This document shows, in pieces, positions 1 to 64,000 of a stretch of 64,000 nt of DNA (position 1 is the first letter of the stretch; every line of letters begins with the position of its first letter). Below the pieces are notes generated by a model. It was not told where the DNA came from and did not search any database. It saw nothing but the letters and a program-made list of their open reading frames with translations. The stretch comes from Thermodesulforhabdaceae bacterium (GTDB taxonomy: Bacteria > Desulfobacterota > Syntrophobacteria > Syntrophobacterales > Thermodesulforhabdaceae): contig JBBFKT010000002.1 in the NCBI GenBank assembly GCA_037482015.1, positions 62,001-126,000 of the forward strand, given 5' to 3'. The position numbers and the translations under genes are program-made.

Positions 1-1083
1 CTTGAACTTGAGGGAACTCCTCCCGTTCCCATCATGCTAGCAGGTCTTCAGGGTTCTGGAAAGACAACCACGGCAGCAAAGCTTGCTCTAATGCTCAAAA
101 AAGAACGCCGTAATCCATGTCTGGTGCCTGCAGACGTTTATCGTCCGGCCGCTATAGATCAACTCATGGTGCTGGGTTCCCAGATTGATGTCCCTGTTTA
201 TCCTTCTAGATCAGATCAGAAACCGGAGGACATAGTAAAGGATGCTCTTAACTTTGCTAAAAATAACGGATGCGACACTCTACTTGTGGATACCGCCGGG
301 CGGCTGCACATTGATGAAGCCCTGATGGAAGAACTGAGACGCCTTAAGCAGCTACTTAAGCCCAGAGAAATCCTTCTGGTGGTTGATGCTATGACCGGTC
401 AGGATGCGGTCAGAGTCTCGGAAGCTTTTCATGAGGCTCTTTCTATCACTGGAGTTGTGCTCACAAAGCTGGATGGAGATGCTAGAGGCGGTGCGGCTCT
501 TTCAATCCGGGCAGTAACAGGTTGCCCTGTTAAGTTCGTAGGTATTGGAGAAAAGCTTGATGCAATAGAGATTTTCTATCCTGACCGCATGAGTTCCCGC
601 ATCCTCGGCATGGGGGATGTTCTGACAATCATTGAAAGGGCTCAAGAAGCCATCAATGAAGAGGAAGCAAAACGGCTCGTTAAAAAACTTTCTGAAGATT
701 CCTATACTCTGGAGGACTTTAGAGATCAAATCCGCCAGATCAAACGTCTGGGATCTTTAGAACGTATCCTTGGGCTTCTTCCTGGCGTTGGTATGTTTAA
801 GGACCTTAAAAATTCAAAAATCGATTTGAAAGAGTTTATTCACCTTGAAGCGATCATAAATTCCATGACCAAACAAGAGCGCAGAAATCCTGATATTATC
901 AATGCAAGTCGAAAAAGAAGAATTGCCCAGGGAAGCGGCACCACTGTTCAAGATGTGAATAGGTTGCTTAAAGGATTTGAAGAGATGAGAAAAATGATGC
1001 GCCAGATGACAGTGTCTGCAGGTATTGCACCAGTTGGCAAAACTAAAAAGAAAAAAAAGAAACGCACGTTTTTTCCTTTCTAA
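1..1083 (+). CDS. ffh: Signal recognition particle GTPase Ffh (5' end outside the window)
   Basis: GTPase subunit of the signal recognition particle; it binds signal peptides and 4.5S RNA and docks nascent membrane proteins on FtsY. The frame is open from base 1, so the ATG at 34 is internal and about 90 N-terminal residues (N domain) are missing. Visible motifs: P-loop GLQGSGKTT at about residues 15-23 of the visible part, DTAGR, and TKLDGDARGG of the G domain. The methionine-rich M domain follows, ending in MRKMMRQM and a Lys-rich tail. It heads the rpsP-rimM-trmD-rplS cluster, an arrangement common in bacteria. Confidence 0.97.
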   Translation, partial: LELEGTPPVPIMLAGLQGSGKTTTAAKLALMLKKERRNPCLVPADVYRPAAIDQLMVLGSQIDVPVYPSRSDQKPEDIVKDALNFAKNNGCDTLLVDTAGRLHIDEALMEELRRLKQLLKPREILLVVDAMTGQDAVRVSEAFHEALSITGVVLTKLDGDARGGAALSIRAVTGCPVKFVGIGEKLDAIEIFYPDRMSSRILGMGDVLTIIERAQEAINEEEAKRLVKKLSEDSYTLEDFRDQIRQIKRLGSLERILGLLPGVGMFKDLKNSKIDLKEFIHLEAIINSMTKQERRNPDIINASRKRRIAQGSGTTVQDVNRLLKGFEEMRKMMRQMTVSAGIAPVGKTKKKKKKRTFFPF

Positions 1084-1180
1084 GAATTACAAAATGAAGT
1101 ATAAGTCAAAAGTTGACGTCTCTGGTAATGGGGTTTGCGGAATGTGACCTGAGTTGAAGAAAAGGAGGTAACGCAAAGGG

Positions 1181-1453
1181 ATGGCAGTTAGAATTCGATT
1201 GGCGCGACACGGGAGAAAGAAAAGGCCTTTTTACTGGGTAGTGGCGGCTCACTCGGAAGCTCCGCGAGATGGGCGGTTCCTGGAAAAACTGGGAATCTAT
1301 GATCCTATTTCAGATCCAGCAAGAATCGAACTTAACATGGAAAGAGTGGAGTATTGGTTGCGGAATGGAGCTCAACCGAGCGAAACCGCAAGAAGCCTTA
1401 TAGGTCAGTATAAGCTCAGGATGAAAACTTCTGAGGAAGCAAAGGTTTCGTAG
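1181..1453 (+). CDS. rpsP: 30S ribosomal protein S16
   Basis: Small-subunit ribosomal protein S16, 90 residues, the usual family length. The N-terminus MAVRIRLARHGRKKRPFYW is the family signature. A strong Shine-Dalgarno (AAAGGAGGT) lies about 10 nt before the ATG. The 97-nt gap after ffh shows no clear terminator, so co-transcription with ffh is possible. First of the S16-KH-RimM-TrmD-SPOUT-L19-RNase HII series. Confidence 0.98.
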   Translation: MAVRIRLARHGRKKRPFYWVVAAHSEAPRDGRFLEKLGIYDPISDPARIELNMERVEYWLRNGAQPSETARSLIGQYKLRMKTSEEAKVS

Positions 1454-1508
1454 GTGTGGGAATTGAAGGGTCCTGATTCGGCGGCACGAGCAAAAAGCGG
1501 AGGGTGTT

Positions 1509-1742
1509 ATGCTAAAAAATTTGGTCGAGCAGATGGCAAAAGCTTTGGTTGATCATCCGGATAGGGTTCGAGTGTCAGAGATAGAGGGGGAGCAGACCTC
1601 GGTTATCGAATTGAAAGTTGCGAAGGAAGACCTTGGAAAGGTTATCGGCAGACAAGGGCGCACGGCACGAGCTATGCGCACGATACTGAGTGCCGCTTCC
1701 ACAAAATTGAATAAAAGAGCAGTGCTCGAGATAATAGAATAA
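1509..1742 (+). CDS. KH-domain RNA-binding protein (KhpA/YlqC family)
   Basis: Small single-KH RNA-binding protein of 77 residues. The KH signature [18 protein letters not shown] lies around residues 42-59 and contains the GxxG loop. Proteins of this family (KhpA) sit between rpsP and rimM in many bacteria and bind RNA broadly, often with KhpB. A GGAGGG Shine-Dalgarno precedes the ATG. Assignment to the family is secure; the RNA targets are not known from sequence. Confidence 0.93.
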
Positions 1743-1755
1743 TCACCACGATTGT

Positions 1756-2283
1756 ATGGACGCCAAACGATGGGTTCCTATAGGCACAATTGTTAGAGCC
1801 CACGGTGTCCGAGGTGCTGTGAAGATCCTCCCTTATGGCGAAAGCCTTGCTGAAAAACAGAGGGGGGATCTTCTATTTGTGAAAACAGAAGACGGTAATC
1901 TGTTGCAGCTTACTGTTAAAGGAATCCAATCTGTAGGGCGGTGCTGGGTGTTAGGGTTTGAGGAAATAAGGGATAGGAATCGAGCAGAAGAATTGGTTGG
2001 GAGTGAAGTTCTCCTGCCGGAAGATCTTCTTCCTCCGAGGGAAGAAGGAGAATTTTTTTATTACCAGCTCATAGGGCTCGAAGTAAAAACCCGCCAGGGC
2101 GAAACCATCGGCACCTTGAAGGCAATCTTTGAAACCCCAGCTCATGATGTTTATGTGGTGCAGGACAGCAAAGCCCGTGAAGTGCTCATTCCTGCAGTAG
2201 AAGAAGTCGTGCTCGAAATTAACCCGGAAATGGGCTACATGGTGGTTGATCTTCTCGATGGTTTAATGGAAGATGATCATTGA
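1756..2283 (+). CDS. rimM: Ribosome maturation factor RimM
   Basis: 16S rRNA processing factor that binds S19 and assists maturation of the 30S head. It is 175 residues long. The RimM N-terminal domain shows IGTIVRAHGVRGAVKI near residues 8-23, and a PRC-barrel domain follows from about residue 95 (YYQLIGLEVKT). The stop overlaps the trmD start by 11 nt, which suggests coupled translation. Confidence 0.95.
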   Translation: MDAKRWVPIGTIVRAHGVRGAVKILPYGESLAEKQRGDLLFVKTEDGNLLQLTVKGIQSVGRCWVLGFEEIRDRNRAEELVGSEVLLPEDLLPPREEGEFFYYQLIGLEVKTRQGETIGTLKAIFETPAHDVYVVQDSKAREVLIPAVEEVVLEINPEMGYMVVDLLDGLMEDDH

Positions 2284-3010
2284 TATACTCACTATTTTCC
2301 CCGGGTTTTTTGAAGGCCCCTTCAGGGAAAGCCTTCTTGGTAAAGCGATAGCCGAAGGTATCGTAAGGATCAGAATCCACGATATTCGCAATTATACCAC
2401 CGATCGCCATCGCACCGTTGACGATAGACCATTCGGTGGTGGCGCCGGTATGGTAATGAAGCCAGAGCCTATAGTGAAGGCTCTAGACGAACTGAGAAGT
2501 GAACCTCCGTCACCGAAAGTGATTCTTCTAACACCCAAAGGACATCTCTTTAATCAGAACCTTGCTAGAAGCTGGAGTAAGCTGGAGCGGCTTGTGCTTA
2601 TATGCGGTCGTTATGAAGGAATTGACGAGAGAGTCTCCTTTTTTGTTGACGATGAAGTTTCCATTGGGGATTACGTGTTGAGCGGAGGAGAGGTGGCGGC
2701 GGTTGTCATAGTGGACGCAGTGGTGCGACTGGTTTCCGGGGTAGTAGGTAACAAAGCATCCACAGAGACGGAGTCTTTTGAGCGGGGACTTCTTGAATAC
2801 CCTCACTACACGCGCCCTCGGGTATTTAGAGGTTATGAAGTTCCGGAGGTTTTACTTTCTGGGAACCATGAACGAATCCGCAAGTGGAGACTTCTTCAGT
2901 CGCTTTTGTTAACTAAAGCCAGACGACCGGACCTGTTTCAAAGATTGATTCTTTCTAAGGAAGAAAAAAAACTACTTGAGACTTTTGATAAAGCTGGAGC
3001 GATCCCGTGA
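2273..3010 (+). CDS. trmD: tRNA (guanine37-N1)-methyltransferase TrmD
   Basis: Makes m1G37 in tRNAs reading CNN codons, using S-adenosylmethionine, and so prevents frameshifting. It is 245 residues and starts with MIIDILTIFPGFF. The SPOUT-fold knot region is visible as GRYEGIDERV, then SIGDYVLSGGE, and PHYTRPRVFRG follows. It overlaps rimM by 11 nt and the next gene by 4 nt (GTGA). Confidence 0.97.
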   Translation: MIIDILTIFPGFFEGPFRESLLGKAIAEGIVRIRIHDIRNYTTDRHRTVDDRPFGGGAGMVMKPEPIVKALDELRSEPPSPKVILLTPKGHLFNQNLARSWSKLERLVLICGRYEGIDERVSFFVDDEVSIGDYVLSGGEVAAVVIVDAVVRLVSGVVGNKASTETESFERGLLEYPHYTRPRVFRGYEVPEVLLSGNHERIRKWRLLQSLLLTKARRPDLFQRLILSKEEKKLLETFDKAGAIP

Positions 3011-3573
3011 GCTTGTATGTAGGTCTTGTTCACTATCCGGTAATTAACAGAAAAGGGGAGCGAATTGCTTCTGCTATAACGAGTATTGATTTACACGACT
3101 TTGCTCGACTGTGCAAAACTTACGACATCCCACAATGCTTCATTATTACACCACTTAAAGACCAGCACGAACTGGCAAAACGCCTTCTGGCTCACTGGTG
3201 TGAAGGAATCGCTTCCGTTATTCACCCTAACCGAGCTCTGGCTCTCCAGACCATCGTTCTTGTTGATTCTATTGAAGACGCTGTGGAGAATATTAAATTA
3301 TCGCAGGGGAAGACCCCTCAATGCTGGGTAACATCGGCGCGGACAAGAAACCCAAATAAAACCCTTTCTTTTACTGATGCCAGAAAGCTTGTGTCTTTAG
3401 CAGATGCCCCACCGATATTGTTACTTTTTGGCACGGCCTGGGGGTTAGCAGAAGAAGTTTTTGATATGGCAGACTGTATTCTTGAACCAATTTACGGTAA
3501 AAATTCATATAACCACTTGTCAGTTCGATGCGCAGCGGCTATTATAATTGACCGTCTTTTTGGCGACCGATAG
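3007..3573 (+). CDS. SPOUT-family RNA methyltransferase-like protein
   Basis: A 188-residue protein in the slot between trmD and rplS, where several Desulfobacterota and Aquificae carry a predicted SPOUT RNA methyltransferase (tRNA m1G-methyltransferase-like family). The visible features are an N-terminal LYVGLVHYPVINRKGE and the glycine-rich ILLLFGTAWGLAEEV near residues 138-152, which resembles the SAM-binding knot. It starts with GTG overlapping the trmD stop. Family membership is from recall of this context and motif; the modified RNA base is unknown. Confidence 0.8.
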   Translation: MSLYVGLVHYPVINRKGERIASAITSIDLHDFARLCKTYDIPQCFIITPLKDQHELAKRLLAHWCEGIASVIHPNRALALQTIVLVDSIEDAVENIKLSQGKTPQCWVTSARTRNPNKTLSFTDARKLVSLADAPPILLLFGTAWGLAEEVFDMADCILEPIYGKNSYNHLSVRCAAAIIIDRLFGDR

Positions 3574-3606
3574 CGAAACAAGAAGTTAGAAATGGAGGAT
3601 AAAGTT

Positions 3607-3954
3607 ATGCGGGATAAGGTGATTGAGAAAATTGAGAGAGATCAGATGAGAATGGACATCCCCGCTTTCCGGGTGGGTGATACGATCAGAGTCCACACCA
3701 GAATTCTTGAAGGGGACAAAGAACGAATCCAGGTTTTTGAAGGGGTTGTGATCAGGAAACATAGAGGCGGTGCTAATGCTACATTTACGGTAAGAAAGGT
3801 TTCATACGGTGTGGGTGTAGAGCGAATCTTTCCTCTCCATTCTCCCCGGATTGATAAGATTGAAGTGGTGAGGAGAGGTCGAGTAAGACGTGCTCGACTT
3901 TATTACCTCAGAGAACGAATCGGTAAGGCTGCACGTATTCGTGAAAAGATGTAG
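3607..3954 (+). CDS. rplS: 50S ribosomal protein L19
   Basis: Large-subunit protein L19 at the 30S-50S interface; 115 residues. An in-frame ATG at 3592 exists, but the ATG at 3607 is preferred because a GGAGG Shine-Dalgarno (3594-3598) lies 8 nt upstream of it and would be inside the longer frame. Family signatures [10 protein letters not shown] and [17 protein letters not shown] are present. The RNase HII gene overlaps its 3' end. Confidence 0.96.
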
Positions 3955-4582
3955 AGCGCTTTCTCGAATATCCGAAACCCTCGCCGACTTTGACAGAATT
4001 GTTCGAGCAGAAGGGTTCAGTCGTATTGCAGGGGTTGACGAAGCAGGGAGAGGACCGCTTGCGGGTCCTGTGGTGGCTGCGGCGGTTATTCTCCCAGAAA
4101 ATATTAACCTGAACGGCATAAACGATTCAAAAAAACTTTCTCCCGCACGCCGAGAAGAACTTTTTCAAGAGATTCTTTACCTGGCGGAAGTAAGCATCAG
4201 CTACGTTAGCCCGGAGGAAATCGATTCTATAAACATTCTTAAAGCAAGCTTAAAAGCCATGAAGCTTGCTATTGAGGGGCTTACTCCATCACCAGACATT
4301 GCGCTTATAGACGGTCCCTACGAGATTGAAGTGGATTGCTGCAATAGAGGAATAGCAGGAGGGGATTCCAAAAGCCTTTCTATAGCAGCGGCATCTATAG
4401 TCGCGAAAGTATTTAGAGATCGCCTCATGAATTTTTACCACAGGCTGTATCCGGACTACGGATTTGATCAGCATAAAGGATATCCCACGCGTTATCACCT
4501 GGAATCCCTTGCTAAATTTGGACCTTCCCCTATACACAGGAAAAGTTTTAATCGAGTCTCCACCCGTAGGTTAATTCTTTAA
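3941..4582 (+). CDS. rnhB: Ribonuclease HII
   Basis: Endonuclease that cuts the RNA of RNA-DNA hybrids and removes misincorporated ribonucleotides. The metal-binding signature [17 protein letters not shown] is complete, followed by [14 protein letters not shown] and [12 protein letters not shown]. No ATG lies in a suitable place. GTG at 3941 (14-nt overlap with rplS, 213 residues) is favoured over GTG at 3890 (230 residues, 65-nt overlap), but neither has an ideal ribosome site. Last gene of the translation operon. Confidence 0.95.
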
Positions 4583-4661
4583 ACCGTTAGAGTTATACTT
4601 TTCAGTGAATGGTCCGAAAAATTTTTGTTCCTTGGAAACAGCAATGAGGAGGATCAACACT

Positions 4662-5513
4662 ATGAGTGAATTGTCTGGGAAACATCAGCGAGTTGCTGCT
4701 TACAAGGGTTATAAGAACGGTTTTGCCGACTTTTACGGTTATCAAATTGAAGTAATCACCGGTTATACGAAAGATGAACTAAAATCTATTCGATGGGTTG
4801 ATCTAATATACGAAGAAGATAAAACATCTGCAAAAGAAGCCTTCGTTAAGGCTCTTAAAGGAAATAAGGTTTATGTTCGAGATTACAGAGTTCGCACCAA
4901 ACATGGGAACTTAGTATGGCTTCGAGAATTTAGTGAGATCGTCATGAACGAGCTAGGCGATGTTGACTACGTGGTAGGCGCTCTAATGGATATTACTGAA
5001 GAGAAGAAACAGGAAGAAATAAAAAAGCGTCATGCCAGATTTACCGGGAAATATTTGATCTTTCGATCTGCTGAATCAACATACGGTTTGTCTATTGGTG
5101 CGGTTAGAGAAGTCATCACAGCTATGCCTGTGACCAAGGTTCCAGAGATGCCTGATTTTGTTGAAGGTGTTATCAACCTGAGAGGAAAAGTTATACCTGT
5201 GATAAGCCTTGTGGAATTTCTGGGTGAAGAAGGAAAGATAACCGCATTAGAAAATTCCTGCATCATAATAGCTGAGACGAAAGCTCAGGAAGGTCGAGTT
5301 CTGGTAGGGCTTCATGTCGATGAAGTCATGGGAGTTTTATATATCAAGGGAGAGGAAATTGAGGATGTTCCTCAACTTGTCTCCTGTCACTGCCTGAACT
5401 ATGCTTTGGGTATCGCCAAAACAGATCGTGGACTTGTAATTATTCTCACTGTGGAAAATCTGTTGGGGTCAGATCTTGCAAAAATTTCCCAAACTCTGGT
5501 GTCAAATCGATAA
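4662..5513 (+). CDS. PAS domain-CheW domain fusion protein
   Basis: A 283-residue signalling protein. The ATG at 4662 is chosen over one at 4605 because GAGGAGG lies 7 nt upstream. The first half is a PAS_3-type sensor domain (ITGYTKDELKSIRWVDLIYE, then LVWLREFSEI and VVGALMDITEEKKQEE). From about residue 130 there is a CheW-like domain (YGLSIGAVREVI, VPEMPDFVEGVINLRGKVIP, VISLVEFLG). CheW couples receptors to the CheA kinase, so this may feed a cytoplasmic PAS input into a chemotaxis-type array. No cheA or receptor gene is in the window. No transmembrane segment is seen. Confidence 0.88.
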   Translation: MSELSGKHQRVAAYKGYKNGFADFYGYQIEVITGYTKDELKSIRWVDLIYEEDKTSAKEAFVKALKGNKVYVRDYRVRTKHGNLVWLREFSEIVMNELGDVDYVVGALMDITEEKKQEEIKKRHARFTGKYLIFRSAESTYGLSIGAVREVITAMPVTKVPEMPDFVEGVINLRGKVIPVISLVEFLGEEGKITALENSCIIIAETKAQEGRVLVGLHVDEVMGVLYIKGEEIEDVPQLVSCHCLNYALGIAKTDRGLVIILTVENLLGSDLAKISQTLVSNR

Positions 5514-5561
5514 TATAATCCCGTTTGCTTGTGTTAGTCGAAATTAGACCGCAAAATTTAG

Positions 5562-5580
5562 CCCTGCTTCGGGGATTTTT
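5562..5580 (+). terminator. Weak hairpin with T-run after the PAS-CheW gene
   Basis: A short C-rich/G-rich stem (CCCT pairing with GGGG through one wobble, 5-nt loop) is followed by ATTTTT, about 50 nt after the stop of the PAS-CheW gene. The stem is only 4 bp, so this is a tentative terminator. Confidence 0.3.
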
Positions 5581-5641
5581 GAATTTATGTGAGGTCATTT
5601 GAAAATTACCCTTTATTTGGAATTGTTGAAAGAAATAGGGA

Positions 5642-5669
5642 GTAGGGGCACGGTATGCCATGTTCCTGC
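5642..5669. repeat. Degenerate palindromic repeat (GTAGGGGC family)
   Basis: Starts with GTAGGGGCACGG and ends in a diverged counterpart (TGTTCCTGC). It matches the perfect 28-bp palindrome at 5760-5787 in its left arm, with several substitutions in the right arm. It is read as a decayed member of the same family. The surrounding stretch 5514-5727 holds no gene I can support. Confidence 0.6.
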
Positions 5670-5727
5670 AACATGGTAATCGCTAGGGTTATCGCTGCAA
5701 TATTTTTCGAACATCTTTTTTCTGTGT

Positions 5728-5747
5728 GAGGGTGTTCTAAAAAACTC
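5728..5747. repeat. Left copy of a 15-bp inverted repeat flanking the intron region
   Basis: Starts with GAGGGTGTTCTAAAA, whose exact reverse complement begins inside 6521-6540. The two copies bracket the palindrome and the group II intron. They could be ends of an older element into which the intron moved. A similar sequence recurs at 54985-54999, again beside an intron relic. Confidence 0.6.
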
Positions 5748-5759
5748 TGTAATAGAATT

Positions 5760-5787
5760 GTAGGGGCACGGCATGCCGTGCCCCTAC
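5760..5787. repeat. Perfect 28-bp palindrome (GTAGGGGC...GCCCCTAC)
   Basis: All 28 bases are self-complementary, with outer arms GTAGGGGC and GCCCCTAC around a CACGGCATGCCGTG-type core. The same outer arms and the same total length recur at 54629-54656 with a different core. It ends 5 nt before the presumed 5' splice site of the group II intron. Confidence 0.85.
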
Positions 5788-5792
5788 AATCG

Positions 5793-6416
5793 GTGCGCCC
5801 GTCATGGACGTGCTCTTGGATGTGAGAGTCCTCCCGTGAGTTGATCACAGCGAGCGAAGGGAAGCGCAACTGCACGAGGGTGACCGAGTGTGGGAAGGAA
5901 GCGTGGAACGAAACTGCGAGCCGATGGAGAAGAACCGGATATAAGGCGCTGCGGAGCAGGGCGAGTGGGCCAGAGTCTGCGAAGCTCTCGTGATCAAGGC
6001 GAAGTGGCGTAAATTCGGCGGTTGTGCAGTGAAGGAGTACGTTCTTACCCGGGGAGATCTCGCCTTATACCTGAAAGGGTGACGGTGATGAACCGGAGCG
6101 AGAAGTCAGCAGAGGCCATAGTAGCTGCTTTATGGTGGCGAAGGGCCGAACGAGAAGGAGTGCTCGAGGCCATGTCGATGTTGGACGCAAGACGTCAGAT
6201 GTCTGCGCAAGCAGAGCGGGTGGGGGCAACACACGGTGAAGCCGGGTGTGAACTTGCCAGCGACGAGGCGGACAACCCGCGACAGGACACCGAAGGCACA
6301 GGGCCAGGGCTGCTGCAAGTGGTTCTGGTACCTCAACTTCTCGAACCGCCCGGTGCGGACCCGCATGCCGGGTGGTGTGGGAGGGGATCGGTCAAATTGA
6401 CCGCCCCTATCCCGAT
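5793..6416 (+). mobile_element. Compact group II intron without a reverse transcriptase gene
   Basis: About 624 nt. The 5' end GTGCGCCCG fits the GUGYG boundary. Domain V is readable at 6344-6377: 9-bp stem (6345-6353 with 6368-6376), 4-bp upper stem TGCG/CGCA, a GACC loop, and a 2-nt bulge TG at 6366-6367. Domain VI follows as a hairpin with an unpaired A at 6409, 7 nt before the presumed 3' end ...CCCGAT at 6416. A trace of an intron-encoded protein start (VMNRSEKSAEA, from 6082) survives, but no reverse transcriptase or maturase domain is present. Splicing or movement would need proteins encoded elsewhere. It lies in intergenic DNA, so no host gene is interrupted. Confidence 0.82.
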
Positions 6417-6520
6417 TGTGGTGAATCATATATTGAGGTCGTTTTTAGCTACCTGAATCTGGGAATATCTTCCAAGCTGAGTTTCGTCCCTGCCTTTTCT
6501 ATGTTTCGCCACCCCATAAG

Positions 6521-6540
6521 GAAAGTTTTAGAACACCCTC
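6521..6540. repeat. Right copy of the inverted repeat flanking the intron region
   Basis: Contains TTTTAGAACACCCTC, the exact reverse complement of the 15-bp core at 5728-5742. Both copies are next to a TTTTTCTGTGT tract. No transposase gene lies between the two copies. Confidence 0.6.
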
Positions 6541-6550
6541 TTTTTCTGTG

Positions 6551-6578
6551 TTGACTTTCTCCATTATCCGGTTAATAA
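6551..6578 (+). promoter_or_regulatory. Possible promoter of the permease-chelatase operon
   Basis: TTGACT (6551-6556) and TAATAA (6573-6578) are separated by 16 nt, close to a sigma-70 promoter. A transcript from here would carry an approximately 85-nt leader that includes the terminator hairpin at 6609-6649. Predicted by eye only. Confidence 0.4.
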
Positions 6579-6608
6579 ACCTGTTGTAAAAATAATCCGG
6601 TCATGAAG

Positions 6609-6649
6609 GCCGCAATAGGTGATGAATACCTGTTGCGGCTTTTTGTTTT
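6609..6649 (+). terminator. Strong intrinsic terminator in the leader of the permease operon
   Basis: A 12-bp stem (GCCGCAATAGGT with ACCTGTTGCGGC, one G-T wobble), a 7-nt loop, then TTTTTGTTTT. It ends 20 nt before the permease start. No gene immediately upstream needs it, so it may either end stray transcription from the intron region or act as an attenuator of the operon. Confidence 0.75.
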
Positions 6650-6669
6650 GTAAAAGTTGGGGAGTTTAG

Positions 6670-7686
6670 ATGGAAAGGGTCACGCATCAATACCCAAAGA
6701 TCATTGCAATTTATTTGTCACCTATCGTGGCAGGCTGGATCGCTATATTTCTGGGTGCTTACGGAATTACGCCAGAAATGGTGCTGAAGGTTATCTTGAA
6801 CGATGTTTTTCATATATTCAACGTGGGTGATATTCCTGAGAAAGCTATAATTCTGGATATTCGTCTTCCAAGAGTTCTCCTCGCTAGCATTGTTGGGGCA
6901 GCCCTTTCTGGCTCTGGGGTCGTGCTTCAGGCGATTTTCAGAAACCCGCTTGTTGACCCCTTTATCCTTGGTATCTCTGCGGGAGCCGCCTTTGGATGTG
7001 CAATAACTGTGGGGTTTTTCAGCTTTCTACCGGTTCAATCCATGGCTTTCCTCTGTGCTGTGGTAGCAGTATTCCTTGCTTATCTCACGGCACGAACTCA
7101 GGGCGAAGTATCGAGATTGCCCCTTATACTTTCTGGTGTAATTGTATCCGCCTTTTTTACCGCTCTCGTATCCATAGTGAAATTCCTTGTTGATCCCCAC
7201 AAGCTCCAGAGCATTGTTTACTGGCTGATGGGAAGCTTTTCTCTCGCTGACTGGAGACTTGTTAGGCTTTCCTTCTGGGGAGTGGCAGTAGGCCTTACGC
7301 CGATCCTTCTTATGCGCTGGAGGCTTAACGTTATCAGCATGGGCGAGGAAGAAGCTAAGGCTCTGGGAGTTAACGTAAAAAGAGATCGCCTTCTATTTAT
7401 AGCTTTTTCAACTCTTGCTGTAGCAACGGCTGTTTCCGTCTGCGGTATTATAGGATGGGTCGGGCTAATGGTTCCGCATCTGGTTCGTATGCTGGTAGGT
7501 CCCGATCACCGAATTCTTCTCCCTCTAGCTATTGCTGGAGGTGCCTCATTCATGATTGCTGCCGACACTATTTCACGCACTCTAACTACTTTCGATATCC
7601 CCGTAGGTATAATCACGGCTCTCACAGGAGCGCCCTTTTTCATCTACCTCATGAAAAAAGGTGGAAGGGAGGCGTGGGGAAAATGA
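6670..7686 (+). CDS. FecCD/BtuC-type ABC transporter permease
   Basis: Membrane permease for iron-siderophore, cobalamin, heme or related metal-complex import; 338 residues with about nine to ten hydrophobic segments. Family motifs: RLPRVLLASIVGAALSGSGV, NPLVDPFILGISAGAAFG, and GWVGLMVPHLVRMLVGPDHR (the loop that touches the ATPase). A GGGGAG ribosome site precedes the ATG. The stop overlaps the ATPase start. No substrate-binding protein gene is nearby. The link to CobN/ChlD/ChlI genes downstream suggests uptake of a metal or corrinoid precursor; the substrate cannot be read from the sequence. Confidence 0.93.
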   Translation: MERVTHQYPKIIAIYLSPIVAGWIAIFLGAYGITPEMVLKVILNDVFHIFNVGDIPEKAIILDIRLPRVLLASIVGAALSGSGVVLQAIFRNPLVDPFILGISAGAAFGCAITVGFFSFLPVQSMAFLCAVVAVFLAYLTARTQGEVSRLPLILSGVIVSAFFTALVSIVKFLVDPHKLQSIVYWLMGSFSLADWRLVRLSFWGVAVGLTPILLMRWRLNVISMGEEEAKALGVNVKRDRLLFIAFSTLAVATAVSVCGIIGWVGLMVPHLVRMLVGPDHRILLPLAIAGGASFMIAADTISRTLTTFDIPVGIITALTGAPFFIYLMKKGGREAWGK

Positions 7687-8480
7687 ACCTTGAAGTTGAT
7701 TCGCTCTGTTTTCGCCACAAAAATCAACATAAAGATGTGCTTAAGTCTATCAGCTTCAGCGCAACTCAGGGAACTGTAACAGCAATACTTGGACCAAACG
7801 GATCCGGAAAGTCCACTCTATTTAAGTGCATTGTAGGATTGTGGAAGCCTTACAGGGGAAAAATTCTCGTTGGCGATAAAGATTCAAGCAAGCTTTCAGT
7901 TCGCGATAGAGCTCATCTTTTTGCGGTGGTTCCTCAGGATCATGAACCTCCTTTCCCTTACCGAGTGTTAGACGTAGTCCTTATGGGTAGAGCTTCTTAT
8001 GTGGGAATGTTTTCTTCCCCAAAAAGAAAAGACTACGAAGCCGCCGAAGAAGCCATATCACTGGTTGGTATAGAACATATCAAACATGAACCTTACACCA
8101 AGATAAGCGGTGGAGAACGGCAGCTTACTCTTATTGCTAGATCGCTTGCTCAGTCAGCTCCAATAATGGTGCTGGATGAACCTACATCCCACCTGGATTT
8201 CCGAAACCAGCTTAGAGTCCTTTCCACGGTGAAGTCTATTTCAAAGGAAAGAAACGTCACCGTCCTTGTTACTCTCCACGATCCCAATCTAGCTTTGCTT
8301 TTTGCCGATAACGCCGTTATCCTGCGTGAAGGATCTGTGGTGGTTACTGGGCATCCCCATCGTATTATCACAGAAGACCTTGTCATACAGGTCTATGGCG
8401 TGGAAACCAAGGTAATTTCATGGAACGGCACAAAACTGGTTTGCCCGATAATGAGTGCACTCCACAATGGGAGGTCATAA
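7683..8480 (+). CDS. FecE/BtuD-type ABC transporter ATP-binding protein
   Basis: Cytoplasmic ATPase of the import system encoded with the preceding permease; 265 residues. The ATG at 7683 (ATGA overlap with the permease stop, GGGAGG upstream) is preferred over an upstream start that would run far into the permease gene. Walker A GPNGSGKST, signature KISGGERQL, Walker B IMVLDEPTSHLD and the H-loop LVTLHDPN are intact, so the protein should be active. Confidence 0.95.
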   Translation: MNLEVDSLCFRHKNQHKDVLKSISFSATQGTVTAILGPNGSGKSTLFKCIVGLWKPYRGKILVGDKDSSKLSVRDRAHLFAVVPQDHEPPFPYRVLDVVLMGRASYVGMFSSPKRKDYEAAEEAISLVGIEHIKHEPYTKISGGERQLTLIARSLAQSAPIMVLDEPTSHLDFRNQLRVLSTVKSISKERNVTVLVTLHDPNLALLFADNAVILREGSVVVTGHPHRIITEDLVIQVYGVETKVISWNGTKLVCPIMSALHNGRS

Positions 8481-8482
8481 TC

Positions 8483-10906
8483 ATGAAGAAAAAAATTTTA
8501 GCCATTGTTTGGCAGTCTTACTACAATATGCTGCTCAAGGCATCAAAGAATCTCAGTAATATCCTGGACATAGAAGTTCATTCAGCAAGAGTTCTCGATA
8601 ATAATCCCGAAAGACTTGATCGTGTCCTTGATACGATCTTTGACGCCGATCTGGTTTTTTTATACCGCTCGGTTGAATCTTTCTGGGATCGAGTGGAAAA
8701 GCTTTTCCGAGAAAGGCAAACAAAGCCCAAAATAGTCTGTTTGAGCCATGATCCGGCTTACTGGACTTTATCGACCGTTAGACCGGAAATTGTAAGTCGA
8801 GCCTATTCATATCTCGTTATAAACGGTGAAGAAAACATGACTAATATGCTCAGGTTTCTTGCATCTGAAGAACTCGGGCTGCACCTGGATTATGATCCGC
8901 CAAAAGAAATCCCGTGGGAAGGGCTTTACCATCCTAAAGCCAGCAGAATCTTTACCGGTATAGACGACTTTCTCGGTTGGTATGACTCATACTGGGGACA
9001 GAATGCATCAAAAGGCACAGTAGGAATACTTTTTTCAAGGCATTACTGGATAAACAACAACCTGGACGTTGAAAACCTTCTTATTGAAAGCCTCGAAAGA
9101 AAAGGTTTCAGGGTAATCCCCGCTTTTGCCTATTCGGTTAAGGATGAGTCTTTAGGAACTAAGGGAAGTGGGGAGGTTGTGCTTGAGTGGTTTGTAGATA
9201 AAACAACTGCTAAACCCCGTATCGATGCAATGGTCAAGCTAATATCTTTTTTCCTGGGTTCCAGCAGGGATAGGGGTGATCTGAGCAATACTGGTGTAGC
9301 TTCTGATGGAATTGAGATTCTAAAGAAGCTCGATGTGCCCTGTTTTTCTCCCGTAAGCTCCTATTACAAAACTGTTGAAGAATGGGAACGAGAAGAACTC
9401 AACATGGATATAGGCTGGGCTATAGCTCTTCCTGAATTTGAGGGTGTGATCGAGCCCATCATTATTGCAGCGCAGAGAGAAGGGGAGGAAGATGTTAGAG
9501 AACGTGTGCCTATACCCGATCGAGTGGAAAAGTTCGTTCAGAGAATAGAACGATGGATAGCTCTCAGGAAGGTGCCACCATCAGACCGAAAGGTAGCTTT
9601 TGTGCTTCATAACAACCCCTGTGCTTCAGTTGAAGCTACGGTCGGTGCAGGAGCCCACCTTGATACGCTGGAGAGCGTTGTGGACATCATGAAAAGGATG
9701 CGAGAAGCGGGATATTGTGTAAATCCTCCCGAAAGCGGCAAAGAACTTATAGACGAAATCATGTCTAAGAAAGCCATATCGGAATTCCGGTGGACGACCG
9801 TTGAAGAGATTGTATCCAGAGGGGGAGCAATAAAACTGCTTGAAAAGGAGAAATATGAGGAATGGTTTTACGAACTTCCTCAAAAAACTCGAGACAGGAT
9901 GATTGAAGCCTGGGGGAATCCACCTGGCGAATTCAAAGAAGGTATTCCGCCAGCAATGGTCTATGACGGGAAAATCGTTATCACAGGTGTTCAGTATGGA
10001 AATGCTCTCGTGCTTGTTCAACCCAAAAGGGGCTGTGCGGGGGCTCGCTGTGACGGGCAGGTCTGCAAGATCCTGCATGATCCCGACGTTCCACCACCTC
10101 ACCAGTATGTGGCTACCTATAAGTGGCTTTCTCGAGAATTTGGGGTTCACGTCATAGTTCATGTGGGAACTCACGGCAATCTGGAATTTCTCCCTGGAAA
10201 AGGCGTTGGGTTATCAAGCGCATGTCTCCCTGACATAGGTATCGACACAATTCCTCACCTTTACATCTACAATGCCGATAACCCACCGGAAGGAACTATT
10301 GCAAAACGTAGATCCTACGCTACCCTGGTAGATCATATGCAAACTGTTATGACGGGAAGCGGACTATACGAAGAACTGGCTGAACTGGATAGGCTCCTTA
10401 CTGAATACGAGGAAACAAAGATAAAAGACCGAGGTCGAGCCCACGCTCTGGAACATCTTATCCTTAACGAAGTAAAGAAAACCAACCTTGACAAGGAAAT
10501 AAAAATAAAGTGGCAGGGCAAGCGAAAAGCTCTGCCAGAATTTTCTCATGAGGAACTTCATTCCATACCTTTTGAAGATCTTGCGCGAGAAATTCACGGG
10601 AAGCTCTCCCTTATTCGCAACACCCAGATTCAGGATGGAATGCACATTTTCGGAAGGATACCCGAAGGAGAGAAAAGAGTGGATTTCATCTACTCCATAC
10701 TTCGCTATGACGCTGGGGAAGAGGTTTCTCTCCGGAAGGAAATAGCCAGGCTTCTTGGATATGAACTTTCCGACCTTTTGAGCAATACTTCAAAATTAGA
10801 TGAAAGAACCGGGAGATCCTATGGTGCCATACTGGAAGAGATCGATGCTGTCTCCAAAAAAGTAATAAAGGAAGTGCTTCAAAGCGCAGGTTGCGCAATA
10901 AACTGA
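8483..10906 (+). CDS. CobN/BchH-like chelatase large subunit, N-terminal part (split gene)
   Basis: First part of a CobN-type cobaltochelatase/Mg-chelatase H family protein, 807 residues. The ATG at 8483 has GGGAGGT 7 nt upstream. The family core is clear: GVQYGNALVLVQPKRGC, IVHVGTHGNLEFLPGKGVGL, and HLYIYNADNPPEG. CobN is normally a single chain of roughly 1,100-1,300 residues; here it ends with a normal stop and the rest follows as a separate gene 14 nt later. CobN binds the tetrapyrrole and inserts the metal with ATPase partners (CobS/CobT or ChlI/ChlD). Co2+ is the likeliest metal by family; Ni2+ or Mg2+ cannot be excluded. Confidence 0.88.
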   Translation: MKKKILAIVWQSYYNMLLKASKNLSNILDIEVHSARVLDNNPERLDRVLDTIFDADLVFLYRSVESFWDRVEKLFRERQTKPKIVCLSHDPAYWTLSTVRPEIVSRAYSYLVINGEENMTNMLRFLASEELGLHLDYDPPKEIPWEGLYHPKASRIFTGIDDFLGWYDSYWGQNASKGTVGILFSRHYWINNNLDVENLLIESLERKGFRVIPAFAYSVKDESLGTKGSGEVVLEWFVDKTTAKPRIDAMVKLISFFLGSSRDRGDLSNTGVASDGIEILKKLDVPCFSPVSSYYKTVEEWEREELNMDIGWAIALPEFEGVIEPIIIAAQREGEEDVRERVPIPDRVEKFVQRIERWIALRKVPPSDRKVAFVLHNNPCASVEATVGAGAHLDTLESVVDIMKRMREAGYCVNPPESGKELIDEIMSKKAISEFRWTTVEEIVSRGGAIKLLEKEKYEEWFYELPQKTRDRMIEAWGNPPGEFKEGIPPAMVYDGKIVITGVQYGNALVLVQPKRGCAGARCDGQVCKILHDPDVPPPHQYVATYKWLSREFGVHVIVHVGTHGNLEFLPGKGVGLSSACLPDIGIDTIPHLYIYNADNPPEGTIAKRRSYATLVDHMQTVMTGSGLYEELAELDRLLTEYEETKIKDRGRAHALEHLILNEVKKTNLDKEIKIKWQGKRKALPEFSHEELHSIPFEDLAREIHGKLSLIRNTQIQDGMHIFGRIPEGEKRVDFIYSILRYDAGEEVSLRKEIARLLGYELSDLLSNTSKLDERTGRSYGAILEEIDAVSKKVIKEVLQSAGCAIN

Positions 10907-10920
10907 AAAGGGGGATTGAT

Positions 10921-12393
10921 ATGGCTCAGTCAGTAAATATCGCCTGGGATGACCCTAAATGGGTGGAAATAAAAAGACGCATACTTGACATAAACCGAAG
11001 GATTGAAGAAAGCCGCGAAATAGAATCGCTTCTTCACGGCTTTTCCGGGGGTTACGTTCCCGCGGGACCTTCGGGGCTTATAACCCGGGGGCGAGACGAT
11101 ATTCTCCCCACCGGACGTAATTTCTATTCTCTTGACCCACATCGAGTTCCAACGAAACCAGCCTGGGAGATAGGCAAGAAACTCGCCGATGCACTCATCG
11201 CAAAGCATCTAAAAGAAGAAGGAAGATATCCGGAAAATGTTGCTATCTTCTGGATGTGTAGCGACATAATGTGGGCAGATGGAGAAGGAATGGCTCAAAT
11301 TATGTCCCTTCTTGGTGTAAAACCTGTATGGCTTTCGAACGGGAGAATCAAAGGATTTGAAATCATACCGCTTGCCGAATTGAACCGGCCCAGAATTGAC
11401 GTCACAATACGAGTCTCCGGTATTACTCGGGATAACTTCCCAAATGTTATAGAACTTATAGATGAAGCAGTGCAGGAAGTAGCCAGGCTGGATGAACCAC
11501 TGGATATGAATTTTGTGAGAAAGCATGCACTTGAACAGATGCAACAAGATGGCGGAGATTTCAGGGACGCTACTCTTCGCATCTTTTGCTCCATGCCCGG
11601 CACATATCAAGCTGGGACTCAGCTAGCCGTTTATGCTTCGGCATGGAAAGAAGAAAAGGACCTGGCTGAGGTCTTCCTTTACTGGAACGGCTACGCTTAC
11701 GGAAAAGGCATCTGGGGAAAAGAAAAGCATAAACAGTTCGCCGGCATTTTAAAAAGCGTTGATGTTACTTACAACAAAGTCGTGAGCGACGAATACGATC
11801 TTTTTGGTTGCTGTTGCTATTTCGGCACTCACGGAGGCATGACTGCAGCAGCTCGCCATCTTTCCGGGAAAGACGTTAAGGCTTACTATGGGGACACGAG
11901 AGAAGGCGAGCACGTGGAAGTAAGGGATCTTGCTGATGAAATACGCCGGGTAGTTAGAACGAAGCTTTTGAATCCTCGCTGGGTAGAAGGAATGAAACGC
12001 CACGGCTACAAGGGTGCGGGAGATATTTCTAAACGAGTTGGTAGAGTCTATGGGTGGGAGGCTACCACTAAGGAAGTCGATGACTGGATTTTTGACGATA
12101 TTGCAAGAACGTTTCTCATGAACGAGGAAAATAAAAAGTTTTTTGAAGAACACAATCCCTGGGCTCTGGAAGAAATTGGGCGGCGACTGATTGAAGCCTG
12201 GGAAAGAGGACTCTGGAACCCGGCAGATGATGTAAAAGATGTGCTGAAGGAGATTTATTTGGAAGTGGAAGGCTGGATAGAAGAAAGAATAGGGGATGTG
12301 AAAGGAGAATTCCAGGGTGGATCGATAGATGTGGTGACAAAAGAAGAAGTTGAATTCTGGAAGAAAAAAATGCAGGAAGTAATGAGAGTTTAG
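10921..12393 (+). CDS. CobN-like chelatase large subunit, C-terminal part (split gene)
   Basis: Second part of the split CobN, 490 residues. It has its own ribosome site (AAGGGGG, 8 nt before the ATG at 10921), which argues for a real second gene rather than a sequencing frameshift. The segment begins where CobN proteins carry GGYVPAGPSG and DILPTGRNFYSLDPHRVPT, and continues through AIFWMCSDIMWADGEGMAQI, VDVTYNKV, and CYFGTHGGMTAAARHLSGK. Together the two parts total about 1,297 residues, matching full CobN. They should assemble into one subunit. Confidence 0.88.
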   Translation: MAQSVNIAWDDPKWVEIKRRILDINRRIEESREIESLLHGFSGGYVPAGPSGLITRGRDDILPTGRNFYSLDPHRVPTKPAWEIGKKLADALIAKHLKEEGRYPENVAIFWMCSDIMWADGEGMAQIMSLLGVKPVWLSNGRIKGFEIIPLAELNRPRIDVTIRVSGITRDNFPNVIELIDEAVQEVARLDEPLDMNFVRKHALEQMQQDGGDFRDATLRIFCSMPGTYQAGTQLAVYASAWKEEKDLAEVFLYWNGYAYGKGIWGKEKHKQFAGILKSVDVTYNKVVSDEYDLFGCCCYFGTHGGMTAAARHLSGKDVKAYYGDTREGEHVEVRDLADEIRRVVRTKLLNPRWVEGMKRHGYKGAGDISKRVGRVYGWEATTKEVDDWIFDDIARTFLMNEENKKFFEEHNPWALEEIGRRLIEAWERGLWNPADDVKDVLKEIYLEVEGWIEERIGDVKGEFQGGSIDVVTKEEVEFWKKKMQEVMRV

Positions 12394-12394
12394 A

Positions 12395-13390
12395 GTGCAA
12401 AATATTCTGTCCTTTCGAGGTAAATGGACCAGGATGTCTGGCGATCTGCTGCTGATTCTCAAGAAAGCAGTTAACTTCGCTTTTCCCACCATCCTTGTTA
12501 TAGGTGTCGGGCTTGCCGTGGCTGAGGTGCTCGTAGAAACGGGAATAATCATGAAGATTAGCAAAATCGGGCGTCCTTTAAGCCGTTTTGCGGGTCTTCC
12601 TGATGCCTGTGGATTTGCCATTATAACAGCAACGGTTTCTTTCGTTGCAGCAAATTCAATGCTGCAGGACATGCGAGAAAATAAAATACTTACAGACAGA
12701 GAAACCTTCCTTGCTTCGCTTCTTGCAGGAAGCATAGCGCCCGTAAAGGAACTCTTCACTTATCACTTACCCGTTATACTTCCTGCTCTGGGACTTTATG
12801 CGGGATCAGTCTATATGGGAACGCTCTGGCTTGGAAGCGTGGCTCTTCTGCTATTTGTCATGATAGCCGGGAGAATTTTACTAAAGAATCAACATCAAAG
12901 ATGTGACATCAATTTGAACTTCCAAAATTCGACTCTTCCTTCACATTCGAGGTGGTCGGCTGTGAGGCGCTTTTTTATAAGATTCGGAAGAATTGGCGGC
13001 ATATTTCTAACGGTAACCGTTACGGTCTTCCTGCTGATGGAACTTGGAGTTATGGCTCGGATTGAAGGCTTTCTAATGCCGCTTGCAAGCTATTTTAGTC
13101 TTCCCGCTGCGGTGCTTCCCGCTGTAGCCGCTTACATTGCATCGCCTCTTGTTGGGATTACCATGATGGGATCCATTTTGCGGCAGCAGATTATAACCGA
13201 CCATCAAGCAATAATAGCGCTTCTTTTCGGGAGCATTTTCATGCTTCCTGTGCTCTACCTTCGTTTTTACTTTCCGCAGTGGATTTCAATCTTCGGGCTT
13301 AGACTTGGAATAATAAGAGGCGTGACAAGTGCCATTCTTACAATGTGCGTAAGGATAGCGGTGTTGATTGTATTTATGTGCATTCAGTAG
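12395..13390 (+). CDS. Gate (nucleoside-recognition) domain membrane protein
   Basis: Integral membrane protein, 331 residues, two halves each with a Gate-like hydrophobic block (first near residues 25-160, second from about 195). Visible: FAFPTILVIGVGLAVAEVLV and GLPDACGFAIITATVSFV. Gate domains occur in FeoB, SpmA/B and nucleoside transporters. The likely start is GTG at 12395, directly after the CobN-C stop; the ATG at 12434 is an alternative. Its place between CobN and the ChlI/ChlD genes suggests it moves a metal ion or metal complex, which is inference. Confidence 0.8.
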   Translation: MQNILSFRGKWTRMSGDLLLILKKAVNFAFPTILVIGVGLAVAEVLVETGIIMKISKIGRPLSRFAGLPDACGFAIITATVSFVAANSMLQDMRENKILTDRETFLASLLAGSIAPVKELFTYHLPVILPALGLYAGSVYMGTLWLGSVALLLFVMIAGRILLKNQHQRCDINLNFQNSTLPSHSRWSAVRRFFIRFGRIGGIFLTVTVTVFLLMELGVMARIEGFLMPLASYFSLPAAVLPAVAAYIASPLVGITMMGSILRQQIITDHQAIIALLFGSIFMLPVLYLRFYFPQWISIFGLRLGIIRGVTSAILTMCVRIAVLIVFMCIQ

Positions 13391-13444
13391 GCTGACCGGG
13401 CTAAAAGCTTCGTAAATGAACGTAAATGGAAGGAGATCGAGCCT

Positions 13445-15496
13445 ATGGAGGCTCTATGTAAAATTTATCCCTTTTCAGCACTTGTAGGTCAGGAGAAGTT
13501 AAAAAAGGCTTTGATTCTGAACGCCATCAATCCCGCAATTGGTGGAGTATTGATAAGGGGTGAGAAAGGAACGGCGAAATCGACGGCTGTAAGAGCTCTT
13601 GCCGCTCTGCTTCCTGAAATTCGGGTAATTAAAGGTTGTCCCTTTTCCTGCGATCCTGATAATCCATCAGAATGGTGTGAACGCTGCCGTAATCTGGAGC
13701 ATCCTCTGCCTGTAATTTCACGCCGTATCCCTGTCGTGACCCTTCCTCTTAACGCTACAGAAGATAGAGTTGTGGGAAGCATAGATTTTGAGAAAGCGAT
13801 CCGAAGTGGCGAACGTCATTTTCATCCGGGAGTGCTAGCCAGGGCTCATCGAGGCATTCTCTACATTGATGAAGTCAATCTGCTGGACGATTATATTGCT
13901 GACCTGATTCTCGATGCAGCCGCATCGGGGGTTAACAGAGTGGAAAGAGAGGGGATCTCTTTCTCGCACCCGGCTAGATTTATTCTTGTTGGAACAATGA
14001 ACCCGGAAGAAGGCGATATTCGCCCTCAGCTTCTCGATAGATTTGGACTCTGCGTGGAAGTCACCGGAGAGCAGGATCTAGAACGCAGGGTCGAACTTAT
14101 GATAAGGCGCGAGGAGTTTGATAATAATCCTGAAGAGTTTTCGAAACGATTCGAAAGCGACAATCAATCCCTTGCGTGGAGCATTCTAGCGGCGAGAGAG
14201 TTGCTTGGTAAGGTCAAGATAACAGACCACTTGCGGAAGTTTATCTCAGATCTTTCGGTAGAAAACAACGTCGCAGGACATCGAGCCGATATTGTCATGG
14301 AGCAGGCTGCTAAAGCCCTGGCAGCTCTAAATAGGCGCCTTCACGTGACTGTGCAGGACATAAAAGAGGTGGCTCCAATGGTGTTAATACACAGGCGCCG
14401 TGAAGCTGCTCCACCGCCTCCCCCACCTCCGCCGCCTCCACCGAAAGAAGAAAACAACAATGATCAAAGCGAAGAAGATTCTAAGCCACCGGAAGAACAG
14501 CATCAAAATCAACAATCCAATACGACTCCTTCGGACTTTCCGCAGGAAAGAACAGAAGAGCTTGAGCCTCAGACTCAGGAAGAAAGCGACCAGAGACATA
14601 ATCTTCCCGAAGGAGAAAACTCAACCGACTACAAAACGGTGCTCGAACGCATATTCGAAATCGGGGAAACCTTCAAGGTTAGAAAACTTTCGGCGCCTAA
14701 AGATCGCATCTTAAGGCGAGGTTCTGGAAGACGTAGCAGAACGAGAACAGCTCAAAAACAGGGACGCTATGTTCGAAGTAGTCTGCGAGGCACTGGAGCT
14801 GATGTAGCTCTTGATGCCTCTCTCAGAGCTGCAGCTCCCTATCAGTTGAAGCGACGTGGAGCCTCTGGGGAAAATCTTGCCGTTCATCTTGCTCCAGAAG
14901 ACATCAGGCATAAGATACGTGAACGCCGCACAGGAAATTTTCTTCTTTTTCTGGTGGATGCGAGCGGCTCAATGGGTGCCCAGGGAAGGATGACCGCCAC
15001 AAAGGGTACCATAATGTCTCTTCTTCTGGATGCTTATCAGAAGCGAGATCGAGTAGCTATGGTTGCCTTCAGGCGTAATGAAGCTGAAGTAAAGCTTCCA
15101 CCAACATCATCTGTAGAACTCGCAGCAAGACTTCTTCGAGATCTTCCAGTGGGTGGCAGGACTCCTCTTTCTGCAGGACTTATTAAAGCCTATGAAGTAT
15201 TGAAAAACGTGCTTTTGCGAGATCCCACGGCAAGACCCATTCTTATTATCATAACCGATGGTAAAGCCAATGTTTCCCTGGGTTCTAAAAAACCCGTCGA
15301 AGAAGCGTTACTTGTGGCTTCCAGAATTGCCATGGACGAACGCATCTATACCGTGGTGGTGGATACGGAAAAGCAGGGCATTGTGCAGTTCGGGCTTGCT
15401 AGAAAACTCGCCAATGTTATGCAGGCTCCATACTTTCGCATTGAAGACCTCAAGGCAGAAAGCCTTGTTCAAATCATAAAGGAGGTTACTAAATGA
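13445..15496 (+). CDS. ChlI-ChlD-like fusion: AAA+ ATPase with VWA domain
   Basis: Chelatase ATPase/adaptor subunit, 683 residues. An N-terminal AAA+ module has Walker [10 protein letters not shown] near residues 39-47 and Walker [14 protein letters not shown] near 138-150. A linker around residues 318-400 has an 11-proline run and is acidic and Gln-rich. The C-terminal VWA domain has the MIDAS motif DASGSMG at about 503-509 and GGRTPLSAG near 575. A Cys cluster ([13 protein letters not shown]) lies before the sensor region. This resembles BchD, with intact ATPase motifs. It should form a ring with the next gene product and drive CobN. Confidence 0.92.
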
Positions 15497-16524
15497 CCTG
15501 TGAAAGACTTTATCCGTTTGTAGCCATTGTAGGACAGGAGAAGATGAAGCGAGCTCTCATCTTTAACATTATCAATCCAACTCTTTCCGGCGTGCTGATA
15601 AGGGGAGAGAAAGGCACGGGAAAATCCACGGCTGTGAGAGCTCTCGCTCATATTCTTCCTGAAATCCAGGTGGTAAAGGATTGCCCTTTTAATCTGGAAA
15701 ACGAAGACCCAGAGGGCGTATGTGCTGAATGTCCAAGGAAGGAGTGTAGCAATCTTGTTGTTTGGGGCGGGAAGCCAGAAAAGATCTGGCGGGAGATCAG
15801 GGTAGTGGAGCTTCCTGTTGGTGCTACGGAAGATCGAGTAGTTGGAACGCTCGATCTCGAACACGCCTTGAAGAAGGGCGAAAAACGGGTTGAGCCGGGT
15901 CTTCTTGCTGCTGCTCACAGAGGCATACTTTACGTGGACGAAGTAAATCTTCTTGATGACCATGTGGTTGATGTGCTTCTTGATTCCGCCGCTATGGGAG
16001 TGAATACCATTGAAAGAGAAGGAGTGAGCTTTTCTCATCCGGCTCGGTTTACTCTTGTTGGCACAATGAACCCCGAAGAAGGTGAGTTGCGGCCCCAGCT
16101 TCTCGATCGCTTTGGACTGTGTGTTCATGTGGAAGGATTGAGAGACGTGGAAAGCCGGGTGACGGTTATGGAACGTCGGGTGGCTTTTGACGAAGATCCG
16201 GAAGGCTTTTCCAAGCTATGGGAGGAGGAGTCCAGATTTCTGGTTGAGCGAATTGAAAAAGCGAGGAGATTATATCCTGAGATAGTCATAGACAGAAGCC
16301 TTCTCTTTGAAATAGCTTCTTACTGCCTGGATGTCGGAGTGGATGGGCATAGAGCCGATATTATTATGTTAAAGACGGCAAAAACCATCGCGGCTTTTGA
16401 AGGAAGAAAAGAAGTTGTTCGGAAAGATATCGAAGAAGCCGCTGAACTTGTGCTTCCTCACCGCATCAGAAGACAACCTTTTATGGACGTGATAGAGGAT
16501 ATAAGAGCGATAAAGTTGGCTTGA
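15493..16524 (+). CDS. ChlI-like chelatase AAA+ ATPase
   Basis: 343-residue AAA+ ATPase of the Mg/Co-chelatase I family. Walker [10 protein letters not shown], Walker [14 protein letters not shown], and arginine-containing [13 protein letters not shown] are present. A Cys-rich insert (CPF, then CAECPRKEC) lies at about residues 60-85, parallel to the insert in the preceding protein. The start overlaps the upstream stop by 4 nt (ATGA). The two proteins share much of their N-terminal sequence and look like an old tandem duplication with division of roles. Last gene of the operon. Confidence 0.93.
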
Positions 16525-16533
16525 TTTATTGAT

Positions 16534-16559
16534 AGAGGGCGAAAACTTCTTCGCCCTCT
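16534..16559 (+). terminator. Hairpin between convergent operons
   Basis: AGAGGGCGAA pairs with TTCGCCCTCT over 10 bp with a 6-nt loop, 10 nt after the ChlI-like stop. Only a short T-tract follows. It lies between the ChlI-like gene and the convergent metG, so it could serve both strands. Confidence 0.6.
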
Positions 16560-16602
16560 TGAGTGGCTATTATGTTTTTGAGCTTCTTTCAGGGGCTTTT
16601 CT

Positions 16603-18531
16603 TCACTTCACAATGGACCCCGGGGGAACGGGCTTTTCTGGAACGACCAGCTTTAGTCCTTCGGGGCTTCCGGCAGCAAGCACCATTCCATGAGATTCCA
16701 CTCCCATGAGCTTTGCAGGCTGTAAATTAGCTACCAAAACCACCTGTTTACCAACGAGATCCGAAGGATTATAGTGTTCCGCTATTCCCGCTACTACCTG
16801 CCGAATTTCTCCAATATCCACTTTGAGCATCATAAGCTTTTTCGATTTTGGAACGCGTTCAGCTTCAACGATAGTTCCAATCACCAGTTTTATCTTTTGG
16901 AATTCTTCGATGGAGATTAACGTTTCCGAGTCCCTCACCGATTTTACCTCCTCGATTTTTACGTCCTGTTGCTGTTTTTTCTTTCTCCACGCTTCTATAT
17001 CCACTCGAGGAAATAGGGCTTCACCTTTTTCAATAGACACACCAGTTTTTAAGGCAGGTATAAGTGCATCTTGAGACCAGGAAAGATCAAAGGCCTGTTC
17101 AGGTGTTCCAAGCCGCTTAAGCATTTCTTCTGCAGTTTCAGGCATAAAAGGAGCGATAAGCACAGCCACAAGATGATTCACTTCCAGCAGGAGTCGCAAA
17201 GCCTGATCCAACCGCTCACGATTTCCCTGTTTTGCAAGATCCCATGGTGCAACTTCGTCAATGTATTTGTTAGCTCCGTTTATAAGATCCCAGATATAGA
17301 TAAGCGCTTTATGAAATTCCATTTCTTTCATTGCTGGCACATAGGTTGACCTGGTTTCATCGCACTTTGCAAGAAGTTCCCTATCCTGAGGATTATCTAT
17401 TTGATCCCGCCATTCTGGGGTAAGCCCACCGCAGAATCTTTTCACCATAGCTGATGTTCTGCTGAAAAGATTCCCCAGATCGTTTGCCAGATCAGCATTA
17501 AGGCGTTGTATGAGGGCTTCCTCGCTGAAGTTGGCATCAAGTCCAAATACCATCTCTCGCATTAGAAAATACCTGAATGCATCAAGCCCATAAATGTTTA
17601 CAAGATCGAGGGGACGAATGACCGTCCCTTTGCTTTTGCTCATCTTGCCTTCTTCAATCTTCCAATAGCCGTGAACGTTAAGGCTCTGGTAAGGTGGAAT
17701 ACCTGCCGCCTTAAGCATCGTGGGCCAGTAAATGGCGTGAGGTTTCAGGATGTCCTTGGCTATTAGATGATGAGCCACCGGCCAGAACTTGTGAAACAGT
17801 TCCCCGTCAGGATAACCAAGAGCAGAAATGTAATTTATGAGAGCGTCGAACCACACATAGGTTACGTATCGGTCGTCGAAGGGAAGGGGGATGCCCCAGC
17901 TGAGCCTTTCTTTAGGTCTTGAAATACAGAGATCTTCAAGGGGGTCTCGAAGAAATCCGAGCACTTCATTGCGATACCTTTCGGGGCGTATAAAGTTGGG
18001 GTTCTGCTCGATGTATTCAATAAGCCAGGACTGATACTTGCTCATACGAAAGAAGTAATTTTCTTCTTCTCTTACTATGGGGGGTTTATCGTGATCCGGG
18101 CACTTTCCATCAACGAGTTCTCGTTCGGTGTAAAACCGCTCACAACCTACGCAGTAAAGACCTCGGTAAGAACCGAAATAAATATCCCCGGCTTCATAGA
18201 CTTTCTGAAGCACGTATTGCACAACCTTTTTGTGTGCCGGGTCGGTCGTTCTAATGAAGAAATTGTTGGATATGTTAAGCCTGGGCCAGGTGTTACGAAA
18301 TAAATCACTGATCTTGTCGGCGTATTCTTTAGGGCTTAACCCTGCTTCCTGAGCTGCCTGAACGATCTTATCGCCGTGTTCATCGGTTCCTGTAAGGAAA
18401 AAGGTTTCATACTCCATAAGTTTGTGGAAGCGATTCAGCACATCAGCCACGATAGTAGTGTAAGCATGCCCGATGTGCGGAGGCGCATTAACGTAATAAA
18501 TAGGAGTTGTGACGTAAAATCTCTTTGTCAT
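16603..18531 (-). CDS. metG: Methionyl-tRNA synthetase
   Basis: Charges tRNA-Met; 642 residues. HIGH motif in YYVNAPPHIGHAY, zinc knuckle with CVGC and CPDH, and KMSKSKGTVIRP as the KMSKS loop. From about residue 535 a C-terminal tRNA-binding OB domain (IGTIVEAERVPKSKKL, then VVAGIAEHY) is fused, as in many bacteria. The start overlaps the ricT stop by 4 nt. It is the last gene of a minus-strand operon with exoribonuclease, tmk, holB and ricT. Confidence 0.97.
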   Translation of the reverse strand: MTKRFYVTTPIYYVNAPPHIGHAYTTIVADVLNRFHKLMEYETFFLTGTDEHGDKIVQAAQEAGLSPKEYADKISDLFRNTWPRLNISNNFFIRTTDPAHKKVVQYVLQKVYEAGDIYFGSYRGLYCVGCERFYTERELVDGKCPDHDKPPIVREEENYFFRMSKYQSWLIEYIEQNPNFIRPERYRNEVLGFLRDPLEDLCISRPKERLSWGIPLPFDDRYVTYVWFDALINYISALGYPDGELFHKFWPVAHHLIAKDILKPHAIYWPTMLKAAGIPPYQSLNVHGYWKIEEGKMSKSKGTVIRPLDLVNIYGLDAFRYFLMREMVFGLDANFSEEALIQRLNADLANDLGNLFSRTSAMVKRFCGGLTPEWRDQIDNPQDRELLAKCDETRSTYVPAMKEMEFHKALIYIWDLINGANKYIDEVAPWDLAKQGNRERLDQALRLLLEVNHLVAVLIAPFMPETAEEMLKRLGTPEQAFDLSWSQDALIPALKTGVSIEKGEALFPRVDIEAWRKKKQQQDVKIEEVKSVRDSETLISIEEFQKIKLVIGTIVEAERVPKSKKLMMLKVDIGEIRQVVAGIAEHYNPSDLVGKQVVLVANLQPAKLMGVESHGMVLAAGSPEGLKLVVPEKPVPPGSIVK

Positions 18532-19430
18532 TCCTTTTCCTCTTCCATTCCAGCAATGTTAAAAACATCTTGATCCGACTCGGTTTCCTCACTTTGTTCT
18601 AAACTGTGGGCTTTAGCCAGAGCTTGACGGCAATACTCTTCGTCAAGCGGCGGATATTGAATTTCTATTTGCCTTCCGTCTTCCAATTCCACGGTAATAC
18701 TTCTTTCAAGCACATTTTGTCTTATGACTTTACCTTTTCCTTCGGGAGTTTCTATTTTTCGCCCCATTTTAGGAAGTCCTTCTTTGAGCACTGTATAGAC
18801 ATCGTGCTCATAGTGAAGGCAGCACATAAGCCTGCCACAAGTGCCGGATATTTTCAAAGGGTTGAGACTGAGATTTTGATCTTTTGCCATCTTGAGCGAT
18901 ACCGGGTGGAATTTTTTCAAAAACTGGGCGCAGCAAAGAGGACGACCACATATACCTATGCCACCCACTATTGCAGCATGGTTTCTAACCCCGATTTGTC
19001 TCAATTCAATACGCATCCGAAGATGCTTTACCAGATCCTTTAGCAGCTCTCTAAAATCTACTCGCCCTTCAGCAGTAAAGTAGAAAATAATCTTGGACTC
19101 ATCAAAAAGTAGCTCTACATCAACCAGTTTCATGGGAAGATTATGAAAGGCGATACGCTCAAGGCAATATTCCTTTGCTTGTTGTTCCTTTTCTCTATGA
19201 CTTACGTATTTGTTTATATCTTCCTCTGTCGCAAGTCTCTCGATTTGCTTGAGCTTTGCCCTTTCTTCTTCTGTCTCAACAGGTATGGGATTCTCTACAA
19301 CCATTCCCAGAGCTATCCCTTCGGGAGACTCAGCAACCACGTAGTCCCCAACCTTTACATCCCAGGGACCTGGATCAAAGTGCCAGATAAAGCTTCTTTC
19401 CCTGAACTTCACTCCAATACGCTTGCTCAT
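18528..19430 (-). CDS. PSP1-domain protein, RicT (YaaT) family
   Basis: 300-residue PSP1/RicT homologue. The family's conserved Cys region is intact: GIGICGRPLCCAQFLKKFHP and SGTCGRLMCCLHYEHD. In Bacillus, RicT works with RicA and RicF in a complex carrying Fe-S clusters that affects RNA processing by RNase Y. Here no RicA or RicF gene is in the window. It sits between holB and metG with 4-nt overlaps on both sides; the tmk-holB-ricT-metG neighbourhood is widely conserved. Confidence 0.92.
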   Translation of the reverse strand: MSKRIGVKFRERSFIWHFDPGPWDVKVGDYVVAESPEGIALGMVVENPIPVETEEERAKLKQIERLATEEDINKYVSHREKEQQAKEYCLERIAFHNLPMKLVDVELLFDESKIIFYFTAEGRVDFRELLKDLVKHLRMRIELRQIGVRNHAAIVGGIGICGRPLCCAQFLKKFHPVSLKMAKDQNLSLNPLKISGTCGRLMCCLHYEHDVYTVLKEGLPKMGRKIETPEGKGKVIRQNVLERSITVELEDGRQIEIQYPPLDEEYCRQALAKAHSLEQSEETESDQDVFNIAGMEEEKE

Positions 19431-20476
19431 ATAAAACAGTCCTTTATCTCTAGCCCTATTTCTCCAAGTAGAAGCATCTTATTCACATTGAATTTCAGCG
19501 CCTGTTCCGCTTCCTCGATTGTTTCGAAAAAGTCAAGATATTTATCAATATCTTCATCGGAAAAACTCCCATCCGGCGGAGATCCTTTTGAATCCTCTTT
19601 AGAGTGACAAAGAAGTCCTTCGTCTGCAAGACAATTATTTCGCTGTTCAGACAAGCTAACACCTTTTCCAGCTACACGATTTCTTATCAAGATTGCCAGC
19701 CAGATTTTTATATGCTGGAGCAGTGTTTCTAGATTGGGGTAATCTTCTACCCATTTCCCAACTTCCGAAAAAAACTGCCACATTGGCATTTGAGCAATAG
19801 CTTTTATGCGAGATGATAGAGAACTCCATGGGAAGGGATCATGACTTGCAGTTAGTAACTCCTCAAGCCTTTGACAGCTACCATCAGCGAGAAGTGCATA
19901 AAAAAGCGCCTCCTCGTAAGGAAGATGTCCCGCTTTCTCTTCTACCATCTTAAGAAGTTCTCCGTGGGGAATTGGTTGTAAAGCTATATGACAACACCTG
20001 GATCTGATTGTGGGAAGAATCTGGTGGTGTCTGGAAGATGTAAGGATAAAGATGTTTCTCTCAGGGGGCTCTTCCAGAATCTTAAGAAGAGCGTTTGAAG
20101 CTTCGTCACTCAGTTTTTCGGCTTCTTCAACAATAACGACCCTGAAACGATCTTTTGCTGTTCTGTAGGATGTTTTTTCTATAATCGCTCTGATTTGATC
20201 GATTTTGATTGTATTTCCCTCGGTTCCAATAATCATAAGATCGGGATGAGATAGAGCATCCACTTTACGGCAGGAGTTGCACTTCCCGCAAGCTTCGGCA
20301 TTGTCTGATTTATGATCGCACAAAAGAACTCTGGCTACAGCTCTGGCAAAGGCTCTTTTACCAATTCTTTCCTTCCCGATGAGCAGAATGGCGTGGGGAA
20401 GTCGGTTTTGGAGAATAAGCCGCTTTACGACTTTTATTGATCGCTCCTGTCCGTGGATTGAATTAAACTGCCCCAC
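19427..20476 (-). CDS. holB: DNA polymerase III delta' subunit
   Basis: Clamp-loader subunit, 349 residues. It starts with GTG and has GAGGT 7 nt upstream. The P-loop position reads IGKERIGKRAFARA, and the zinc module CGKCNSC with an upstream Cys is present. ILEEPPERNIFILTSSRHHQ and IRSRCCHIAL are typical of delta'/gamma subunits. It overlaps tmk by 43 nt, longer than the other joins of this operon, and ricT by 4 nt. Confidence 0.93.
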   Translation of the reverse strand: MGQFNSIHGQERSIKVVKRLILQNRLPHAILLIGKERIGKRAFARAVARVLLCDHKSDNAEACGKCNSCRKVDALSHPDLMIIGTEGNTIKIDQIRAIIEKTSYRTAKDRFRVVIVEEAEKLSDEASNALLKILEEPPERNIFILTSSRHHQILPTIRSRCCHIALQPIPHGELLKMVEEKAGHLPYEEALFYALLADGSCQRLEELLTASHDPFPWSSLSSRIKAIAQMPMWQFFSEVGKWVEDYPNLETLLQHIKIWLAILIRNRVAGKGVSLSEQRNNCLADEGLLCHSKEDSKGSPPDGSFSDEDIDKYLDFFETIEEAEQALKFNVNKMLLLGEIGLEIKDCFI

Positions 20477-21099
20477 TGCTTAAACCTCTTTAGGAGTTCT
20501 TCTCTGATAAGGTTTTGCACCTCTTCAAGTGGCTTTGTCCCGTCAATTACAGTGAATCTATCTGAGTGCTTTGAAGCAAGACTGAGATAACCTTTTCTTA
20601 CTCGTTCTAAGAAAGTCTCTCCCAACCGCTCCCATCTTGTTCTGACACTGTCCGGAATTCGGCTCATGCTCACTTCTGGGGAGCAGTCTAAAAGAATCGT
20701 CCAGTCCGGAACAAAGTCATCAGCAACGATTCTGTATATGATTTCGAGTTCATCAACATTCAGCCCTTGTCCATAGCCCTGGTAGGCGATCGTTGCATCC
20801 TGAAATCTATCCAGAATGACCCATTTGCCACTTTCCAGGGCTGGTTTTATATTCCGAAGGATGTTTTCTAATCTCGCAGCATAAAAAAGCAAGGCATCTG
20901 TCCAGGGGGATGCGGTTCTGAAAGACTCTTTGAGAAGCAAGGCTCTAAGGTTTTCCCCCAACGGGGTCGATCCCGGTTCTCGAAGAAGCACCACATCAAA
21001 GTTTATCGATTCCAAATAGTGCTTCAACCAGTTAGCAACCGATGATTTTCCAGAACCGTCTATGCCTTCCAGGCTAATTACTTTAGGTTGAATTTTCAC
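20434..21099 (-). CDS. tmk: Thymidylate kinase
   Basis: Phosphorylates dTMP to dTDP; 221 residues. P-loop LEGIDGSGKSSVANWL, DRx-type motif VILDRFQDATIAYQGYGQG, and LREPGSTPLGENLR are visible. The ATG overlaps the stop of the upstream HD gene by 4 nt. Its 3' end contains the start of holB. Confidence 0.96.
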   Translation of the reverse strand: MKIQPKVISLEGIDGSGKSSVANWLKHYLESINFDVVLLREPGSTPLGENLRALLLKESFRTASPWTDALLFYAARLENILRNIKPALESGKWVILDRFQDATIAYQGYGQGLNVDELEIIYRIVADDFVPDWTILLDCSPEVSMSRIPDSVRTRWERLGETFLERVRKGYLSLASKHSDRFTVIDGTKPLEEVQNLIREELLKRFKQWGSLIQSTDRSDQ

Positions 21100-22145
21100 G
21101 AGTTTTTCTCAAGTTTTTCTAATAGTTTCTGGATTGAGAGTTGCATTCCAAATTCAGCTCCAACCCTGGAGTTTTCACTTTCTGCTTCAGCAGAAACTTC
21201 CGTTGGCAAAAAGAACCTTCTGGAGTAAAGCGCCTGATAGGTGGTCCATCTATCTTCCGTTTGGGCTTCCTCATAAATGCGGTTAATGCTTGCCATTTTA
21301 GCGTCCAGATTGTCAGCAAGGTGGAGCGCCATAGCCTCTCGAGTCATTGGAAGCTGAACTGTTCCCATATCGGGCTCTCCGTGATGGCTCAGAATCAGAT
21401 GCCGAAGTAGCATAGCCGCTTCCGACGGAAAGGAAGGTAAAGAGCCTATCAGGTTATCCACTATCTGCACCCCAAGCACTATATGACCAATGAGTCTTCC
21501 TTCGTCTGAATAGTTTATCCTCCAATCACAGCGGAATTCTTTAATTTTGCCTATGTCATGAAAAAGCGCTCCAGTGAGTAGGAGATGTTCGTTAAGAAAT
21601 GGATATTGCCTTGAGATATAGCTGCAAAGCCTTACCACGCTTAGAGTATGTTCAAGTAAGCCTCCAATATAAGCGTGATGTATTTTCAAAGCAGCGGGTG
21701 CTGTCTTGAATCCCTCCATGAGGACAGAATCAGAGAAAAATTTTTTTAAAAGAGGACCGTAAACGCTTGAAAAAGTGGATTTAAGAAGCTTTTTGAGTTC
21801 CTTCAAAAGCTCGTTAGGATCATGATCCGAAGATGGGAGAAAATCCAGAGGGTTAATATCTTGAGATTCTGTGGGTTGAATTGTTTCAATGACTATCTGC
21901 ATCGAGTCGTTGAAAACCTCAGCTCGACCCTTAATATAAACCGCCCCATCGGATGGAACGTTTTCGAGATTGATGTCACTGTCTTTCCATATTTTTGCGT
22001 TTATAGATCCTGTCTTATCAACTAACCTGAGATGCACGTAAGGATCGCCTAGCTTGGTTCGGCGAAGTTGTTTTTCTTCGATGACAAAGATGGATTCCAC
22101 AGTCATGGGTGAACCGATTTGTGCAACGAAAAGGTTTTTTCTCAT
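21096..22145 (-). CDS. HD-domain 3'-5' exoribonuclease, YhaM-like
   Basis: OB-fold nucleic-acid-binding domain followed by an HD hydrolase domain; 349 residues from the ATG at 22145 (GGGAG 8 nt upstream; a GTG at 22160 is also in frame). The OB region reads YVHLRLVDKTGSINAKIW. The HD domain shows HHAYIGGLLEHTLSVVRLC and GALFHDIGKIKEF, then LILSHHGEPDMG. This is the architecture of YhaM/CBF1. The first gene of the minus-strand operon, divergent from the gene at 22308. Confidence 0.88.
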   Translation of the reverse strand: MRKNLFVAQIGSPMTVESIFVIEEKQLRRTKLGDPYVHLRLVDKTGSINAKIWKDSDINLENVPSDGAVYIKGRAEVFNDSMQIVIETIQPTESQDINPLDFLPSSDHDPNELLKELKKLLKSTFSSVYGPLLKKFFSDSVLMEGFKTAPAALKIHHAYIGGLLEHTLSVVRLCSYISRQYPFLNEHLLLTGALFHDIGKIKEFRCDWRINYSDEGRLIGHIVLGVQIVDNLIGSLPSFPSEAAMLLRHLILSHHGEPDMGTVQLPMTREAMALHLADNLDAKMASINRIYEEAQTEDRWTTYQALYSRRFFLPTEVSAEAESENSRVGAEFGMQLSIQKLLEKLEKNS

Positions 22146-22307
22146 TTCATCTTCTCCCACCTACCAAAACCGGAACAAAAATCTTCCAAAAGGATTTTAG
22201 TTATCCTAACATAAAACCGGCAATGAAATCTAGAAATTGCCTGTGTAGAGGAAAGATTATTTCTGTTTGTTGGTTCTTGTGGAAACAATAATGGATATCT
22301 TGCCGCA

Positions 22308-22802
22308 ATGGTTGAAGCCGGTTTGTCAAAGATTTTCAGTTTCATAAGGCGTCTTAGAATGATTCTGGAATTGGTTGTTGTAGATCTCTTCAAGAAGGGC
22401 AAACGCAGTCTTTCTGTTTTTTCGTCTGTGCCGGAACCGTGGCAAAGCCGCTGGCACGATGTTAAAGAAGATGATGAAAGGCTCTTGTGGAGCAGTGTAG
22501 CTTTTTCTCACAGAGTGCCATCAGTTGCTCCTTACACTAAGGGATGGCTAATAATATCTGATCGGGGTTTATATTTTGCCTGTAAAGGGAGAGCTGGGAT
22601 AAAACTTGCCTTCAGAAGATGGTCCCCTCCGCTCTGGATGTGGACCAATCATGGTAAAAAGACGGCTCTCTGTAGTTTTTTCTTCAACTCCGAAGACGAA
22701 TGGAGCATTTTCCTTCCCAATATGGAGGATCTCTTTAGATCAAGGCTCTTCCATTTTGAAATGAAAGGCAAGAAATGTTTCAAAAGCCAAAGACAAAAAT
22801 AA
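22308..22802 (+). CDS. Uncharacterised protein preceding the GTPase pair
   Basis: 164 residues; I do not recognise the family. The middle part (WLIISDRGLYFACKGR, then LAFRRWSPPLWMW and WSIFLPNMEDLFRSRLF) looks like alternating beta strands ending in a helix, which is compatible with a PH/GRAM-like domain. No signal peptide or clear membrane segment. It overlaps the downstream GTPase gene by 28 nt, so the two are probably co-translated and functionally linked. The start is uncertain (ATG at 22308, or 22361), with no clear ribosome site. Confidence 0.65.
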   Translation: MVEAGLSKIFSFIRRLRMILELVVVDLFKKGKRSLSVFSSVPEPWQSRWHDVKEDDERLLWSSVAFSHRVPSVAPYTKGWLIISDRGLYFACKGRAGIKLAFRRWSPPLWMWTNHGKKTALCSFFFNSEDEWSIFLPNMEDLFRSRLFHFEMKGKKCFKSQRQK

Positions 22803-24442
22803 TCTGGAGCGGATACACCACTCCTGTGGAATCTTTTAACGCTGCAATTGCGAAGCTGTCGTTCATGCTAGCTGTTTCTAAGGATCGCAGGGCAGCACCC
22901 TTCTTCTGGATCAGCATCATAGGTGGAACAGGAACTGGAAAATCGACCATTTTTAATTCGCTGTGCCGAGCTTATCTTAGCGTCACAGGCGTGGAACGGC
23001 CGAAAACCCGTGGTCCCATTGCGGCTTTCCCTAAAGGCAGAAGTGATATTAAGCTGAGTTGTTTCAAGACTTTTAGAACTGAACCCTTAGTTAACAAACC
23101 TATGGAGGGTTCTCCAGAAGAACTTACAATTGTAGAACACTCTCAGCCTTTTCCCTGGGTTTTTGTTGATAGCCCTGACATAGACAGCTTGGCCAAAGAG
23201 CATCACAGAATGGCAGAAAATATATTTCTTCTCAGCGACTTTGTTATCTTTGTCATGAGTCAGGAAAAGTATGCTGACGAACGTGTGAACCGATTTCTGC
23301 GCCGCATAGTTAACGAGAACAAAGAATTTCTCGTGGTTGTAAACAAAGCAACCCGGGAACTTCATTCGGAGGATGTTATTCAGGTTTTTAAGATGCAAGA
23401 AATTCAAGTAACAGAGCACAACCTGGTCTTTCTGCCTTTTTCCGAACCAAAGGACGGACGGTTGAATCATATTAAGGCGTGGGAGATCCTGGAAGAACGC
23501 CTTCACAGCAGGGTAGGGGAAGGACAATGGAAGGCTATTCGCGAGCGGGAAGACGAACGAATTCAGGTTAGGCTACTTAATGCTCGTCAGGAATTAGCGT
23601 CAATGATCGAAAAAGACCGAACGGCTCTTAAAAAACTCGTTAGTGAAGTGAAGGACTTAGCAAATCGTGCAATCTCCGAAGTGCTGGAAAAACATATTTC
23701 GAGCGTTAAAGAGCACACGAAGGCTCATGTTCACCCTCAAATTAAGGTTCTCTATGATCGTTACGACATATTTGGAAAACCTCGCCGGGCGATTTCTCAG
23801 GCGTTTTCGAAAATCTTTGGTTTTCTAGGAATAGAATTTTCGGATAAAGATTACGATTCCAGAGAAGAAACGCTTAAACGTATCGAAGAAAAAATTGACC
23901 ATTCACCAGTCTTTCATGCCGTTGACTTTCTTATTGCAGAAGTTCTGAAAAGAGTTCCTCCGGAAAAAAAAACTATTGCTGATGCGCTCAGATCGCCCAA
24001 AAGATTGATTGCCCGAGAGGATATTCACAACTTAATGTTAGAACATTCCAAAAATCTTTTCGATTGGCTGGAGAAAGAATTTGAAACCATGACTAAAGGC
24101 ATTCCCAAGACTAAAGAACTGGGCATCTATTCTTCGTTTATTCTTTGGGGAGTTTTTATTCTTGGTATCGAAGTCGCTATAGGTGGAGGATTATCAATAG
24201 CGAAAGCAGCGATTGATGCAATCATAGCCCCCTTTATTACGAAAGCAACGGTGGACTTTTTCGCCAATAATGAGATTTACCGCATTGTGGAAGAGCTTTC
24301 CAATCGTTATAAACGCGGCATGGAATCGATTGTGTTCCTTCAACGAGATCGATTTGTAGATTGTATAGAATCTTTTGTGCCGGATGAATCTGCAACGGAG
24401 ATGCTTTTGAACACCGCTGTTATGAATGGCCAACAGTCATAG
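22775..24442 (+). CDS. Dynamin-like membrane GTPase A
   Basis: 555-residue GTPase. G1 GGTGTGKST at about residues 50-58, G3-like DSPDID at 132-137, G4-like VVNKAT at 188-193 (NKxD is altered to NKAT). Helical sequence follows, with a long hydrophobic segment near residues 447-485 (SSFILWGVFILGIEVAIGGG) that could insert in the membrane. The layout (N-terminal GTPase, helical stalk, C-terminal hydrophobic hairpin) resembles bacterial dynamin-like or YfjP/YeeP-type GTPases. Its presumed partner is GTPase B at 26688, now separated by an IS607 element. Confidence 0.82.
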   Translation: MFQKPKTKIIWSGYTTPVESFNAAIAKLSFMLAVSKDRRAAPFFWISIIGGTGTGKSTIFNSLCRAYLSVTGVERPKTRGPIAAFPKGRSDIKLSCFKTFRTEPLVNKPMEGSPEELTIVEHSQPFPWVFVDSPDIDSLAKEHHRMAENIFLLSDFVIFVMSQEKYADERVNRFLRRIVNENKEFLVVVNKATRELHSEDVIQVFKMQEIQVTEHNLVFLPFSEPKDGRLNHIKAWEILEERLHSRVGEGQWKAIREREDERIQVRLLNARQELASMIEKDRTALKKLVSEVKDLANRAISEVLEKHISSVKEHTKAHVHPQIKVLYDRYDIFGKPRRAISQAFSKIFGFLGIEFSDKDYDSREETLKRIEEKIDHSPVFHAVDFLIAEVLKRVPPEKKTIADALRSPKRLIAREDIHNLMLEHSKNLFDWLEKEFETMTKGIPKTKELGIYSSFILWGVFILGIEVAIGGGLSIAKAAIDAIIAPFITKATVDFFANNEIYRIVEELSNRYKRGMESIVFLQRDRFVDCIESFVPDESATEMLLNTAVMNGQQS

Positions 24443-24559
24443 GGTATGGGTAAGCTTCTAAGCCCATGAGAATCATTACAAGAATAGGTTTTCTGCTTTT
24501 GTATAAGAAACAAGTTGCCGGTTTAATAGTCATTTATAGAAAAATATAGACAATAATTC

Positions 24560-24587
24560 TTAACTTTTTGAAATTTATCTTTACAAT
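24560..24587 (+). promoter_or_regulatory. Possible promoter of tnpA
   Basis: TTAACT (24560-24565) and TACAAT (24582-24587) with 16 nt between them, in AT-rich DNA. The expected transcription start falls 7-9 nt after the -10 box, practically at the tnpA ATG (24597), and no Shine-Dalgarno is present, so tnpA may be leaderless. Confidence 0.4.
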
Positions 24588-24596
24588 TAAGTTACC

Positions 24597-25172
24597 ATGA
24601 AACTGAACGAATGGGCAAAGAAAGTAGGGATCAGCTATCGAAGAGCATGGCAGATGTTCAAGGATGGAAAACTACCGAATGCCGTGCAGCTTCCCACAGG
24701 AACTATTGTCGTCCTGGAAGAAGACAGACAGTCCCCCAGAAACGACAACCGTGTAGCTATCTACGCAAGAGTCTCCAGCGCTGAAAACAAAGATAATCTC
24801 GAAAAACAGGCCGAAAGGCTAAAAGAATACGCAGTTGCAAAGGGCTATCAGATTGTTCATGTGGTCAAGGAAATCGGAAGCGGGGTCAACGACGCAAGAC
24901 CAAAGCTGATAAATCTCCTGAAGAAAAGAGATTACTCCATTCTGATCGTTGAACACAAAGACCGCCTCACAAGATTTGGCTTCAACTACCTGAGACTGCT
25001 TCTGGAGGAACAGGAAAAGCTCATAGAGGTCGTCAATGGAGCAGAAGACGAAAAAGATGATCTGATCCAGGATTTTGTGGCTGTTATTTACAGCTTTTCG
25101 GCGAAGCTATACGGGCTTAGAAAAGCAAAGAGAAAAACAGAGAAGATAATAGAGGAAATCCAGAGTGGCTGA
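24597..25172 (+). CDS. tnpA: IS607-family serine recombinase TnpA
   Basis: Transposase of the serine-recombinase type, 191 residues. An N-terminal MerR-like helix-turn-helix (LNEWAKKVGISYRRAWQMF) is followed by the resolvase catalytic domain with AIYARVSSAENKDNLEKQ, where the second or first Ser of RVSS is the nucleophile, and VEHKDRLTRFGFNYL. Reversed domain order (DNA binding first) is the IS607 hallmark. It appears intact. It overlaps tnpB by 8 nt. Confidence 0.95.
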   Translation: MKLNEWAKKVGISYRRAWQMFKDGKLPNAVQLPTGTIVVLEEDRQSPRNDNRVAIYARVSSAENKDNLEKQAERLKEYAVAKGYQIVHVVKEIGSGVNDARPKLINLLKKRDYSILIVEHKDRLTRFGFNYLRLLLEEQEKLIEVVNGAEDEKDDLIQDFVAVIYSFSAKLYGLRKAKRKTEKIIEEIQSG

Positions 25173-26724
25173 CAGAACAGTCGGAGCCTACAGATTCAAA
25201 CACAGGGCGAACAAAGGAAAAATCAGCAAAATAATCGCTCTGATCGGGGAATACAGGAAGACCGCTGAGGCCATAGCGAGGCTGCGATGGAAAGAGTTCT
25301 ATCTCAACAGGGGAAAATTTCAGAAATACACGAAGCTGGACGCCGTAAAAAGCAATCTCTCTGAAAGATACAAGCAGACCTGCGACGCGCAGGTGCTCTC
25401 CATGATCAGAAGTCATATAGAGCAGGTAAAAAAGAGAATCTTCAGAATCGTCTGGAGTTCAAGTCTTTCCCGTGAAGATAAAGTTATACTCAGCAGGATA
25501 AACAGCAGAAATGGCTGGTATTCCTTTGAAGAGCGGTCGGTGAGACTTCCCGATGGAAGAAATCTGGAAGTGGAAGAAAAGCACAAAAGCCTTATCAAAT
25601 CCATTTTCAGAAGTGTGATGAAAAGACTTCGCAAGCCCTCTTTCAGGAAAATCTCTCTTCATCTGGACAGCAAGGTCTTTGAACTGAAGCCAAAGGCAGA
25701 GGGGAAAGCAAAGAACTTCGAGTGGTGGCTTGCTTTGTCCACTCTGGAAAAGGGCAAGAGAGTTCTCATCCCCCTGATCTCCAATCCCCACGCAGAGCGT
25801 CTTCCGGGAAAGTTCCTGAACTTCATTCAGATTGTGGAGAGAAACGGGGAGATAGAGATAAAAAGAGTAAAAGAGCTTGAAAACGTTCCATACGCTCCGG
25901 TTGTGGATGAGATAGCGATAGACATCGGATTGAAGCCTTTGATGGCAACGGATAGAGGAGATCTGATCGGGAGAAACTTCTACAGCTTTCTGGAGAAACT
26001 GGACAGAAAGATCACAGGAAGGCTCTCGTATCTTCAGAGAAGCGGATTGAAGCCGCTACAGGACAAAAAATATGTGGCATACGTGAGGAGACTTAGGGAA
26101 TTTCTCAAGAAAGAGATCAACAGGTTTCTGAACAGAATAGTTGATCTCTACAAACCTGCAAATCTGATAATAGAGAAGCTGGACTTCAGGTCTCCCGGGC
26201 TCTCCAGGAGGATGAACAGGCTTGTTCAGAACCTCGGCAGGAGATATTTTCTGCAAAAGGTGCACAGACTGAGGGAACTTCTGGGAATAGAAGTCGTGGA
26301 AGTGAATCCTGCTTACACCTCTCAGGAGTGCAGCAACTGCGGGTATGTTGATGAAAGGAACAGGAAAGACACTCAGAGCTTTGAATGCAAAGCTTGTGGT
26401 CTAAAACTGAACGCTCAGGTCAACGGTGCAAGAAACATCCGCAGGAGAAGTTCTCTTGTGGATCTGATAAAACTCCACACACCGAAAAAGAAAGTCCTCA
26501 GCATTCTGGCTGAGAGATACAAGGGGTGTAATAGTGCTCCCCGGGAACTGGGGATCAGGGATCGGGAATTAGGGATTGGGGATTCAATTCCCAATTCCCA
26601 ATTCCCAACTCCCAATCTCCAGTTCCCAAACCCCAGGTGTGGAATAAATGTCTATAGATGGGGGAACTATTTGGCACGGAGATCGGTATGGAAGATCCGG
26701 CAAAGCGGCCCGACGAGAGACTAA
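25165..26724 (+). CDS. tnpB: TnpB-type RuvC protein of the IS607 element, third catalytic Asp missing
   Basis: RNA-guided-nuclease family protein (OrfB/TnpB). GTG start, AGAGGA 9 nt upstream. RuvC-I AIDIGLKPL with Asp and RuvC-II IIEKLDF with Glu are present, and the zinc ribbon CSNCGYV...CKACG is intact. In RuvC-III, the usual Asp-x-Asp-x-Asn is replaced: the chain reads LNAQVNGARNI, so the catalytic Asp position is Gln (and the preceding Asp is Asn). Cleavage may be lost or depend on another residue. The frame runs 519 residues because the last roughly 60 codons cross a GGGAATT-type repeat and flanking DNA; the native protein probably ended near residue 455. Confidence 0.9.
   Translation: MADRTVGAYRFKHRANKGKISKIIALIGEYRKTAEAIARLRWKEFYLNRGKFQKYTKLDAVKSNLSERYKQTCDAQVLSMIRSHIEQVKKRIFRIVWSSSLSREDKVILSRINSRNGWYSFEERSVRLPDGRNLEVEEKHKSLIKSIFRSVMKRLRKPSFRKISLHLDSKVFELKPKAEGKAKNFEWWLALSTLEKGKRVLIPLISNPHAERLPGKFLNFIQIVERNGEIEIKRVKELENVPYAPVVDEIAIDIGLKPLMATDRGDLIGRNFYSFLEKLDRKITGRLSYLQRSGLKPLQDKKYVAYVRRLREFLKKEINRFLNRIVDLYKPANLIIEKLDFRSPGLSRRMNRLVQNLGRRYFLQKVHRLRELLGIEVVEVNPAYTSQECSNCGYVDERNRKDTQSFECKACGLKLNAQVNGARNIRRRSSLVDLIKLHTPKKKVLSILAERYKGCNSAPRELGIRDRELGIGDSIPNSQFPTPNLQFPNPRCGINVYRWGNYLARRSVWKIRQSGPTRD
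26543..26627. repeat. Imperfect inverted repeat of GGGAATT/AATTCCC units at the 3' end of tnpB
   Basis: The left half has repeated GGGAT/GGGAATT words and the right half repeated CCCAATT words. Together they can fold into one hairpin of about 40-bp arms with mismatches. It is translated as the low-complexity end of the tnpB frame (ELGIRDRELGIGD, then PNSQFPTPNLQFPNP). The position matches where TnpB elements keep their guide RNA (omega RNA) or right end, but such repeats also spread independently in thermophile genomes. Confidence 0.8.
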
Positions 26725-28337
26725 AAAGAATAATTTTGACGATTGAAAAACTTCCGGAATGGGCATGTTCTTTTGATGAGAAGGAAAATCTCAAAGCCAG
26801 AGCTAGAAATATTGAAGGAAGTATCAAAGAGCTTTCCAATAGTGTTTTAACAATTGGTATTTTAGGTGGAACAGGCGTTGGAAAATCTACGATTATGAAT
26901 GCTCTTGCGGGGGATACCGTATCTTTGGCAAGCCACCGAAGACCCTACACAAGTGAGTTGATTATCTATGCACATGAGGAAATTCCTGTCCCTGGCGTAT
27001 TGATTGAATCCAACCTGCCTGTAGTCTTTTATCGTCACAGAGCAAATAAAGCTAGAAATTTGCTTCTATGTGATGTGCCGGACTTTGATAGTATCAAATT
27101 AGAACATCGCAATCTCGTTAGATCTTTTCTAAACCATTTCGATTTACTGGTTTGGGTGGTATCTCTAGAAAAATACGCTGACGAAGCCTTTTACGAATTT
27201 CTACGGGAAGTAACCAAGGAAAAAGACCCTTCAAATTTTTATTTTTTGTTGAATAAGATCGACCTTCTCAGAGACGAATCAAACCGACTGGAGCTCCTTG
27301 TGGAAAGTTTTGTTGGGTATCTCACAAAAAACGGCATATCTCGTCCTCTGTTATTTTTGGTATCGGCTAAGGAAGTTTTGGAAAACAAATCAGCGGAAAG
27401 TCGAAATCAGTGGTTTATTTTTGAACGGGAAGTTTTTAGGGAACGAGAACTGAAAGAAATTCAGGAAATCAAACACAGCAATATCGCACGTGAAATTGAG
27501 CAAATAGAAGAAGAAATTAATAGAGCTCTTCAAACCTGCATAAGCGCAGTGGAGCACATAAAGGCACTCAGGCTGGAACTATCCCAACTTGCCACTGGCT
27601 GGGAACTGGAAGGGAAACGAGTCATAAGTAGAGTTATAAAAAGGGATATCGTTGAGAGGGTCCTTCATTTTTCGGACTCGGACAATCTTAAAGGCCCTGC
27701 TTACTTGATTTCTCGATTTGTGAAGATGGGTCAAGCAAGTGATGAATCTTCGTCAAGCTTTTTAATTAATGATTCAACAATGGCCCACTTTTCTTCATTG
27801 GCGGAACAATTAAATAGGCTACTTCTTGTGCGCTCCGTTCCGCCCCAGCTATTTCAGGATCTTGCGGCTGTTTATGATCCAAATCGTCTATGGGCGGATT
27901 GGAAAGAAAAGCTAGAAATTCTTATTGAAGATGTTTGCAAAGAGGTTGAAAAGAAGAAAGCAAGGTTTCTAAATCTTTTTCAAGGCTTATTCTATTGGGG
28001 GCTTGGGGTAATTTTTGTGCTAGCTGTAGGTGAATTTAGATACATTTCAGAAAAACCTTTGTGGATATGGTTTTGCGAAAGGATCCTTCGATTCTTCGAA
28101 AGGATTTTCACTCTAGAGGGATTGGGAGCCCTTATTTCTCTTCTTATCCTCGAGTTGTTTGTTGGATATTACTTTTTCCGACTTTACAGGAAGGGCTTGC
28201 AGGAGAGAACACAAAAGGTTATAGAGATGGTTGGCTTTAGGGGCTTCGAATTGTGGAAACAGATTATCGCTCAACTGGATGAATGTTTGCGGTTAAAGGA
28301 GGAGTTCTATGGCTCGTGGATGGAAGGAATACGATAA
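26688..28337 (+). CDS. Dynamin-like membrane GTPase B
   Basis: 549 residues. Start ATG at 26688 because GGAG lies 6 nt upstream; an ATG at 26658 is probably IS-derived. G1 GGTGVGKSTIMN at residues 60-71, G3-like DVPDFD at 129-134, G4 NKID at 189-192. Two hydrophobic segments near residues 430-450 and 470-490 (GLGVIFVLAVGEF; LISLLILELFVGYYFF) suggest a membrane hairpin. Overall plan matches GTPase A, so the two look like a heteromeric pair of the dynamin-like type. The promoter region has been replaced by the IS; transcription may now come from the element. Confidence 0.85.
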   Translation: MEDPAKRPDERLKRIILTIEKLPEWACSFDEKENLKARARNIEGSIKELSNSVLTIGILGGTGVGKSTIMNALAGDTVSLASHRRPYTSELIIYAHEEIPVPGVLIESNLPVVFYRHRANKARNLLLCDVPDFDSIKLEHRNLVRSFLNHFDLLVWVVSLEKYADEAFYEFLREVTKEKDPSNFYFLLNKIDLLRDESNRLELLVESFVGYLTKNGISRPLLFLVSAKEVLENKSAESRNQWFIFEREVFRERELKEIQEIKHSNIAREIEQIEEEINRALQTCISAVEHIKALRLELSQLATGWELEGKRVISRVIKRDIVERVLHFSDSDNLKGPAYLISRFVKMGQASDESSSSFLINDSTMAHFSSLAEQLNRLLLVRSVPPQLFQDLAAVYDPNRLWADWKEKLEILIEDVCKEVEKKKARFLNLFQGLFYWGLGVIFVLAVGEFRYISEKPLWIWFCERILRFFERIFTLEGLGALISLLILELFVGYYFFRLYRKGLQERTQKVIEMVGFRGFELWKQIIAQLDECLRLKEEFYGSWMEGIR

Positions 28338-28366
28338 AGACAGATCATCAAAGAAAGGGGTATAAA

Positions 28367-28594
28367 ATGACAGCTCTCAGCGTGATACTTACTCTTGTTC
28401 TACTTTTTGCCCCGTTAATTCCTACCTTCTGGGCTATTCAGGATATTCCCAAGCGTCGGTTTAGTTCTCCAAGGCGAAAGGTTATATGGTTTTTAACAGT
28501 TTCTACTATTCCCTTTTTTGGTGCTTTAGGATATCTTATCTTTGAACGCCGCAAGACTGAACCCATTATTTACATCCCAGAAAACAATGTCTGA
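28367..28594 (+). CDS. Small PLDc_N-type membrane protein
   Basis: 75 residues, start ATG at 28367 with AAAGGGG 7 nt before it. Two transmembrane segments flank a basic loop: FWAIQDIPKRRFSSPRRK then VIWFLTVSTIPFFGALGYL and IFER. This is the pattern of the phospholipase-D-nuclease N-terminal domain (PLDc_N), common as a free-standing protein. The function is unknown. It lies 29 nt after GTPase B and 26 nt before the foldase, so it may belong to the same transcript. Confidence 0.8.
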   Translation: MTALSVILTLVLLFAPLIPTFWAIQDIPKRRFSSPRRKVIWFLTVSTIPFFGALGYLIFERRKTEPIIYIPENNV

Positions 28595-28620
28595 TATTTT
28601 TGCAGGAGGAAAATAATTTT

Positions 28621-30516
28621 ATGCTTGGTTCGCTCAGAAAGAATGCCTCTTCGTGGCTAATAAAGACCATTCTTATCCTGATCGTAATAGTGTTTGTCCT
28701 CTGGGGAGGATATTCCTACCAGGAGCGCAGAAAAAGCCATCTCGTCAGAATTGACGATGTTTATATCACTTGGCAGCAGTATGCCAAGGCTTATGAACAA
28801 CTAAGAGATTTTTACCGACGTCAGTTAGGTAAAGACTTTTCTGAAGAAATGCTTAGCAAGTTTAATGTTAAACAACAAGCACTCGATCTGCTGATTGATC
28901 GTGTTCTTTTGCTGAAAAAAGCTTCTGAACTGGGCATTAGTATTTCGCCTGCCGAATTGCAAGAAACCATAAAAGCAATTCCCGCCTTTCAAACCAACGG
29001 GCAGTTTGACCTCAGAAGATATCAGCTTATCCTTCAGCAGAATCGTATGACCCCGGAAATATTTGAACAGGAGCTTGCTCAGACACTTACATTGAAAAAA
29101 CTGGAAGATCTGGTAGTTCGCCAGGTTACTGTTTCAGATAAGGAAGTGATAGATTACGTAAGAATGCTCAAGACGGATAAACAGTTCCTGTGCATAGATG
29201 TTCCGTGGGCTAAATATGAGTCTGGAATTTCTATTACAGATGAAAACTTGAAGGCATATTATGCGGCTCACGAAAAGCTCTACGAAGAACCTGAAAAACG
29301 CAAGATAGCCTATGTTTTGTTTCCCTTATCTGACTTCGCAAAAAATGTGTCTATAACCGATGATGAACTGAAAAATTACTACGAAGAACACCGCAAGGAT
29401 TACCACCAGGACAAAGCAGTTCACGCCAGACATGTGCTTTTCCGAGTAGATCCTGATGCTCCTTCTGAACAAGTAGAAGCGGTAAGAAAGAAGGCTCAAG
29501 AAATATTGAATCTTGCAAAGGCTGGTCAGGATTTTGCCACTCTTGCTAAAAATTACTCCGAGGATCCGGGAACAGCAATGAACGGTGGGGATCTTGGATA
29601 TATTACGGAGTCCCAGGTGATCAAAGAATTTGCCGATGCGGCTTTTGCTATGAAAGCGGGGGAAATAAGTGATCTTGTGCAAACACCTTTTGGATTTCAC
29701 ATTATAAAAGTCGAAGATGTAAGACCGGAAAGAGATCTTCCCTTCGATGATGTGAAGAACAACATAAAGGAGAAACTTACAGAAATTAAAGCAAGGGATG
29801 AGGCTTACTCAAAGGCAAAAGAATTTGCTGATGCAGCTTTTGCGGCAAAAGATATTATGCAGAGCGCTGCTAAGAGAGGACTTGTATTGGTCGATGTAAA
29901 TGAATGGCTTTCGGTGTCTCAACCACTGCCAGCTTTTCCTGAAAACACAGAAGTTGTGAAAAAACTTTTCGAACTCCCGGACAAAGGCGTCTCTGATGTA
30001 CTTGAAGTTAAAAATGGCTTTATAGTAGCTCAAGTTAAAGCCATACAGCCTCCAAGAATTCCTGGCTTAGATGAAATAAAAGACAGAGTTGAAAAGGACT
30101 ACCGAAGAGAAAAGGCTGAGGAACAAGCCCTTAAAGAAGCTAGCAGTTTCCTGGAACGAGCCAGAAATGCTGGATCTCTAGAGAAAGTTGCTGCAGAAAT
30201 AAATATTAAGGCAGAAAAATCCCCATTCCTTAATCGTCTTAAACCAGACATTGGTTTTGGAGTATGGGGAGATGAACTTGAGCGGCTAATGGATCTTACC
30301 GAAGCAGTGCCTTTTACTGAAAAGCCTATAAAGGGCATGACAGGCTATAAAGTTTGCCAGTGGATAGATGTCAAGATGCCGGATGAAAAGGTTGTTGAAG
30401 ACGAAGCAAAGCGATTCAAGCCAATGTTAGTGGAACAGCTTACCCGTTCTTACTGGGACGGATGGAGAAAGAGTCTTCGATCTCTTTCTAGGGTTGAAGT
30501 GCTTCAGGAGCTTTAA
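28621..30516 (+). CDS. SurA/PpiD-type peptidyl-prolyl isomerase (membrane-anchored foldase)
   Basis: 631 residues from the ATG at 28621 (AGGAGG 9 nt upstream). One N-terminal transmembrane anchor (LIKTILILIVIVFVLWGG), a SurA_N-like domain, then a parvulin domain around residues 260-370 (HARHVLFRVD, ATLAKNYSEDPG, GGDLGYI, TPFGFHIIKVED), and a C-terminal region resembling the PpiD non-catalytic parvulin part. It should assist folding of exported proteins at the periplasmic side. Its 3' end overlaps coaE tail to tail by 29 nt. Confidence 0.92.
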   Translation: MLGSLRKNASSWLIKTILILIVIVFVLWGGYSYQERRKSHLVRIDDVYITWQQYAKAYEQLRDFYRRQLGKDFSEEMLSKFNVKQQALDLLIDRVLLLKKASELGISISPAELQETIKAIPAFQTNGQFDLRRYQLILQQNRMTPEIFEQELAQTLTLKKLEDLVVRQVTVSDKEVIDYVRMLKTDKQFLCIDVPWAKYESGISITDENLKAYYAAHEKLYEEPEKRKIAYVLFPLSDFAKNVSITDDELKNYYEEHRKDYHQDKAVHARHVLFRVDPDAPSEQVEAVRKKAQEILNLAKAGQDFATLAKNYSEDPGTAMNGGDLGYITESQVIKEFADAAFAMKAGEISDLVQTPFGFHIIKVEDVRPERDLPFDDVKNNIKEKLTEIKARDEAYSKAKEFADAAFAAKDIMQSAAKRGLVLVDVNEWLSVSQPLPAFPENTEVVKKLFELPDKGVSDVLEVKNGFIVAQVKAIQPPRIPGLDEIKDRVEKDYRREKAEEQALKEASSFLERARNAGSLEKVAAEINIKAEKSPFLNRLKPDIGFGVWGDELERLMDLTEAVPFTEKPIKGMTGYKVCQWIDVKMPDEKVVEDEAKRFKPMLVEQLTRSYWDGWRKSLRSLSRVEVLQEL

Positions 30517-31132
30517 AATCATGCCAGAACCTTTCAAGTTTGTCCCAGAGCGCATCAACTTGACTAACTGTATGTTCGATGTCTCCGTCATTAACGATAA
30601 CGGCAGAAGCTTGGGCCTTTTTCAATTCGATGTCTTTTTGGAGCATTATAAACTGTTCGGCTTCTTCTATGGAAATGCCATCTCTTGCGGCGAGTCGTTC
30701 CCGCTGGATGTTTCTTGGAACATAAACTACTATTATGAAATCAAACCGATGGTGAAGGTTGACCTCAAAAAGAAGTGGGACATCAAAAATAACAATCCGA
30801 TTAGGATCTCTGACGATAGAATCTTCCCATCGGGCATTCATTTCAAAAACTATGGCGGGATGAGTTATGCTTTCAAGCCGCTTTTTGATCTCAGGATTTT
30901 CCATGATAGCTTTCCTGAGAGCTTTACGATCGAGCCGTCCAGATGGATCAAAAAAGGTGGTTCCCAGAGCATCTCTGAGAGCCTGCCAACAGGCGGTTCC
31001 AGGTTCGACAACTTCCCTGGCCACACTGTCGGCGTCTATGATAAGGGCTCCTTTTGCCTGCAACATCCGAGCCACTGTTGACTTGCCACTTGCTATACCT
31101 CCAGTTAAAGCGATTTTGGGATAACGGCGCAT
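30488..31132 (-). CDS. coaE: Dephospho-CoA kinase
   Basis: Last step of coenzyme A synthesis: phosphorylates the 3'-OH of dephospho-CoA. 214 residues from ATG at 31132 (AAAGGA 10 nt upstream); a longer frame to 31219 lacks conservation. P-loop LTGGIASGKSTVARML, VVEPGTACWQALRDALG and VIFDVPLLFEV are typical. The start codon shares bases with the divergent glycosyltransferase start at 31131. Confidence 0.95.
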   Translation of the reverse strand: MRRYPKIALTGGIASGKSTVARMLQAKGALIIDADSVAREVVEPGTACWQALRDALGTTFFDPSGRLDRKALRKAIMENPEIKKRLESITHPAIVFEMNARWEDSIVRDPNRIVIFDVPLLFEVNLHHRFDFIIVVYVPRNIQRERLAARDGISIEEAEQFIMLQKDIELKKAQASAVIVNDGDIEHTVSQVDALWDKLERFWHDFKAPEALQP

Positions 31133-32000
31133 GACACTGGATCCTTTCAAATATAGCCCAGGTTGTCCATCTACGAAAACCGGTGTTGGGGTTTCCATTG
31201 TTGTTTTTAAGCCTAGCATTGATAAATTATCACAAACCCTTCGGTGCCTTAAAGAATCATTTTCAGTTCTCGATAGAGCAGGGTTTGACGGAAAGTCAAC
31301 CCTATTTCTGGTGGATAATTCTGTCCCTCCTGTTGATAGGGACGTTGTTGAGGGTCTTGTTAGAACTTGCTATTTTGGAATGAATCATCCGAAGCACCAG
31401 GTAGTTGTAGATGTGCTCGGAAAAAACGTAGGATATGGAGTTGCCCACAATAGAGCGATACAAAGCCACTGTTTCAAGTATCATTTGATTCTGAATCCTG
31501 ACGTTTACCTTCATCCAAACACGCTAACGGCTTTTTTCGAATATACTGAAGCTAACAATGGTGTGGTGCTAATTGGTCCTAAAGTTCTTTCTTTGGATGG
31601 TTCTCTGCAATATCTCCTGAGACGTGATCCAACACCGATTGACGCTCTTTTGCGCTTTATGGCTATATTTTTGCCAGCTCTTTCTCGGTTACGGCGCTAT
31701 CGGCGATATGAGTGTAGAGATGTTAACATGGATAAAGTGCAGGAAGGTTACATTATGAGCGGGTGCTGTATGTGGTGCAGGACTGATGCCCTGCGTAAAG
31801 TGGGATGCTTTGACGAAAGGTTTTTCTTATACTGGGAAGACTATGATCTTTCGAGAAAGCTCAGACACATTGGGCGAATCGTATATCTTCCTCAGGCTCA
31901 AGTAGTTCATGACTGGAATCGCCCCATGGCAAGAAATCCCAGGCTCATGATGAATAACATTCGCTCAGCTATTACATTTTTTCGCAAATGGGGATGGTGA
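31131..32000 (+). CDS. GT2-family glycosyltransferase (rhamnosyltransferase-like)
   Basis: 289 residues, GT-A fold. The N-terminal strand VSIVVFKPS lies near residue 21, NVGYGVAHNRAI near 98, LILNPDVYLHPNTL as the metal-binding region, and SGCCMWCRTDALRKVGCFDE with FFLYWEDYDLSRKL at the acceptor side. This looks like a sugar transferase of surface-polysaccharide synthesis, close to WbbL-type rhamnosyltransferases. The start ATG at 31131 lacks a good ribosome site. Confidence 0.88.
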   Translation: MTLDPFKYSPGCPSTKTGVGVSIVVFKPSIDKLSQTLRCLKESFSVLDRAGFDGKSTLFLVDNSVPPVDRDVVEGLVRTCYFGMNHPKHQVVVDVLGKNVGYGVAHNRAIQSHCFKYHLILNPDVYLHPNTLTAFFEYTEANNGVVLIGPKVLSLDGSLQYLLRRDPTPIDALLRFMAIFLPALSRLRRYRRYECRDVNMDKVQEGYIMSGCCMWCRTDALRKVGCFDERFFLYWEDYDLSRKLRHIGRIVYLPQAQVVHDWNRPMARNPRLMMNNIRSAITFFRKWGW

Positions 32001-32040
32001 GTTTGCATCTTGGTGAAATAAAGGCTTCATCCTGCCCATG

Positions 32041-32069
32041 TTGACTTTATTAAACCTAGCTGGTAAAAG
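32041..32069 (+). promoter_or_regulatory. Possible promoter of tRNA-Arg
   Basis: TTGACT (32041-32046) and TAAAAG (32064-32069) with 17 nt between, 18 nt before the tRNA 5' end. The -10 box is poor; low confidence. Confidence 0.3.
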
Positions 32070-32086
32070 AAGTTTAATAATAACGA

Positions 32087-32162
32087 GGGCGATTAGCTCA
32101 GTGGAGAGAGCGTTGGTCTCCGGAACCAAAGGTCCCGGGTTCGATCCCCGGATCGCCCTCCA
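32087..32162 (+). tRNA. tRNA-Arg(CCG)
   Basis: Cloverleaf: acceptor GGGCGAT/ATCGCCC, D stem GCTC/GAGC, anticodon stem TTGGT/ACCAA with loop CTCCGGA (anticodon CCG, reads CGG), T stem CCGGG/CCCGG around TTCGATC. CCA is encoded (32160-32162). The discriminator base is T, and an A just upstream could pair with it; this is uncommon for tRNA-Arg. Confidence 0.93.
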
Positions 32163-32224
32163 TATTTTATTTTCTATGTCATTTCTGTGGGATTTTTTCA
32201 GGAATACCTAGAGAGGTTTAATAA

Positions 32225-35200
32225 ATGCTTCAGCCCGAAGAGTATTTAATTCCCTATCAGCCTTCTGACATTCCAGAAGGACCATATCTGATAATAGCTC
32301 CTCACCCGGATGATGAGACCTTTGGAATGGGTGGAACTATTGCGCTCGCTGCTAGACGAGGTATTCGAGTCTTCGTAGTGATTGTTACTGATGGGTCTCA
32401 AGCAGGAGATAGTCAAACAAGGCAATCGGAAGCTGTCGCGGCCACAGGTATTTTGGGTGTTGAGAAGGTAATCTGCTGGGGGATAGCAGATCGTAAAGTA
32501 GAGGAAAATCAACTCCTATTTCATAAGAAACTTCCTTCAATTGTTGAAGAAGTTAAACCAAGGACTGTTTTCCTGCCTTCGCCTTTTGAATTTCATCCAG
32601 ATCACAGAGCAACAACTATTTTTGCCTGGGAAATTCTTAAAGAAATAGGTTTTACCGGACAGGTATGGCTGTACGAAATCACAAAGCAGGGCGAAGCAAA
32701 TCGGCTTATAGATATCACTTCTACTATAGATGTTAAAAAACAAGCTATTCAGGCTTACACTAGCCAGCTAAAAGAAAGACCCTACGAAGATACTGTGCTT
32801 GCCCTTAATAGGGCTCGTGCTTTTAGCCTTTCACCTGACGTTTTATACGCCGAAGGTTTTTACGCTCTCGAAACAATGGAAACCCCCTTTGATGTGCTAA
32901 GAATTCCCAAACGATATATTGAAGGATTGAAAAACATTGATGAATATCCTCTTGTTTCCATCATAGTTAGAACCAAAAACCGTCCACGTCTTCTCCAAGA
33001 AGCTCTTGAAAGTCTTGCCTGGCAGTCTTACCCAAAGGTGGAAGCTGTTGTTGTAAACGATGGTGGCGAAGATGTGGAAGAGCTTGTAAAGAGTTTTGAA
33101 GGAAGGATTTACAAAGTCACTTATATTGCGCATGAAACATCCTGTGGGCGAGCAAAGGCTGCTAATGTTGGTCTTAAAGTTTCTCAAGGTGAATGGGTTG
33201 GACTTCTTGATGATGATGACCTTATGGAGAAGGACGCTCTGGCAGTTCTTCTCTGGTATGGCAGAACGGCTTCCGTGGTTTACGGTCAGGTTGAACTGAT
33301 AGAACCTTTACCTGACGGAACAAAAAGGACGTTGGGTCTCTTCGGAAGAGAATTTTCTCGGGAAGCTTTGTTTCTCAATAACTATATTCCAACCTGTGGA
33401 CTTTTATTCAGGCGAAGGCTTGCTATCGAGATTGGCGGCTTTGATGAGTCTTTTGATCGGCTGGAAGACTGGGATTTTATTTACAGACTTTCAGGGCGGG
33501 GAAGCTTTCTCTATGTTCCCCATAAGGTTGCTGTTTATCGATCCTTTGGTGGTAGAGCCTTTGTTTTCAGACAGGATTTTTCAGAAGAATTTCCCTATCG
33601 CAAGAAATTTTACGATAAACATCTAAAATTGATAACGCCAGAAGATCTTACCAGAGGTTTTTTCGATTTCGTCTCGGCTCAATACAGAGATTTCCTGAAT
33701 ACATCGCAGGCTTTGATGGAACTAAAAGCCATCTTTGAGAGTCAGCAGAGAGAAAAGGCAGAAATTCAGCGGGTTCTTAGCGAAAGGGAAGCAGAATTTC
33801 GGCGGGTTTTTAGTGAAAAAGAAGCAGAATTTCAAAGAGTTCTAGCTGAGAAGGAAAAGTTATTTCAACAATCTGCTAGCTTAATGAAAGCCCAGATAAG
33901 CGAATTACAGAATGCCTTGAACGCCGTTTTCAACTCTCGTTCCTGGAAGGTTACTGCCCCTATGCGCTGGACATCTGGAAAAGCTCGTCAAGTAAAACGC
34001 AGAATCAACTCGTCTGTGGTTCTTGTAAAAAAGTTTTTTGCCTATTACAAGACCATAGGTTTATATGCCACGATACTAAAAACAATCAATTGGTTCAGAA
34101 AAAGAATTTTTAAGATCCAACAGACGGTTTATTTTGCACCCCTTTCTCATCAGGAAGCTCAAAAGATTCTTCAAACTCTTTCCTACAAGCCTCTTATTAG
34201 TATTGTCATGCCTGTTTATGATCCGGAACCGTCTCATCTGATGGCAGCTTTAGAATCGGTTGCAAATCAATATTACGAAAACTGGGAATTGTGTATTGTG
34301 GATGACTGTTCTAAAAAGCCGCATGTAAAAAAAATAATTGAATCTTTTGCTTCAAGATTTCCCAGCAAAATCAGGTTAAAATTTCGAGAAATTAACGGCC
34401 ACATTGTTAAAGCTTCCAATGATGCACTTTCTATAGCAACTGGTGAATTTGTTGCGTTTTTGGATCATGACGATGAACTTACCCTGGATGCACTCCTGGA
34501 AGTTGTGCGTCTTATAAATAAACATCCCGACGCCGACATGATTTACTCTGACGAAGACAAAATTCGTCCTGACGGCAGTTATGGAGATTCTTTTTACAAA
34601 CCTGATTGGTCGCCTGAATTAATGCTTGGTGAGATGTACACCGGGCATTTGGGAGTGTATCGAAAAGAACTCATAGATAAAGTTGGTGGATTCCGAGAAG
34701 GCTTTGAAGGCGCTCAGGATTGGGATCTGATTCTGAGACTTACCGAAGTAACCGATAAAATATTCCATATTCCGAGAGTGCTTTATCACTGGCGTATGCA
34801 CAGTCGTTCCACGGCTATGGATGGAAACCACAAGGATTATGCTGCAGAAGCAGGAAAACGCGCTGTGGAAGAAGCTTTAATTAGAAGGGGAGAAGAAGCC
34901 ACAGTTAATCAGGTAGGTCCAGGTCGTCATTTAATACGATATAGTCTAAAGGGGGAACCCTTTGTAAGCATCGTAATTCCGACTAGAGATCTATCCTACG
35001 ATCTCGACAAAACAATTACTTCCGTTCATCATAAAAGCACCTATAAGAACTACGAAATCGTGATTGTAGATAACGGTAGTGTGGAAGAAGAAACTTTTAA
35101 GACCTTTGAAAAGTGGCGCAAAATTCTGGGACATCAATTTAAGGTGCGGGAGTGTCGGGAACCCTTCAATTTTTCAAGGCTGGTCAATTTAGGGGCATCC

Positions 35201-35800
35201 AATTCTGAAGGAGAGATATTACTGCTTTTGAATAACGACATGGAACTTATTGGTCCTACGACCTGGTTACAGGAAATGGCCGCTTATGCTCAGAGAGACT
35301 CCATAGGTTGTGTAGGTGCGATTCTCATCTATCCAGATAATACTATTCAGCACGGTGGAGTTATTTTGGGTATTTCTCCTGATCCTAGGTCTCCAGGTGT
35401 AGCGGGACATGCCTTTAAGCATCTTCCAGCCGATCACCCTGGGTATTTTGATAGGCTCAGGATCGTTTCAAACTGGTCCGCCGTAACTGGCGCCTGCATG
35501 ATGGTAAGGCGAAATATCTGGAATGAAGTTGGCGGATTTGATGAAGATCTTGGCGTTGCCTTTAACGATATAGATTTTTGCTTAAAAGTTCTTACCAAGG
35601 GTTATCGTCATGTGGTGCTTCCTCATGTTAGACTATATCATCATGAATCGAAGAGTCGAGGATATGAAGACACTGTTGAGAAACAACTACGCTTCAGGCG
35701 AGAAATAGACACTATGCGAGAAAGATGGGCCTTTATTCTTGACAATGATCCTTACTACAACCCTCAGCTTCCCATAAACAGGGAAGATTTTGGTCTATGA
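32225..35800 (+). CDS. PIG-L deacetylase fused to three GT2 glycosyltransferase domains
   Basis: 1191 residues. (1) PIG-L/LmbE-type de-N-acetylase, residues about 20-220, with zinc motif APHPDDETFGMGG and second site HPDHRAT. (2) GT2 domain from about 240 (PLVSIIVRTKNRP, VGLLDDDDLMEKDAL). (3) Coiled coil 505-580 with an 11-residue repeat. (4) GT2 domain from about 656 (PLISIVMPVYDPEP, VAFLDHDDELTLDAL). (5) GT2 domain from about 911 (PFVSIVIPTRDLSYD, LLLLNNDMELIGPTTW). A GAGAGGT site precedes the ATG. It probably builds and deacetylates a surface glycan; acceptors and sugars cannot be told. It has no membrane segment. Confidence 0.92.
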   Translation: MLQPEEYLIPYQPSDIPEGPYLIIAPHPDDETFGMGGTIALAARRGIRVFVVIVTDGSQAGDSQTRQSEAVAATGILGVEKVICWGIADRKVEENQLLFHKKLPSIVEEVKPRTVFLPSPFEFHPDHRATTIFAWEILKEIGFTGQVWLYEITKQGEANRLIDITSTIDVKKQAIQAYTSQLKERPYEDTVLALNRARAFSLSPDVLYAEGFYALETMETPFDVLRIPKRYIEGLKNIDEYPLVSIIVRTKNRPRLLQEALESLAWQSYPKVEAVVVNDGGEDVEELVKSFEGRIYKVTYIAHETSCGRAKAANVGLKVSQGEWVGLLDDDDLMEKDALAVLLWYGRTASVVYGQVELIEPLPDGTKRTLGLFGREFSREALFLNNYIPTCGLLFRRRLAIEIGGFDESFDRLEDWDFIYRLSGRGSFLYVPHKVAVYRSFGGRAFVFRQDFSEEFPYRKKFYDKHLKLITPEDLTRGFFDFVSAQYRDFLNTSQALMELKAIFESQQREKAEIQRVLSEREAEFRRVFSEKEAEFQRVLAEKEKLFQQSASLMKAQISELQNALNAVFNSRSWKVTAPMRWTSGKARQVKRRINSSVVLVKKFFAYYKTIGLYATILKTINWFRKRIFKIQQTVYFAPLSHQEAQKILQTLSYKPLISIVMPVYDPEPSHLMAALESVANQYYENWELCIVDDCSKKPHVKKIIESFASRFPSKIRLKFREINGHIVKASNDALSIATGEFVAFLDHDDELTLDALLEVVRLINKHPDADMIYSDEDKIRPDGSYGDSFYKPDWSPELMLGEMYTGHLGVYRKELIDKVGGFREGFEGAQDWDLILRLTEVTDKIFHIPRVLYHWRMHSRSTAMDGNHKDYAAEAGKRAVEEALIRRGEEATVNQVGPGRHLIRYSLKGEPFVSIVIPTRDLSYDLDKTITSVHHKSTYKNYEIVIVDNGSVEEETFKTFEKWRKILGHQFKVRECREPFNFSRLVNLGASNSEGEILLLLNNDMELIGPTTWLQEMAAYAQRDSIGCVGAILIYPDNTIQHGGVILGISPDPRSPGVAGHAFKHLPADHPGYFDRLRIVSNWSAVTGACMMVRRNIWNEVGGFDEDLGVAFNDIDFCLKVLTKGYRHVVLPHVRLYHHESKSRGYEDTVEKQLRFRREIDTMRERWAFILDNDPYYNPQLPINREDFGL
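33758..33856 (+). repeat. Three 33-bp tandem repeats inside the glycosyltransferase fusion
   Basis: Units 33758-33790, 33791-33823 and 33824-33856 are similar at DNA level and encode 11-residue coiled-coil units of the form AEFRRVFSEKE. In-frame copy number could change the linker length between the first and second GT2 domains. Confidence 0.85.
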
Positions 35801-35863
35801 TTCTTATCAGGGTCTATTTTGGAAACCGTCACATAAACCGTCACATAACACATAAATAACGAA

Positions 35864-35888
35864 GCCACGGTCGAAACCGTGGCCTTTT
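35864..35888. terminator. Bidirectional terminator between the GT fusion and tRNA-Leu
   Basis: An 8-bp perfect stem (GCCACGGT with ACCGTGGC) and CGAA tetraloop followed by CTTTT on the plus strand. It lies 64 nt after the glycosyltransferase stop and just beyond the 3' end of the minus-strand tRNA-Leu, so it can serve both. Two direct copies of CCGTCACATAA precede it. Confidence 0.75.
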
Positions 35889-35899
35889 GATCTTATAGA

Positions 35900-35985
35900 T
35901 GGTGCCGAAGGCCGGACTCGAACCGGCACGGGTCTCCCCGCCACCCCCTCAAGATGGTGTGTCTACCAAGTTCCACCACTTCGGC
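35900..35985 (-). tRNA. tRNA-Leu(GAG)
   Basis: 86 nt with encoded CCA. On the minus strand: acceptor GCCGAAG, D-loop with GGTGGAACTTGGTAGA, anticodon stem CCATC/GGTGG with loop TTGAGGG (anticodon GAG, reads CUC/CUU), a long variable arm, and T-loop GGTTCGAGTCC. A long variable arm is normal for class II tRNA-Leu. Confidence 0.95.
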
Positions 35986-36028
35986 ATTCGCATTTGCTAA
36001 TATACATATTTTGACACAAATTTCAAGT

Positions 36029-36454
36029 CTATTTTTTTGTTTCAGTCTTAGGAACCTGAGACTGTTCTGATGCTGTAGCAGGAGCTTTGTCTTTTTCAGA
36101 AACTTTTTCAGGAGCAGGCGATGAAGTCCCTTCCTTACTCTGAGGTGCTACAGGAACCGGCTTTGCTTCTGGTAAAACCGGTGCGGGTGCGGTCTGCTGA
36201 GGTTTATCCATTACCGACCGCACACTGGGACGTTCTGCATATCTAGTCAGCACAATGCTTGTTAACATAAATAAAATAGCCACAACTGCTGTGACCTTAC
36301 CCATAACGGTTGGAGCACCAGAAGCTCCAAAAAGCGTTCTCGATGCACCGCCAAAAGCTGCTCCTATTTCTGCTCCTTTGCTCGTTTGCAACAATACCAC
36401 AACTATCAAGAAAAGACACAACAGCACATGGAAAACAATGAGTAGCGTTTCCAT
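36029..36454 (-). CDS. secG: Preprotein translocase subunit SecG
   Basis: Accessory subunit of the SecYEG channel; 141 residues. Two transmembrane segments (IVFHVLLCLFLIVVVLLQ and VTAVVAILFMLTSIVLT) surround the family motif GAEIGAAFGGASRTLFG. The last 60 or so residues are Pro/Ala/Lys-rich and not conserved. It follows tpiA by 25 nt, a frequent arrangement (tpiA-secG-tRNA-Leu). Confidence 0.95.
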   Translation of the reverse strand: METLLIVFHVLLCLFLIVVVLLQTSKGAEIGAAFGGASRTLFGASGAPTVMGKVTAVVAILFMLTSIVLTRYAERPSVRSVMDKPQQTAPAPVLPEAKPVPVAPQSKEGTSSPAPEKVSEKDKAPATASEQSQVPKTETKK

Positions 36455-36479
36455 CTTCTTGCCTTACACCCCTTTCACT

Positions 36480-37241
36480 TTAAGCTTTATAAGATACAAT
36501 CCGGCAGAACGAATCCACTTCAAGGCTTGCGCCTCCTACAAGAAGCCCATCAACATCCCGTTCCGCCATAAGTTCATCCACATTGTCAGGTTTAACCGAT
36601 CCTCCATACAATACTCGCAAGGAACTTGCAAGAGCGTTGTCATAAAGTTCTGCTAAAACGCTTCTAATGAAAACGTGCACTTCCTGAGCCTGATATGGTT
36701 TGGCTGTGTGTCCTGTTCCTATAGCCCACACAGGTTCGTAAGCGATAACAATTCTACTTGCTTCTTCTTTGCCAACACCGTTAAGCCCTTTTAGAAGCTG
36801 ATCTTTTACAACATCAAAAGTCTTACCTGCTTCGCGCTCCTCAAGTTTTTCTCCCACACAAAGAACCGGATTAAGGCTTTTTTTCAATAGGGCTAACACT
36901 TTCTTGTTAATAACCTCATCAGTTTCACCAAAAATATGGCGTCGTTCGGAATGACCCACAATAACATAGGAACAACCAACGTCCAAAAGCATCGCTGGAG
37001 AAATTTCGCCAGTAAAGGCGCCTTTGTCTTCCCAATGGCAATTTTGAGCGCCAAGAAATATGTCTTCTCGATGAAGAAATGATCGGACAGCATAAAGAGC
37101 TGTAAAAGGTGGAGCAATCATAACTTCTCGATCTTCTCGAAAAGGAAGCTTCTTCTGAAATTCTCTGACAAAACTAACTGCTTCATCGATAGTTTTGTGC
37201 ATCTTCCAGTTTGCAGCAATAAGACATTTTCGAGCTTTCAT
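36480..37241 (-). CDS. tpiA: Triose-phosphate isomerase
   Basis: Interconverts dihydroxyacetone phosphate and glyceraldehyde-3-phosphate; 253 residues. NWKMHK at the N-terminus (Asn and Lys of the active site), VGHSERRHIFGE (catalytic His), AYEPVWAIGTGHTA (catalytic Glu and flexible loop) and VLYGGSVKPDN (phosphate binding) are all intact. It follows pgk by 14 nt. Confidence 0.98.
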   Translation of the reverse strand: MKARKCLIAANWKMHKTIDEAVSFVREFQKKLPFREDREVMIAPPFTALYAVRSFLHREDIFLGAQNCHWEDKGAFTGEISPAMLLDVGCSYVIVGHSERRHIFGETDEVINKKVLALLKKSLNPVLCVGEKLEEREAGKTFDVVKDQLLKGLNGVGKEEASRIVIAYEPVWAIGTGHTAKPYQAQEVHVFIRSVLAELYDNALASSLRVLYGGSVKPDNVDELMAERDVDGLLVGGASLEVDSFCRIVSYKA

Positions 37242-37255
37242 CGAGAACTCCTTGT

Positions 37256-38455
37256 TTAGACTAAATCCTTACCGCAATCTTTTAGTGCCACCACCCCTGG
37301 AAGTTCCCTACCCTCAAGCATCTCAAGGAAAGCTCCTCCACCCGTTGAAACATAGCTCATTTTTTCATAAGTTCCAGCTTGATGGAGAGCTGAAACCGTA
37401 TCGCCTCCTCCTGCTACAGTGAGAGCAGCAAGTCCTGCGACGAACCTAGCAAGCTCCATTGTTCCTTTTGAAAATTGAGGTTTTTCAAACATACCAACCG
37501 GTCCATTCCACACAATGGTTTTGCATCGTGAAAGAGCGTCACGCCACTTAGCAAGAGTTTTTTCTCCAACATCGAATATCATAACATCATCCGGGATTTC
37601 CCCAATGGCTAACTGACGACAGGGTTCTGATTCCGATTCTGGTGATAGAGCGACAACAACATCTTCAGGGAGAAGCACTTCTATTCCACGGGCTTTTGCC
37701 GTTTCGAGAAACTCCTGAGCCGTTTTTAGATATTCGTCTTCGACAAGCGATTTTCCTACACCTTTTCCTAGCGCCTTAAGAAAAGTGTTTGCCATAGCTC
37801 CACCTATAACCATAAGGTCACACCGTGGCAGGAGATGTTCCAGAACCCCAATTTTGGTGGAAACTTTAGCTCCACCGATAATAAATCCCATAGGACGCTC
37901 TGGAGCTTCCAAAGCTCGATGGTAATAATCCAGTTCTTGCTGAAGCTGATACCCGGCAACACATTCAGGCACGAAACGCACTACAGCATGAACTGACGCA
38001 TGAGCGCGGTGTGACACAGCAAAGGCGTCGTTAACATATACATCAATATTCTCAACCAGAGCTTTGGCAAACTCAGGATCGTTTTTCTCTTCTTCCTGAT
38101 GGAACCTGAGATTCTCCAACATAATCAGTTCGCCGTCTTTTAGATTTTGAACCATCTGTTGAACAGTTTCGCCAATGCAATCAGGTGCGATCGGAACAGG
38201 TTTGTCAATAAGGTCAGATAGAGCTTTTGCTACGGGTTTTAGAGAAAATTCAGGCGCTGGTTTGCCCTTGGGTCTTCCAAGGTGAGAAGCTACCACCAAT
38301 CTGCCACCGTCATTAAGGATTTTCTGGATAGTAGGAAGAGTGGCTCTAATTCTTGTGTCGTCAGTGACTCTACCATCTTTATCTAGCGGCACATTGAAAT
38401 CCGCCCGCAGAAATACTCTTTTACCCGAGAACTTTACATCATCAATTCTTTTCAT
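37256..38455 (-). CDS. pgk: Phosphoglycerate kinase
   Basis: Reversible transfer of phosphate between 1,3-bisphosphoglycerate and ADP; 399 residues, normal length. RVFLRADFNVPLDKDGRV, ASHLGRPKGKP, GGAKVSTKIGVLEHLL and the nucleotide-site GGGDTVSALHQAG are present. It is in a minus-strand run with gap, gap-like and tpiA. Confidence 0.98.
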   Translation of the reverse strand: MKRIDDVKFSGKRVFLRADFNVPLDKDGRVTDDTRIRATLPTIQKILNDGGRLVVASHLGRPKGKPAPEFSLKPVAKALSDLIDKPVPIAPDCIGETVQQMVQNLKDGELIMLENLRFHQEEEKNDPEFAKALVENIDVYVNDAFAVSHRAHASVHAVVRFVPECVAGYQLQQELDYYHRALEAPERPMGFIIGGAKVSTKIGVLEHLLPRCDLMVIGGAMANTFLKALGKGVGKSLVEDEYLKTAQEFLETAKARGIEVLLPEDVVVALSPESESEPCRQLAIGEIPDDVMIFDVGEKTLAKWRDALSRCKTIVWNGPVGMFEKPQFSKGTMELARFVAGLAALTVAGGGDTVSALHQAGTYEKMSYVSTGGGAFLEMLEGRELPGVVALKDCGKDLV

Positions 38456-38494
38456 CTCTTTACCCCTCCATAGCTTAACACCAATCCTGTTTGC

Positions 38495-39502
38495 CTAAAG
38501 CTGTTTTCCCATGTGTAATGCGAGATCGATCATGCGGTTTGAATAGCCGAACTCGTTATCATACCAGCTCATGACTTTCACAAGCTGTCCATCAATGACC
38601 CTCGTAAGAGGCGCATCAACAATGGAGGAGTAAGTAGAATGGTTAAAATCGCACGAAACCAGTTCATCTTTCTCAACATAAAGGATACCTTTTAGATAGT
38701 CATTTGCGGCTTCCTCAAGAGCAGCATTAACTTCCTCTACTGTAACGCTTTTTGAGACTCTACAAACAAAATCCACGATTGAAACATTAGGAGTTGGAAC
38801 TCTAATGGCTAATCCGTCGAGTTTTCCTTTGAGTTCCGGGATAACTTCGGTGACGGCTACGGCGGCTCCAGTCGTTGTTGGAACCATAGAAAGAGCTGCT
38901 GCTCTCGCTCGTCTTTTATCCTTATGCAGAGCGTCCAAAAGGCGTTGATCCATAGTGTAAGAATGAACCGTGGTCATAAGACCATGCTCAATAAGGAACT
39001 TATCATGAAGCACCTTGACAATAGGAGCAAGGCAGTTTGTTGTGCAGGACGCATTAGAAACAACATGATGGTTTCTGGGATCGTATTGTTCGTGGTTTAC
39101 TCCAACTACAAAGGTAGCGTCTGCTTTTTTGGCTGGAGCACCAATAATAACCTTTTTTGCTCCCGCTTCGATGTGTCTCTGAGCTTGACTTCTTTCTGTA
39201 AATCGCCCGCTTGCTTCCAACACTATGTCAACATTGAGTTCTCGCCAAGGGGCTTCAGCAGGGTCGGCAGTTTTACAACAACGGTATTTTTTGCCGTTTA
39301 CAATGAGAGATTCGGCATCGAAACCGACTTCAGCGTTGAAACGTCCATGCACGGAATCGTATTTCAAAAGATGAGCAAGATCGGCCGTACTTCCAAGATC
39401 ATTTATAGCAACAATTTCCAGAGGTTCCCCACGATCAATGTTTGCTCTAAATATCATCCGTCCTATACGCCCAAAGCCGTTAATGACTACTTTGACGCTC
39501 AT
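38495..39502 (-). CDS. gap: Glyceraldehyde-3-phosphate dehydrogenase, type I
   Basis: Oxidises glyceraldehyde-3-phosphate to 1,3-bisphosphoglycerate with NAD(P); 335 residues. Rossmann start INGFGRIGRMIFRA, catalytic SNASCTTNCLAP, and NEFGYSNRMIDL at the end. The residue after the second strand, in AINDLGSTADLAHLLKYDS, is Asp, as in NAD-preferring enzymes. A second, distant GAPDH gene is directly upstream. Confidence 0.97.
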   Translation of the reverse strand: MSVKVVINGFGRIGRMIFRANIDRGEPLEIVAINDLGSTADLAHLLKYDSVHGRFNAEVGFDAESLIVNGKKYRCCKTADPAEAPWRELNVDIVLEASGRFTERSQAQRHIEAGAKKVIIGAPAKKADATFVVGVNHEQYDPRNHHVVSNASCTTNCLAPIVKVLHDKFLIEHGLMTTVHSYTMDQRLLDALHKDKRRARAAALSMVPTTTGAAVAVTEVIPELKGKLDGLAIRVPTPNVSIVDFVCRVSKSVTVEEVNAALEEAANDYLKGILYVEKDELVSCDFNHSTYSSIVDAPLTRVIDGQLVKVMSWYDNEFGYSNRMIDLALHMGKQL

Positions 39503-39543
39503 ATCTTTTCCTCCTCTAGTTCGAAGGTGAATAAGGTCTCACG

Positions 39544-39570
39544 GCTCTGTGCCTTTAGCAGGCACAGAGC
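39544..39570 (-). promoter_or_regulatory. Hairpin between the two GAPDH genes
   Basis: A perfect 10-bp stem (GCTCTGTGCC with GGCACAGAGC) and 7-nt loop, 10 nt after the stop of the 438-residue GAPDH and 40 nt before the start of gap. No T-run follows, so it is more likely an mRNA processing or stability element that sets different levels of the two messages. Confidence 0.6.
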
Positions 39571-39579
39571 ACCGGGTGC

Positions 39580-40896
39580 TTACTGTCTCATCATTTTTGC
39601 GACCATAACTGTGCGATCTCCCAGCATGTTGGTGTAGCTACCAAGTTCGTTATCATACCAACCGTAGATAACAGCTTGAGTAACGGGGATCTGTAAAATA
39701 CGTTTGCCTTTTTCCATAATAATGCTGGCTGTTTGTGTCTGAATTTCTTCTTCTGTGGGCGGAACTTCCATTCCCGATGTGGCGCCCGTTCTTAAAATTT
39801 CATCAATGTCGAACCTAACAGCGGCTGTTCTTGTGTGAGTTTCTGTTCCTTCAATTATGGCTGCAGCTCGGGGAGTGCCTATAATGTCCGAGGAAACATT
39901 CTGTTCTTCTGAGTATATCAGATAGCCTTCAGGATATCGCTTCATTGCTTCTTTGTAAATGTTATTGATGGTTTCGCGATTTACGGGATTGGTGAAACTT
40001 TCATCCTGAATCAAGACTACAAGAATGATAAGTGAGCCAGTTGTTAAGGGGACGCGAACTGATTCGGCAATAAAACCAATGTTTTTCATCTCCGGTATAA
40101 CGAAAGCTAAAGCCTTTGCGGCGCCGGTGGTAGTTAGTATAATGTTGTTAGAAACAGATCGAGTCTTTCTAAGATCGGTTGCGCCAGCTTTAGGAAGTCT
40201 ATCGAGGACTGCTTGAGAACCGGTTGCAGCGTGAACAGTTGCCATGGACGCCGAAAGGATGCGTTGGGCACCAAAATGGTCAATAAGTGGCTTCATCATG
40301 TAGGCAAGACATGTGGTTGTGCAGGATGCAGCGGAAATGATGACATGCTTTTTATGATCATAGGCGTAGTCATTTATACCAACAACCGTGGTTATGGTAT
40401 CTTCAGGGAAGGATTTACTCTTATCTTTTATTTTGAATGGGGCGGAGAGTATAACCTTTTTGGCTCCTGCAACAAGATGCCCTCTTAAAGAACCCTTTGG
40501 ATCATCCGGAGGAGTCGTAGGATCAAGGAAAACACCAGTAGCATCTACAACAATTTCAACATTGTGATCTCGCCATCCAATATCGGAAGGGTTTCTATGT
40601 TTTCGGAGCACCTTAACCTTAACCCCGTTTATTTTCATCGTGCCTTCTTTGTCGTTTATCTCCTCAATTATTCTTTTGGCTCTACATCCATAGATAAAAT
40701 TATGAAGCGAACCATAGGTTGAGTCCTTTTCTATGTATTCAGCAAGGTCTTCTAGACCTTTTCCCACATCTCGCCCAACGTTTATAACAAGTTCCGAAAA
40801 ATACTGCCTTTCTACGTGATGCCACAAAGAAAGCTTACCTATGCGACCAAGCCCATTGATGCCAAGGCTCTGGGGCACAAACTTCTCATCACTCAT
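39580..40896 (-). CDS. Long-form glyceraldehyde-3-phosphate dehydrogenase homologue
   Basis: 438 residues, about 100 more than classical GAPDH. The N-terminal nucleotide site GINGLGRIGKLSLWHHVERQ, the catalytic Cys in SAASCTTTCLAYMM, MATVHAATGSQAV and the C-terminal YGWYDNELGSYTNMLGDR are present, so it should be a working dehydrogenase. Extra segments occur after the Rossmann strand and near the C-terminus (TPRAAAIIEGTETHTR). A divergent long GAPDH group exists in several bacterial phyla; whether this one serves gluconeogenesis or another phosphate ester is unknown. Confidence 0.9.
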   Translation of the reverse strand: MSDEKFVPQSLGINGLGRIGKLSLWHHVERQYFSELVINVGRDVGKGLEDLAEYIEKDSTYGSLHNFIYGCRAKRIIEEINDKEGTMKINGVKVKVLRKHRNPSDIGWRDHNVEIVVDATGVFLDPTTPPDDPKGSLRGHLVAGAKKVILSAPFKIKDKSKSFPEDTITTVVGINDYAYDHKKHVIISAASCTTTCLAYMMKPLIDHFGAQRILSASMATVHAATGSQAVLDRLPKAGATDLRKTRSVSNNIILTTTGAAKALAFVIPEMKNIGFIAESVRVPLTTGSLIILVVLIQDESFTNPVNRETINNIYKEAMKRYPEGYLIYSEEQNVSSDIIGTPRAAAIIEGTETHTRTAAVRFDIDEILRTGATSGMEVPPTEEEIQTQTASIIMEKGKRILQIPVTQAVIYGWYDNELGSYTNMLGDRTVMVAKMMRQ

Positions 40897-40924
40897 GGAT
40901 GTTCCTCCTCTTTTGGTCGACTTG

Positions 40925-43900
40925 CTAACTGCTTGCTATAACCTCATCTTCCCACTTGGTTTCATGGTTGCCTCGATAGATGGCTCCACTTCTTCCATCG
41001 AGGCTTATAATATCCCCTGTGCGGAATGTATGTCCATTTATGCTACATCGATGCTCTTGCTCCCAAACGGTCATTTTGGTGCAACCAACTACGCAGGTTT
41101 TTCCTAATCTGTGAGCCACTATGGCGGCATGGGACGTGGCTCCACCTCTGCCCGTGAGAATTCCATCAGCCGAAGAAATTTCCTTGATATCATCAGGAAC
41201 GGTATCTGGACGGATAAAGATCACCGGATCATCTGGAAATTCCCGCCTTAGCCTGTCGATGGATTCTAAATCAAAAGCAATTCGTCCTGAGATAGCCCCC
41301 CCACTTACTCCGATACCGCTTGCAAGGTAGCTTTCTGCAAGAGCCGGAGTCGGAACAAAGACTCGATACCGACGGGATACTCTAGGGGTCATATTCCGGC
41401 TTTGAAGCACATACAGATTATCACCTACATTTCCCTGGAAGGTGAATTCTATCTCCTGGGGTCCCCAATGTTGTTTATAAACGAGTTCTTCGGCGATTTC
41501 GACCAGTTTTTTGTAAACTTCAGGGAAGAGCTTTTCTAGAGAAGTTTCTCGAGGTTCAGCCTCTCTGAGACGCTGTTTTTCGGATATGGGAAGAGTTTTC
41601 ACCAAACCGCCTACGACGTCTTCTCCCTGGTTGCCGAGAGTAAAATCGCCGTTCGGGTCTATGTCTTCTTCTGCAGCCCAGGTATTGTGAGTGAACATCA
41701 CTCCAGCTCCAGATGATTCGTCCAAGTTTCCAAATACCATCGCTTGCACGGTAACAGCTGTTCCCCAATTGTCGGATATGCCCATGATTTCTCGATAAGT
41801 TCTGGCTTTGGGAGCATTCCAGGATTCAATAACTTTGTTAATAGAAGTAAGGAGTTGTTCCCATGGGTCGTCAGAAATGGGCACTCCAAAACTTTCCAAA
41901 GCTCTACGGTAATCCCGAGCCACTTCTCTCATTTCTTCGGGTTTGAACTGGCGTTTGACTTTCACGCCCCGCATCTCTTTGTGAGCTCTCATAATGCTGT
42001 CAAACTCATTTCTGTCGATACCAAAAGACATACCCCATGATTGAAGAAATCTTCGGTAATTATCCCAGGCGAACCAGACTTCTCCAGTTTGCCTGATGAG
42101 TCCTTCTACGATTTCTTCGTTGATTCCCACATTAAGAAATGTTGTCATCATGCCTGGCATTGACATGGTAGCACCGCTTCTTACAGAAAGAAGAAGTGTA
42201 TTAGTGGGACATCCAAAACAACGTCCTGTTTCTTCCTCAAGCATTCCAAGAAATTTGTGCAGTCTAGCCTGGAAGTCTCTTTTGGAGTCAGGAAAATGTT
42301 CAATAACTCTCCTGCATCGGAAGTATTCGGTTGTTATGATGAAACCCGGAGGCACTTTGATACCTGACTCGTGAAGAGTGGCCAAGTTGTAGCCCTTATT
42401 GCCAAGATGGATGGGATCATAGAGATGAGGATCGGGATTCTGTATTGATGTAATGGTTTTACCAGGTTCGTAGCTAAGGAGCAGATCCAGGGCATCAGGG
42501 CTGAAAACCGATTTCTGGTGAGAAAGAGTGGATAGAATGCGGGTAATGAAATTATCAAAGTGTTGAAGTCCAAAAGTTCTGGCTACAAAATCTCTAAGCA
42601 CCGTCTCCGAAAGTTGTTGTAACCTTTCCCTTGGAGTCATTTCCGACGTGCGGCGGTATTTAGGCAAGAGTTCCTCATCCTTAAGCCGGGGAATAATTCG
42701 ATTTAGGTTCTGCTCATGAGTAATATGATAATACAAGGTAATGATCTGCTTTATTGCCTCCGAAAATCCTCTGAATATGTCCATATACTGAGAGTGAGAA
42801 AATCTTCTTACTTCTAGAGCCTTTTCAAACATTTCGTAGTAACGTTCAAGTTGAGTGGACCTTATCCCTTCTATTTCCAGAGCCTTTATGAAAAGGGGAA
42901 ACACACGAAGTATTTCCGAAAAGGTCGCTCTAGTAATAAAACCAAGATCAAAAGACTGAAGAATCTCTTCAAAGAGAACGTTTGCAAGATTTTCAAGCCT
43001 GAAGGTTAATCCTAAAGCGTCGAACTTTTTCTCGTTGTAAGATCCATACATGGATGGGATATCAACGGCGATATGGCGTTTAATGTAAATGTTTTCCTGA
43101 GCTCTTAGCTCTGAAGGTTCTGTGATAACATTCTTTAGCTTTGACAGATAATCCAGGATAGCTTTAAGTTTTGAAAAGCTATCGCCGTTCTCCAATGCGG
43201 CAACCAATTCAGACGGGTTTGGAAGACCGAGTTGAGCACCTCGATGGAGGTATTCAACTATGTCTTTTGGGTCGAGGTTATACTTTTCATAAAGGAGTTG
43301 ATAAAATTTTACCATCAGAACGACTCTTCGCTTCTCTTTAGACGGCACATCCGGGATACGATCAAAGACAGTGTTAAGAGTTTCCTCGCTGAGTTCAAGA
43401 AGATCTTCAATTTTGTTGACGATAGTTTCGTCAAACAGAGCTTTAACGAGTTTATGAGGATACTGAACAAAAGAACTTGATGGATCAATAGTGCTATAGA
43501 CTTCTCCAGGCAAGAAAGTTTTTATGTGGGATGGATCAAGAGAATACCAAAACTTAAAAACGGCTTCAATAAAAGGCACAGTCAGATTATTACTTTCTAC
43601 ATGGCTTTGTTTCCTAAGGAAATGAACCAGGGGATCTCCTCTACCGTGTATTTCATCAACTTCTGTGGACACGCTTCTTAAAACCCCTTCAGCACCTATT
43701 TCATTGAAGTAAACAGGGAAGAGCCGAGCCATTTGTTTAACCAAATTGTAAACAGTAGCTATGGGAGCGTGTAGTATAGCACTTACATCTCGTTGGAAAA
43801 GATCTGTATCTCGAATGCAAGTTCCGGTGAGAGAAAGATATACGATGAGAGCCGATAGAAGTTGTCTGGTTTTTTTGGGATCGCATTTGATAATATCCAA

Positions 43901-45196
43901 CCATACACGAATGTTAAGAATATGGGCATTGTTTACCTGAACCTGCCAGTAGGTGCTGACTCCCTTAATCTGGGGTGTCTGAAAGCCTAAGGCAATAGCT
44001 CGATCAATGAAATGATCGATAAGCCTTTTGTTGCCGCCTGAAACAATTTCAACACCGAAAGTGCGCACGCAACGTAGCACCGCTTCAGGATGGGTATTAA
44101 AGCTTGCAGAGAGAATTTCCATAACAGTGTCAATTGTTTGAGCAAGTGTTTCTTCCGGTTGACTCTTTAGCCACAAAGCAAGATCCCGATTTACTAGATT
44201 AAGCATTTCTTCCTGAATAGCTTCAAGTCCCTTAACCTGGGTAATTTTAAGCCGTATTATCATGCTAAGGCGAGTGACGTCGCGAAGATGATACCTATGA
44301 AGTTCTTCTGGGAATTTTTCATAAGCTCTCACAATATCTCTGTAATCTGGAAGTTCGATTAACTTTGTTATAGCCTGGACATGGTTGGAAATGGATTGAG
44401 TTTTGATCATAAGATTCAGGTGAGACCTGAGTGTTGCATGACTTATGGCAACACAACTTTCAAGAGATGCTAGATCTATATCAGATTCAAGGTAGGGTTT
44501 AAGCCATTCGCAAGGATCTTCTTTGTTTAGCCAGTAGTTGTAGGTTTGATCAAAAACTCGAAAAAGCAGGTTGCGAAGAATTTGTAAAAATTCTCCTTGA
44601 TGTTCCCATAGGATCACAAGTTTCTTAGCCAGAGGTTTTAGAGAGTAAAAGCTGTTGAGCAAAATAAAAAAGTGATCGTCGTCGAGTTTAATCAGTTTAT
44701 CCAGGAAAAGGGCGATGATTGCCCCGTTTAGCTCATCGATTTCCCTGGCATCTTCGAGTGATTGGATAGCTCTTTCATTATGGTTTCCGATTAGAGGTTT
44801 TAGGACATTTGAATCTAAAATTCTGTTCCAAAACACTATCAATTCATCAATAGCTACAGATTTAACAGCTGGCTGAGACGACTGGATGAAAGCATCGAAG
44901 ATAATTTTACTTAAAAGAAAAACAATCCGGCCTCGTAAAGGATGTTTTTCCCAAAAACGCTGGTTTGATGTGATGTATCTCTTGGTTTCATCAAGGATAA
45001 CCTGCCAGTTTTTGTAGCGATGGTGGTATTCCGTAAGAAGTGTTTCTGCTTGCTGTTCAAGCCCTTTTGCTCCGTTTACTGCTTCTTTTAGAATCATAAA
45101 CACCGAATCAATCTGAATAGGAGCCTGTCTGGTAAGTTCCATGTGTATTTTCAAAGCATCAGACGATGGTGTTAAGCTGGTCAATCCAATACTCAT
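40925..45196 (-). CDS. PPDK/PEP-synthase-like phosphotransferase lacking the PEP barrel
   Basis: 1423 residues. The N-terminal 900 or so residues are mostly helical with no motif I recognise. From about 905 there is a pyruvate-phosphate-dikinase ATP-grasp domain (LGNKGYNLATLHESGIKVPP, LLLSVRSGATMSMPGMM, PQEIEFTF, VLQSRNMTP). The phosphohistidine swivel domain follows with GILTGRGGATSHAAIVAH (His about 1356). The protein ends 67 residues later, so the C-terminal PEP/pyruvate TIM barrel of PPDK is absent. Its acceptor is therefore unclear. AAAGGAG precedes the ATG. It heads the glycolytic operon. Confidence 0.87.
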   Translation of the reverse strand: MSIGLTSLTPSSDALKIHMELTRQAPIQIDSVFMILKEAVNGAKGLEQQAETLLTEYHHRYKNWQVILDETKRYITSNQRFWEKHPLRGRIVFLLSKIIFDAFIQSSQPAVKSVAIDELIVFWNRILDSNVLKPLIGNHNERAIQSLEDAREIDELNGAIIALFLDKLIKLDDDHFFILLNSFYSLKPLAKKLVILWEHQGEFLQILRNLLFRVFDQTYNYWLNKEDPCEWLKPYLESDIDLASLESCVAISHATLRSHLNLMIKTQSISNHVQAITKLIELPDYRDIVRAYEKFPEELHRYHLRDVTRLSMIIRLKITQVKGLEAIQEEMLNLVNRDLALWLKSQPEETLAQTIDTVMEILSASFNTHPEAVLRCVRTFGVEIVSGGNKRLIDHFIDRAIALGFQTPQIKGVSTYWQVQVNNAHILNIRVWLDIIKCDPKKTRQLLSALIVYLSLTGTCIRDTDLFQRDVSAILHAPIATVYNLVKQMARLFPVYFNEIGAEGVLRSVSTEVDEIHGRGDPLVHFLRKQSHVESNNLTVPFIEAVFKFWYSLDPSHIKTFLPGEVYSTIDPSSSFVQYPHKLVKALFDETIVNKIEDLLELSEETLNTVFDRIPDVPSKEKRRVVLMVKFYQLLYEKYNLDPKDIVEYLHRGAQLGLPNPSELVAALENGDSFSKLKAILDYLSKLKNVITEPSELRAQENIYIKRHIAVDIPSMYGSYNEKKFDALGLTFRLENLANVLFEEILQSFDLGFITRATFSEILRVFPLFIKALEIEGIRSTQLERYYEMFEKALEVRRFSHSQYMDIFRGFSEAIKQIITLYYHITHEQNLNRIIPRLKDEELLPKYRRTSEMTPRERLQQLSETVLRDFVARTFGLQHFDNFITRILSTLSHQKSVFSPDALDLLLSYEPGKTITSIQNPDPHLYDPIHLGNKGYNLATLHESGIKVPPGFIITTEYFRCRRVIEHFPDSKRDFQARLHKFLGMLEEETGRCFGCPTNTLLLSVRSGATMSMPGMMTTFLNVGINEEIVEGLIRQTGEVWFAWDNYRRFLQSWGMSFGIDRNEFDSIMRAHKEMRGVKVKRQFKPEEMREVARDYRRALESFGVPISDDPWEQLLTSINKVIESWNAPKARTYREIMGISDNWGTAVTVQAMVFGNLDESSGAGVMFTHNTWAAEEDIDPNGDFTLGNQGEDVVGGLVKTLPISEKQRLREAEPRETSLEKLFPEVYKKLVEIAEELVYKQHWGPQEIEFTFQGNVGDNLYVLQSRNMTPRVSRRYRVFVPTPALAESYLASGIGVSGGAISGRIAFDLESIDRLRREFPDDPVIFIRPDTVPDDIKEISSADGILTGRGGATSHAAIVAHRLGKTCVVGCTKMTVWEQEHRCSINGHTFRTGDIISLDGRSGAIYRGNHETKWEDEVIASS

Positions 45197-45476
45197 GGTG
45201 CTTCTGTCTCCTTTGCCGTTTTTGTTTAGGAATAGAGACTAGACTGTTTCTTGTGTTTGCCAATTATCAATTTATAATTCTAACCATAAAAGTTTCTGGA
45301 GACAAAGCAAAGAAAGATCATTAAAGAAAATTTGACATTATGTGAGCTAGTTGAAGGAAATTGATTGCAATATCTTAAGATAACAATAACCCACACAAAA
45401 TATTTGCAAATAAAGGTTTTTTCGTATAGATGGAGATTCGTCAATTTTAGTTACCGAAAGGGGCTAGGAAGTATTC
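45197..45476. promoter_or_regulatory. Divergent intergenic region between the PPDK-like gene and hisC
   Basis: 280 bp, AT-rich, without an ORF. For hisC a weak promoter may be TTGCAA (45404-45409) and TAGATG (45427-45432), 17 nt apart. No clear operator, riboswitch or terminator is seen. Confidence 0.4.
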
Positions 45477-46574
45477 ATGATTGTTCCTGACTACATTAAA
45501 CAGATTGTGCCTTATCCTCCAGGTAAGCCATTAGAAGAACTCGAAAGGGAATATGGCATTAGAGACGCCATAAAGCTGGCAAGCAATGAAAATCCTTTAG
45601 GACCATCGCCAAAGGCCGTTAAAGCCATCAAGCAGGTTCTTGATAAGATTCATCGTTATCCTGACGGAAGTAGCTTTTATTTAAGACGCAAGCTGGCTGA
45701 GAAGTTCAATGTCCCGTTTGCAGGTATTGTGCTCGGTAACGGGTCAAATGAGATTATAGAGATGGTCTCCAAAGCTTTTCTTCAGCGGGATGACGAAATC
45801 GTAATGCCTCAGCCATCGTTTTTAATGTATCAGATTGTTGCTCAAGTTGTGGGAGCTCGAGCAATTCCTGTCCCGCTAGTCAACTACCGGGTTGACCTAA
45901 AAGGGATGGCTTCAGCGGTAACCGACCGAACCAAGGTTATCATTGTTAACAACCCCAATAATCCTACCGGAAGCGTAGTATCTTTGAGTGAATGGGATGC
46001 CTTTCTTAAAAATATTCCACGAGATGTAGTTGTAGTGGTTGACGAAGCATATATTGAGTTTATGCAAGAAGGCGCATCCATAAACGCTATTGACTATATT
46101 TCCTTGTCGGGACCTTATGTGGTTGCTTTGAGAACTTTTTCGAAAGCCTATGGACTTGCTGGCTTAAGAATAGGTTACGGCTTTACAAATCCTGAAATAG
46201 CCGATTACCTTGACCGAGTCCGTCAGCCTTTCAACATAAATATGCTCGCTCAAGTAGGTGCTCTTGCTGCGCTCGATGATGACGAATTTCTGAATAGATC
46301 TAGGCAGGTGGTGTGGGAAGGATTGAAATATCTTTATGATAAAATCGGGGCGATGGGACTTGAATACATACCAACTCATACAAACTTTTTCCTGATAAAA
46401 CTTCCGGTTCCTGCTAGAACGGTTTACCAAAAAATGCTACGCAAAGGGGTTATTGTGCGGGCAATGGATTCTTACGGGCTTGAGAGATTCATCAGGATAA
46501 CGGTAGGACTTCCAGAAGAGAACGAACGGTTTGTTGCTGCTCTAGAAGAAGTGCTTGGAGAGGTTCGGGTTTGA
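45477..46574 (+). CDS. hisC: Histidinol-phosphate aminotransferase
   Basis: PLP enzyme of histidine synthesis, 365 residues. KLASNENPLGPSPKAVKAI near residue 36, NPNNPTGS, VDEAYIEF, the PLP-lysine motif TFSKAYGLAGLRIGYG and FIRITVGLPEENERF are all typical. AAAGGGG lies before the ATG. Other his genes are absent here; hisC is often found apart and may also act on aromatic amino acids. The stop overlaps the cmk start. Confidence 0.93.
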   Translation: MIVPDYIKQIVPYPPGKPLEELEREYGIRDAIKLASNENPLGPSPKAVKAIKQVLDKIHRYPDGSSFYLRRKLAEKFNVPFAGIVLGNGSNEIIEMVSKAFLQRDDEIVMPQPSFLMYQIVAQVVGARAIPVPLVNYRVDLKGMASAVTDRTKVIIVNNPNNPTGSVVSLSEWDAFLKNIPRDVVVVVDEAYIEFMQEGASINAIDYISLSGPYVVALRTFSKAYGLAGLRIGYGFTNPEIADYLDRVRQPFNINMLAQVGALAALDDDEFLNRSRQVVWEGLKYLYDKIGAMGLEYIPTHTNFFLIKLPVPARTVYQKMLRKGVIVRAMDSYGLERFIRITVGLPEENERFVAALEEVLGEVRV

Positions 46575-47260
46575 TGTCCGTAAGAAAGCTAAACGTTATA
46601 GCCGTAGATGGACCGGCAGGATCCGGTAAAACCACCGTTTGTTCTGAAGTAGCTCGGCGTTTAGGATTTTTCTTTGTCAGTAGTGGAGCTATTTACAGAT
46701 CCTGCGCTTGGGTTTCTATAAGATCAAATCATGGTTTAGAGCCAAAGGATTTTGTTCGTAAACTTAAATTCTTTCCGCTGGAATTTGATGTGGCGGAAGG
46801 AAAATTTATGGTGAAGTATCAGGGAAGGGTGATCAACGGGGAACTTCACGATCCAGAAGTGGCCATGGAAGCTTCTCGTCTTGCCAAGATCCAGGAGGTA
46901 AGAGACTTTGCCAACGAAGTGCAAAGATCCATTGCCGCTAAGGCTCCCGTTGTAGTAGAGGGACGCGACGCCACAACAGTGGTTTTCCCGGATGCGTGCC
47001 TTAAGATTTTTCTAACTGCTACCCCTGAGGAGCGAGCATCAAGAAGATGGCAGGAGCTTGTTTCTCGGGGTGTTGAGGTTGCTTTTGATGAAGTGCTAAA
47101 AGATGTTATAGAAAGAGATAAAGCTGATATGGGACGTAGCATAGCGCCTTTGATTAAAGATCCTGATGCAGTAGTGATTGATACGACCGGAGTTAGTATA
47201 GAAGATGTAATGAATAAGATCGTGGATCTCTATCGTCAAAGGTGTTCTGGCTTGATCTGA
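46574..47260 (+). CDS. cmk: Cytidylate kinase
   Basis: Phosphorylates CMP and dCMP; 228 residues. P-loop VDGPAGSGKTTVCSEVARRL, SSGAIYRS (the family's usual D/GT-GAMYR position), and VVEGRDATTVVFPDA are visible. ATG at 46574 overlaps the hisC stop by one base, with GAGAGG upstream. It lies before rpsA, the classical cmk-rpsA arrangement. Confidence 0.95.
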   Translation: MSVRKLNVIAVDGPAGSGKTTVCSEVARRLGFFFVSSGAIYRSCAWVSIRSNHGLEPKDFVRKLKFFPLEFDVAEGKFMVKYQGRVINGELHDPEVAMEASRLAKIQEVRDFANEVQRSIAAKAPVVVEGRDATTVVFPDACLKIFLTATPEERASRRWQELVSRGVEVAFDEVLKDVIERDKADMGRSIAPLIKDPDAVVIDTTGVSIEDVMNKIVDLYRQRCSGLI

Positions 47261-47387
47261 AATGTAAAACAGATCAAATAAAAACCATTGTAAACGTTCT
47301 CACAATTTGCTATCAGATATGCATTATTTCAATCCACGGGCTTCTTTGAAGCCGAATTCTCAATAGGCAAGGGGGTTAAGAAACATT

Positions 47388-49133
47388 ATGACAACAAAAG
47401 AAGGAATAGAAAATGGACGAGAAGGATTTCACGCGGCACATCTAATGACAAAGTTTGGCGGTGACGGTCGAAGCGAGTTTGAGCAGGAAAACCTTGATGA
47501 CTTATACGAGCAAAGTTTTCAAACTTTTCAGGAAGGTGAAGTTGTTAGAGGCAGAGTTGTCCATGTTACGAATGACTATGTTGTGGTCGATATAGGATAT
47601 AAATCCGAAGGAATCATTCCCACCAGCGAATTCCGAGATGAGAAAGGTGCCATTAATGTTCGAGTAGGTGACGAAGTGGATGTGCTCCTTGAGTATCACG
47701 ATGATGACGAAGGGGTAGTTTATCTATCTAAAGAGAAGGCGGCAAAAATAAAAGTATGGGAAGAAATTAGTCGCGTATATGAAGAGGACGGAATCATTGA
47801 AGGTCGAGTCGTTACTAAGGTAAAAGGCGGACTTTCAGTAGATATCGGTATCCCTGCATTCCTTCCTGGTTCCCAGGTGGACATAAGACCCATAAAAGAT
47901 CTGGATGCACTAATTGGAAAAACCATGACTTTTAAGATTTTAAAATATAATCGTCGCCGCCGGAACGTGGTTCTTTCCAGAAGAGCTATTCTCGAAAAGG
48001 AACGTGAAGCCAAGAGGGCGGAAACCCTTGCCAAGATTGAAGAAGGTAAGGTTGTAAATGGAAATGTAAAGAATATAACCGATTATGGAGTTTTTGTCGA
48101 TCTCGGCGGTGTTGACGGCTTGCTCCATATTACTGATATGAGTTGGGGTAGAGTGGGGCACCCATCGGAAATGTTTAAGATCGGCGATCCGATTACTGTA
48201 AAAATTCTTCATTACGATCGCGAACATGAAAGAGTGTCTCTTGGGCTTAAACAGCTGACGCCTGATCCCTGGAGCGATGTGGATCAAAAGTATCCAGAGG
48301 GGTCTAGAGTGAAAGGCCGGGTGGTTAGTATCGCCGATTATGGTGCCTTTGTCGAACTGGAAAAAGGCGTGGAAGGGTTAATCCACGTCTCGGAAATGTC
48401 ATGGACTGAGAAAATTCGTCATCCGTCCAAAATCTTGAATGTCGGTGATGTGGTTGAAGCCGTTGTGTTAAGTATAGATAAAGACCGGCGCAGGATTTCA
48501 TTGGGGTTGAAGCAACTTGAGCCAAATCCATGGGATGTGGTGGCAGAACGATATCCCGTTGGAACTGTTATTGAAGGCAAAATCAAAAATATTACCGACT
48601 TTGGCGTTTTTGTCGGTATAGATGAAGGAATAGATGGGCTTATACACATATCCGACATTTCCTGGACCAAGCGTATTAAGCATCCTTCGGAAGTTTTCCA
48701 AAAAGGACAGGTAGTTAGGGCAAAGGTTCTCCATATAGATAAAAACGAAAAGAAGTTTTCTCTTGGAATTAAACAACTGGAACCCGATCCATGGGAAACT
48801 ATAGGAGATCGTTATCCTGTTGGCACTGTGGTTTCGGGAACCGTATCAAATATTACCGATTTTGGTCTTTTCGTTGAAATTGAAGAAGGCATCGAGGGAC
48901 TTGTCCACGTGTCTGAGATAGGGGATCATCAGAAGGGTGGCAATCCATTACAGGCTTATCAAGTAGGACAAGCGGTGGAAGCCAAGGTTATAAATGTGGC
49001 ACCGCAGGAACGAAAGATCGGCCTGTCCATCAAACGGCTTGTAGAAGATCTAGAGCGAGAAGAGATAGAGAAATTTAAAGCATCCCAGAAAAGTGAAGCT
49101 CCAAAATTGGGGGATCTACTTCAGCAAAAGTAA
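47388..49133 (+). CDS. rpsA: 30S ribosomal protein S1
   Basis: 581 residues with six S1 RNA-binding repeats (for example GEVVRGRVVHVTNDYVVVDI, VVNGNVKNITDYGVFVDLGG, VSGTVSNITDFGLFVEIEE). S1 brings mRNA to the 30S subunit. Repeats 3 to 6 share WSD/NPWD-type spacers such as KQLTPDPWSDV and KQLEPNPWDVV. AAGGGGG is the likely ribosome site. A terminator follows. Confidence 0.97.
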   Translation: MTTKEGIENGREGFHAAHLMTKFGGDGRSEFEQENLDDLYEQSFQTFQEGEVVRGRVVHVTNDYVVVDIGYKSEGIIPTSEFRDEKGAINVRVGDEVDVLLEYHDDDEGVVYLSKEKAAKIKVWEEISRVYEEDGIIEGRVVTKVKGGLSVDIGIPAFLPGSQVDIRPIKDLDALIGKTMTFKILKYNRRRRNVVLSRRAILEKEREAKRAETLAKIEEGKVVNGNVKNITDYGVFVDLGGVDGLLHITDMSWGRVGHPSEMFKIGDPITVKILHYDREHERVSLGLKQLTPDPWSDVDQKYPEGSRVKGRVVSIADYGAFVELEKGVEGLIHVSEMSWTEKIRHPSKILNVGDVVEAVVLSIDKDRRRISLGLKQLEPNPWDVVAERYPVGTVIEGKIKNITDFGVFVGIDEGIDGLIHISDISWTKRIKHPSEVFQKGQVVRAKVLHIDKNEKKFSLGIKQLEPDPWETIGDRYPVGTVVSGTVSNITDFGLFVEIEEGIEGLVHVSEIGDHQKGGNPLQAYQVGQAVEAKVINVAPQERKIGLSIKRLVEDLEREEIEKFKASQKSEAPKLGDLLQQK

Positions 49134-49143
49134 CTGAATGATA

Positions 49144-49192
49144 AAAGGGTGATTCCCGAGTTGGACAAGATACTGTGGGATCACCCTTTCTA
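49144..49192 (+). terminator. Intrinsic terminator after rpsA
   Basis: AAAGGGTGATTCCC pairs with GGGATCACCCTTT (one bulged T) around a loop of about 19 nt, then TTTCTATTTG. It starts 11 nt after the rpsA stop. Confidence 0.8.
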
Positions 49193-49225
49193 TTTGTGAT
49201 AGAGAAATAAAACTGTGAGTGTGCC

Positions 49226-50101
49226 ATGAGAGGAATTTTGAAAGGAATTTTGTGGGTTTTCTTTATAATCTTCGTGCTAATTCCCCTTTTGATAACGGTT
49301 GGTTATATACTCTGGGATAAGAAGGAGGACCTAAAAACAGGCCCACAGATTGGAATCATCTGGGTTAAAGGGCTTATAGCAGATTCGCGGGAATACATCG
49401 AAGGACTGAAATTTTTCAGAGAAAACCCCAAAGTGAAAGCCATTATTCTGCGAGTTGATTCTCCAGGGGGAGGCGTCAGCGCAGCTCAGGAAATATACCG
49501 TGAAGTGGAAAAAACAAAAAGTGTAAAGCCTGTGGTAGCATCACTTGGTGGTATGGCAACTTCGGGTGGATATTACATATCCTGTATAGCCAACAAGGTT
49601 GTAGCAAACCCGGGAACCGTGACAGGAAGCATTGGTGCAATTGCAGTTTTCCCGAATTTCGAAAAGCTTTTCGAAAAAATAGGCTATAGCACGGTTGTAA
49701 TTAAAAGCGGAGAATTCAAAGATACGGGAAACCCGTCTAGACCTATGACTCCAGAAGAAGAAACGCTCCTGAAAGACACGATACTCGAGGTGCATGATCA
49801 GTTCGTAAAGGATGTTGCCAGGGCTCGGGGCATGGAAGAATCAGCCGTGCGACAAATAGCAGACGGTAGGATATTGACTGGAGCAAAAGCAAAAAGTTTA
49901 GGACTTGTAGATGAACTTGGTAATCTTCAGGACGCCATTGAACTTGCAAAAAGTCTGGCACACATTGAAGGAAAACCCCAGGTGATCTATCACGAAAAAA
50001 AGAAAAAACTTCTGGATATTATTCTTGGTGAAGAAGCAACATCAAATCTCCGAGACCTACTCTTCAGCACTTTTCATCCTATTCAATGGCGATATCCGTA
50101 A
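49226..50101 (+). CDS. sppA: Signal peptide peptidase SppA (S49 family)
   Basis: Membrane-bound serine protease that degrades cleaved signal peptides; 291 residues. One N-terminal transmembrane segment (GILWVFFIIFVLIPLLITVG), the VDSPGGGVSAAQEI motif, catalytic Ser in MATSGGYYISC, and the general-base Lys in VVIKSGEFKDTGNPSRP. This is the single-domain form. Its 3' end overlaps the opposite-strand gene at 50083 by 19 nt. Confidence 0.95.
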   Translation: MRGILKGILWVFFIIFVLIPLLITVGYILWDKKEDLKTGPQIGIIWVKGLIADSREYIEGLKFFRENPKVKAIILRVDSPGGGVSAAQEIYREVEKTKSVKPVVASLGGMATSGGYYISCIANKVVANPGTVTGSIGAIAVFPNFEKLFEKIGYSTVVIKSGEFKDTGNPSRPMTPEEETLLKDTILEVHDQFVKDVARARGMEESAVRQIADGRILTGAKAKSLGLVDELGNLQDAIELAKSLAHIEGKPQVIYHEKKKKLLDIILGEEATSNLRDLLFSTFHPIQWRYP

Positions 50102-50865
50102 TTAAAATCAGGAGCTTTTCCTGAGATAACATCCGAAAATAGGGAGAACTTATGGCATAGAAAAGTTCTTCTATTAATAACAGTATTACCTTCGGGCGAA
50201 AGGAAAACCATTGGTGGGAAGTTAAGCCCGGCAAATAACCAGCCTTTTTCGGTGAGCATCCATTCAATAGCAATATCATCAAGATTGGCTTCGTAAACGA
50301 TCTTAAGCGATTGTTCAATAACTGAACTAGGAATAGTTTTAATAGAACTATCCGTTTTGAAACCGGTCAGTTCGTAAAAGATAAAAACGAGAACAAGACG
50401 GGCTATGATATCTTTTGACTCTTCCTGAATGATGGTCATACGCTGCCTAAGCTTGAGTTCTTCGTCAAGCTTTTCTTTTGTTGTAACAAGCTTTCCTTTA
50501 GATTGATCATTCTTTAGATCCAGTATTTTTAGCGGGAGGGAGAATGTTTCCAGGACGTCATCTGCTGAGGTATTTCTTCTGTAACATCTGGTTTTCAACA
50601 TAGGTACATTGAGATAAGAAGCGAGAGCAAATTGAGCAAATCGCCATTTTCGAAAATGGTAGGAGAAAGGCGAAGGAAAGGTCGGCTTTCCCGATGCTTG
50701 AAAAATCGTCACATACTTACTGGTTGGGAAGAGAACAACCGGGGTAATTTTAAGAGCGAACAAATCTTCACTGGAATAGCAACTAAACTGAGGACGTACA
50801 CCCAAAGTAATTACATAGGGACATCCCTTAAGGAGAGACCCTAAAGCAACGAAGCGTAACTGCAT
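50083..50865 (-). CDS. Uncharacterised partner of the helicase-like protein
   Basis: 260 residues; I do not recognise a family. The N-terminal half is rich in aromatic residues and beta-like strands (FVALGSLLKGCPYVITLGV, ITPVVLFPTSKYVTIF). A Lys/Glu-rich predicted helix follows near 125-160, and the C-terminal part includes LDDIAIEWMLTEKGWLFAGL. No membrane segment or catalytic motif stands out. It follows the helicase-like gene by 17 nt on the same strand, so a joint role is likely. Ribosome site is weak. Confidence 0.7.
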   Translation of the reverse strand: MQLRFVALGSLLKGCPYVITLGVRPQFSCYSSEDLFALKITPVVLFPTSKYVTIFQASGKPTFPSPFSYHFRKWRFAQFALASYLNVPMLKTRCYRRNTSADDVLETFSLPLKILDLKNDQSKGKLVTTKEKLDEELKLRQRMTIIQEESKDIIARLVLVFIFYELTGFKTDSSIKTIPSSVIEQSLKIVYEANLDDIAIEWMLTEKGWLFAGLNFPPMVFLSPEGNTVINRRTFLCHKFSLFSDVISGKAPDFNYGYRH

Positions 50866-50882
50866 GTAAACCCGCTTAAATC

Positions 50883-52394
50883 TTACCCACTTTGAACCCC
50901 TTCTTTATGGTGTTGCAAGATTACATCAGGCGGGAATCCGTAATTATAAGATCTCATTCTGAAATAATTTGATAAAAGCCCAATATTGGTATCAACATAA
51001 TCGAAAATCTTTATCTTTTTATGTCTGCGATCTAATGGTTGTTCACCCTTTCCAGAAGCTCCATTTCCGGGGACAGATGTGCTGATGGTTTTCAAAGCAT
51101 TGAGGAGAGGATTGGTAAAGTAAAGAGGAACAGCCAGAAAAATGCTCCTGATCCCTTTAAGGTAAGGATAGCAGTGGGTGAGAATCCTAGGGGTAACTAT
51201 AAGAACGTCGTAGTGGTCAGGTATGTAACCGGGGGGTTCGGCCATACTTAATCCACCAGATTCTTCATCATAAGCATCTCTCTCATCCGATTCTTTAAGA
51301 AGATCATAAGGAATAGAAACCTTGTGGACTGAATAACCTCGATTAGATAAAAGCTGATAGAATATCTCTTCCTGGATTGGCCCTCCGGTTATAACGACTA
51401 CTGGACCATCGCCTTTCTGCAAAGCTTCTTCAATGTCTTTTACAATTAACTCAGTTCGCGATTGATCTTCCATAAGTTGCTGAAACATACCAAGATAATC
51501 TGCTCTAGATCGATATGAATATGTAAAATTGGTAGGTTTCGCGATTACCTCAGCCTTTATTACTCCACAGCCTTCGCGAGCGCTTTTAGCATCTATTGAA
51601 TATACAGGCTCTCCAATGTAGAATCTAATCATCTGGAAGTGTTTATCTTGAGGGTTGAATTCGTGACAAATGGCCAACATATACATTGAATCGAATCTGG
51701 GAATAATTTGGGTAATTATTCTAGTTGGGCAACGGTGAGCATCGTCCAGAATAATATAACCGAACTGATCGGTAAGCTCTCCCCAGTATTTAGCCACTTC
51801 GCTCGTATGAGCTATAGTAATACGTTTTCCAATGGTTTTATTCCCCTGAATGTAAAGCCCGATCTCCTCTTCTGGGATCTGAAGAAATATCTGGATTTTC
51901 TTATACCAACTTTCAAGAAGTTCCAGCTTGGGTATCATTATAAGAGTAGGTTGTTTTCGTTCGGTTATAGTGTAAAGAGCGATTACCGTTTTTCCTGTCT
52001 TATAACCGCCCACAATCGTTGCAAAGTCTCTCTCCAAAACCGCTTCTGCAGCTTGCTGCTGATATTCTTTGAGATAGCCATGAAAGTCCACATCAATAGG
52101 GGGAAAGGATCTTCTGAGATCAACCAGCTTATAGGGCTGTCTGAGTCTCTGGCAAGATATTATCAGTTCGTGGTAAAAACCTCTTGGAATAACGTAATAT
52201 CCTCGAACTTTTCGTATGCACGATATTGTGGGAGGAATGTTTCCAATCCACAATCCAGCATTATGACGATGCTGATATTCGGGATTTGTAAATACAAGCT
52301 TTTCATGAAGTTTTCGCTCAAAAATAGGTGAAAGACCTCGAACAGGAATCTTGATCATTTCGCCCACTTGAATAGGAATAGCTTTTGTCTGCAT
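50883..52394 (-). CDS. Degenerate superfamily-2 helicase-like protein
   Basis: 503 residues. The fold follows XPB/TOTE-type SF2 helicases: a proximal domain with YYVIPRGFYHELI, then YLKEYQQQAAEAVL, motif I GGYKTGKTV, motif II LDDAHR, and the end segment IFDYVDTNIGLLSNYFRMR. The motifs are altered: motif II has DDAH for DEAH, motif III (usually TATP or SAT) reads LAICHE, and the motif VI GR/arginine-finger site reads LNALKTIST. ATP binding may persist but unwinding is doubtful. Encoded with the unknown 260-residue protein, 17 nt downstream. Confidence 0.82.
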   Translation of the reverse strand: MQTKAIPIQVGEMIKIPVRGLSPIFERKLHEKLVFTNPEYQHRHNAGLWIGNIPPTISCIRKVRGYYVIPRGFYHELIISCQRLRQPYKLVDLRRSFPPIDVDFHGYLKEYQQQAAEAVLERDFATIVGGYKTGKTVIALYTITERKQPTLIMIPKLELLESWYKKIQIFLQIPEEEIGLYIQGNKTIGKRITIAHTSEVAKYWGELTDQFGYIILDDAHRCPTRIITQIIPRFDSMYMLAICHEFNPQDKHFQMIRFYIGEPVYSIDAKSAREGCGVIKAEVIAKPTNFTYSYRSRADYLGMFQQLMEDQSRTELIVKDIEEALQKGDGPVVVITGGPIQEEIFYQLLSNRGYSVHKVSIPYDLLKESDERDAYDEESGGLSMAEPPGYIPDHYDVLIVTPRILTHCYPYLKGIRSIFLAVPLYFTNPLLNALKTISTSVPGNGASGKGEQPLDRRHKKIKIFDYVDTNIGLLSNYFRMRSYNYGFPPDVILQHHKEGVQSG

Positions 52395-52696
52395 TGTCTA
52401 TACATTCCTCCAGTTATTGCATTTAAGCATTTTGCACCATAATTTCAGGATTGCCCTCCGTCTGTATTGTAACATGATGACCACAGATTACAAGTAATGG
52501 TATGGTGTTTGAATGTCAGATTTTTATTATTACAACAGAACACTGCATACCTATTCATCACCCTACAATAAAAAATCTTATCGACCTTGCACCAAAACGT
52601 TATGTCTTGTAAAAAGAGCAAGTGTCTATAATGGTTATCATCTCAGACACCTTCGGAGTTATTCACTCAGGAAATATACTGGAGGATCTAACTAAA
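52395..52696. other. Divergent intergenic region without a supported gene
   Basis: About 300 bp between the helicase-like cassette (-) and the small gene before rtcB (+). It is AT-rich. Short frames at 52513 and upstream of 52697 lack a ribosome site and family character. It should hold the promoters of both transcripts; I could not identify them with confidence. Confidence 0.5.
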
Positions 52697-53029
52697 ATGG
52701 AAGAAAAAAAATCTTGGCTTGAAGCATTTACTGAACTTGCAATCGAATTCAGTAAAAAAACTGAACAACTTTCGGATAATATGGCCAATATGCCGCACCA
52801 TGAAGTTTCCGTTTTTTTAAGACGTCATGCCGATGCCACCATTGGTGCCTTCCGTTCTGCTCAGTCTGCTTTATTTAGAATTCTGGATCTTCAGGAGCAT
52901 AGCGAATTAGAACTCATTCGCTCCCTTTTTCTTGAAATGAGCAGGCGATTTGATGAAATGCAAGCGTTGTTTTTTGCTGCACTTGAAGGTTATGATGAAA
53001 AAAAGTCATCAGAAATTTCTGATGAGTAG
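52697..53029 (+). CDS. Small helical protein of unknown function before rtcB
   Basis: 110 residues from ATG at 52697 (GGAGG 11 nt upstream). Mostly predicted helices (WLEAFTELAIEFSKKTEQL, then AFRSAQSALFRILDLQ and LIRSLFLEMSRRFDEMQALF), acidic C-terminus. No membrane segment and no recognised domain. It lies 15 nt upstream of rtcB on the same strand, so a role in RNA repair is possible. It does not look like archease, the usual RtcB cofactor. Confidence 0.7.
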   Translation: MEEKKSWLEAFTELAIEFSKKTEQLSDNMANMPHHEVSVFLRRHADATIGAFRSAQSALFRILDLQEHSELELIRSLFLEMSRRFDEMQALFFAALEGYDEKKSSEISDE

Positions 53030-53044
53030 AACAGGAGGTTTATT

Positions 53045-54493
53045 ATGGGGAAAATAAAATGTGTCGCTATAGATCAATGGAGATGGAAGATTCCAAAAGA
53101 AGGCAAGATGAGAACCGATGGACTGATTTACGCCCGTGAAGATATGCTAGATCTCATTATCCAGGATCAGAGCGCTCAGCAGGTAGCAAATGTAGCTACT
53201 CTTCCGGGTATCGTCGGTTACTCAATGGCTATGCCGGACATCCACCAGGGATACGGATTTCCTATAGGTGGCGTGGCTGCTTTCGATCTAAACGAAGGAA
53301 TCGTTTCCCCTGGTGGTGTGGGTTACGACATTAATTGCGGCGTAAGACTCATGACCACCCATCTCACTAAAAAGGATCTTTCGGATGATAAAGTTAAGAG
53401 TCTAGTTGATGAGCTGTTTGAAAATATTCCTTCAGGAGTTGGTTCTTCCCGGAAAGATTTTTCATTGTCCCAGTCTGAACTCCGATCAGTGCTGGCGGAA
53501 GGAGCCAAATGGGCGGTTCGTAAAGGATTTGGCAAAGAAAGCGATCTGGAACGTATAGAAGAAAATGGGTGCATACCCTGGGCTGACCCGTCTGAAGTAT
53601 CATCAAAGGCTCTAGAACGAGGCAAATCCCAGCTTGGAACTCTTGGTTCTGGAAATCATTTCATCGAACTCGGTTTTGTTGAAGAAATTTACGATAAAAA
53701 AGTGGCTGAAGTTTTTGGGCTGTTCCCAGACCAGCTTACCGTTTTTGTCCATACCGGCTCAAGGGGTTTAGGACACCAGGTTTGCGATGATTTTATCGCC
53801 ATACTTTTGAAGAGTGTAGCAAAATACGGCATTGACCTCCCGGATCGCCAGCTTTGTTGTGCTCCTATACGTTCACCAGAGGGTAAGGCTTATCTAGGTG
53901 CTATGGGCGCTGCAGCCAATTTTGCCTTTGCCAACCGTCAGATGATTTCTCACTGGGTTGCGGAAACTTTTGAACAGTTTTTCAAAATGCCGGCAGAGCG
54001 CCTGGGACTTTCGCTTCTTTACGATATTGCTCACAATATCGCAAAAATAGAACGACATGTTGTAGGGGGTAAGGAAATGGAAGTTTGCGTCCATCGCAAA
54101 GGGGCAACTCGATCCTTTGGCCCAGGGAGAAAGGAAGTCCCAGCTGTGTATCGATCTGTAGGTCAACCGGTTTTGATACCCGGTGACATGGGACGCTACA
54201 GCTACGTTCTGGTGGGCACAGAGAAAGCGATGGAAGAAACCTTTGGTAGCACCTGCCATGGGGCAGGGCGACTATTGAGCCGGCATCAGGCCATGAAGGT
54301 GTCCCAGGGACGATCAATTCCACAAGAATTGGCTGAGCGCGGTATATATGTCCGTGGAGCAAGTAAGGCGACTATTAAAGAAGAAATGCCAGAAGCTTAT
54401 AAAGATGTTAGCAGAGTAGTGGAAGTTGTCCATAATGCAGGGCTTAGTCTTAAGGTGGCCCGGTTGCGTCCCGTTGGAGTTATCAAGGGATAG
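53045..54493 (+). CDS. rtcB: RNA-splicing ligase RtcB
   Basis: Joins 2',3'-cyclic phosphate and 5'-OH RNA ends using GTP and Mn2+; 482 residues. Metal-site motif GGVGYDINCGVRLM, HTGSRGLGHQVCDD, the GTP-linked His region VCVHRKGATRSFGPG, and GSTCHGAGRLLSR are intact. A CAGGAGGTTT ribosome site precedes the ATG. Bacterial RtcB acts in tRNA and rRNA repair. No archease or RtcA gene was found in the window. Confidence 0.96.
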   Translation: MGKIKCVAIDQWRWKIPKEGKMRTDGLIYAREDMLDLIIQDQSAQQVANVATLPGIVGYSMAMPDIHQGYGFPIGGVAAFDLNEGIVSPGGVGYDINCGVRLMTTHLTKKDLSDDKVKSLVDELFENIPSGVGSSRKDFSLSQSELRSVLAEGAKWAVRKGFGKESDLERIEENGCIPWADPSEVSSKALERGKSQLGTLGSGNHFIELGFVEEIYDKKVAEVFGLFPDQLTVFVHTGSRGLGHQVCDDFIAILLKSVAKYGIDLPDRQLCCAPIRSPEGKAYLGAMGAAANFAFANRQMISHWVAETFEQFFKMPAERLGLSLLYDIAHNIAKIERHVVGGKEMEVCVHRKGATRSFGPGRKEVPAVYRSVGQPVLIPGDMGRYSYVLVGTEKAMEETFGSTCHGAGRLLSRHQAMKVSQGRSIPQELAERGIYVRGASKATIKEEMPEAYKDVSRVVEVVHNAGLSLKVARLRPVGVIKG

Positions 54494-54628
54494 ATTTTAA
54501 AAATCTTTAATCCCCAGATCCGGCTCTTCAACCACAGAATAGAAGTCGCTGCGGAGCAGGGCAAGTGGTCTAGAGGCCGCGAAGCTCTCGTGATCAAGGC
54601 GAAATGGTGTAAATTCGGCGGTTGTGCA

Positions 54629-54656
54629 GTAGGGGCGAAAAATTTTTCGCCCCTAC
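54629..54656. repeat. Perfect 28-bp palindrome inside the intron relic
   Basis: All 28 bases are self-complementary. Outer arms GTAGGGGC and GCCCCTAC equal those at 5760-5787; the core is GAAAAATTTTTC instead. At the matching place the first intron has an unrelated sequence between GCAGT and GAAAGGGTGACGG, so the palindrome replaced or entered intron DNA. Confidence 0.85.
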
Positions 54657-54725
54657 TTTACGCCTGTGAAAGGGTGACGGTGATGAACCGGAGCGAGAAA
54701 TCAGCAGAGGCCGTAGTATCTGCCT

Positions 54726-54755
54726 GCAGAGGCAACCATAAGAGGTCGCCCCTAC
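54726..54755. repeat. Degenerate palindrome of the same family
   Basis: GCAGAGGCAACC pairs with GGTCGCCCCTAC with three mismatches around a 6-nt centre. Its right arm keeps the GCCCCTAC end of the family. It sits at the junction of the internal deletion of the intron relic. Confidence 0.6.
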
Positions 54756-54930
54756 GCTTCTCGAACCGCCCGGTGGGGACCCGCATGCCGGGTAGTGTGG
54801 GAATGGATCGGTCAAACTGACCGCCCCTATCTCAATGGTTCCTGCCAATTCTTTTTGTTTTTTGTTCATCTCGGCAACCATCCTTCATATTACTAATGGT
54901 CACAGGGAACCGTAAAATTTGCAATGCATC

Positions 54931-54950
54931 GGTCGCCGGGGACGGCGACC
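54931..54950. repeat. Perfect hairpin GGTCGCCG/CGGCGACC
   Basis: An 8-bp perfect stem with a GGGA loop, followed by CCCCCC. It is in the 300-bp gap before rpoH. No T-run, so not a terminator. It may be a further palindromic repeat. The rest of 54837-55149 has no gene I can support. Confidence 0.55.
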
Positions 54951-54984
54951 CCCCAATATCTTGCCACCATCGAAATAACTATAT

Positions 54985-54999
54985 TTTTAGAACACACTC
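54985..54999. repeat. Third copy of the TTTTAGAACAC(A/C)CTC sequence
   Basis: TTTTAGAACACACTC matches the inverted-repeat core at 6521-6540 with one change in 15. It is downstream of the intron relic in the same orientation relative to it as at the first locus. Confidence 0.5.
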
Positions 55000-55149
55000 T
55001 CGTCTTTGTTTGCTATGGCATAGCTTTTGTGGTATCTAAAAGTTCTAAAAAGGTGATCCATCGTCCACCAGATGCGCTTTTAAATGGGAGCGCAACAGGA
55101 TCTGATGGAGTGAAGGGAAAGCCACATAAAAAGGAGAGGGGGAGATTAC

Positions 55150-56202
55150 ATGAAGCTTAGAAAAGAGCGGCAGGCGAAAAAAGAGGATGCTGTGCCTGAA
55201 TTTAAAGATGATCTGGAACAGGATTTTTCCCCTGATTTTCCTGCAGAGTTGCCTGATGAGGAAACAATGGAGCTTCTGCCAATTCAGGAAGAAGAAATTG
55301 TCCCCGCTCTTCCAGAAATCGTCGTGGATGAGAAGACCGCTCTCGATCCGCTTTATCTCTATCTACAGGAGATTAAAAAATATCCTTTGCTGACTCGAGA
55401 AGAGGAAATAGAACTTGCTAAGAGATACCACGAAAAAGGTGATATTCAGGCAGCATATAAGCTTGTTACATCTAACCTTCGCCTGGTCGTGAAAATAGCT
55501 ATGGAGTTTCAAAAATACTGGATGAGAAACCTTCTTGATCTCATTCAGGAAGGTAACGTAGGGTTGATGCAAGCAGTAAAGAAATTTGACCCTTATAGAG
55601 GATACAAATTTTCTTACTACGCCTCATTCTGGATCAAGGCTTATATCATTAAGTTCATCATGGACAACTGGAACTTGGTAAAAATTGGCACTACTCAGGC
55701 TCAAAGGAAGCTCTTTTTTAACCTGAGGAAAGAAAAGGAGCGTCTTGAACGTCAGGGGATTGATGCAACACCGGCTCTTTTAAGCCAGAAGCTTCATGTT
55801 AAAGAGTCAGAAGTCATAGAGATGGACCAGAGGCTTAGTGGTTCCGAGGTATCACTGGACAGTCCCCTTTCATTAGGTTCCGAAGATACTCATATCGCTT
55901 TTCTCGCCGACAGTGCTCCTCTGGCCGACGATCAAATTGCTGATAATGAAGCAAGGGCAATACTACATGAAAAGCTTATGAACTTTAGAAAGCATCTTAA
56001 AGGTAAAGAAGCTGTTATATTCGATACAAGGCTTATTGCCGACGAACCTCTGACTCTCCAGGAGATAGGAGATCAGTTTGGAATCAGCCGAGAACGAGTA
56101 AGGCAGATAGAAAACCGTCTTAAACAGAAACTCAAAGCTTATCTCGAAGAAGAGATAGACGATTTGGAACTTCTTCGCGAAAGTCTTATCGAAGCAGACT
56201 AA
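55150..56202 (+). CDS. rpoH: RNA polymerase sigma factor, RpoH (sigma-32) family
   Basis: 350 residues. After an acidic N-terminal extension of about 60 residues comes region 1.2 (DPLYLYLQEIKKYPLLTREE), region 2 (NLLDLIQEGNVGLMQAVKKF, KFSYYASFWIKAYIIKFIMD) and region 4 with the helix-turn-helix (LTLQEIGDQFGISRERVRQI). The region 2.4/3 stretch NWNLVKIGTTQAQRKLFFNL matches the RpoH box. Heat-shock sigma factors are usually about 290 residues, so the extension is extra. GGAGAGGGGG precedes the ATG. Confidence 0.9.
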   Translation: MKLRKERQAKKEDAVPEFKDDLEQDFSPDFPAELPDEETMELLPIQEEEIVPALPEIVVDEKTALDPLYLYLQEIKKYPLLTREEEIELAKRYHEKGDIQAAYKLVTSNLRLVVKIAMEFQKYWMRNLLDLIQEGNVGLMQAVKKFDPYRGYKFSYYASFWIKAYIIKFIMDNWNLVKIGTTQAQRKLFFNLRKEKERLERQGIDATPALLSQKLHVKESEVIEMDQRLSGSEVSLDSPLSLGSEDTHIAFLADSAPLADDQIADNEARAILHEKLMNFRKHLKGKEAVIFDTRLIADEPLTLQEIGDQFGISRERVRQIENRLKQKLKAYLEEEIDDLELLRESLIEAD

Positions 56203-56229
56203 TAAATTGCGTTGGAAGGTGGTCTCATT

Positions 56230-57609
56230 ATGGAAAAGCTCTTTCCAGAAAGGTTAAATCTACCTTTTCCTCCTGAACTTCGTAACTTCCTTGAATGGCT
56301 TAAAAAAAGTGGTTTTTCAGCTTGGATTGTGGGAGGAGCCATAAGAGATTTTCTTTTAGGTCTTCCTCCAAAAGATTGGGATATTATTACGGACGCACCC
56401 GATGATGTCCTTCTTTCTTCGCCATATCGAACAGTGGCCGTAGGTGCTCGTTTTGGCGTTATCGTCGTTGTGCTAAGTGGTATGCCAGTGGAAGTTGCCT
56501 GTATTGGTAAAACAACCCCCGCCGGAACCTTAGAAGCTGATCTCGCTAGGCGCGACTTTACAATAAACACTGTAGCTATGCCATTTGAGGGAGAGGAACT
56601 TATCGATATCTTCGGCGGGATTAAAGACCTTAAGCGGCACATTATAAGAGGAGTGGTAAATCCGGAAGCTCGTTTTAGAGAAGATCCTTTGCGAGTGCTC
56701 CGTGCTGCTCGGTTTCTGGCAGAATACGGCTTTACCATAGAAAGGAAGACCTATAATGCCATGAAAGAAACTTCCCCACTGCTTAAAGATGTGGCAATAG
56801 AACGCATAAGGGATGAATTCTTTAAGCTTATCGTTGGGACTCATGTGCGAGATGGGTTTGAGATTCTTAGAAAAACCGGTGCTTTCAAAAACTTTTTCCC
56901 TGAAATCCTTGAAGGATGGATGAAAAAACAAAATGGATTTCATCTTTTCCACATTTACCGTCATACCGTTGAAGCAGTGGCTCACACGCCACCTAGACTG
57001 AGAGTGCGTCTCGCTGCATTATTTCACGACATTGCAAAACCTAGAGTAAGGAAGAAAATTAAAGGCAGATTTCGTTTTTTTGGGCATGAAACTTTGAGTG
57101 CAGAAATGACAAGAGAGATTCTCAACCGTTGGAAAACAAGCCATACACTCATTGAAGATGTCGTAACTCTTGTTAAAAACCACATGGTTCACAATATCAA
57201 CGAGTGGTCCGATGGTGCAGTAAGGCGACTTATAAATCGAATAGGCAACGATCTTATGGATGATTTTTTGGATCTTCTTCGAGCCGATCGTCTGGCTCAC
57301 GGTGTTGATCCCGCTGACACGGGAGAAATTGATCTTTTGCGAGATCGGATTAGTCGCATTCAATCTTCAGGATACCCTCGTTCAGTTAAATCTATCGCTG
57401 TAAATGGTAACGATATAATGTCCGTTCTTAACATCGGTCCGGGTCCTCAGATAGGCAAGATCCTCCAAATGCTTTATCAATATGTGCTGGACCATCCCGA
57501 AGATAATAAACGTGACGTGCTACTGGCAATGATTCCGAATCTTTATTATTCCGACCGGAATATAAAATCCATTTCTTCCAAGTTCTTGCCTGCACAGAGT
57601 GGTAATTAA
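56230..57609 (+). CDS. CCA tRNA nucleotidyltransferase / poly(A) polymerase family with HD domain
   Basis: 459 residues from ATG at 56230 (GGAAGGTGGT upstream; the frame is open from a TTG at 56212). Nucleotidyltransferase motif VGGAIRDFLLGLPP and DWDIITDAPDD (metal-binding aspartates), RRDFTINTVAMPF, and REDPLRVLRAARFLAEYGF are typical. An HD domain follows (LAALFHDIAKPRVRKK). It adds or repairs CCA ends, or acts as an A-adding enzyme; the two cannot be separated by eye. Confidence 0.9.
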   Translation: MEKLFPERLNLPFPPELRNFLEWLKKSGFSAWIVGGAIRDFLLGLPPKDWDIITDAPDDVLLSSPYRTVAVGARFGVIVVVLSGMPVEVACIGKTTPAGTLEADLARRDFTINTVAMPFEGEELIDIFGGIKDLKRHIIRGVVNPEARFREDPLRVLRAARFLAEYGFTIERKTYNAMKETSPLLKDVAIERIRDEFFKLIVGTHVRDGFEILRKTGAFKNFFPEILEGWMKKQNGFHLFHIYRHTVEAVAHTPPRLRVRLAALFHDIAKPRVRKKIKGRFRFFGHETLSAEMTREILNRWKTSHTLIEDVVTLVKNHMVHNINEWSDGAVRRLINRIGNDLMDDFLDLLRADRLAHGVDPADTGEIDLLRDRISRIQSSGYPRSVKSIAVNGNDIMSVLNIGPGPQIGKILQMLYQYVLDHPEDNKRDVLLAMIPNLYYSDRNIKSISSKFLPAQSGN

Positions 57610-57663
57610 AGTAAAATAAGGCCTTTTGTTGTGATGACAAATATAAAATGAAGAACCGAGCCA

Positions 57664-59088
57664 ATGAGTGAAAGACAGAGAAAAACGAAAATTATAGCCA
57701 CCGTTGGGCCTGCTTCGGAATCGCTGGAAATGATAAGACAGCTAGCAAAAGCAGGTGTCGATGTGTTTAGGTTAAACTTTTCTCACGGAACCAGATCTGA
57801 GCATGCTGCTAGAGTGAATCACATAAGAACTCTCTCCAGTAGTGAAAACATCTGCCTGGGTATTCTTCAGGACCTCGGAGGACCTAAGATCCGCCTTGGA
57901 CAACTACCAGAAGATCAGATGGAACTTACAACAGGCTCGAAGGTTTATCTGGTTCCATCCCAAAAAGAAAAGCCTGGTTCGAATGTTATTCCAATTAACT
58001 ATCCATATCTTTTAGATGACGTGAGAGAAGGAGATCGAATTTTACTTGTTGATGGCACAATGGAACTTGTGGTTGAAAAAATTCTCGAGGATGCTGTTCT
58101 GGCTAGAGTTGTGGTTGGCGGGGTAGTGAGATCTCACAAAGGAGTGAATCTGCCTTCGAGTGCCCTCAGAATCCCCGCTTTTACCGAAAAAGATCAAGAG
58201 GATCTGGAATTTGGACTTTCTCTGGGCGTGGACTTTGTGGCTTTATCTTTTATACGGCACGAGGATGATGTAAAACTTCTTCGGGAAATGATTAAAAATG
58301 TGCCTGATCCTCCCATGGTGATCGGTAAAATTGAAAAACCTCAGGCTGTGGAAAGACTTGATGCTATTCTAAACGTAGTAGATGCAGTGATGGTTGCTAG
58401 AGGTGATCTTGGAGTAGAAATGAAATTGGAAGATGTTCCTATTATTCAGAAGCGTATTATCCGCGAGGCAAGACGGAGAGCCAAGCCCGTTATTACAGCT
58501 ACTCAGATGCTTCTTTCCATGGTTAACAACCCTCAACCGACTAGAGCGGAAACTTCGGATGTGGCAAATGCAATTATTGACGGAGCGGATGCCGTAATGC
58601 TTTCCGAGGAAACAGCAATAGGACGATACCCGGTAGAGGCAGTAAGAGTGCTTGATAAGGTGGCTCGATCCACCGAAAGTGTGCTGGAGGACTTCCTGCA
58701 AAATTCTTTAGTGGAATCGGTTGAGCATTCTGTAGAAAACGCCATCAGCCGATCTGCCTGGGAAATTGCCGAAGAATTGGGTGCTTCGGCTATTGTGGCT
58801 TCTACAGCTTCAGGGAAAACAGCCCGTTTAGTGGCTCGATTCCGTCCTTCAATGCCAGTTATAGCAGTCACTCACCGAGAAAGCACCTTCCGCCAGCTAA
58901 GCTTATCCTGGGGAGTAATCCCGGCTCTTACCAAACACTTCACCAACACTGACGAGATGTTTCAAGAAGCGCGTCGCTGGGTGGTTGAACATAAACTTGC
59001 TAGACCCGGAGACAGAATTGTGGTCACAGCAGGCATACCTATTGGTCAGATGGGAACAACTAATCTAATTAGAGTCGTGGAAATATAA
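57664..59088 (+). CDS. pyk: Pyruvate kinase
   Basis: PEP + ADP to pyruvate + ATP; 474 residues, normal for the short bacterial form. TKIIATVGPAS, FRLNFSHGT, DLGGPKIRLG, VMVARGDLGVEM, KPVITATQMLLSM and a C-terminal regulatory domain are present. It is apart from the glycolytic operon at 36-45 kb. Confidence 0.97.
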   Translation: MSERQRKTKIIATVGPASESLEMIRQLAKAGVDVFRLNFSHGTRSEHAARVNHIRTLSSSENICLGILQDLGGPKIRLGQLPEDQMELTTGSKVYLVPSQKEKPGSNVIPINYPYLLDDVREGDRILLVDGTMELVVEKILEDAVLARVVVGGVVRSHKGVNLPSSALRIPAFTEKDQEDLEFGLSLGVDFVALSFIRHEDDVKLLREMIKNVPDPPMVIGKIEKPQAVERLDAILNVVDAVMVARGDLGVEMKLEDVPIIQKRIIREARRRAKPVITATQMLLSMVNNPQPTRAETSDVANAIIDGADAVMLSEETAIGRYPVEAVRVLDKVARSTESVLEDFLQNSLVESVEHSVENAISRSAWEIAEELGASAIVASTASGKTARLVARFRPSMPVIAVTHRESTFRQLSLSWGVIPALTKHFTNTDEMFQEARRWVVEHKLARPGDRIVVTAGIPIGQMGTTNLIRVVEI

Positions 59089-59108
59089 ACTAAGGAAAGG
59101 CATAAATC

Positions 59109-60404
59109 ATGACGATCTTACGAATGCTTTGGTGGATTGGTTTTAGCCTTGCGTTGGTAAACTTTTCCGCCTTTGCAGAAGATGCAGTGGTGGAGATCAA
59201 GCCGGGCGAAGTTTTGAATCTTCAGCGGTGCATTGATATTAGTTTAAGGCAACATCCTGATATTTGGGCAAGCCGTTATAGCGTTCAGGCGGCTGAAAGT
59301 AAAGTTGGTCAGGCCAAATCGGGCTATTATCCCCAAATAACCGCTACAACTGGCTACAGTAATACCAAATCGATGTCTACTCCTGATGTAACGGGTAAAT
59401 CATTTAACGATTACATCGGTCAGACAACCCTTAAGCAAAACCTCTTTGATTTTGGTAAAACATCGGCTCAGGTTGATGTCCAGAGAAAATCCACCCAGTC
59501 CTCTCTTTTCGATTCCGAAAATACGACGGTGCAGGTTGTGTTTACCGTAAAGCAGGCTTACTACTCTCTTTTGCGAGCAAAGAAGAACTGCAATGTAGCA
59601 GCGGAAATCGTCAAACAGTATCAACTTCATCTCAATCAGGCAAAAGGGCTTTACGAAGTGGGAGTCAAGCCAAAAATAGATGTAACCAAGGCGGAAGTTG
59701 ACCTTACCAATGCTCGCCTTAACCTCATAAAGGCCGAAAATGCCGTAAAGATTGCTAAAGCCACTCTTGATAATGCTATGGGGCTTCCAAGAGCTCCCGA
59801 GTATGATATTGAAGACAGCCTGACAATGGATAGATTGTCAATAACATTTGAAGAAGCCTTAGAAAGGGCATATAAGGAGCGAGCAGATTTAAAGAGTATT
59901 CAAGCTAAAATAGGATCTGCTACGAGATCGGTCGATTTGGCAAAGAAGGATTTTTATCCTAATCTCGCTACCAAAATTACTTACAGCATCCCGAGAAATG
60001 GCAATTTTTCCGGAGATGATTGGGATGTGGGACTAAGCTTTAATGTGCCTATTTTCAGTGGCTTTTCAACTACATACAAGGTTCAGGAAGCCAAAGCAAA
60101 CCTGGGAATGTTGAAAGCCAATGAAGAATCTCTGAAGCAAAAAATCTACCTTGAAGTTAAGGAAGCCTATCTTAACATGGTGGAAGCTCAGGAAAGAATT
60201 AATGCAGCCGAACTGGCGGCAAAACAGGCTCAAGAAAATCTCGAATTGGCAAGAGGCCGCTACGGAGTTGGAACAGGTAGCTCAATTGAAATGACAGATG
60301 CTCTTGTAGCTTACGCTCGTTCTCAGGTTGAATATATCCAGGCGCTTTACGACTATAAAATCGCTGAAGCTAGTCTTCTAAAGGCTATGGGGGTAGGTAA
60401 GTAA
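59109..60404 (+). CDS. TolC-family outer-membrane efflux protein
   Basis: 431 residues with an N-terminal signal peptide (LWWIGFSLALVNFSAFAED). Two repeats of the outer-membrane efflux fold: QAAESKVGQAKSGYYPQITA in the first and KEAYLNMVEAQERINAAELA in the second. It forms the exit duct through the outer membrane for the efflux system encoded next. AAGGAAAGG precedes the ATG. Confidence 0.93.
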   Translation: MTILRMLWWIGFSLALVNFSAFAEDAVVEIKPGEVLNLQRCIDISLRQHPDIWASRYSVQAAESKVGQAKSGYYPQITATTGYSNTKSMSTPDVTGKSFNDYIGQTTLKQNLFDFGKTSAQVDVQRKSTQSSLFDSENTTVQVVFTVKQAYYSLLRAKKNCNVAAEIVKQYQLHLNQAKGLYEVGVKPKIDVTKAEVDLTNARLNLIKAENAVKIAKATLDNAMGLPRAPEYDIEDSLTMDRLSITFEEALERAYKERADLKSIQAKIGSATRSVDLAKKDFYPNLATKITYSIPRNGNFSGDDWDVGLSFNVPIFSGFSTTYKVQEAKANLGMLKANEESLKQKIYLEVKEAYLNMVEAQERINAAELAAKQAQENLELARGRYGVGTGSSIEMTDALVAYARSQVEYIQALYDYKIAEASLLKAMGVGK

Positions 60405-60446
60405 ACGGTTTTTGTCCTAAAATGTCATTAAAACGGAGATGTTTGA

Positions 60447-61613
60447 ATGACACCAAAAAGAGTTTTAATCATCGTCGGATGGGTGATTCTGGTTGTTCTC
60501 ATCAGTGTGTTCCTTAGCGACATTGGAGACAAAAAAGTCGAAGAAGGATTTTCAACAGCGAAAGTGACGAAGGGCGACATTGTGCAAATAGTTTCCGCCA
60601 CGGGCACAATAAATCCTGTGGCTATGGTTCTTGTGGGCACTCAGGTTTCCGGCACGATCAAAAACATTTACGTTGACTTTAATTCGCCGGTGAAGAAAGG
60701 GCAGGTTATTGCCGAAATAGACCCGTCAATTTTGGAAGCTCAGGTGGAGCAGGCAAAAGCGAACGTCCTTGTAGCTAGAGCGAACTTGAAAAAAGCGGAA
60801 GCAACTCTTGCTGATGCGGCAAGAACTCTTGAAAGAAACAAAGCACTTTTTGCAAAGGATCTGATAGCAAAAAGCGAACTGGATGCTGCAGAAACAAATT
60901 ACCAGACTGCAGTGGCTCAGGTAGGAGCCGCTAAGGCTCAACTTATTCAGGCTGAAGCCGCATTGAAAAGTGCTGAGACAAATCTTCACTACACCAAGAT
61001 TATTTCTCCTGTGGATGGCGTGGTAATTTCAAGAAATGTTGATGTAGGTCAGACGGTAGCAGCAAGTTTTCAGACTCCAACTCTCTTCACTATTGCAAGA
61101 GACCTTACGAAAATGCAAATAAACACCAATGTTGCCGAAGCCGATATTGGCAAGGTTACTGTAGGTCAACCCGTTAATTTTACCGTTGATGCTTATCCGG
61201 ACCAGATATTTCACGGAACGGTATCGCAGATTCGCCTTGCTCCTACAAATATTCAAAATGTTGTGACTTACGATGTGGTGATACTCGTTGACAACCCAGA
61301 ATTAAAACTAAAACCTGGTATGACGGCTAATGTGTCTATCGTGACCGCCGAAAAGAAAGGAGTGTTAAGAATTCCAAATGCCGCCTTGAGGATTACTCTG
61401 GAACGGTTAGTAAAGAACGGAGAAAAACCAGGAGAACCTGGGGTCTGGGTGTTGGACAAGGGAAAACCAAAATTCGTTAAGGTTACTCTCGGTATAAGCG
61501 ATGGAAGCTATACTGAGGTTGTTTCTGGTCTCGAAGAAGGACAGGATGTTATTGTTGAGGCGAAAGGTAAACCACAAAAATCTTCCAGTGCTTTATTGAG
61601 GTTTTTCCGCTAA
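60447..61613 (+). CDS. MacA-like periplasmic adaptor (HlyD/RND-type)
   Basis: 388 residues. One N-terminal membrane segment (RVLIIVGWVILVVLISVFL), biotinyl-lipoyl half motifs (GTQVSGTIKNIYVDFNSPVK and SPVDGVVISRNVDVGQTV), a long coiled-coil hairpin rich in Ala/Lys (residues about 95-180), and a beta-barrel domain. It bridges the inner-membrane MacB and the TolC duct. The stop overlaps the ATPase start (TAATG). Confidence 0.93.
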   Translation: MTPKRVLIIVGWVILVVLISVFLSDIGDKKVEEGFSTAKVTKGDIVQIVSATGTINPVAMVLVGTQVSGTIKNIYVDFNSPVKKGQVIAEIDPSILEAQVEQAKANVLVARANLKKAEATLADAARTLERNKALFAKDLIAKSELDAAETNYQTAVAQVGAAKAQLIQAEAALKSAETNLHYTKIISPVDGVVISRNVDVGQTVAASFQTPTLFTIARDLTKMQINTNVAEADIGKVTVGQPVNFTVDAYPDQIFHGTVSQIRLAPTNIQNVVTYDVVILVDNPELKLKPGMTANVSIVTAEKKGVLRIPNAALRITLERLVKNGEKPGEPGVWVLDKGKPKFVKVTLGISDGSYTEVVSGLEEGQDVIVEAKGKPQKSSSALLRFFR

Positions 61614-62302
61614 TGGCTCTTATTGAAGTTTACAACATCACAAAGATCTATAGAGTAGGGGACATAGACCAGCAAGTGCTCAAGGAGATTACGCTTTCTA
61701 TTGATCGGGGAGAGTTTGTTGTAATAATGGGTCCTTCTGGTTCGGGGAAGTCCACTTTCATGAATATTCTTGGCTGCCTTGATGTTCCTACCTCCGGCAC
61801 TTACAAACTTGACGGGAAGGATGTAGCCGGACTGAACAGGGATGCTCTTGCGGAAATAAGGAACAAAAAAATTGGCTTCGTGTTTCAAAATTTTAACCTT
61901 CTTCCGCGTATGACGGCTTTGGAAAACGTCGAACTACCGCTTTTATATAATGGTTTGTCCAAAAGGGAACGGCTTGAAAGAGCCAGGGAAGCTCTCAGAC
62001 TTGTAGGGCTTCAGAACTGGGAACGTCACCATCCAAATCAGCTTTCGGGTGGACAGCAACAGAGAGTAGCCATAGCTAGGGCGTTGGTTAACAATCCATC
62101 CATTATCCTTGCTGATGAGCCAACAGGAAATCTTGATACAGCCGCCAGCGAGGAAATAATGTCCTTTTTTACCGAGCTTAATGCCAGGAAGGGCATTACA
62201 ATAGTTTTGGTTACTCACGAACCGGATATAGCCCTTTACGGCCAGAGGATAATACGATTCAGGGATGGTCGGATAGTAGCGGACGAGCGGAGGACAAAGT
62301 AG
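61613..62302 (+). CDS. MacB/LolD-type ABC ATPase
   Basis: 229 residues. Walker [13 protein letters not shown], signature [15 protein letters not shown], Walker [15 protein letters not shown]-loop VTHEPDIA. The Q-loop reads [18 protein letters not shown], typical of this family. It powers the permease that follows. In MacB of E. coli both are one chain; here they are separate genes. Confidence 0.95.
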
Positions 62303-62308
62303 AAAACG

Positions 62309-63538
62309 ATGGTAAATTTGGGATCAACAATAAAGATCGCTGTGAGATCTCTTAAAGCAAATAAAGTTCGATCTGCCTTGACAACTCTCGGCATAATAAT
62401 TGGCGTTGCTGCAGTGATCGCAATGCTTGCAGTAGGAAGCGGAGCGAGTCTTCAGCTTTCAAATCAGATCGCTACAATGGGAAGCAACATTCTGATTGTC
62501 CTTCCCGGCGCAACAACCGTTGGCGGAATTCGCGCCGGAACAGGGTCTCAATCATCTCTTACTGTTGACGATGCGGAAGCCATTAAAAAAGAATGTTCTG
62601 CTGTTATGGACGTAGCTCCTTTCCTTACCGGTAGTGCTCAAGTTGTTTACGGAAACCAGAATTGGTCAACAGCGGTAGTGGGGACGACTCCTTCAATGTT
62701 TTTTATTCGCGACTGGAATTTTACTTCTGGCAGATCTTTTACCGAACAGGATGTAAAGAATATGGCTAAAGTTTGTATCCTGGGACAGACGGTTGTGGAA
62801 AATCTCTTTGGAGAAGCCGATCCTGTTGGCAAGATAATCAGAATAAGAAATGTTCCATTCACGGTTGTAGGAGTTCTTGAAAAAAAAGGCCAAACACCCA
62901 CTGGTCAGGATCAGGATGATACGGTGTTTGTTCCGGTTACGGTGGCTCAGAGGATGCTTTTTGGAACAAGCATTCCTGGATCAGTTAAAATGATAATGAT
63001 AAAGGCTAAAAGTGCCGAGGATCTCCCTGTGGCTGAACAACAGGTAAATGAACTTCTAAAGCAACGACACCGAATAGGACCAAAACAGGATCCTGATTTT
63101 ACAGTTAGAAACCTCACAAAAATTCTTGAAACAGCTCGAGAATCGGTTAGGGTGATGTCCCTTCTTCTCGGCACCATTGCTTCCATATCCCTTGTAGTGG
63201 GTGGGATTGGTATCATGAATATTATGCTGGTTTCCGTTACAGAGCGAACAAAGGAGATAGGTATTAGAATGGCGGTTGGAGCGAAAACCTGGGATATTCG
63301 CCTTCAATTTCTTATGGAATCTCTTATTCTTTCTCTCGTAGGGGGAGTTTTGGGAATTATTCTTGGCGTTATTATTTCTCGAAGTATTTCTACTATGGCT
63401 GGCTGGCCTACCGTTATTTCTCCCTTTGGGATTTTGCTTGCCTTTGGCTTTTCGGGATTTGTGGGGATATTCTTTGGATTTTACCCAGCTTATAAGGCTT
63501 CCATGCTTAATCCCATTGAAGCTCTGCGGTATGAATGA
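62309..63538 (+). CDS. MacB-type ABC permease (FtsX family)
   Basis: 409 residues. One N-terminal transmembrane segment (KVRSALTTLGIIIGVAAVIA), a periplasmic MacB_PCD domain, then three C-terminal transmembrane segments (ISLVVGGIGIMNIMLVSVTERTKEIG and two more), and the end motif PIEALRYE. It completes a TolC-MacA-MacB-type exporter, probably for a toxic compound, peptide or lipid. The substrate is unknown. Confidence 0.94.
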   Translation: MVNLGSTIKIAVRSLKANKVRSALTTLGIIIGVAAVIAMLAVGSGASLQLSNQIATMGSNILIVLPGATTVGGIRAGTGSQSSLTVDDAEAIKKECSAVMDVAPFLTGSAQVVYGNQNWSTAVVGTTPSMFFIRDWNFTSGRSFTEQDVKNMAKVCILGQTVVENLFGEADPVGKIIRIRNVPFTVVGVLEKKGQTPTGQDQDDTVFVPVTVAQRMLFGTSIPGSVKMIMIKAKSAEDLPVAEQQVNELLKQRHRIGPKQDPDFTVRNLTKILETARESVRVMSLLLGTIASISLVVGGIGIMNIMLVSVTERTKEIGIRMAVGAKTWDIRLQFLMESLILSLVGGVLGIILGVIISRSISTMAGWPTVISPFGILLAFGFSGFVGIFFGFYPAYKASMLNPIEALRYE

Positions 63539-63545
63539 AGCCACA

Positions 63546-64000
63546 TCAGATATCAGAATTCTTTGATTTTGCGTTAGTATGGTTAAGAGAAAAAAACTCT
63601 AAAATCTCCTTCCTTTCATCACCTGACACCTCAGCTTTTTTAGCCGCCTCACTTTCCCACATAACCATGTTTTTGCCGCCTAGTTTAGCCTCCATAAGAG
63701 CTTTATCAGCTCTATCAAAAGCGGCTTCAAATCCGGAATAGGAGGATTCTGGTGTTATAATAGATATTCCCAAGCTTGCAGTTATTGAAAAAATAGGCTT
63801 ATCTCCGTTTATAGCGCAGATAAGGTTAGATTCTACTTTTACTCTAATCCGTTCTGCTACTTTTATAGCTTCGTCTAGCTGAGTTTGAGGCAACACAACC
63901 ACAAACTCCTCGCCACCATAGCGGAAGGCCTGATCTGATGCTCGAATATGAGTTTTAATAACTTTAGCCGTTTCTTTTAGAACAATGTCTCCAACTGCAT
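63546..64000 (-). CDS. Diguanylate cyclase (GGDEF) C-terminal part, cut by the right edge
   Basis: The frame on the minus strand is open through base 64000, so the protein continues outside. The edge segment reads GDIVLKETAKVIKTHIRASD, then FRYGGEEFVVVLPQ, the active GGEEF site. After it come KVESNLI, SLGISIITPE, and FDRADKALMEAKLGGKN, the family end. It makes cyclic di-GMP if the unseen part is intact. It is convergent with the MacB permease, 7 nt apart. Confidence 0.9.
   Translation of the reverse strand, partial: AVGDIVLKETAKVIKTHIRASDQAFRYGGEEFVVVLPQTQLDEAIKVAERIRVKVESNLICAINGDKPIFSITASLGISIITPESSYSGFEAAFDRADKALMEAKLGGKNMVMWESEAAKKAEVSGDERKEILEFFSLNHTNAKSKNSDI

Follow-up and report, generated by a model that had tools for sequence, protein, structure and literature searches.

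An uncharacterised PPDK relative with a large helical domain in place of the usual pyruvate-binding part, and its GAPDH partner in two phyla

Pyruvate phosphate dikinase (PPDK) joins an ATP-grasp nucleotide domain and a swivelling phosphohistidine domain to a C-terminal PEP/pyruvate TIM barrel, and its reaction is reversible. Glucan water dikinase (GWD) has carbohydrate-binding modules and a C-terminal ATP-grasp, with the His domain placed before the latter. VadK (Rv1127c) of Mycobacterium tuberculosis autophosphorylates and is a regulatory kinase that interacts with enzymes of the methylcitrate cycle (PMC13400623). In rifampin phosphotransferase and in HpeHI/PpsAB, ATP-grasp and swivel are joined to a non-PEP acceptor domain, and in the phenolic kinases the nucleotide motif is closer to that of PEP synthase than to that of PPDK (PMC4844700, PMC12167813). 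The giant protein described here, encoded in a 64,000-nucleotide stretch of DNA (the window, to which all positions refer), is an uncharacterised relative of PPDK in which the usual pyruvate-binding part has been swapped for a large helical domain. No description of its family was found in the literature searched; in two genome papers the locus features in gene lists only. Genome annotation appears to name some members PEP synthase or PPDK.

The giant gene and its PPDK-type half

The giant gene is a single uninterrupted ORF on the minus strand (an earlier note on it gave no strand), and the plus strand across the same interval is stop-rich (Table 1). It heads a co-directional series, GAPDH438-GAPDH335-pgk-tpiA-secG (the numerals are lengths in residues), with intergenic gaps of 14-77 bases. 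The ORF and its position before two GAPDHs, pgk and tpiA, both claimed in that note, are thus confirmed. Dozens of relatives have this architecture at full length, so it is not an artefact of assembly or frameshift.

Table 1. Features of the giant gene and its operon (window positions)
Feature	Position	Strand	Basis
Giant PPDK-like dikinase, 1423 aa	40925..45196	-	ORF, Pfam, phmmer vs 1kbl, relatives
N-terminal all-helical domain, residues 1-925, proposed acceptor domain	42422..45196	-	AF2 model; no Pfam/PDB/fold match
Conserved core block 1, residues 401-535: GFQTP, RDTDLFQ, GAEGVLRSVSTEVDE, HFLRKQSHVES	43592..43996	-	Invariant residues; subset common to divergent type B
Conserved core block 2 (beta hairpin plus the helix after it), residues 699-735, KRHIAVDIPSMYGSYNEKKFDALGLTFRLE	42992..43102	-	Invariant residues; AF2; type B comparison
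PPDK-type ATP-grasp domain, residues 931-1269	41390..42406	-	Pfam, NCBIfam, phmmer, model superposition
PPDK-type G-loop SVRSGATMSMPGMM, residues 1004-1017	42146..42187	-	Alignment with PPDK
Swivelling phosphohistidine domain, residues 1290-1414	40955..41329	-	Pfam, phmmer, model superposition
Catalytic His1356 codon, in GGATSHAA	41129..41131	-	Aligned with PPDK catalytic His
Divergent GAPDH, 438 aa, co-occurring partner	39580..40896	-	Family models, alignment, genome counts
Canonical type I GAPDH, 335 aa	38495..39502	-	Family models
Phosphoglycerate kinase (PGK)	37256..38455	-	Family models
Triosephosphate isomerase (TPI)	36480..37241	-	Own translation; neighbour conserved
SecG	36029..36454	-	Family models

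Pfam finds PPDK_N at residues 931-1204 of the giant (E 9e-32), the PEP-utilizers mobile domain at 1322-1404 (E 7e-20), and nothing else. In phmmer, residues 931-1269 and 1279-1414 align to Clostridium symbiosum PPDK (1kbl; E 1e-82), onto which the C-terminal half models at 3.0 Å across 538 columns. The PPDK active-site residues K934, R1006, E1250, Q1265, R1267 and H1356 are kept and are invariant among relatives; His1356 is the same in all 37 sequences and is also present in a divergent subfamily, type B. By alignment, residues 931-1414 make up an entire ATP-grasp and phosphohistidine swivel of PPDK type with the catalytic residues kept. The protein ends 9 residues past the 1kbl match, and there is therefore no PEP/pyruvate barrel; Pfam and phmmer, which likewise find none, bear out the earlier statement that the nucleotide and phosphohistidine domains occur here without a PEP domain. 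That the giant is a standard PEP synthase or PPDK, as the match of ATP-grasp and swivel to PPDK could suggest, deserves next to no credence: the barrel is missing, the N-terminal part is all-helical, and the scores lie far under the NCBIfam cut-offs for both families (390.4 bits against 843.45 for the PPDK model TIGR01828; 91 against 598 for the best PEP synthase model). Moreover, the source genome encodes a canonical PPDK at another locus.

The partner GAPDH and its distribution

GAPDH438 is ~100 residues longer than type I GAPDH, with conserved insertions, and its score against TIGR01534 (339.8 bits) lies under the cut-off of 367.2. In alignment it keeps the type I catalytic Cys and His and the substrate-site Thr/Gly and Arg; it is the sole GAPDH in three near-complete genomes. 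An invariant Arg stands at approximately the Asp32 position of NAD-GAPDH, and on this one aligned position, lying beside a length change, GAPDH438 probably uses NADPH.

Relatives of the giant number hundreds in Desulfobacterota; further ones occur in Nitrospirota, and one carries the label Nitrospinota. Among 197 Desulfobacterota genomes the giant is found in 57, and GAPDH438 in exactly those 57; in Nitrospirota, type A giants and GAPDH438 are both found in the same 19 genomes of 148. Eight genomes with type B giants have no GAPDH438, so the core domain can occur without this partner. The two genes often adjoin, and are far apart in some closed genomes; a GAPDH gene lies near the giant in 56 of 81 loci. 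In Thermosulfurimonas dismutans the genes run consecutively as GAPDH335-giant-GAPDH438-PGK; the sole carbon source of this organism is CO2, it does not ferment sugars, and its glycolysis is inferred to run in reverse (PMC4911364). Correlated evolution of distances with the giant is high for both GAPDHs and for PGK, and is inseparable from shared ancestry; the presence of phosphofructokinase and pyruvate kinase did not separate the hypotheses, and no plasmid carriage of the giant was found. The link to triose metabolism drawn in the earlier note is supported: the neighbour link is conserved across Desulfobacterota and Nitrospirota, and co-occurrence with GAPDH438 is exact. The partner is the 438-residue GAPDH specifically and not glycolysis in general. 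Exact co-occurrence in two phyla points to an unrecognised phosphorylation step in mid sugar metabolism.

Of the well-assembled genomes with a giant, 30 were tested and all 30 have PGK; no replacement of PGK through gene loss was seen among them, and 1,3-bisphosphoglycerate thus has a further source besides the giant, which tells against the bypass proposed below. (Two genomes reached via loci L094 and L143, for which completeness is not given, have no PGK match and were not counted.) A match to aprA (APS reductase) occurs in 40 of 57 giant-bearing genomes as against 38 of 140 other Desulfobacterota genomes. This excess, together with the reversibility of the PPDK reaction, would suit energy recycling, in which AMP and PPi from sulfate activation are turned back into ATP, the phosphoryl group being donated by a phosphorylated triose intermediate. 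We consider such recycling distinctly unlikely: no aprA match was obtained in the remaining 17 giant-bearing genomes, which disposes of strict dependence on sulfate activation; T. dismutans is incapable of sulfate respiration, Dissulfurimicrobium grows by disproportionation only, and in both the pathway is thought to be gluconeogenic (PMC4911364, PMC8780430).

Glycogen synthase lies within a few genes of the giant in 13 of 81 loci, and the domain logic is common to other small-molecule dikinases; the giant might, like GWD, be a dikinase for another acceptor in sugar metabolism (a glucan, glycerate or another sugar phosphate). This is unlikely, since Pfam finds no carbohydrate-binding domain in the giant, its domain order differs from that of GWD, and its pairing is with a GAPDH.

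The helical domain

AF2 models the N-terminal domain as all-helical with good confidence (pLDDT 86.5, pTM 0.79). Residues 1-925 match no Pfam family and no PDB sequence, and a fold search with the domain gave no real match. A permuted PEP barrel in this part is ruled out by the all-helical model and by the lack of a fold or profile match; the ~900 unexplained residues that the earlier note placed in front of the PPDK-type half are supported, on the model, as a separate and probable acceptor domain. Invariant cationic or polar residues (R507, R528, K529, H532, K706, R707, H708, Y720, E722 and R733) are as expected of a putative site for a phosphorylated anion. Many of the invariant residues are common to type B, in genomes without GAPDH438, and for that reason they look catalytic rather than GAPDH-binding.

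The main rival explanation makes the giant a regulatory phosphotransferase that phosphorylates, or binds and controls, GAPDH438 (or both GAPDHs) in response to AMP/ATP/Pi, with the helical domain as a docking scaffold. The exact pairing with one GAPDH is compatible with VadK-type regulation of a partner enzyme, VadK being a precedent for a PPDK derivative that lacks the PEP domain (PMC13400623), and many giant loci adjoin the regulatory genes rpoN-ptsN-rapZ-EIIA. The best fold matches of the helical domain are generic protein-binding superhelices; however, these karyopherin-like matches (rmsd >20 Å) are no evidence of homology because TM is <0.2. Type B has much of the same conserved charged core in genomes without the supposed target, and nothing as large as this extra acceptor domain is present in VadK. 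We judge regulation of this kind possible but rather unlikely.

Proposed reaction and comparison with known systems

The reading that we prefer, with a probability of about 0.4, is that the giant is a catalytically competent PPDK-derived dikinase forming a unit with GAPDH438 at the 3-phosphoglycerate (3PG)/1,3-bisphosphoglycerate/glyceraldehyde-3-phosphate node, with 3PG as its likeliest acceptor. The ATP-grasp domain would phosphorylate His1356 of the swivel from ATP (and, to judge from the PPDK-type G-loop, Pi), freeing AMP and PPi; the swivel would then carry the phosphoryl group to an acceptor in the helical domain and not to pyruvate. The reaction would be 3PG + ATP + Pi -> 1,3-bisphosphoglycerate + AMP + PPi, and GAPDH438, probably with NADPH, would reduce the product to glyceraldehyde-3-phosphate, so that the PGK step would be bypassed in the gluconeogenic direction with a strong driving force. 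We infer the Pi dependence, the NADPH use, the acceptor and the direction of this scheme. The wider proposal is tentative: that a phosphohistidine dikinase activates 3PG (ATP -> AMP + PPi), feeds a dedicated NADPH-GAPDH and bypasses PGK in anaerobes, autotrophic and syntrophic, from at least two phyla, as an unrecognised step of gluconeogenesis. Central sugar metabolism is usually held to be fully charted; the dikinase-GAPDH pair would imply that the textbook pathway lacks a triose-level reaction or control point, and this would touch many sulfate reducers, sulfur disproportionators and cable bacteria. To the phosphohistidine dikinases the giant would add both an acceptor domain and a domain order that are new.

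With PPDK (TIGR01828; 1kbl) the giant shares the ATP-grasp, the G-loop SMPGMM and the catalytic TSHAA swivel, at ~33% identity across these domains; unlike PPDK, it lacks the barrel and carries a new helical domain of ~920 residues in front. Its resemblance to GWD and rifampin phosphotransferase, which the earlier note named, is not supported beyond shared logic: the G-loop is of PPDK type, the domain order is different and the helical domain gave no match to either. The giant runs helical domain, ATP-grasp, swivel, and the GWD modules and C-terminal ATP-grasp are not seen in it. In rifampin phosphotransferase and HpeHI/PpsAB, the acceptor domain sits between ATP-grasp and swivel or forms a chain of its own (PMC4844700, PMC12167813), whereas phmmer finds ATP-grasp and swivel consecutive in the giant, with no rifampin-type acceptor domain between them; no similarity of the helical domain to any of these proteins was found, and RPH matches the giant model weakly (E 5e-5). 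VadK has no large extra domain and is partnered with methylcitrate-cycle enzymes; like the giant, it combines PPDK-type ATP-grasp and swivel, lacks the PEP domain and is tied to enzymes of central carbon metabolism (PMC13400623).

A PPDK-type enzyme at the head of a glycolytic gene run

The PPDK-like dikinase of this window (the giant) is encoded in a single open frame, followed on the same strand, across gaps of 14-77 bases, by genes for GAPDH438 (a divergent GAPDH of 438 residues), GAPDH335 (the canonical type I enzyme, 335 residues), PGK, TPI and SecG. With a divergent gene set on its other side (the cytidylate kinase-like and S1-like members named from translations, the HisC-like aminotransferase not from translation alone), the giant stands at the head of a glycolytic gene run, as the earlier note had claimed. 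The neighbor link, on whose conservation the note's suggested tie to triose or glucan metabolism or to control of glycolysis depended, is kept elsewhere: among 81 loci examined, with neighbors identified by our reading of sequence motifs, a GAPDH gene lies close to the giant in 56, mostly directly adjacent, even though gene order differs between groups and includes inversions. In several genomes, it is GAPDH335 that adjoins the giant, while GAPDH438 adjoins PGK at a separate site. Other neighbors are glycogen synthase (13/81 loci) and a set of rpoN, ptsN, rapZ and EIIA genes (up to 23/81). In several lineages (loci L104, L092, L076), lpt, rpoN, hpf, ptsN, rapZ and EIIA(Man) genes are clustered directly upstream of the giant; this arrangement could reflect nitrogen/PTS-type regulation of the giant-GAPDH438 pair.

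Features located in this analysis
Feature	Location	Strand	Size
Giant	window 40925-45196	-	1423 aa
Divergent gene set (HisC-like aminotransferase, cytidylate kinase-like, S1-like proteins)	window, starts 45477	+	
Type B giants (Nitrospirota)	L168-L175, e.g. L169:5742-10097	+	~1430-1510 aa where complete
Split giant, two overlapping frames (G142)	L181:5933-7888 and 7716-10100	+	
Third PPDK-like protein of the window's genome	G000:C6:26222 (L003:1363-3963)	+	
GAPDH438 + PGK, two copies (G169)	G169:C1:505497-507924 and 1777503-1779930		

Dikinase part and helical N-terminal domain

Pfam finds only PPDK_N (931-1204) and the PEP-utilising mobile domain (1322-1404) in the giant, whose residues 931-1414 match PPDK 1kbl in sequence comparison (E 1e-82); its PPDK family score falls far under the cut-off. 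In a 37-sequence alignment, the counterparts of PPDK active-site residues (K934, R1006, E1250, Q1265, R1267) and the catalytic His1356, within GGATSHAA, are invariant, and the SMPGM loop is mostly so (S1012, P1014, G1015, M1017). The giant has a PPDK-type G-loop. In enzymes with this loop, Pi is the co-substrate and PPi the product, and the giant would be expected to share both. A canonical PPDK is also encoded in the same genome, on another contig. A third PPDK-like protein there has an ATP-grasp domain, an altered swivel (TGHE) and another ~400 residues with no apparent resemblance to the PEP barrel; its gene adjoins one reading as formate-tetrahydrofolate ligase.

Residues 1-925 have no meaningful match among Pfam models, nor any among PDB sequences in a profile search. 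The structure prediction proposed in the earlier note gives a confident AlphaFold2 model (46 sequences, mean pLDDT 86.5, pTM 0.79) that is essentially all helices, the sole exception being one beta hairpin (699-722). Foldseek returns only generic superhelical proteins (TM ≤0.18 by query length) and comparison with viral models no fold match; together, these findings rule out a permuted PEP barrel. Two strongly conserved blocks of the domain are both rich in Arg, Lys and His. A second model (residues 227-1423) superposes on 1kbl at 3.0 Å over 538 columns, against 9 Å or worse for PPDK entries that represent different conformational states; by comparison with these known structures, the predicted state has the swivel on the nucleotide domain.

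Pairing with GAPDH438 and the hosts

At least 564 loci in the genome collection encode the giant; most of the best 80 belong to Desulfobacterota lineages, and some carry Nitrospirae in their titles, one Nitrospinota. Of 197 evenly drawn Desulfobacterota genomes (≥90% complete), probed with a giant N-terminal profile and, at a strict threshold, a GAPDH438 profile, 57 have the giant and the identical 57 (lists compared by eye), and no others, have GAPDH438; likewise, type A, the form paired with GAPDH438, occurs in 19/148 Nitrospirota genomes and GAPDH438 in the identical 19, plain counts to which no probability is attached, related and non-independent genomes being included. The 57 owners cover 41 genera and 27 families (the families by our own count). 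In ~15 of the 57, the two genes are far from each other or on separate contigs, and in two single-contig genomes (G069, G244) hundreds of kilobases lie between them, so that linkage alone is insufficient to account for the pairing. One genus (g34) has a genome with both genes and another with neither.

In GAPDH438, both catalytic residues (Cys, His) are retained, as are the TTTG motif and the arginine of RVP/RIP; the protein also carries conserved insertions. An invariant Arg stands at about the position of Asp32 of NAD-dependent GAPDH, a known coenzyme determinant (PMC3728087), making NADP use a reasonable guess. Three near-complete genomes, all from a single genus, have no other GAPDH, so GAPDH438 can probably act as a working GAPDH. 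The divergent GAPDH is also the only one in the single-contig genome G142, where the giant is split; this may be a real two-subunit form, a pseudogene or a sequencing error. G169 (a single contig of 2.0 Mb, possibly Dissulfurimicrobium hydrothermale) has two copies of GAPDH438 with PGK, with identical scores.

Thermosulfurimonas dismutans uses CO2 as sole carbon source, ferments no sugars and is thought to run its glycolysis genes in reverse; its gene list includes PGK (TDIS_2021) and three GAPDHs (TDIS_2022, 2024, 2143) (PMC4911364). Because the giant lies between two GAPDHs, with PGK adjoining, at locus L104, TDIS_2023 should be the giant. Gluconeogenesis is also thought to run in D. hydrothermale, whose published gene list has PGK (08510), GAPDH (08515), 'phosphoenolpyruvate synthase' (08520) and GAPDH (08525) (PMC8780430); judging by the consecutive tags, 08520 is probably the giant, misnamed. 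PGK is present in 30/30 well-assembled owners tested, PFK-family genes in 34/35 and pyruvate kinase in 26/35; APS reductase is enriched among owners, yet not required. Several owners (G098, G100, G109, G111, G114, G148, G237) have a divergent phosphoglycerate kinase scoring ~230-280 bits, against ~500, seemingly the only kind in G109, G114 and G237.

Proposed acceptor, regulatory alternative and known systems

The best-supported general statement is that the giant probably works as a phosphohistidine dikinase and either needs one particular GAPDH for its function or serves it. More specifically, and tentatively (a probability of roughly 40%), it would activate 3-phosphoglycerate to 1,3-bisphosphoglycerate, which GAPDH438 would reduce in the gluconeogenic direction. 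With this proposal, the pairing and the apparently anion-binding character of the conserved blocks would be accounted for, as would the autotrophy of the hosts and the proximity of glycogen synthase. It leaves the retention of PGK unexplained, although central metabolism often has parallel routes that differ in driving force, as with PPDK or PEP synthase alongside pyruvate kinase.

The main rival, that the giant is a regulatory kinase of GAPDH, has a precedent in VadK, a PPDK-derived mycobacterial kinase (PMC13400623). Bearing on the choice is type B, a divergent form in eight sampled Nitrospirota genomes, which has the conserved core and dikinase part in common with type A and a different N-terminal segment. 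These genomes lack GAPDH438, and the type B loci examined have no visible glycolytic neighbors; that the conserved residues are nevertheless common to both types favors, only moderately, a small-acceptor site.

The literature searched, with most subscription journals outside its scope, yielded no description of the acceptor domain, the domain order or the GAPDH pairing. Relative to that literature, these three features appear new; the catalytic engine is already known.
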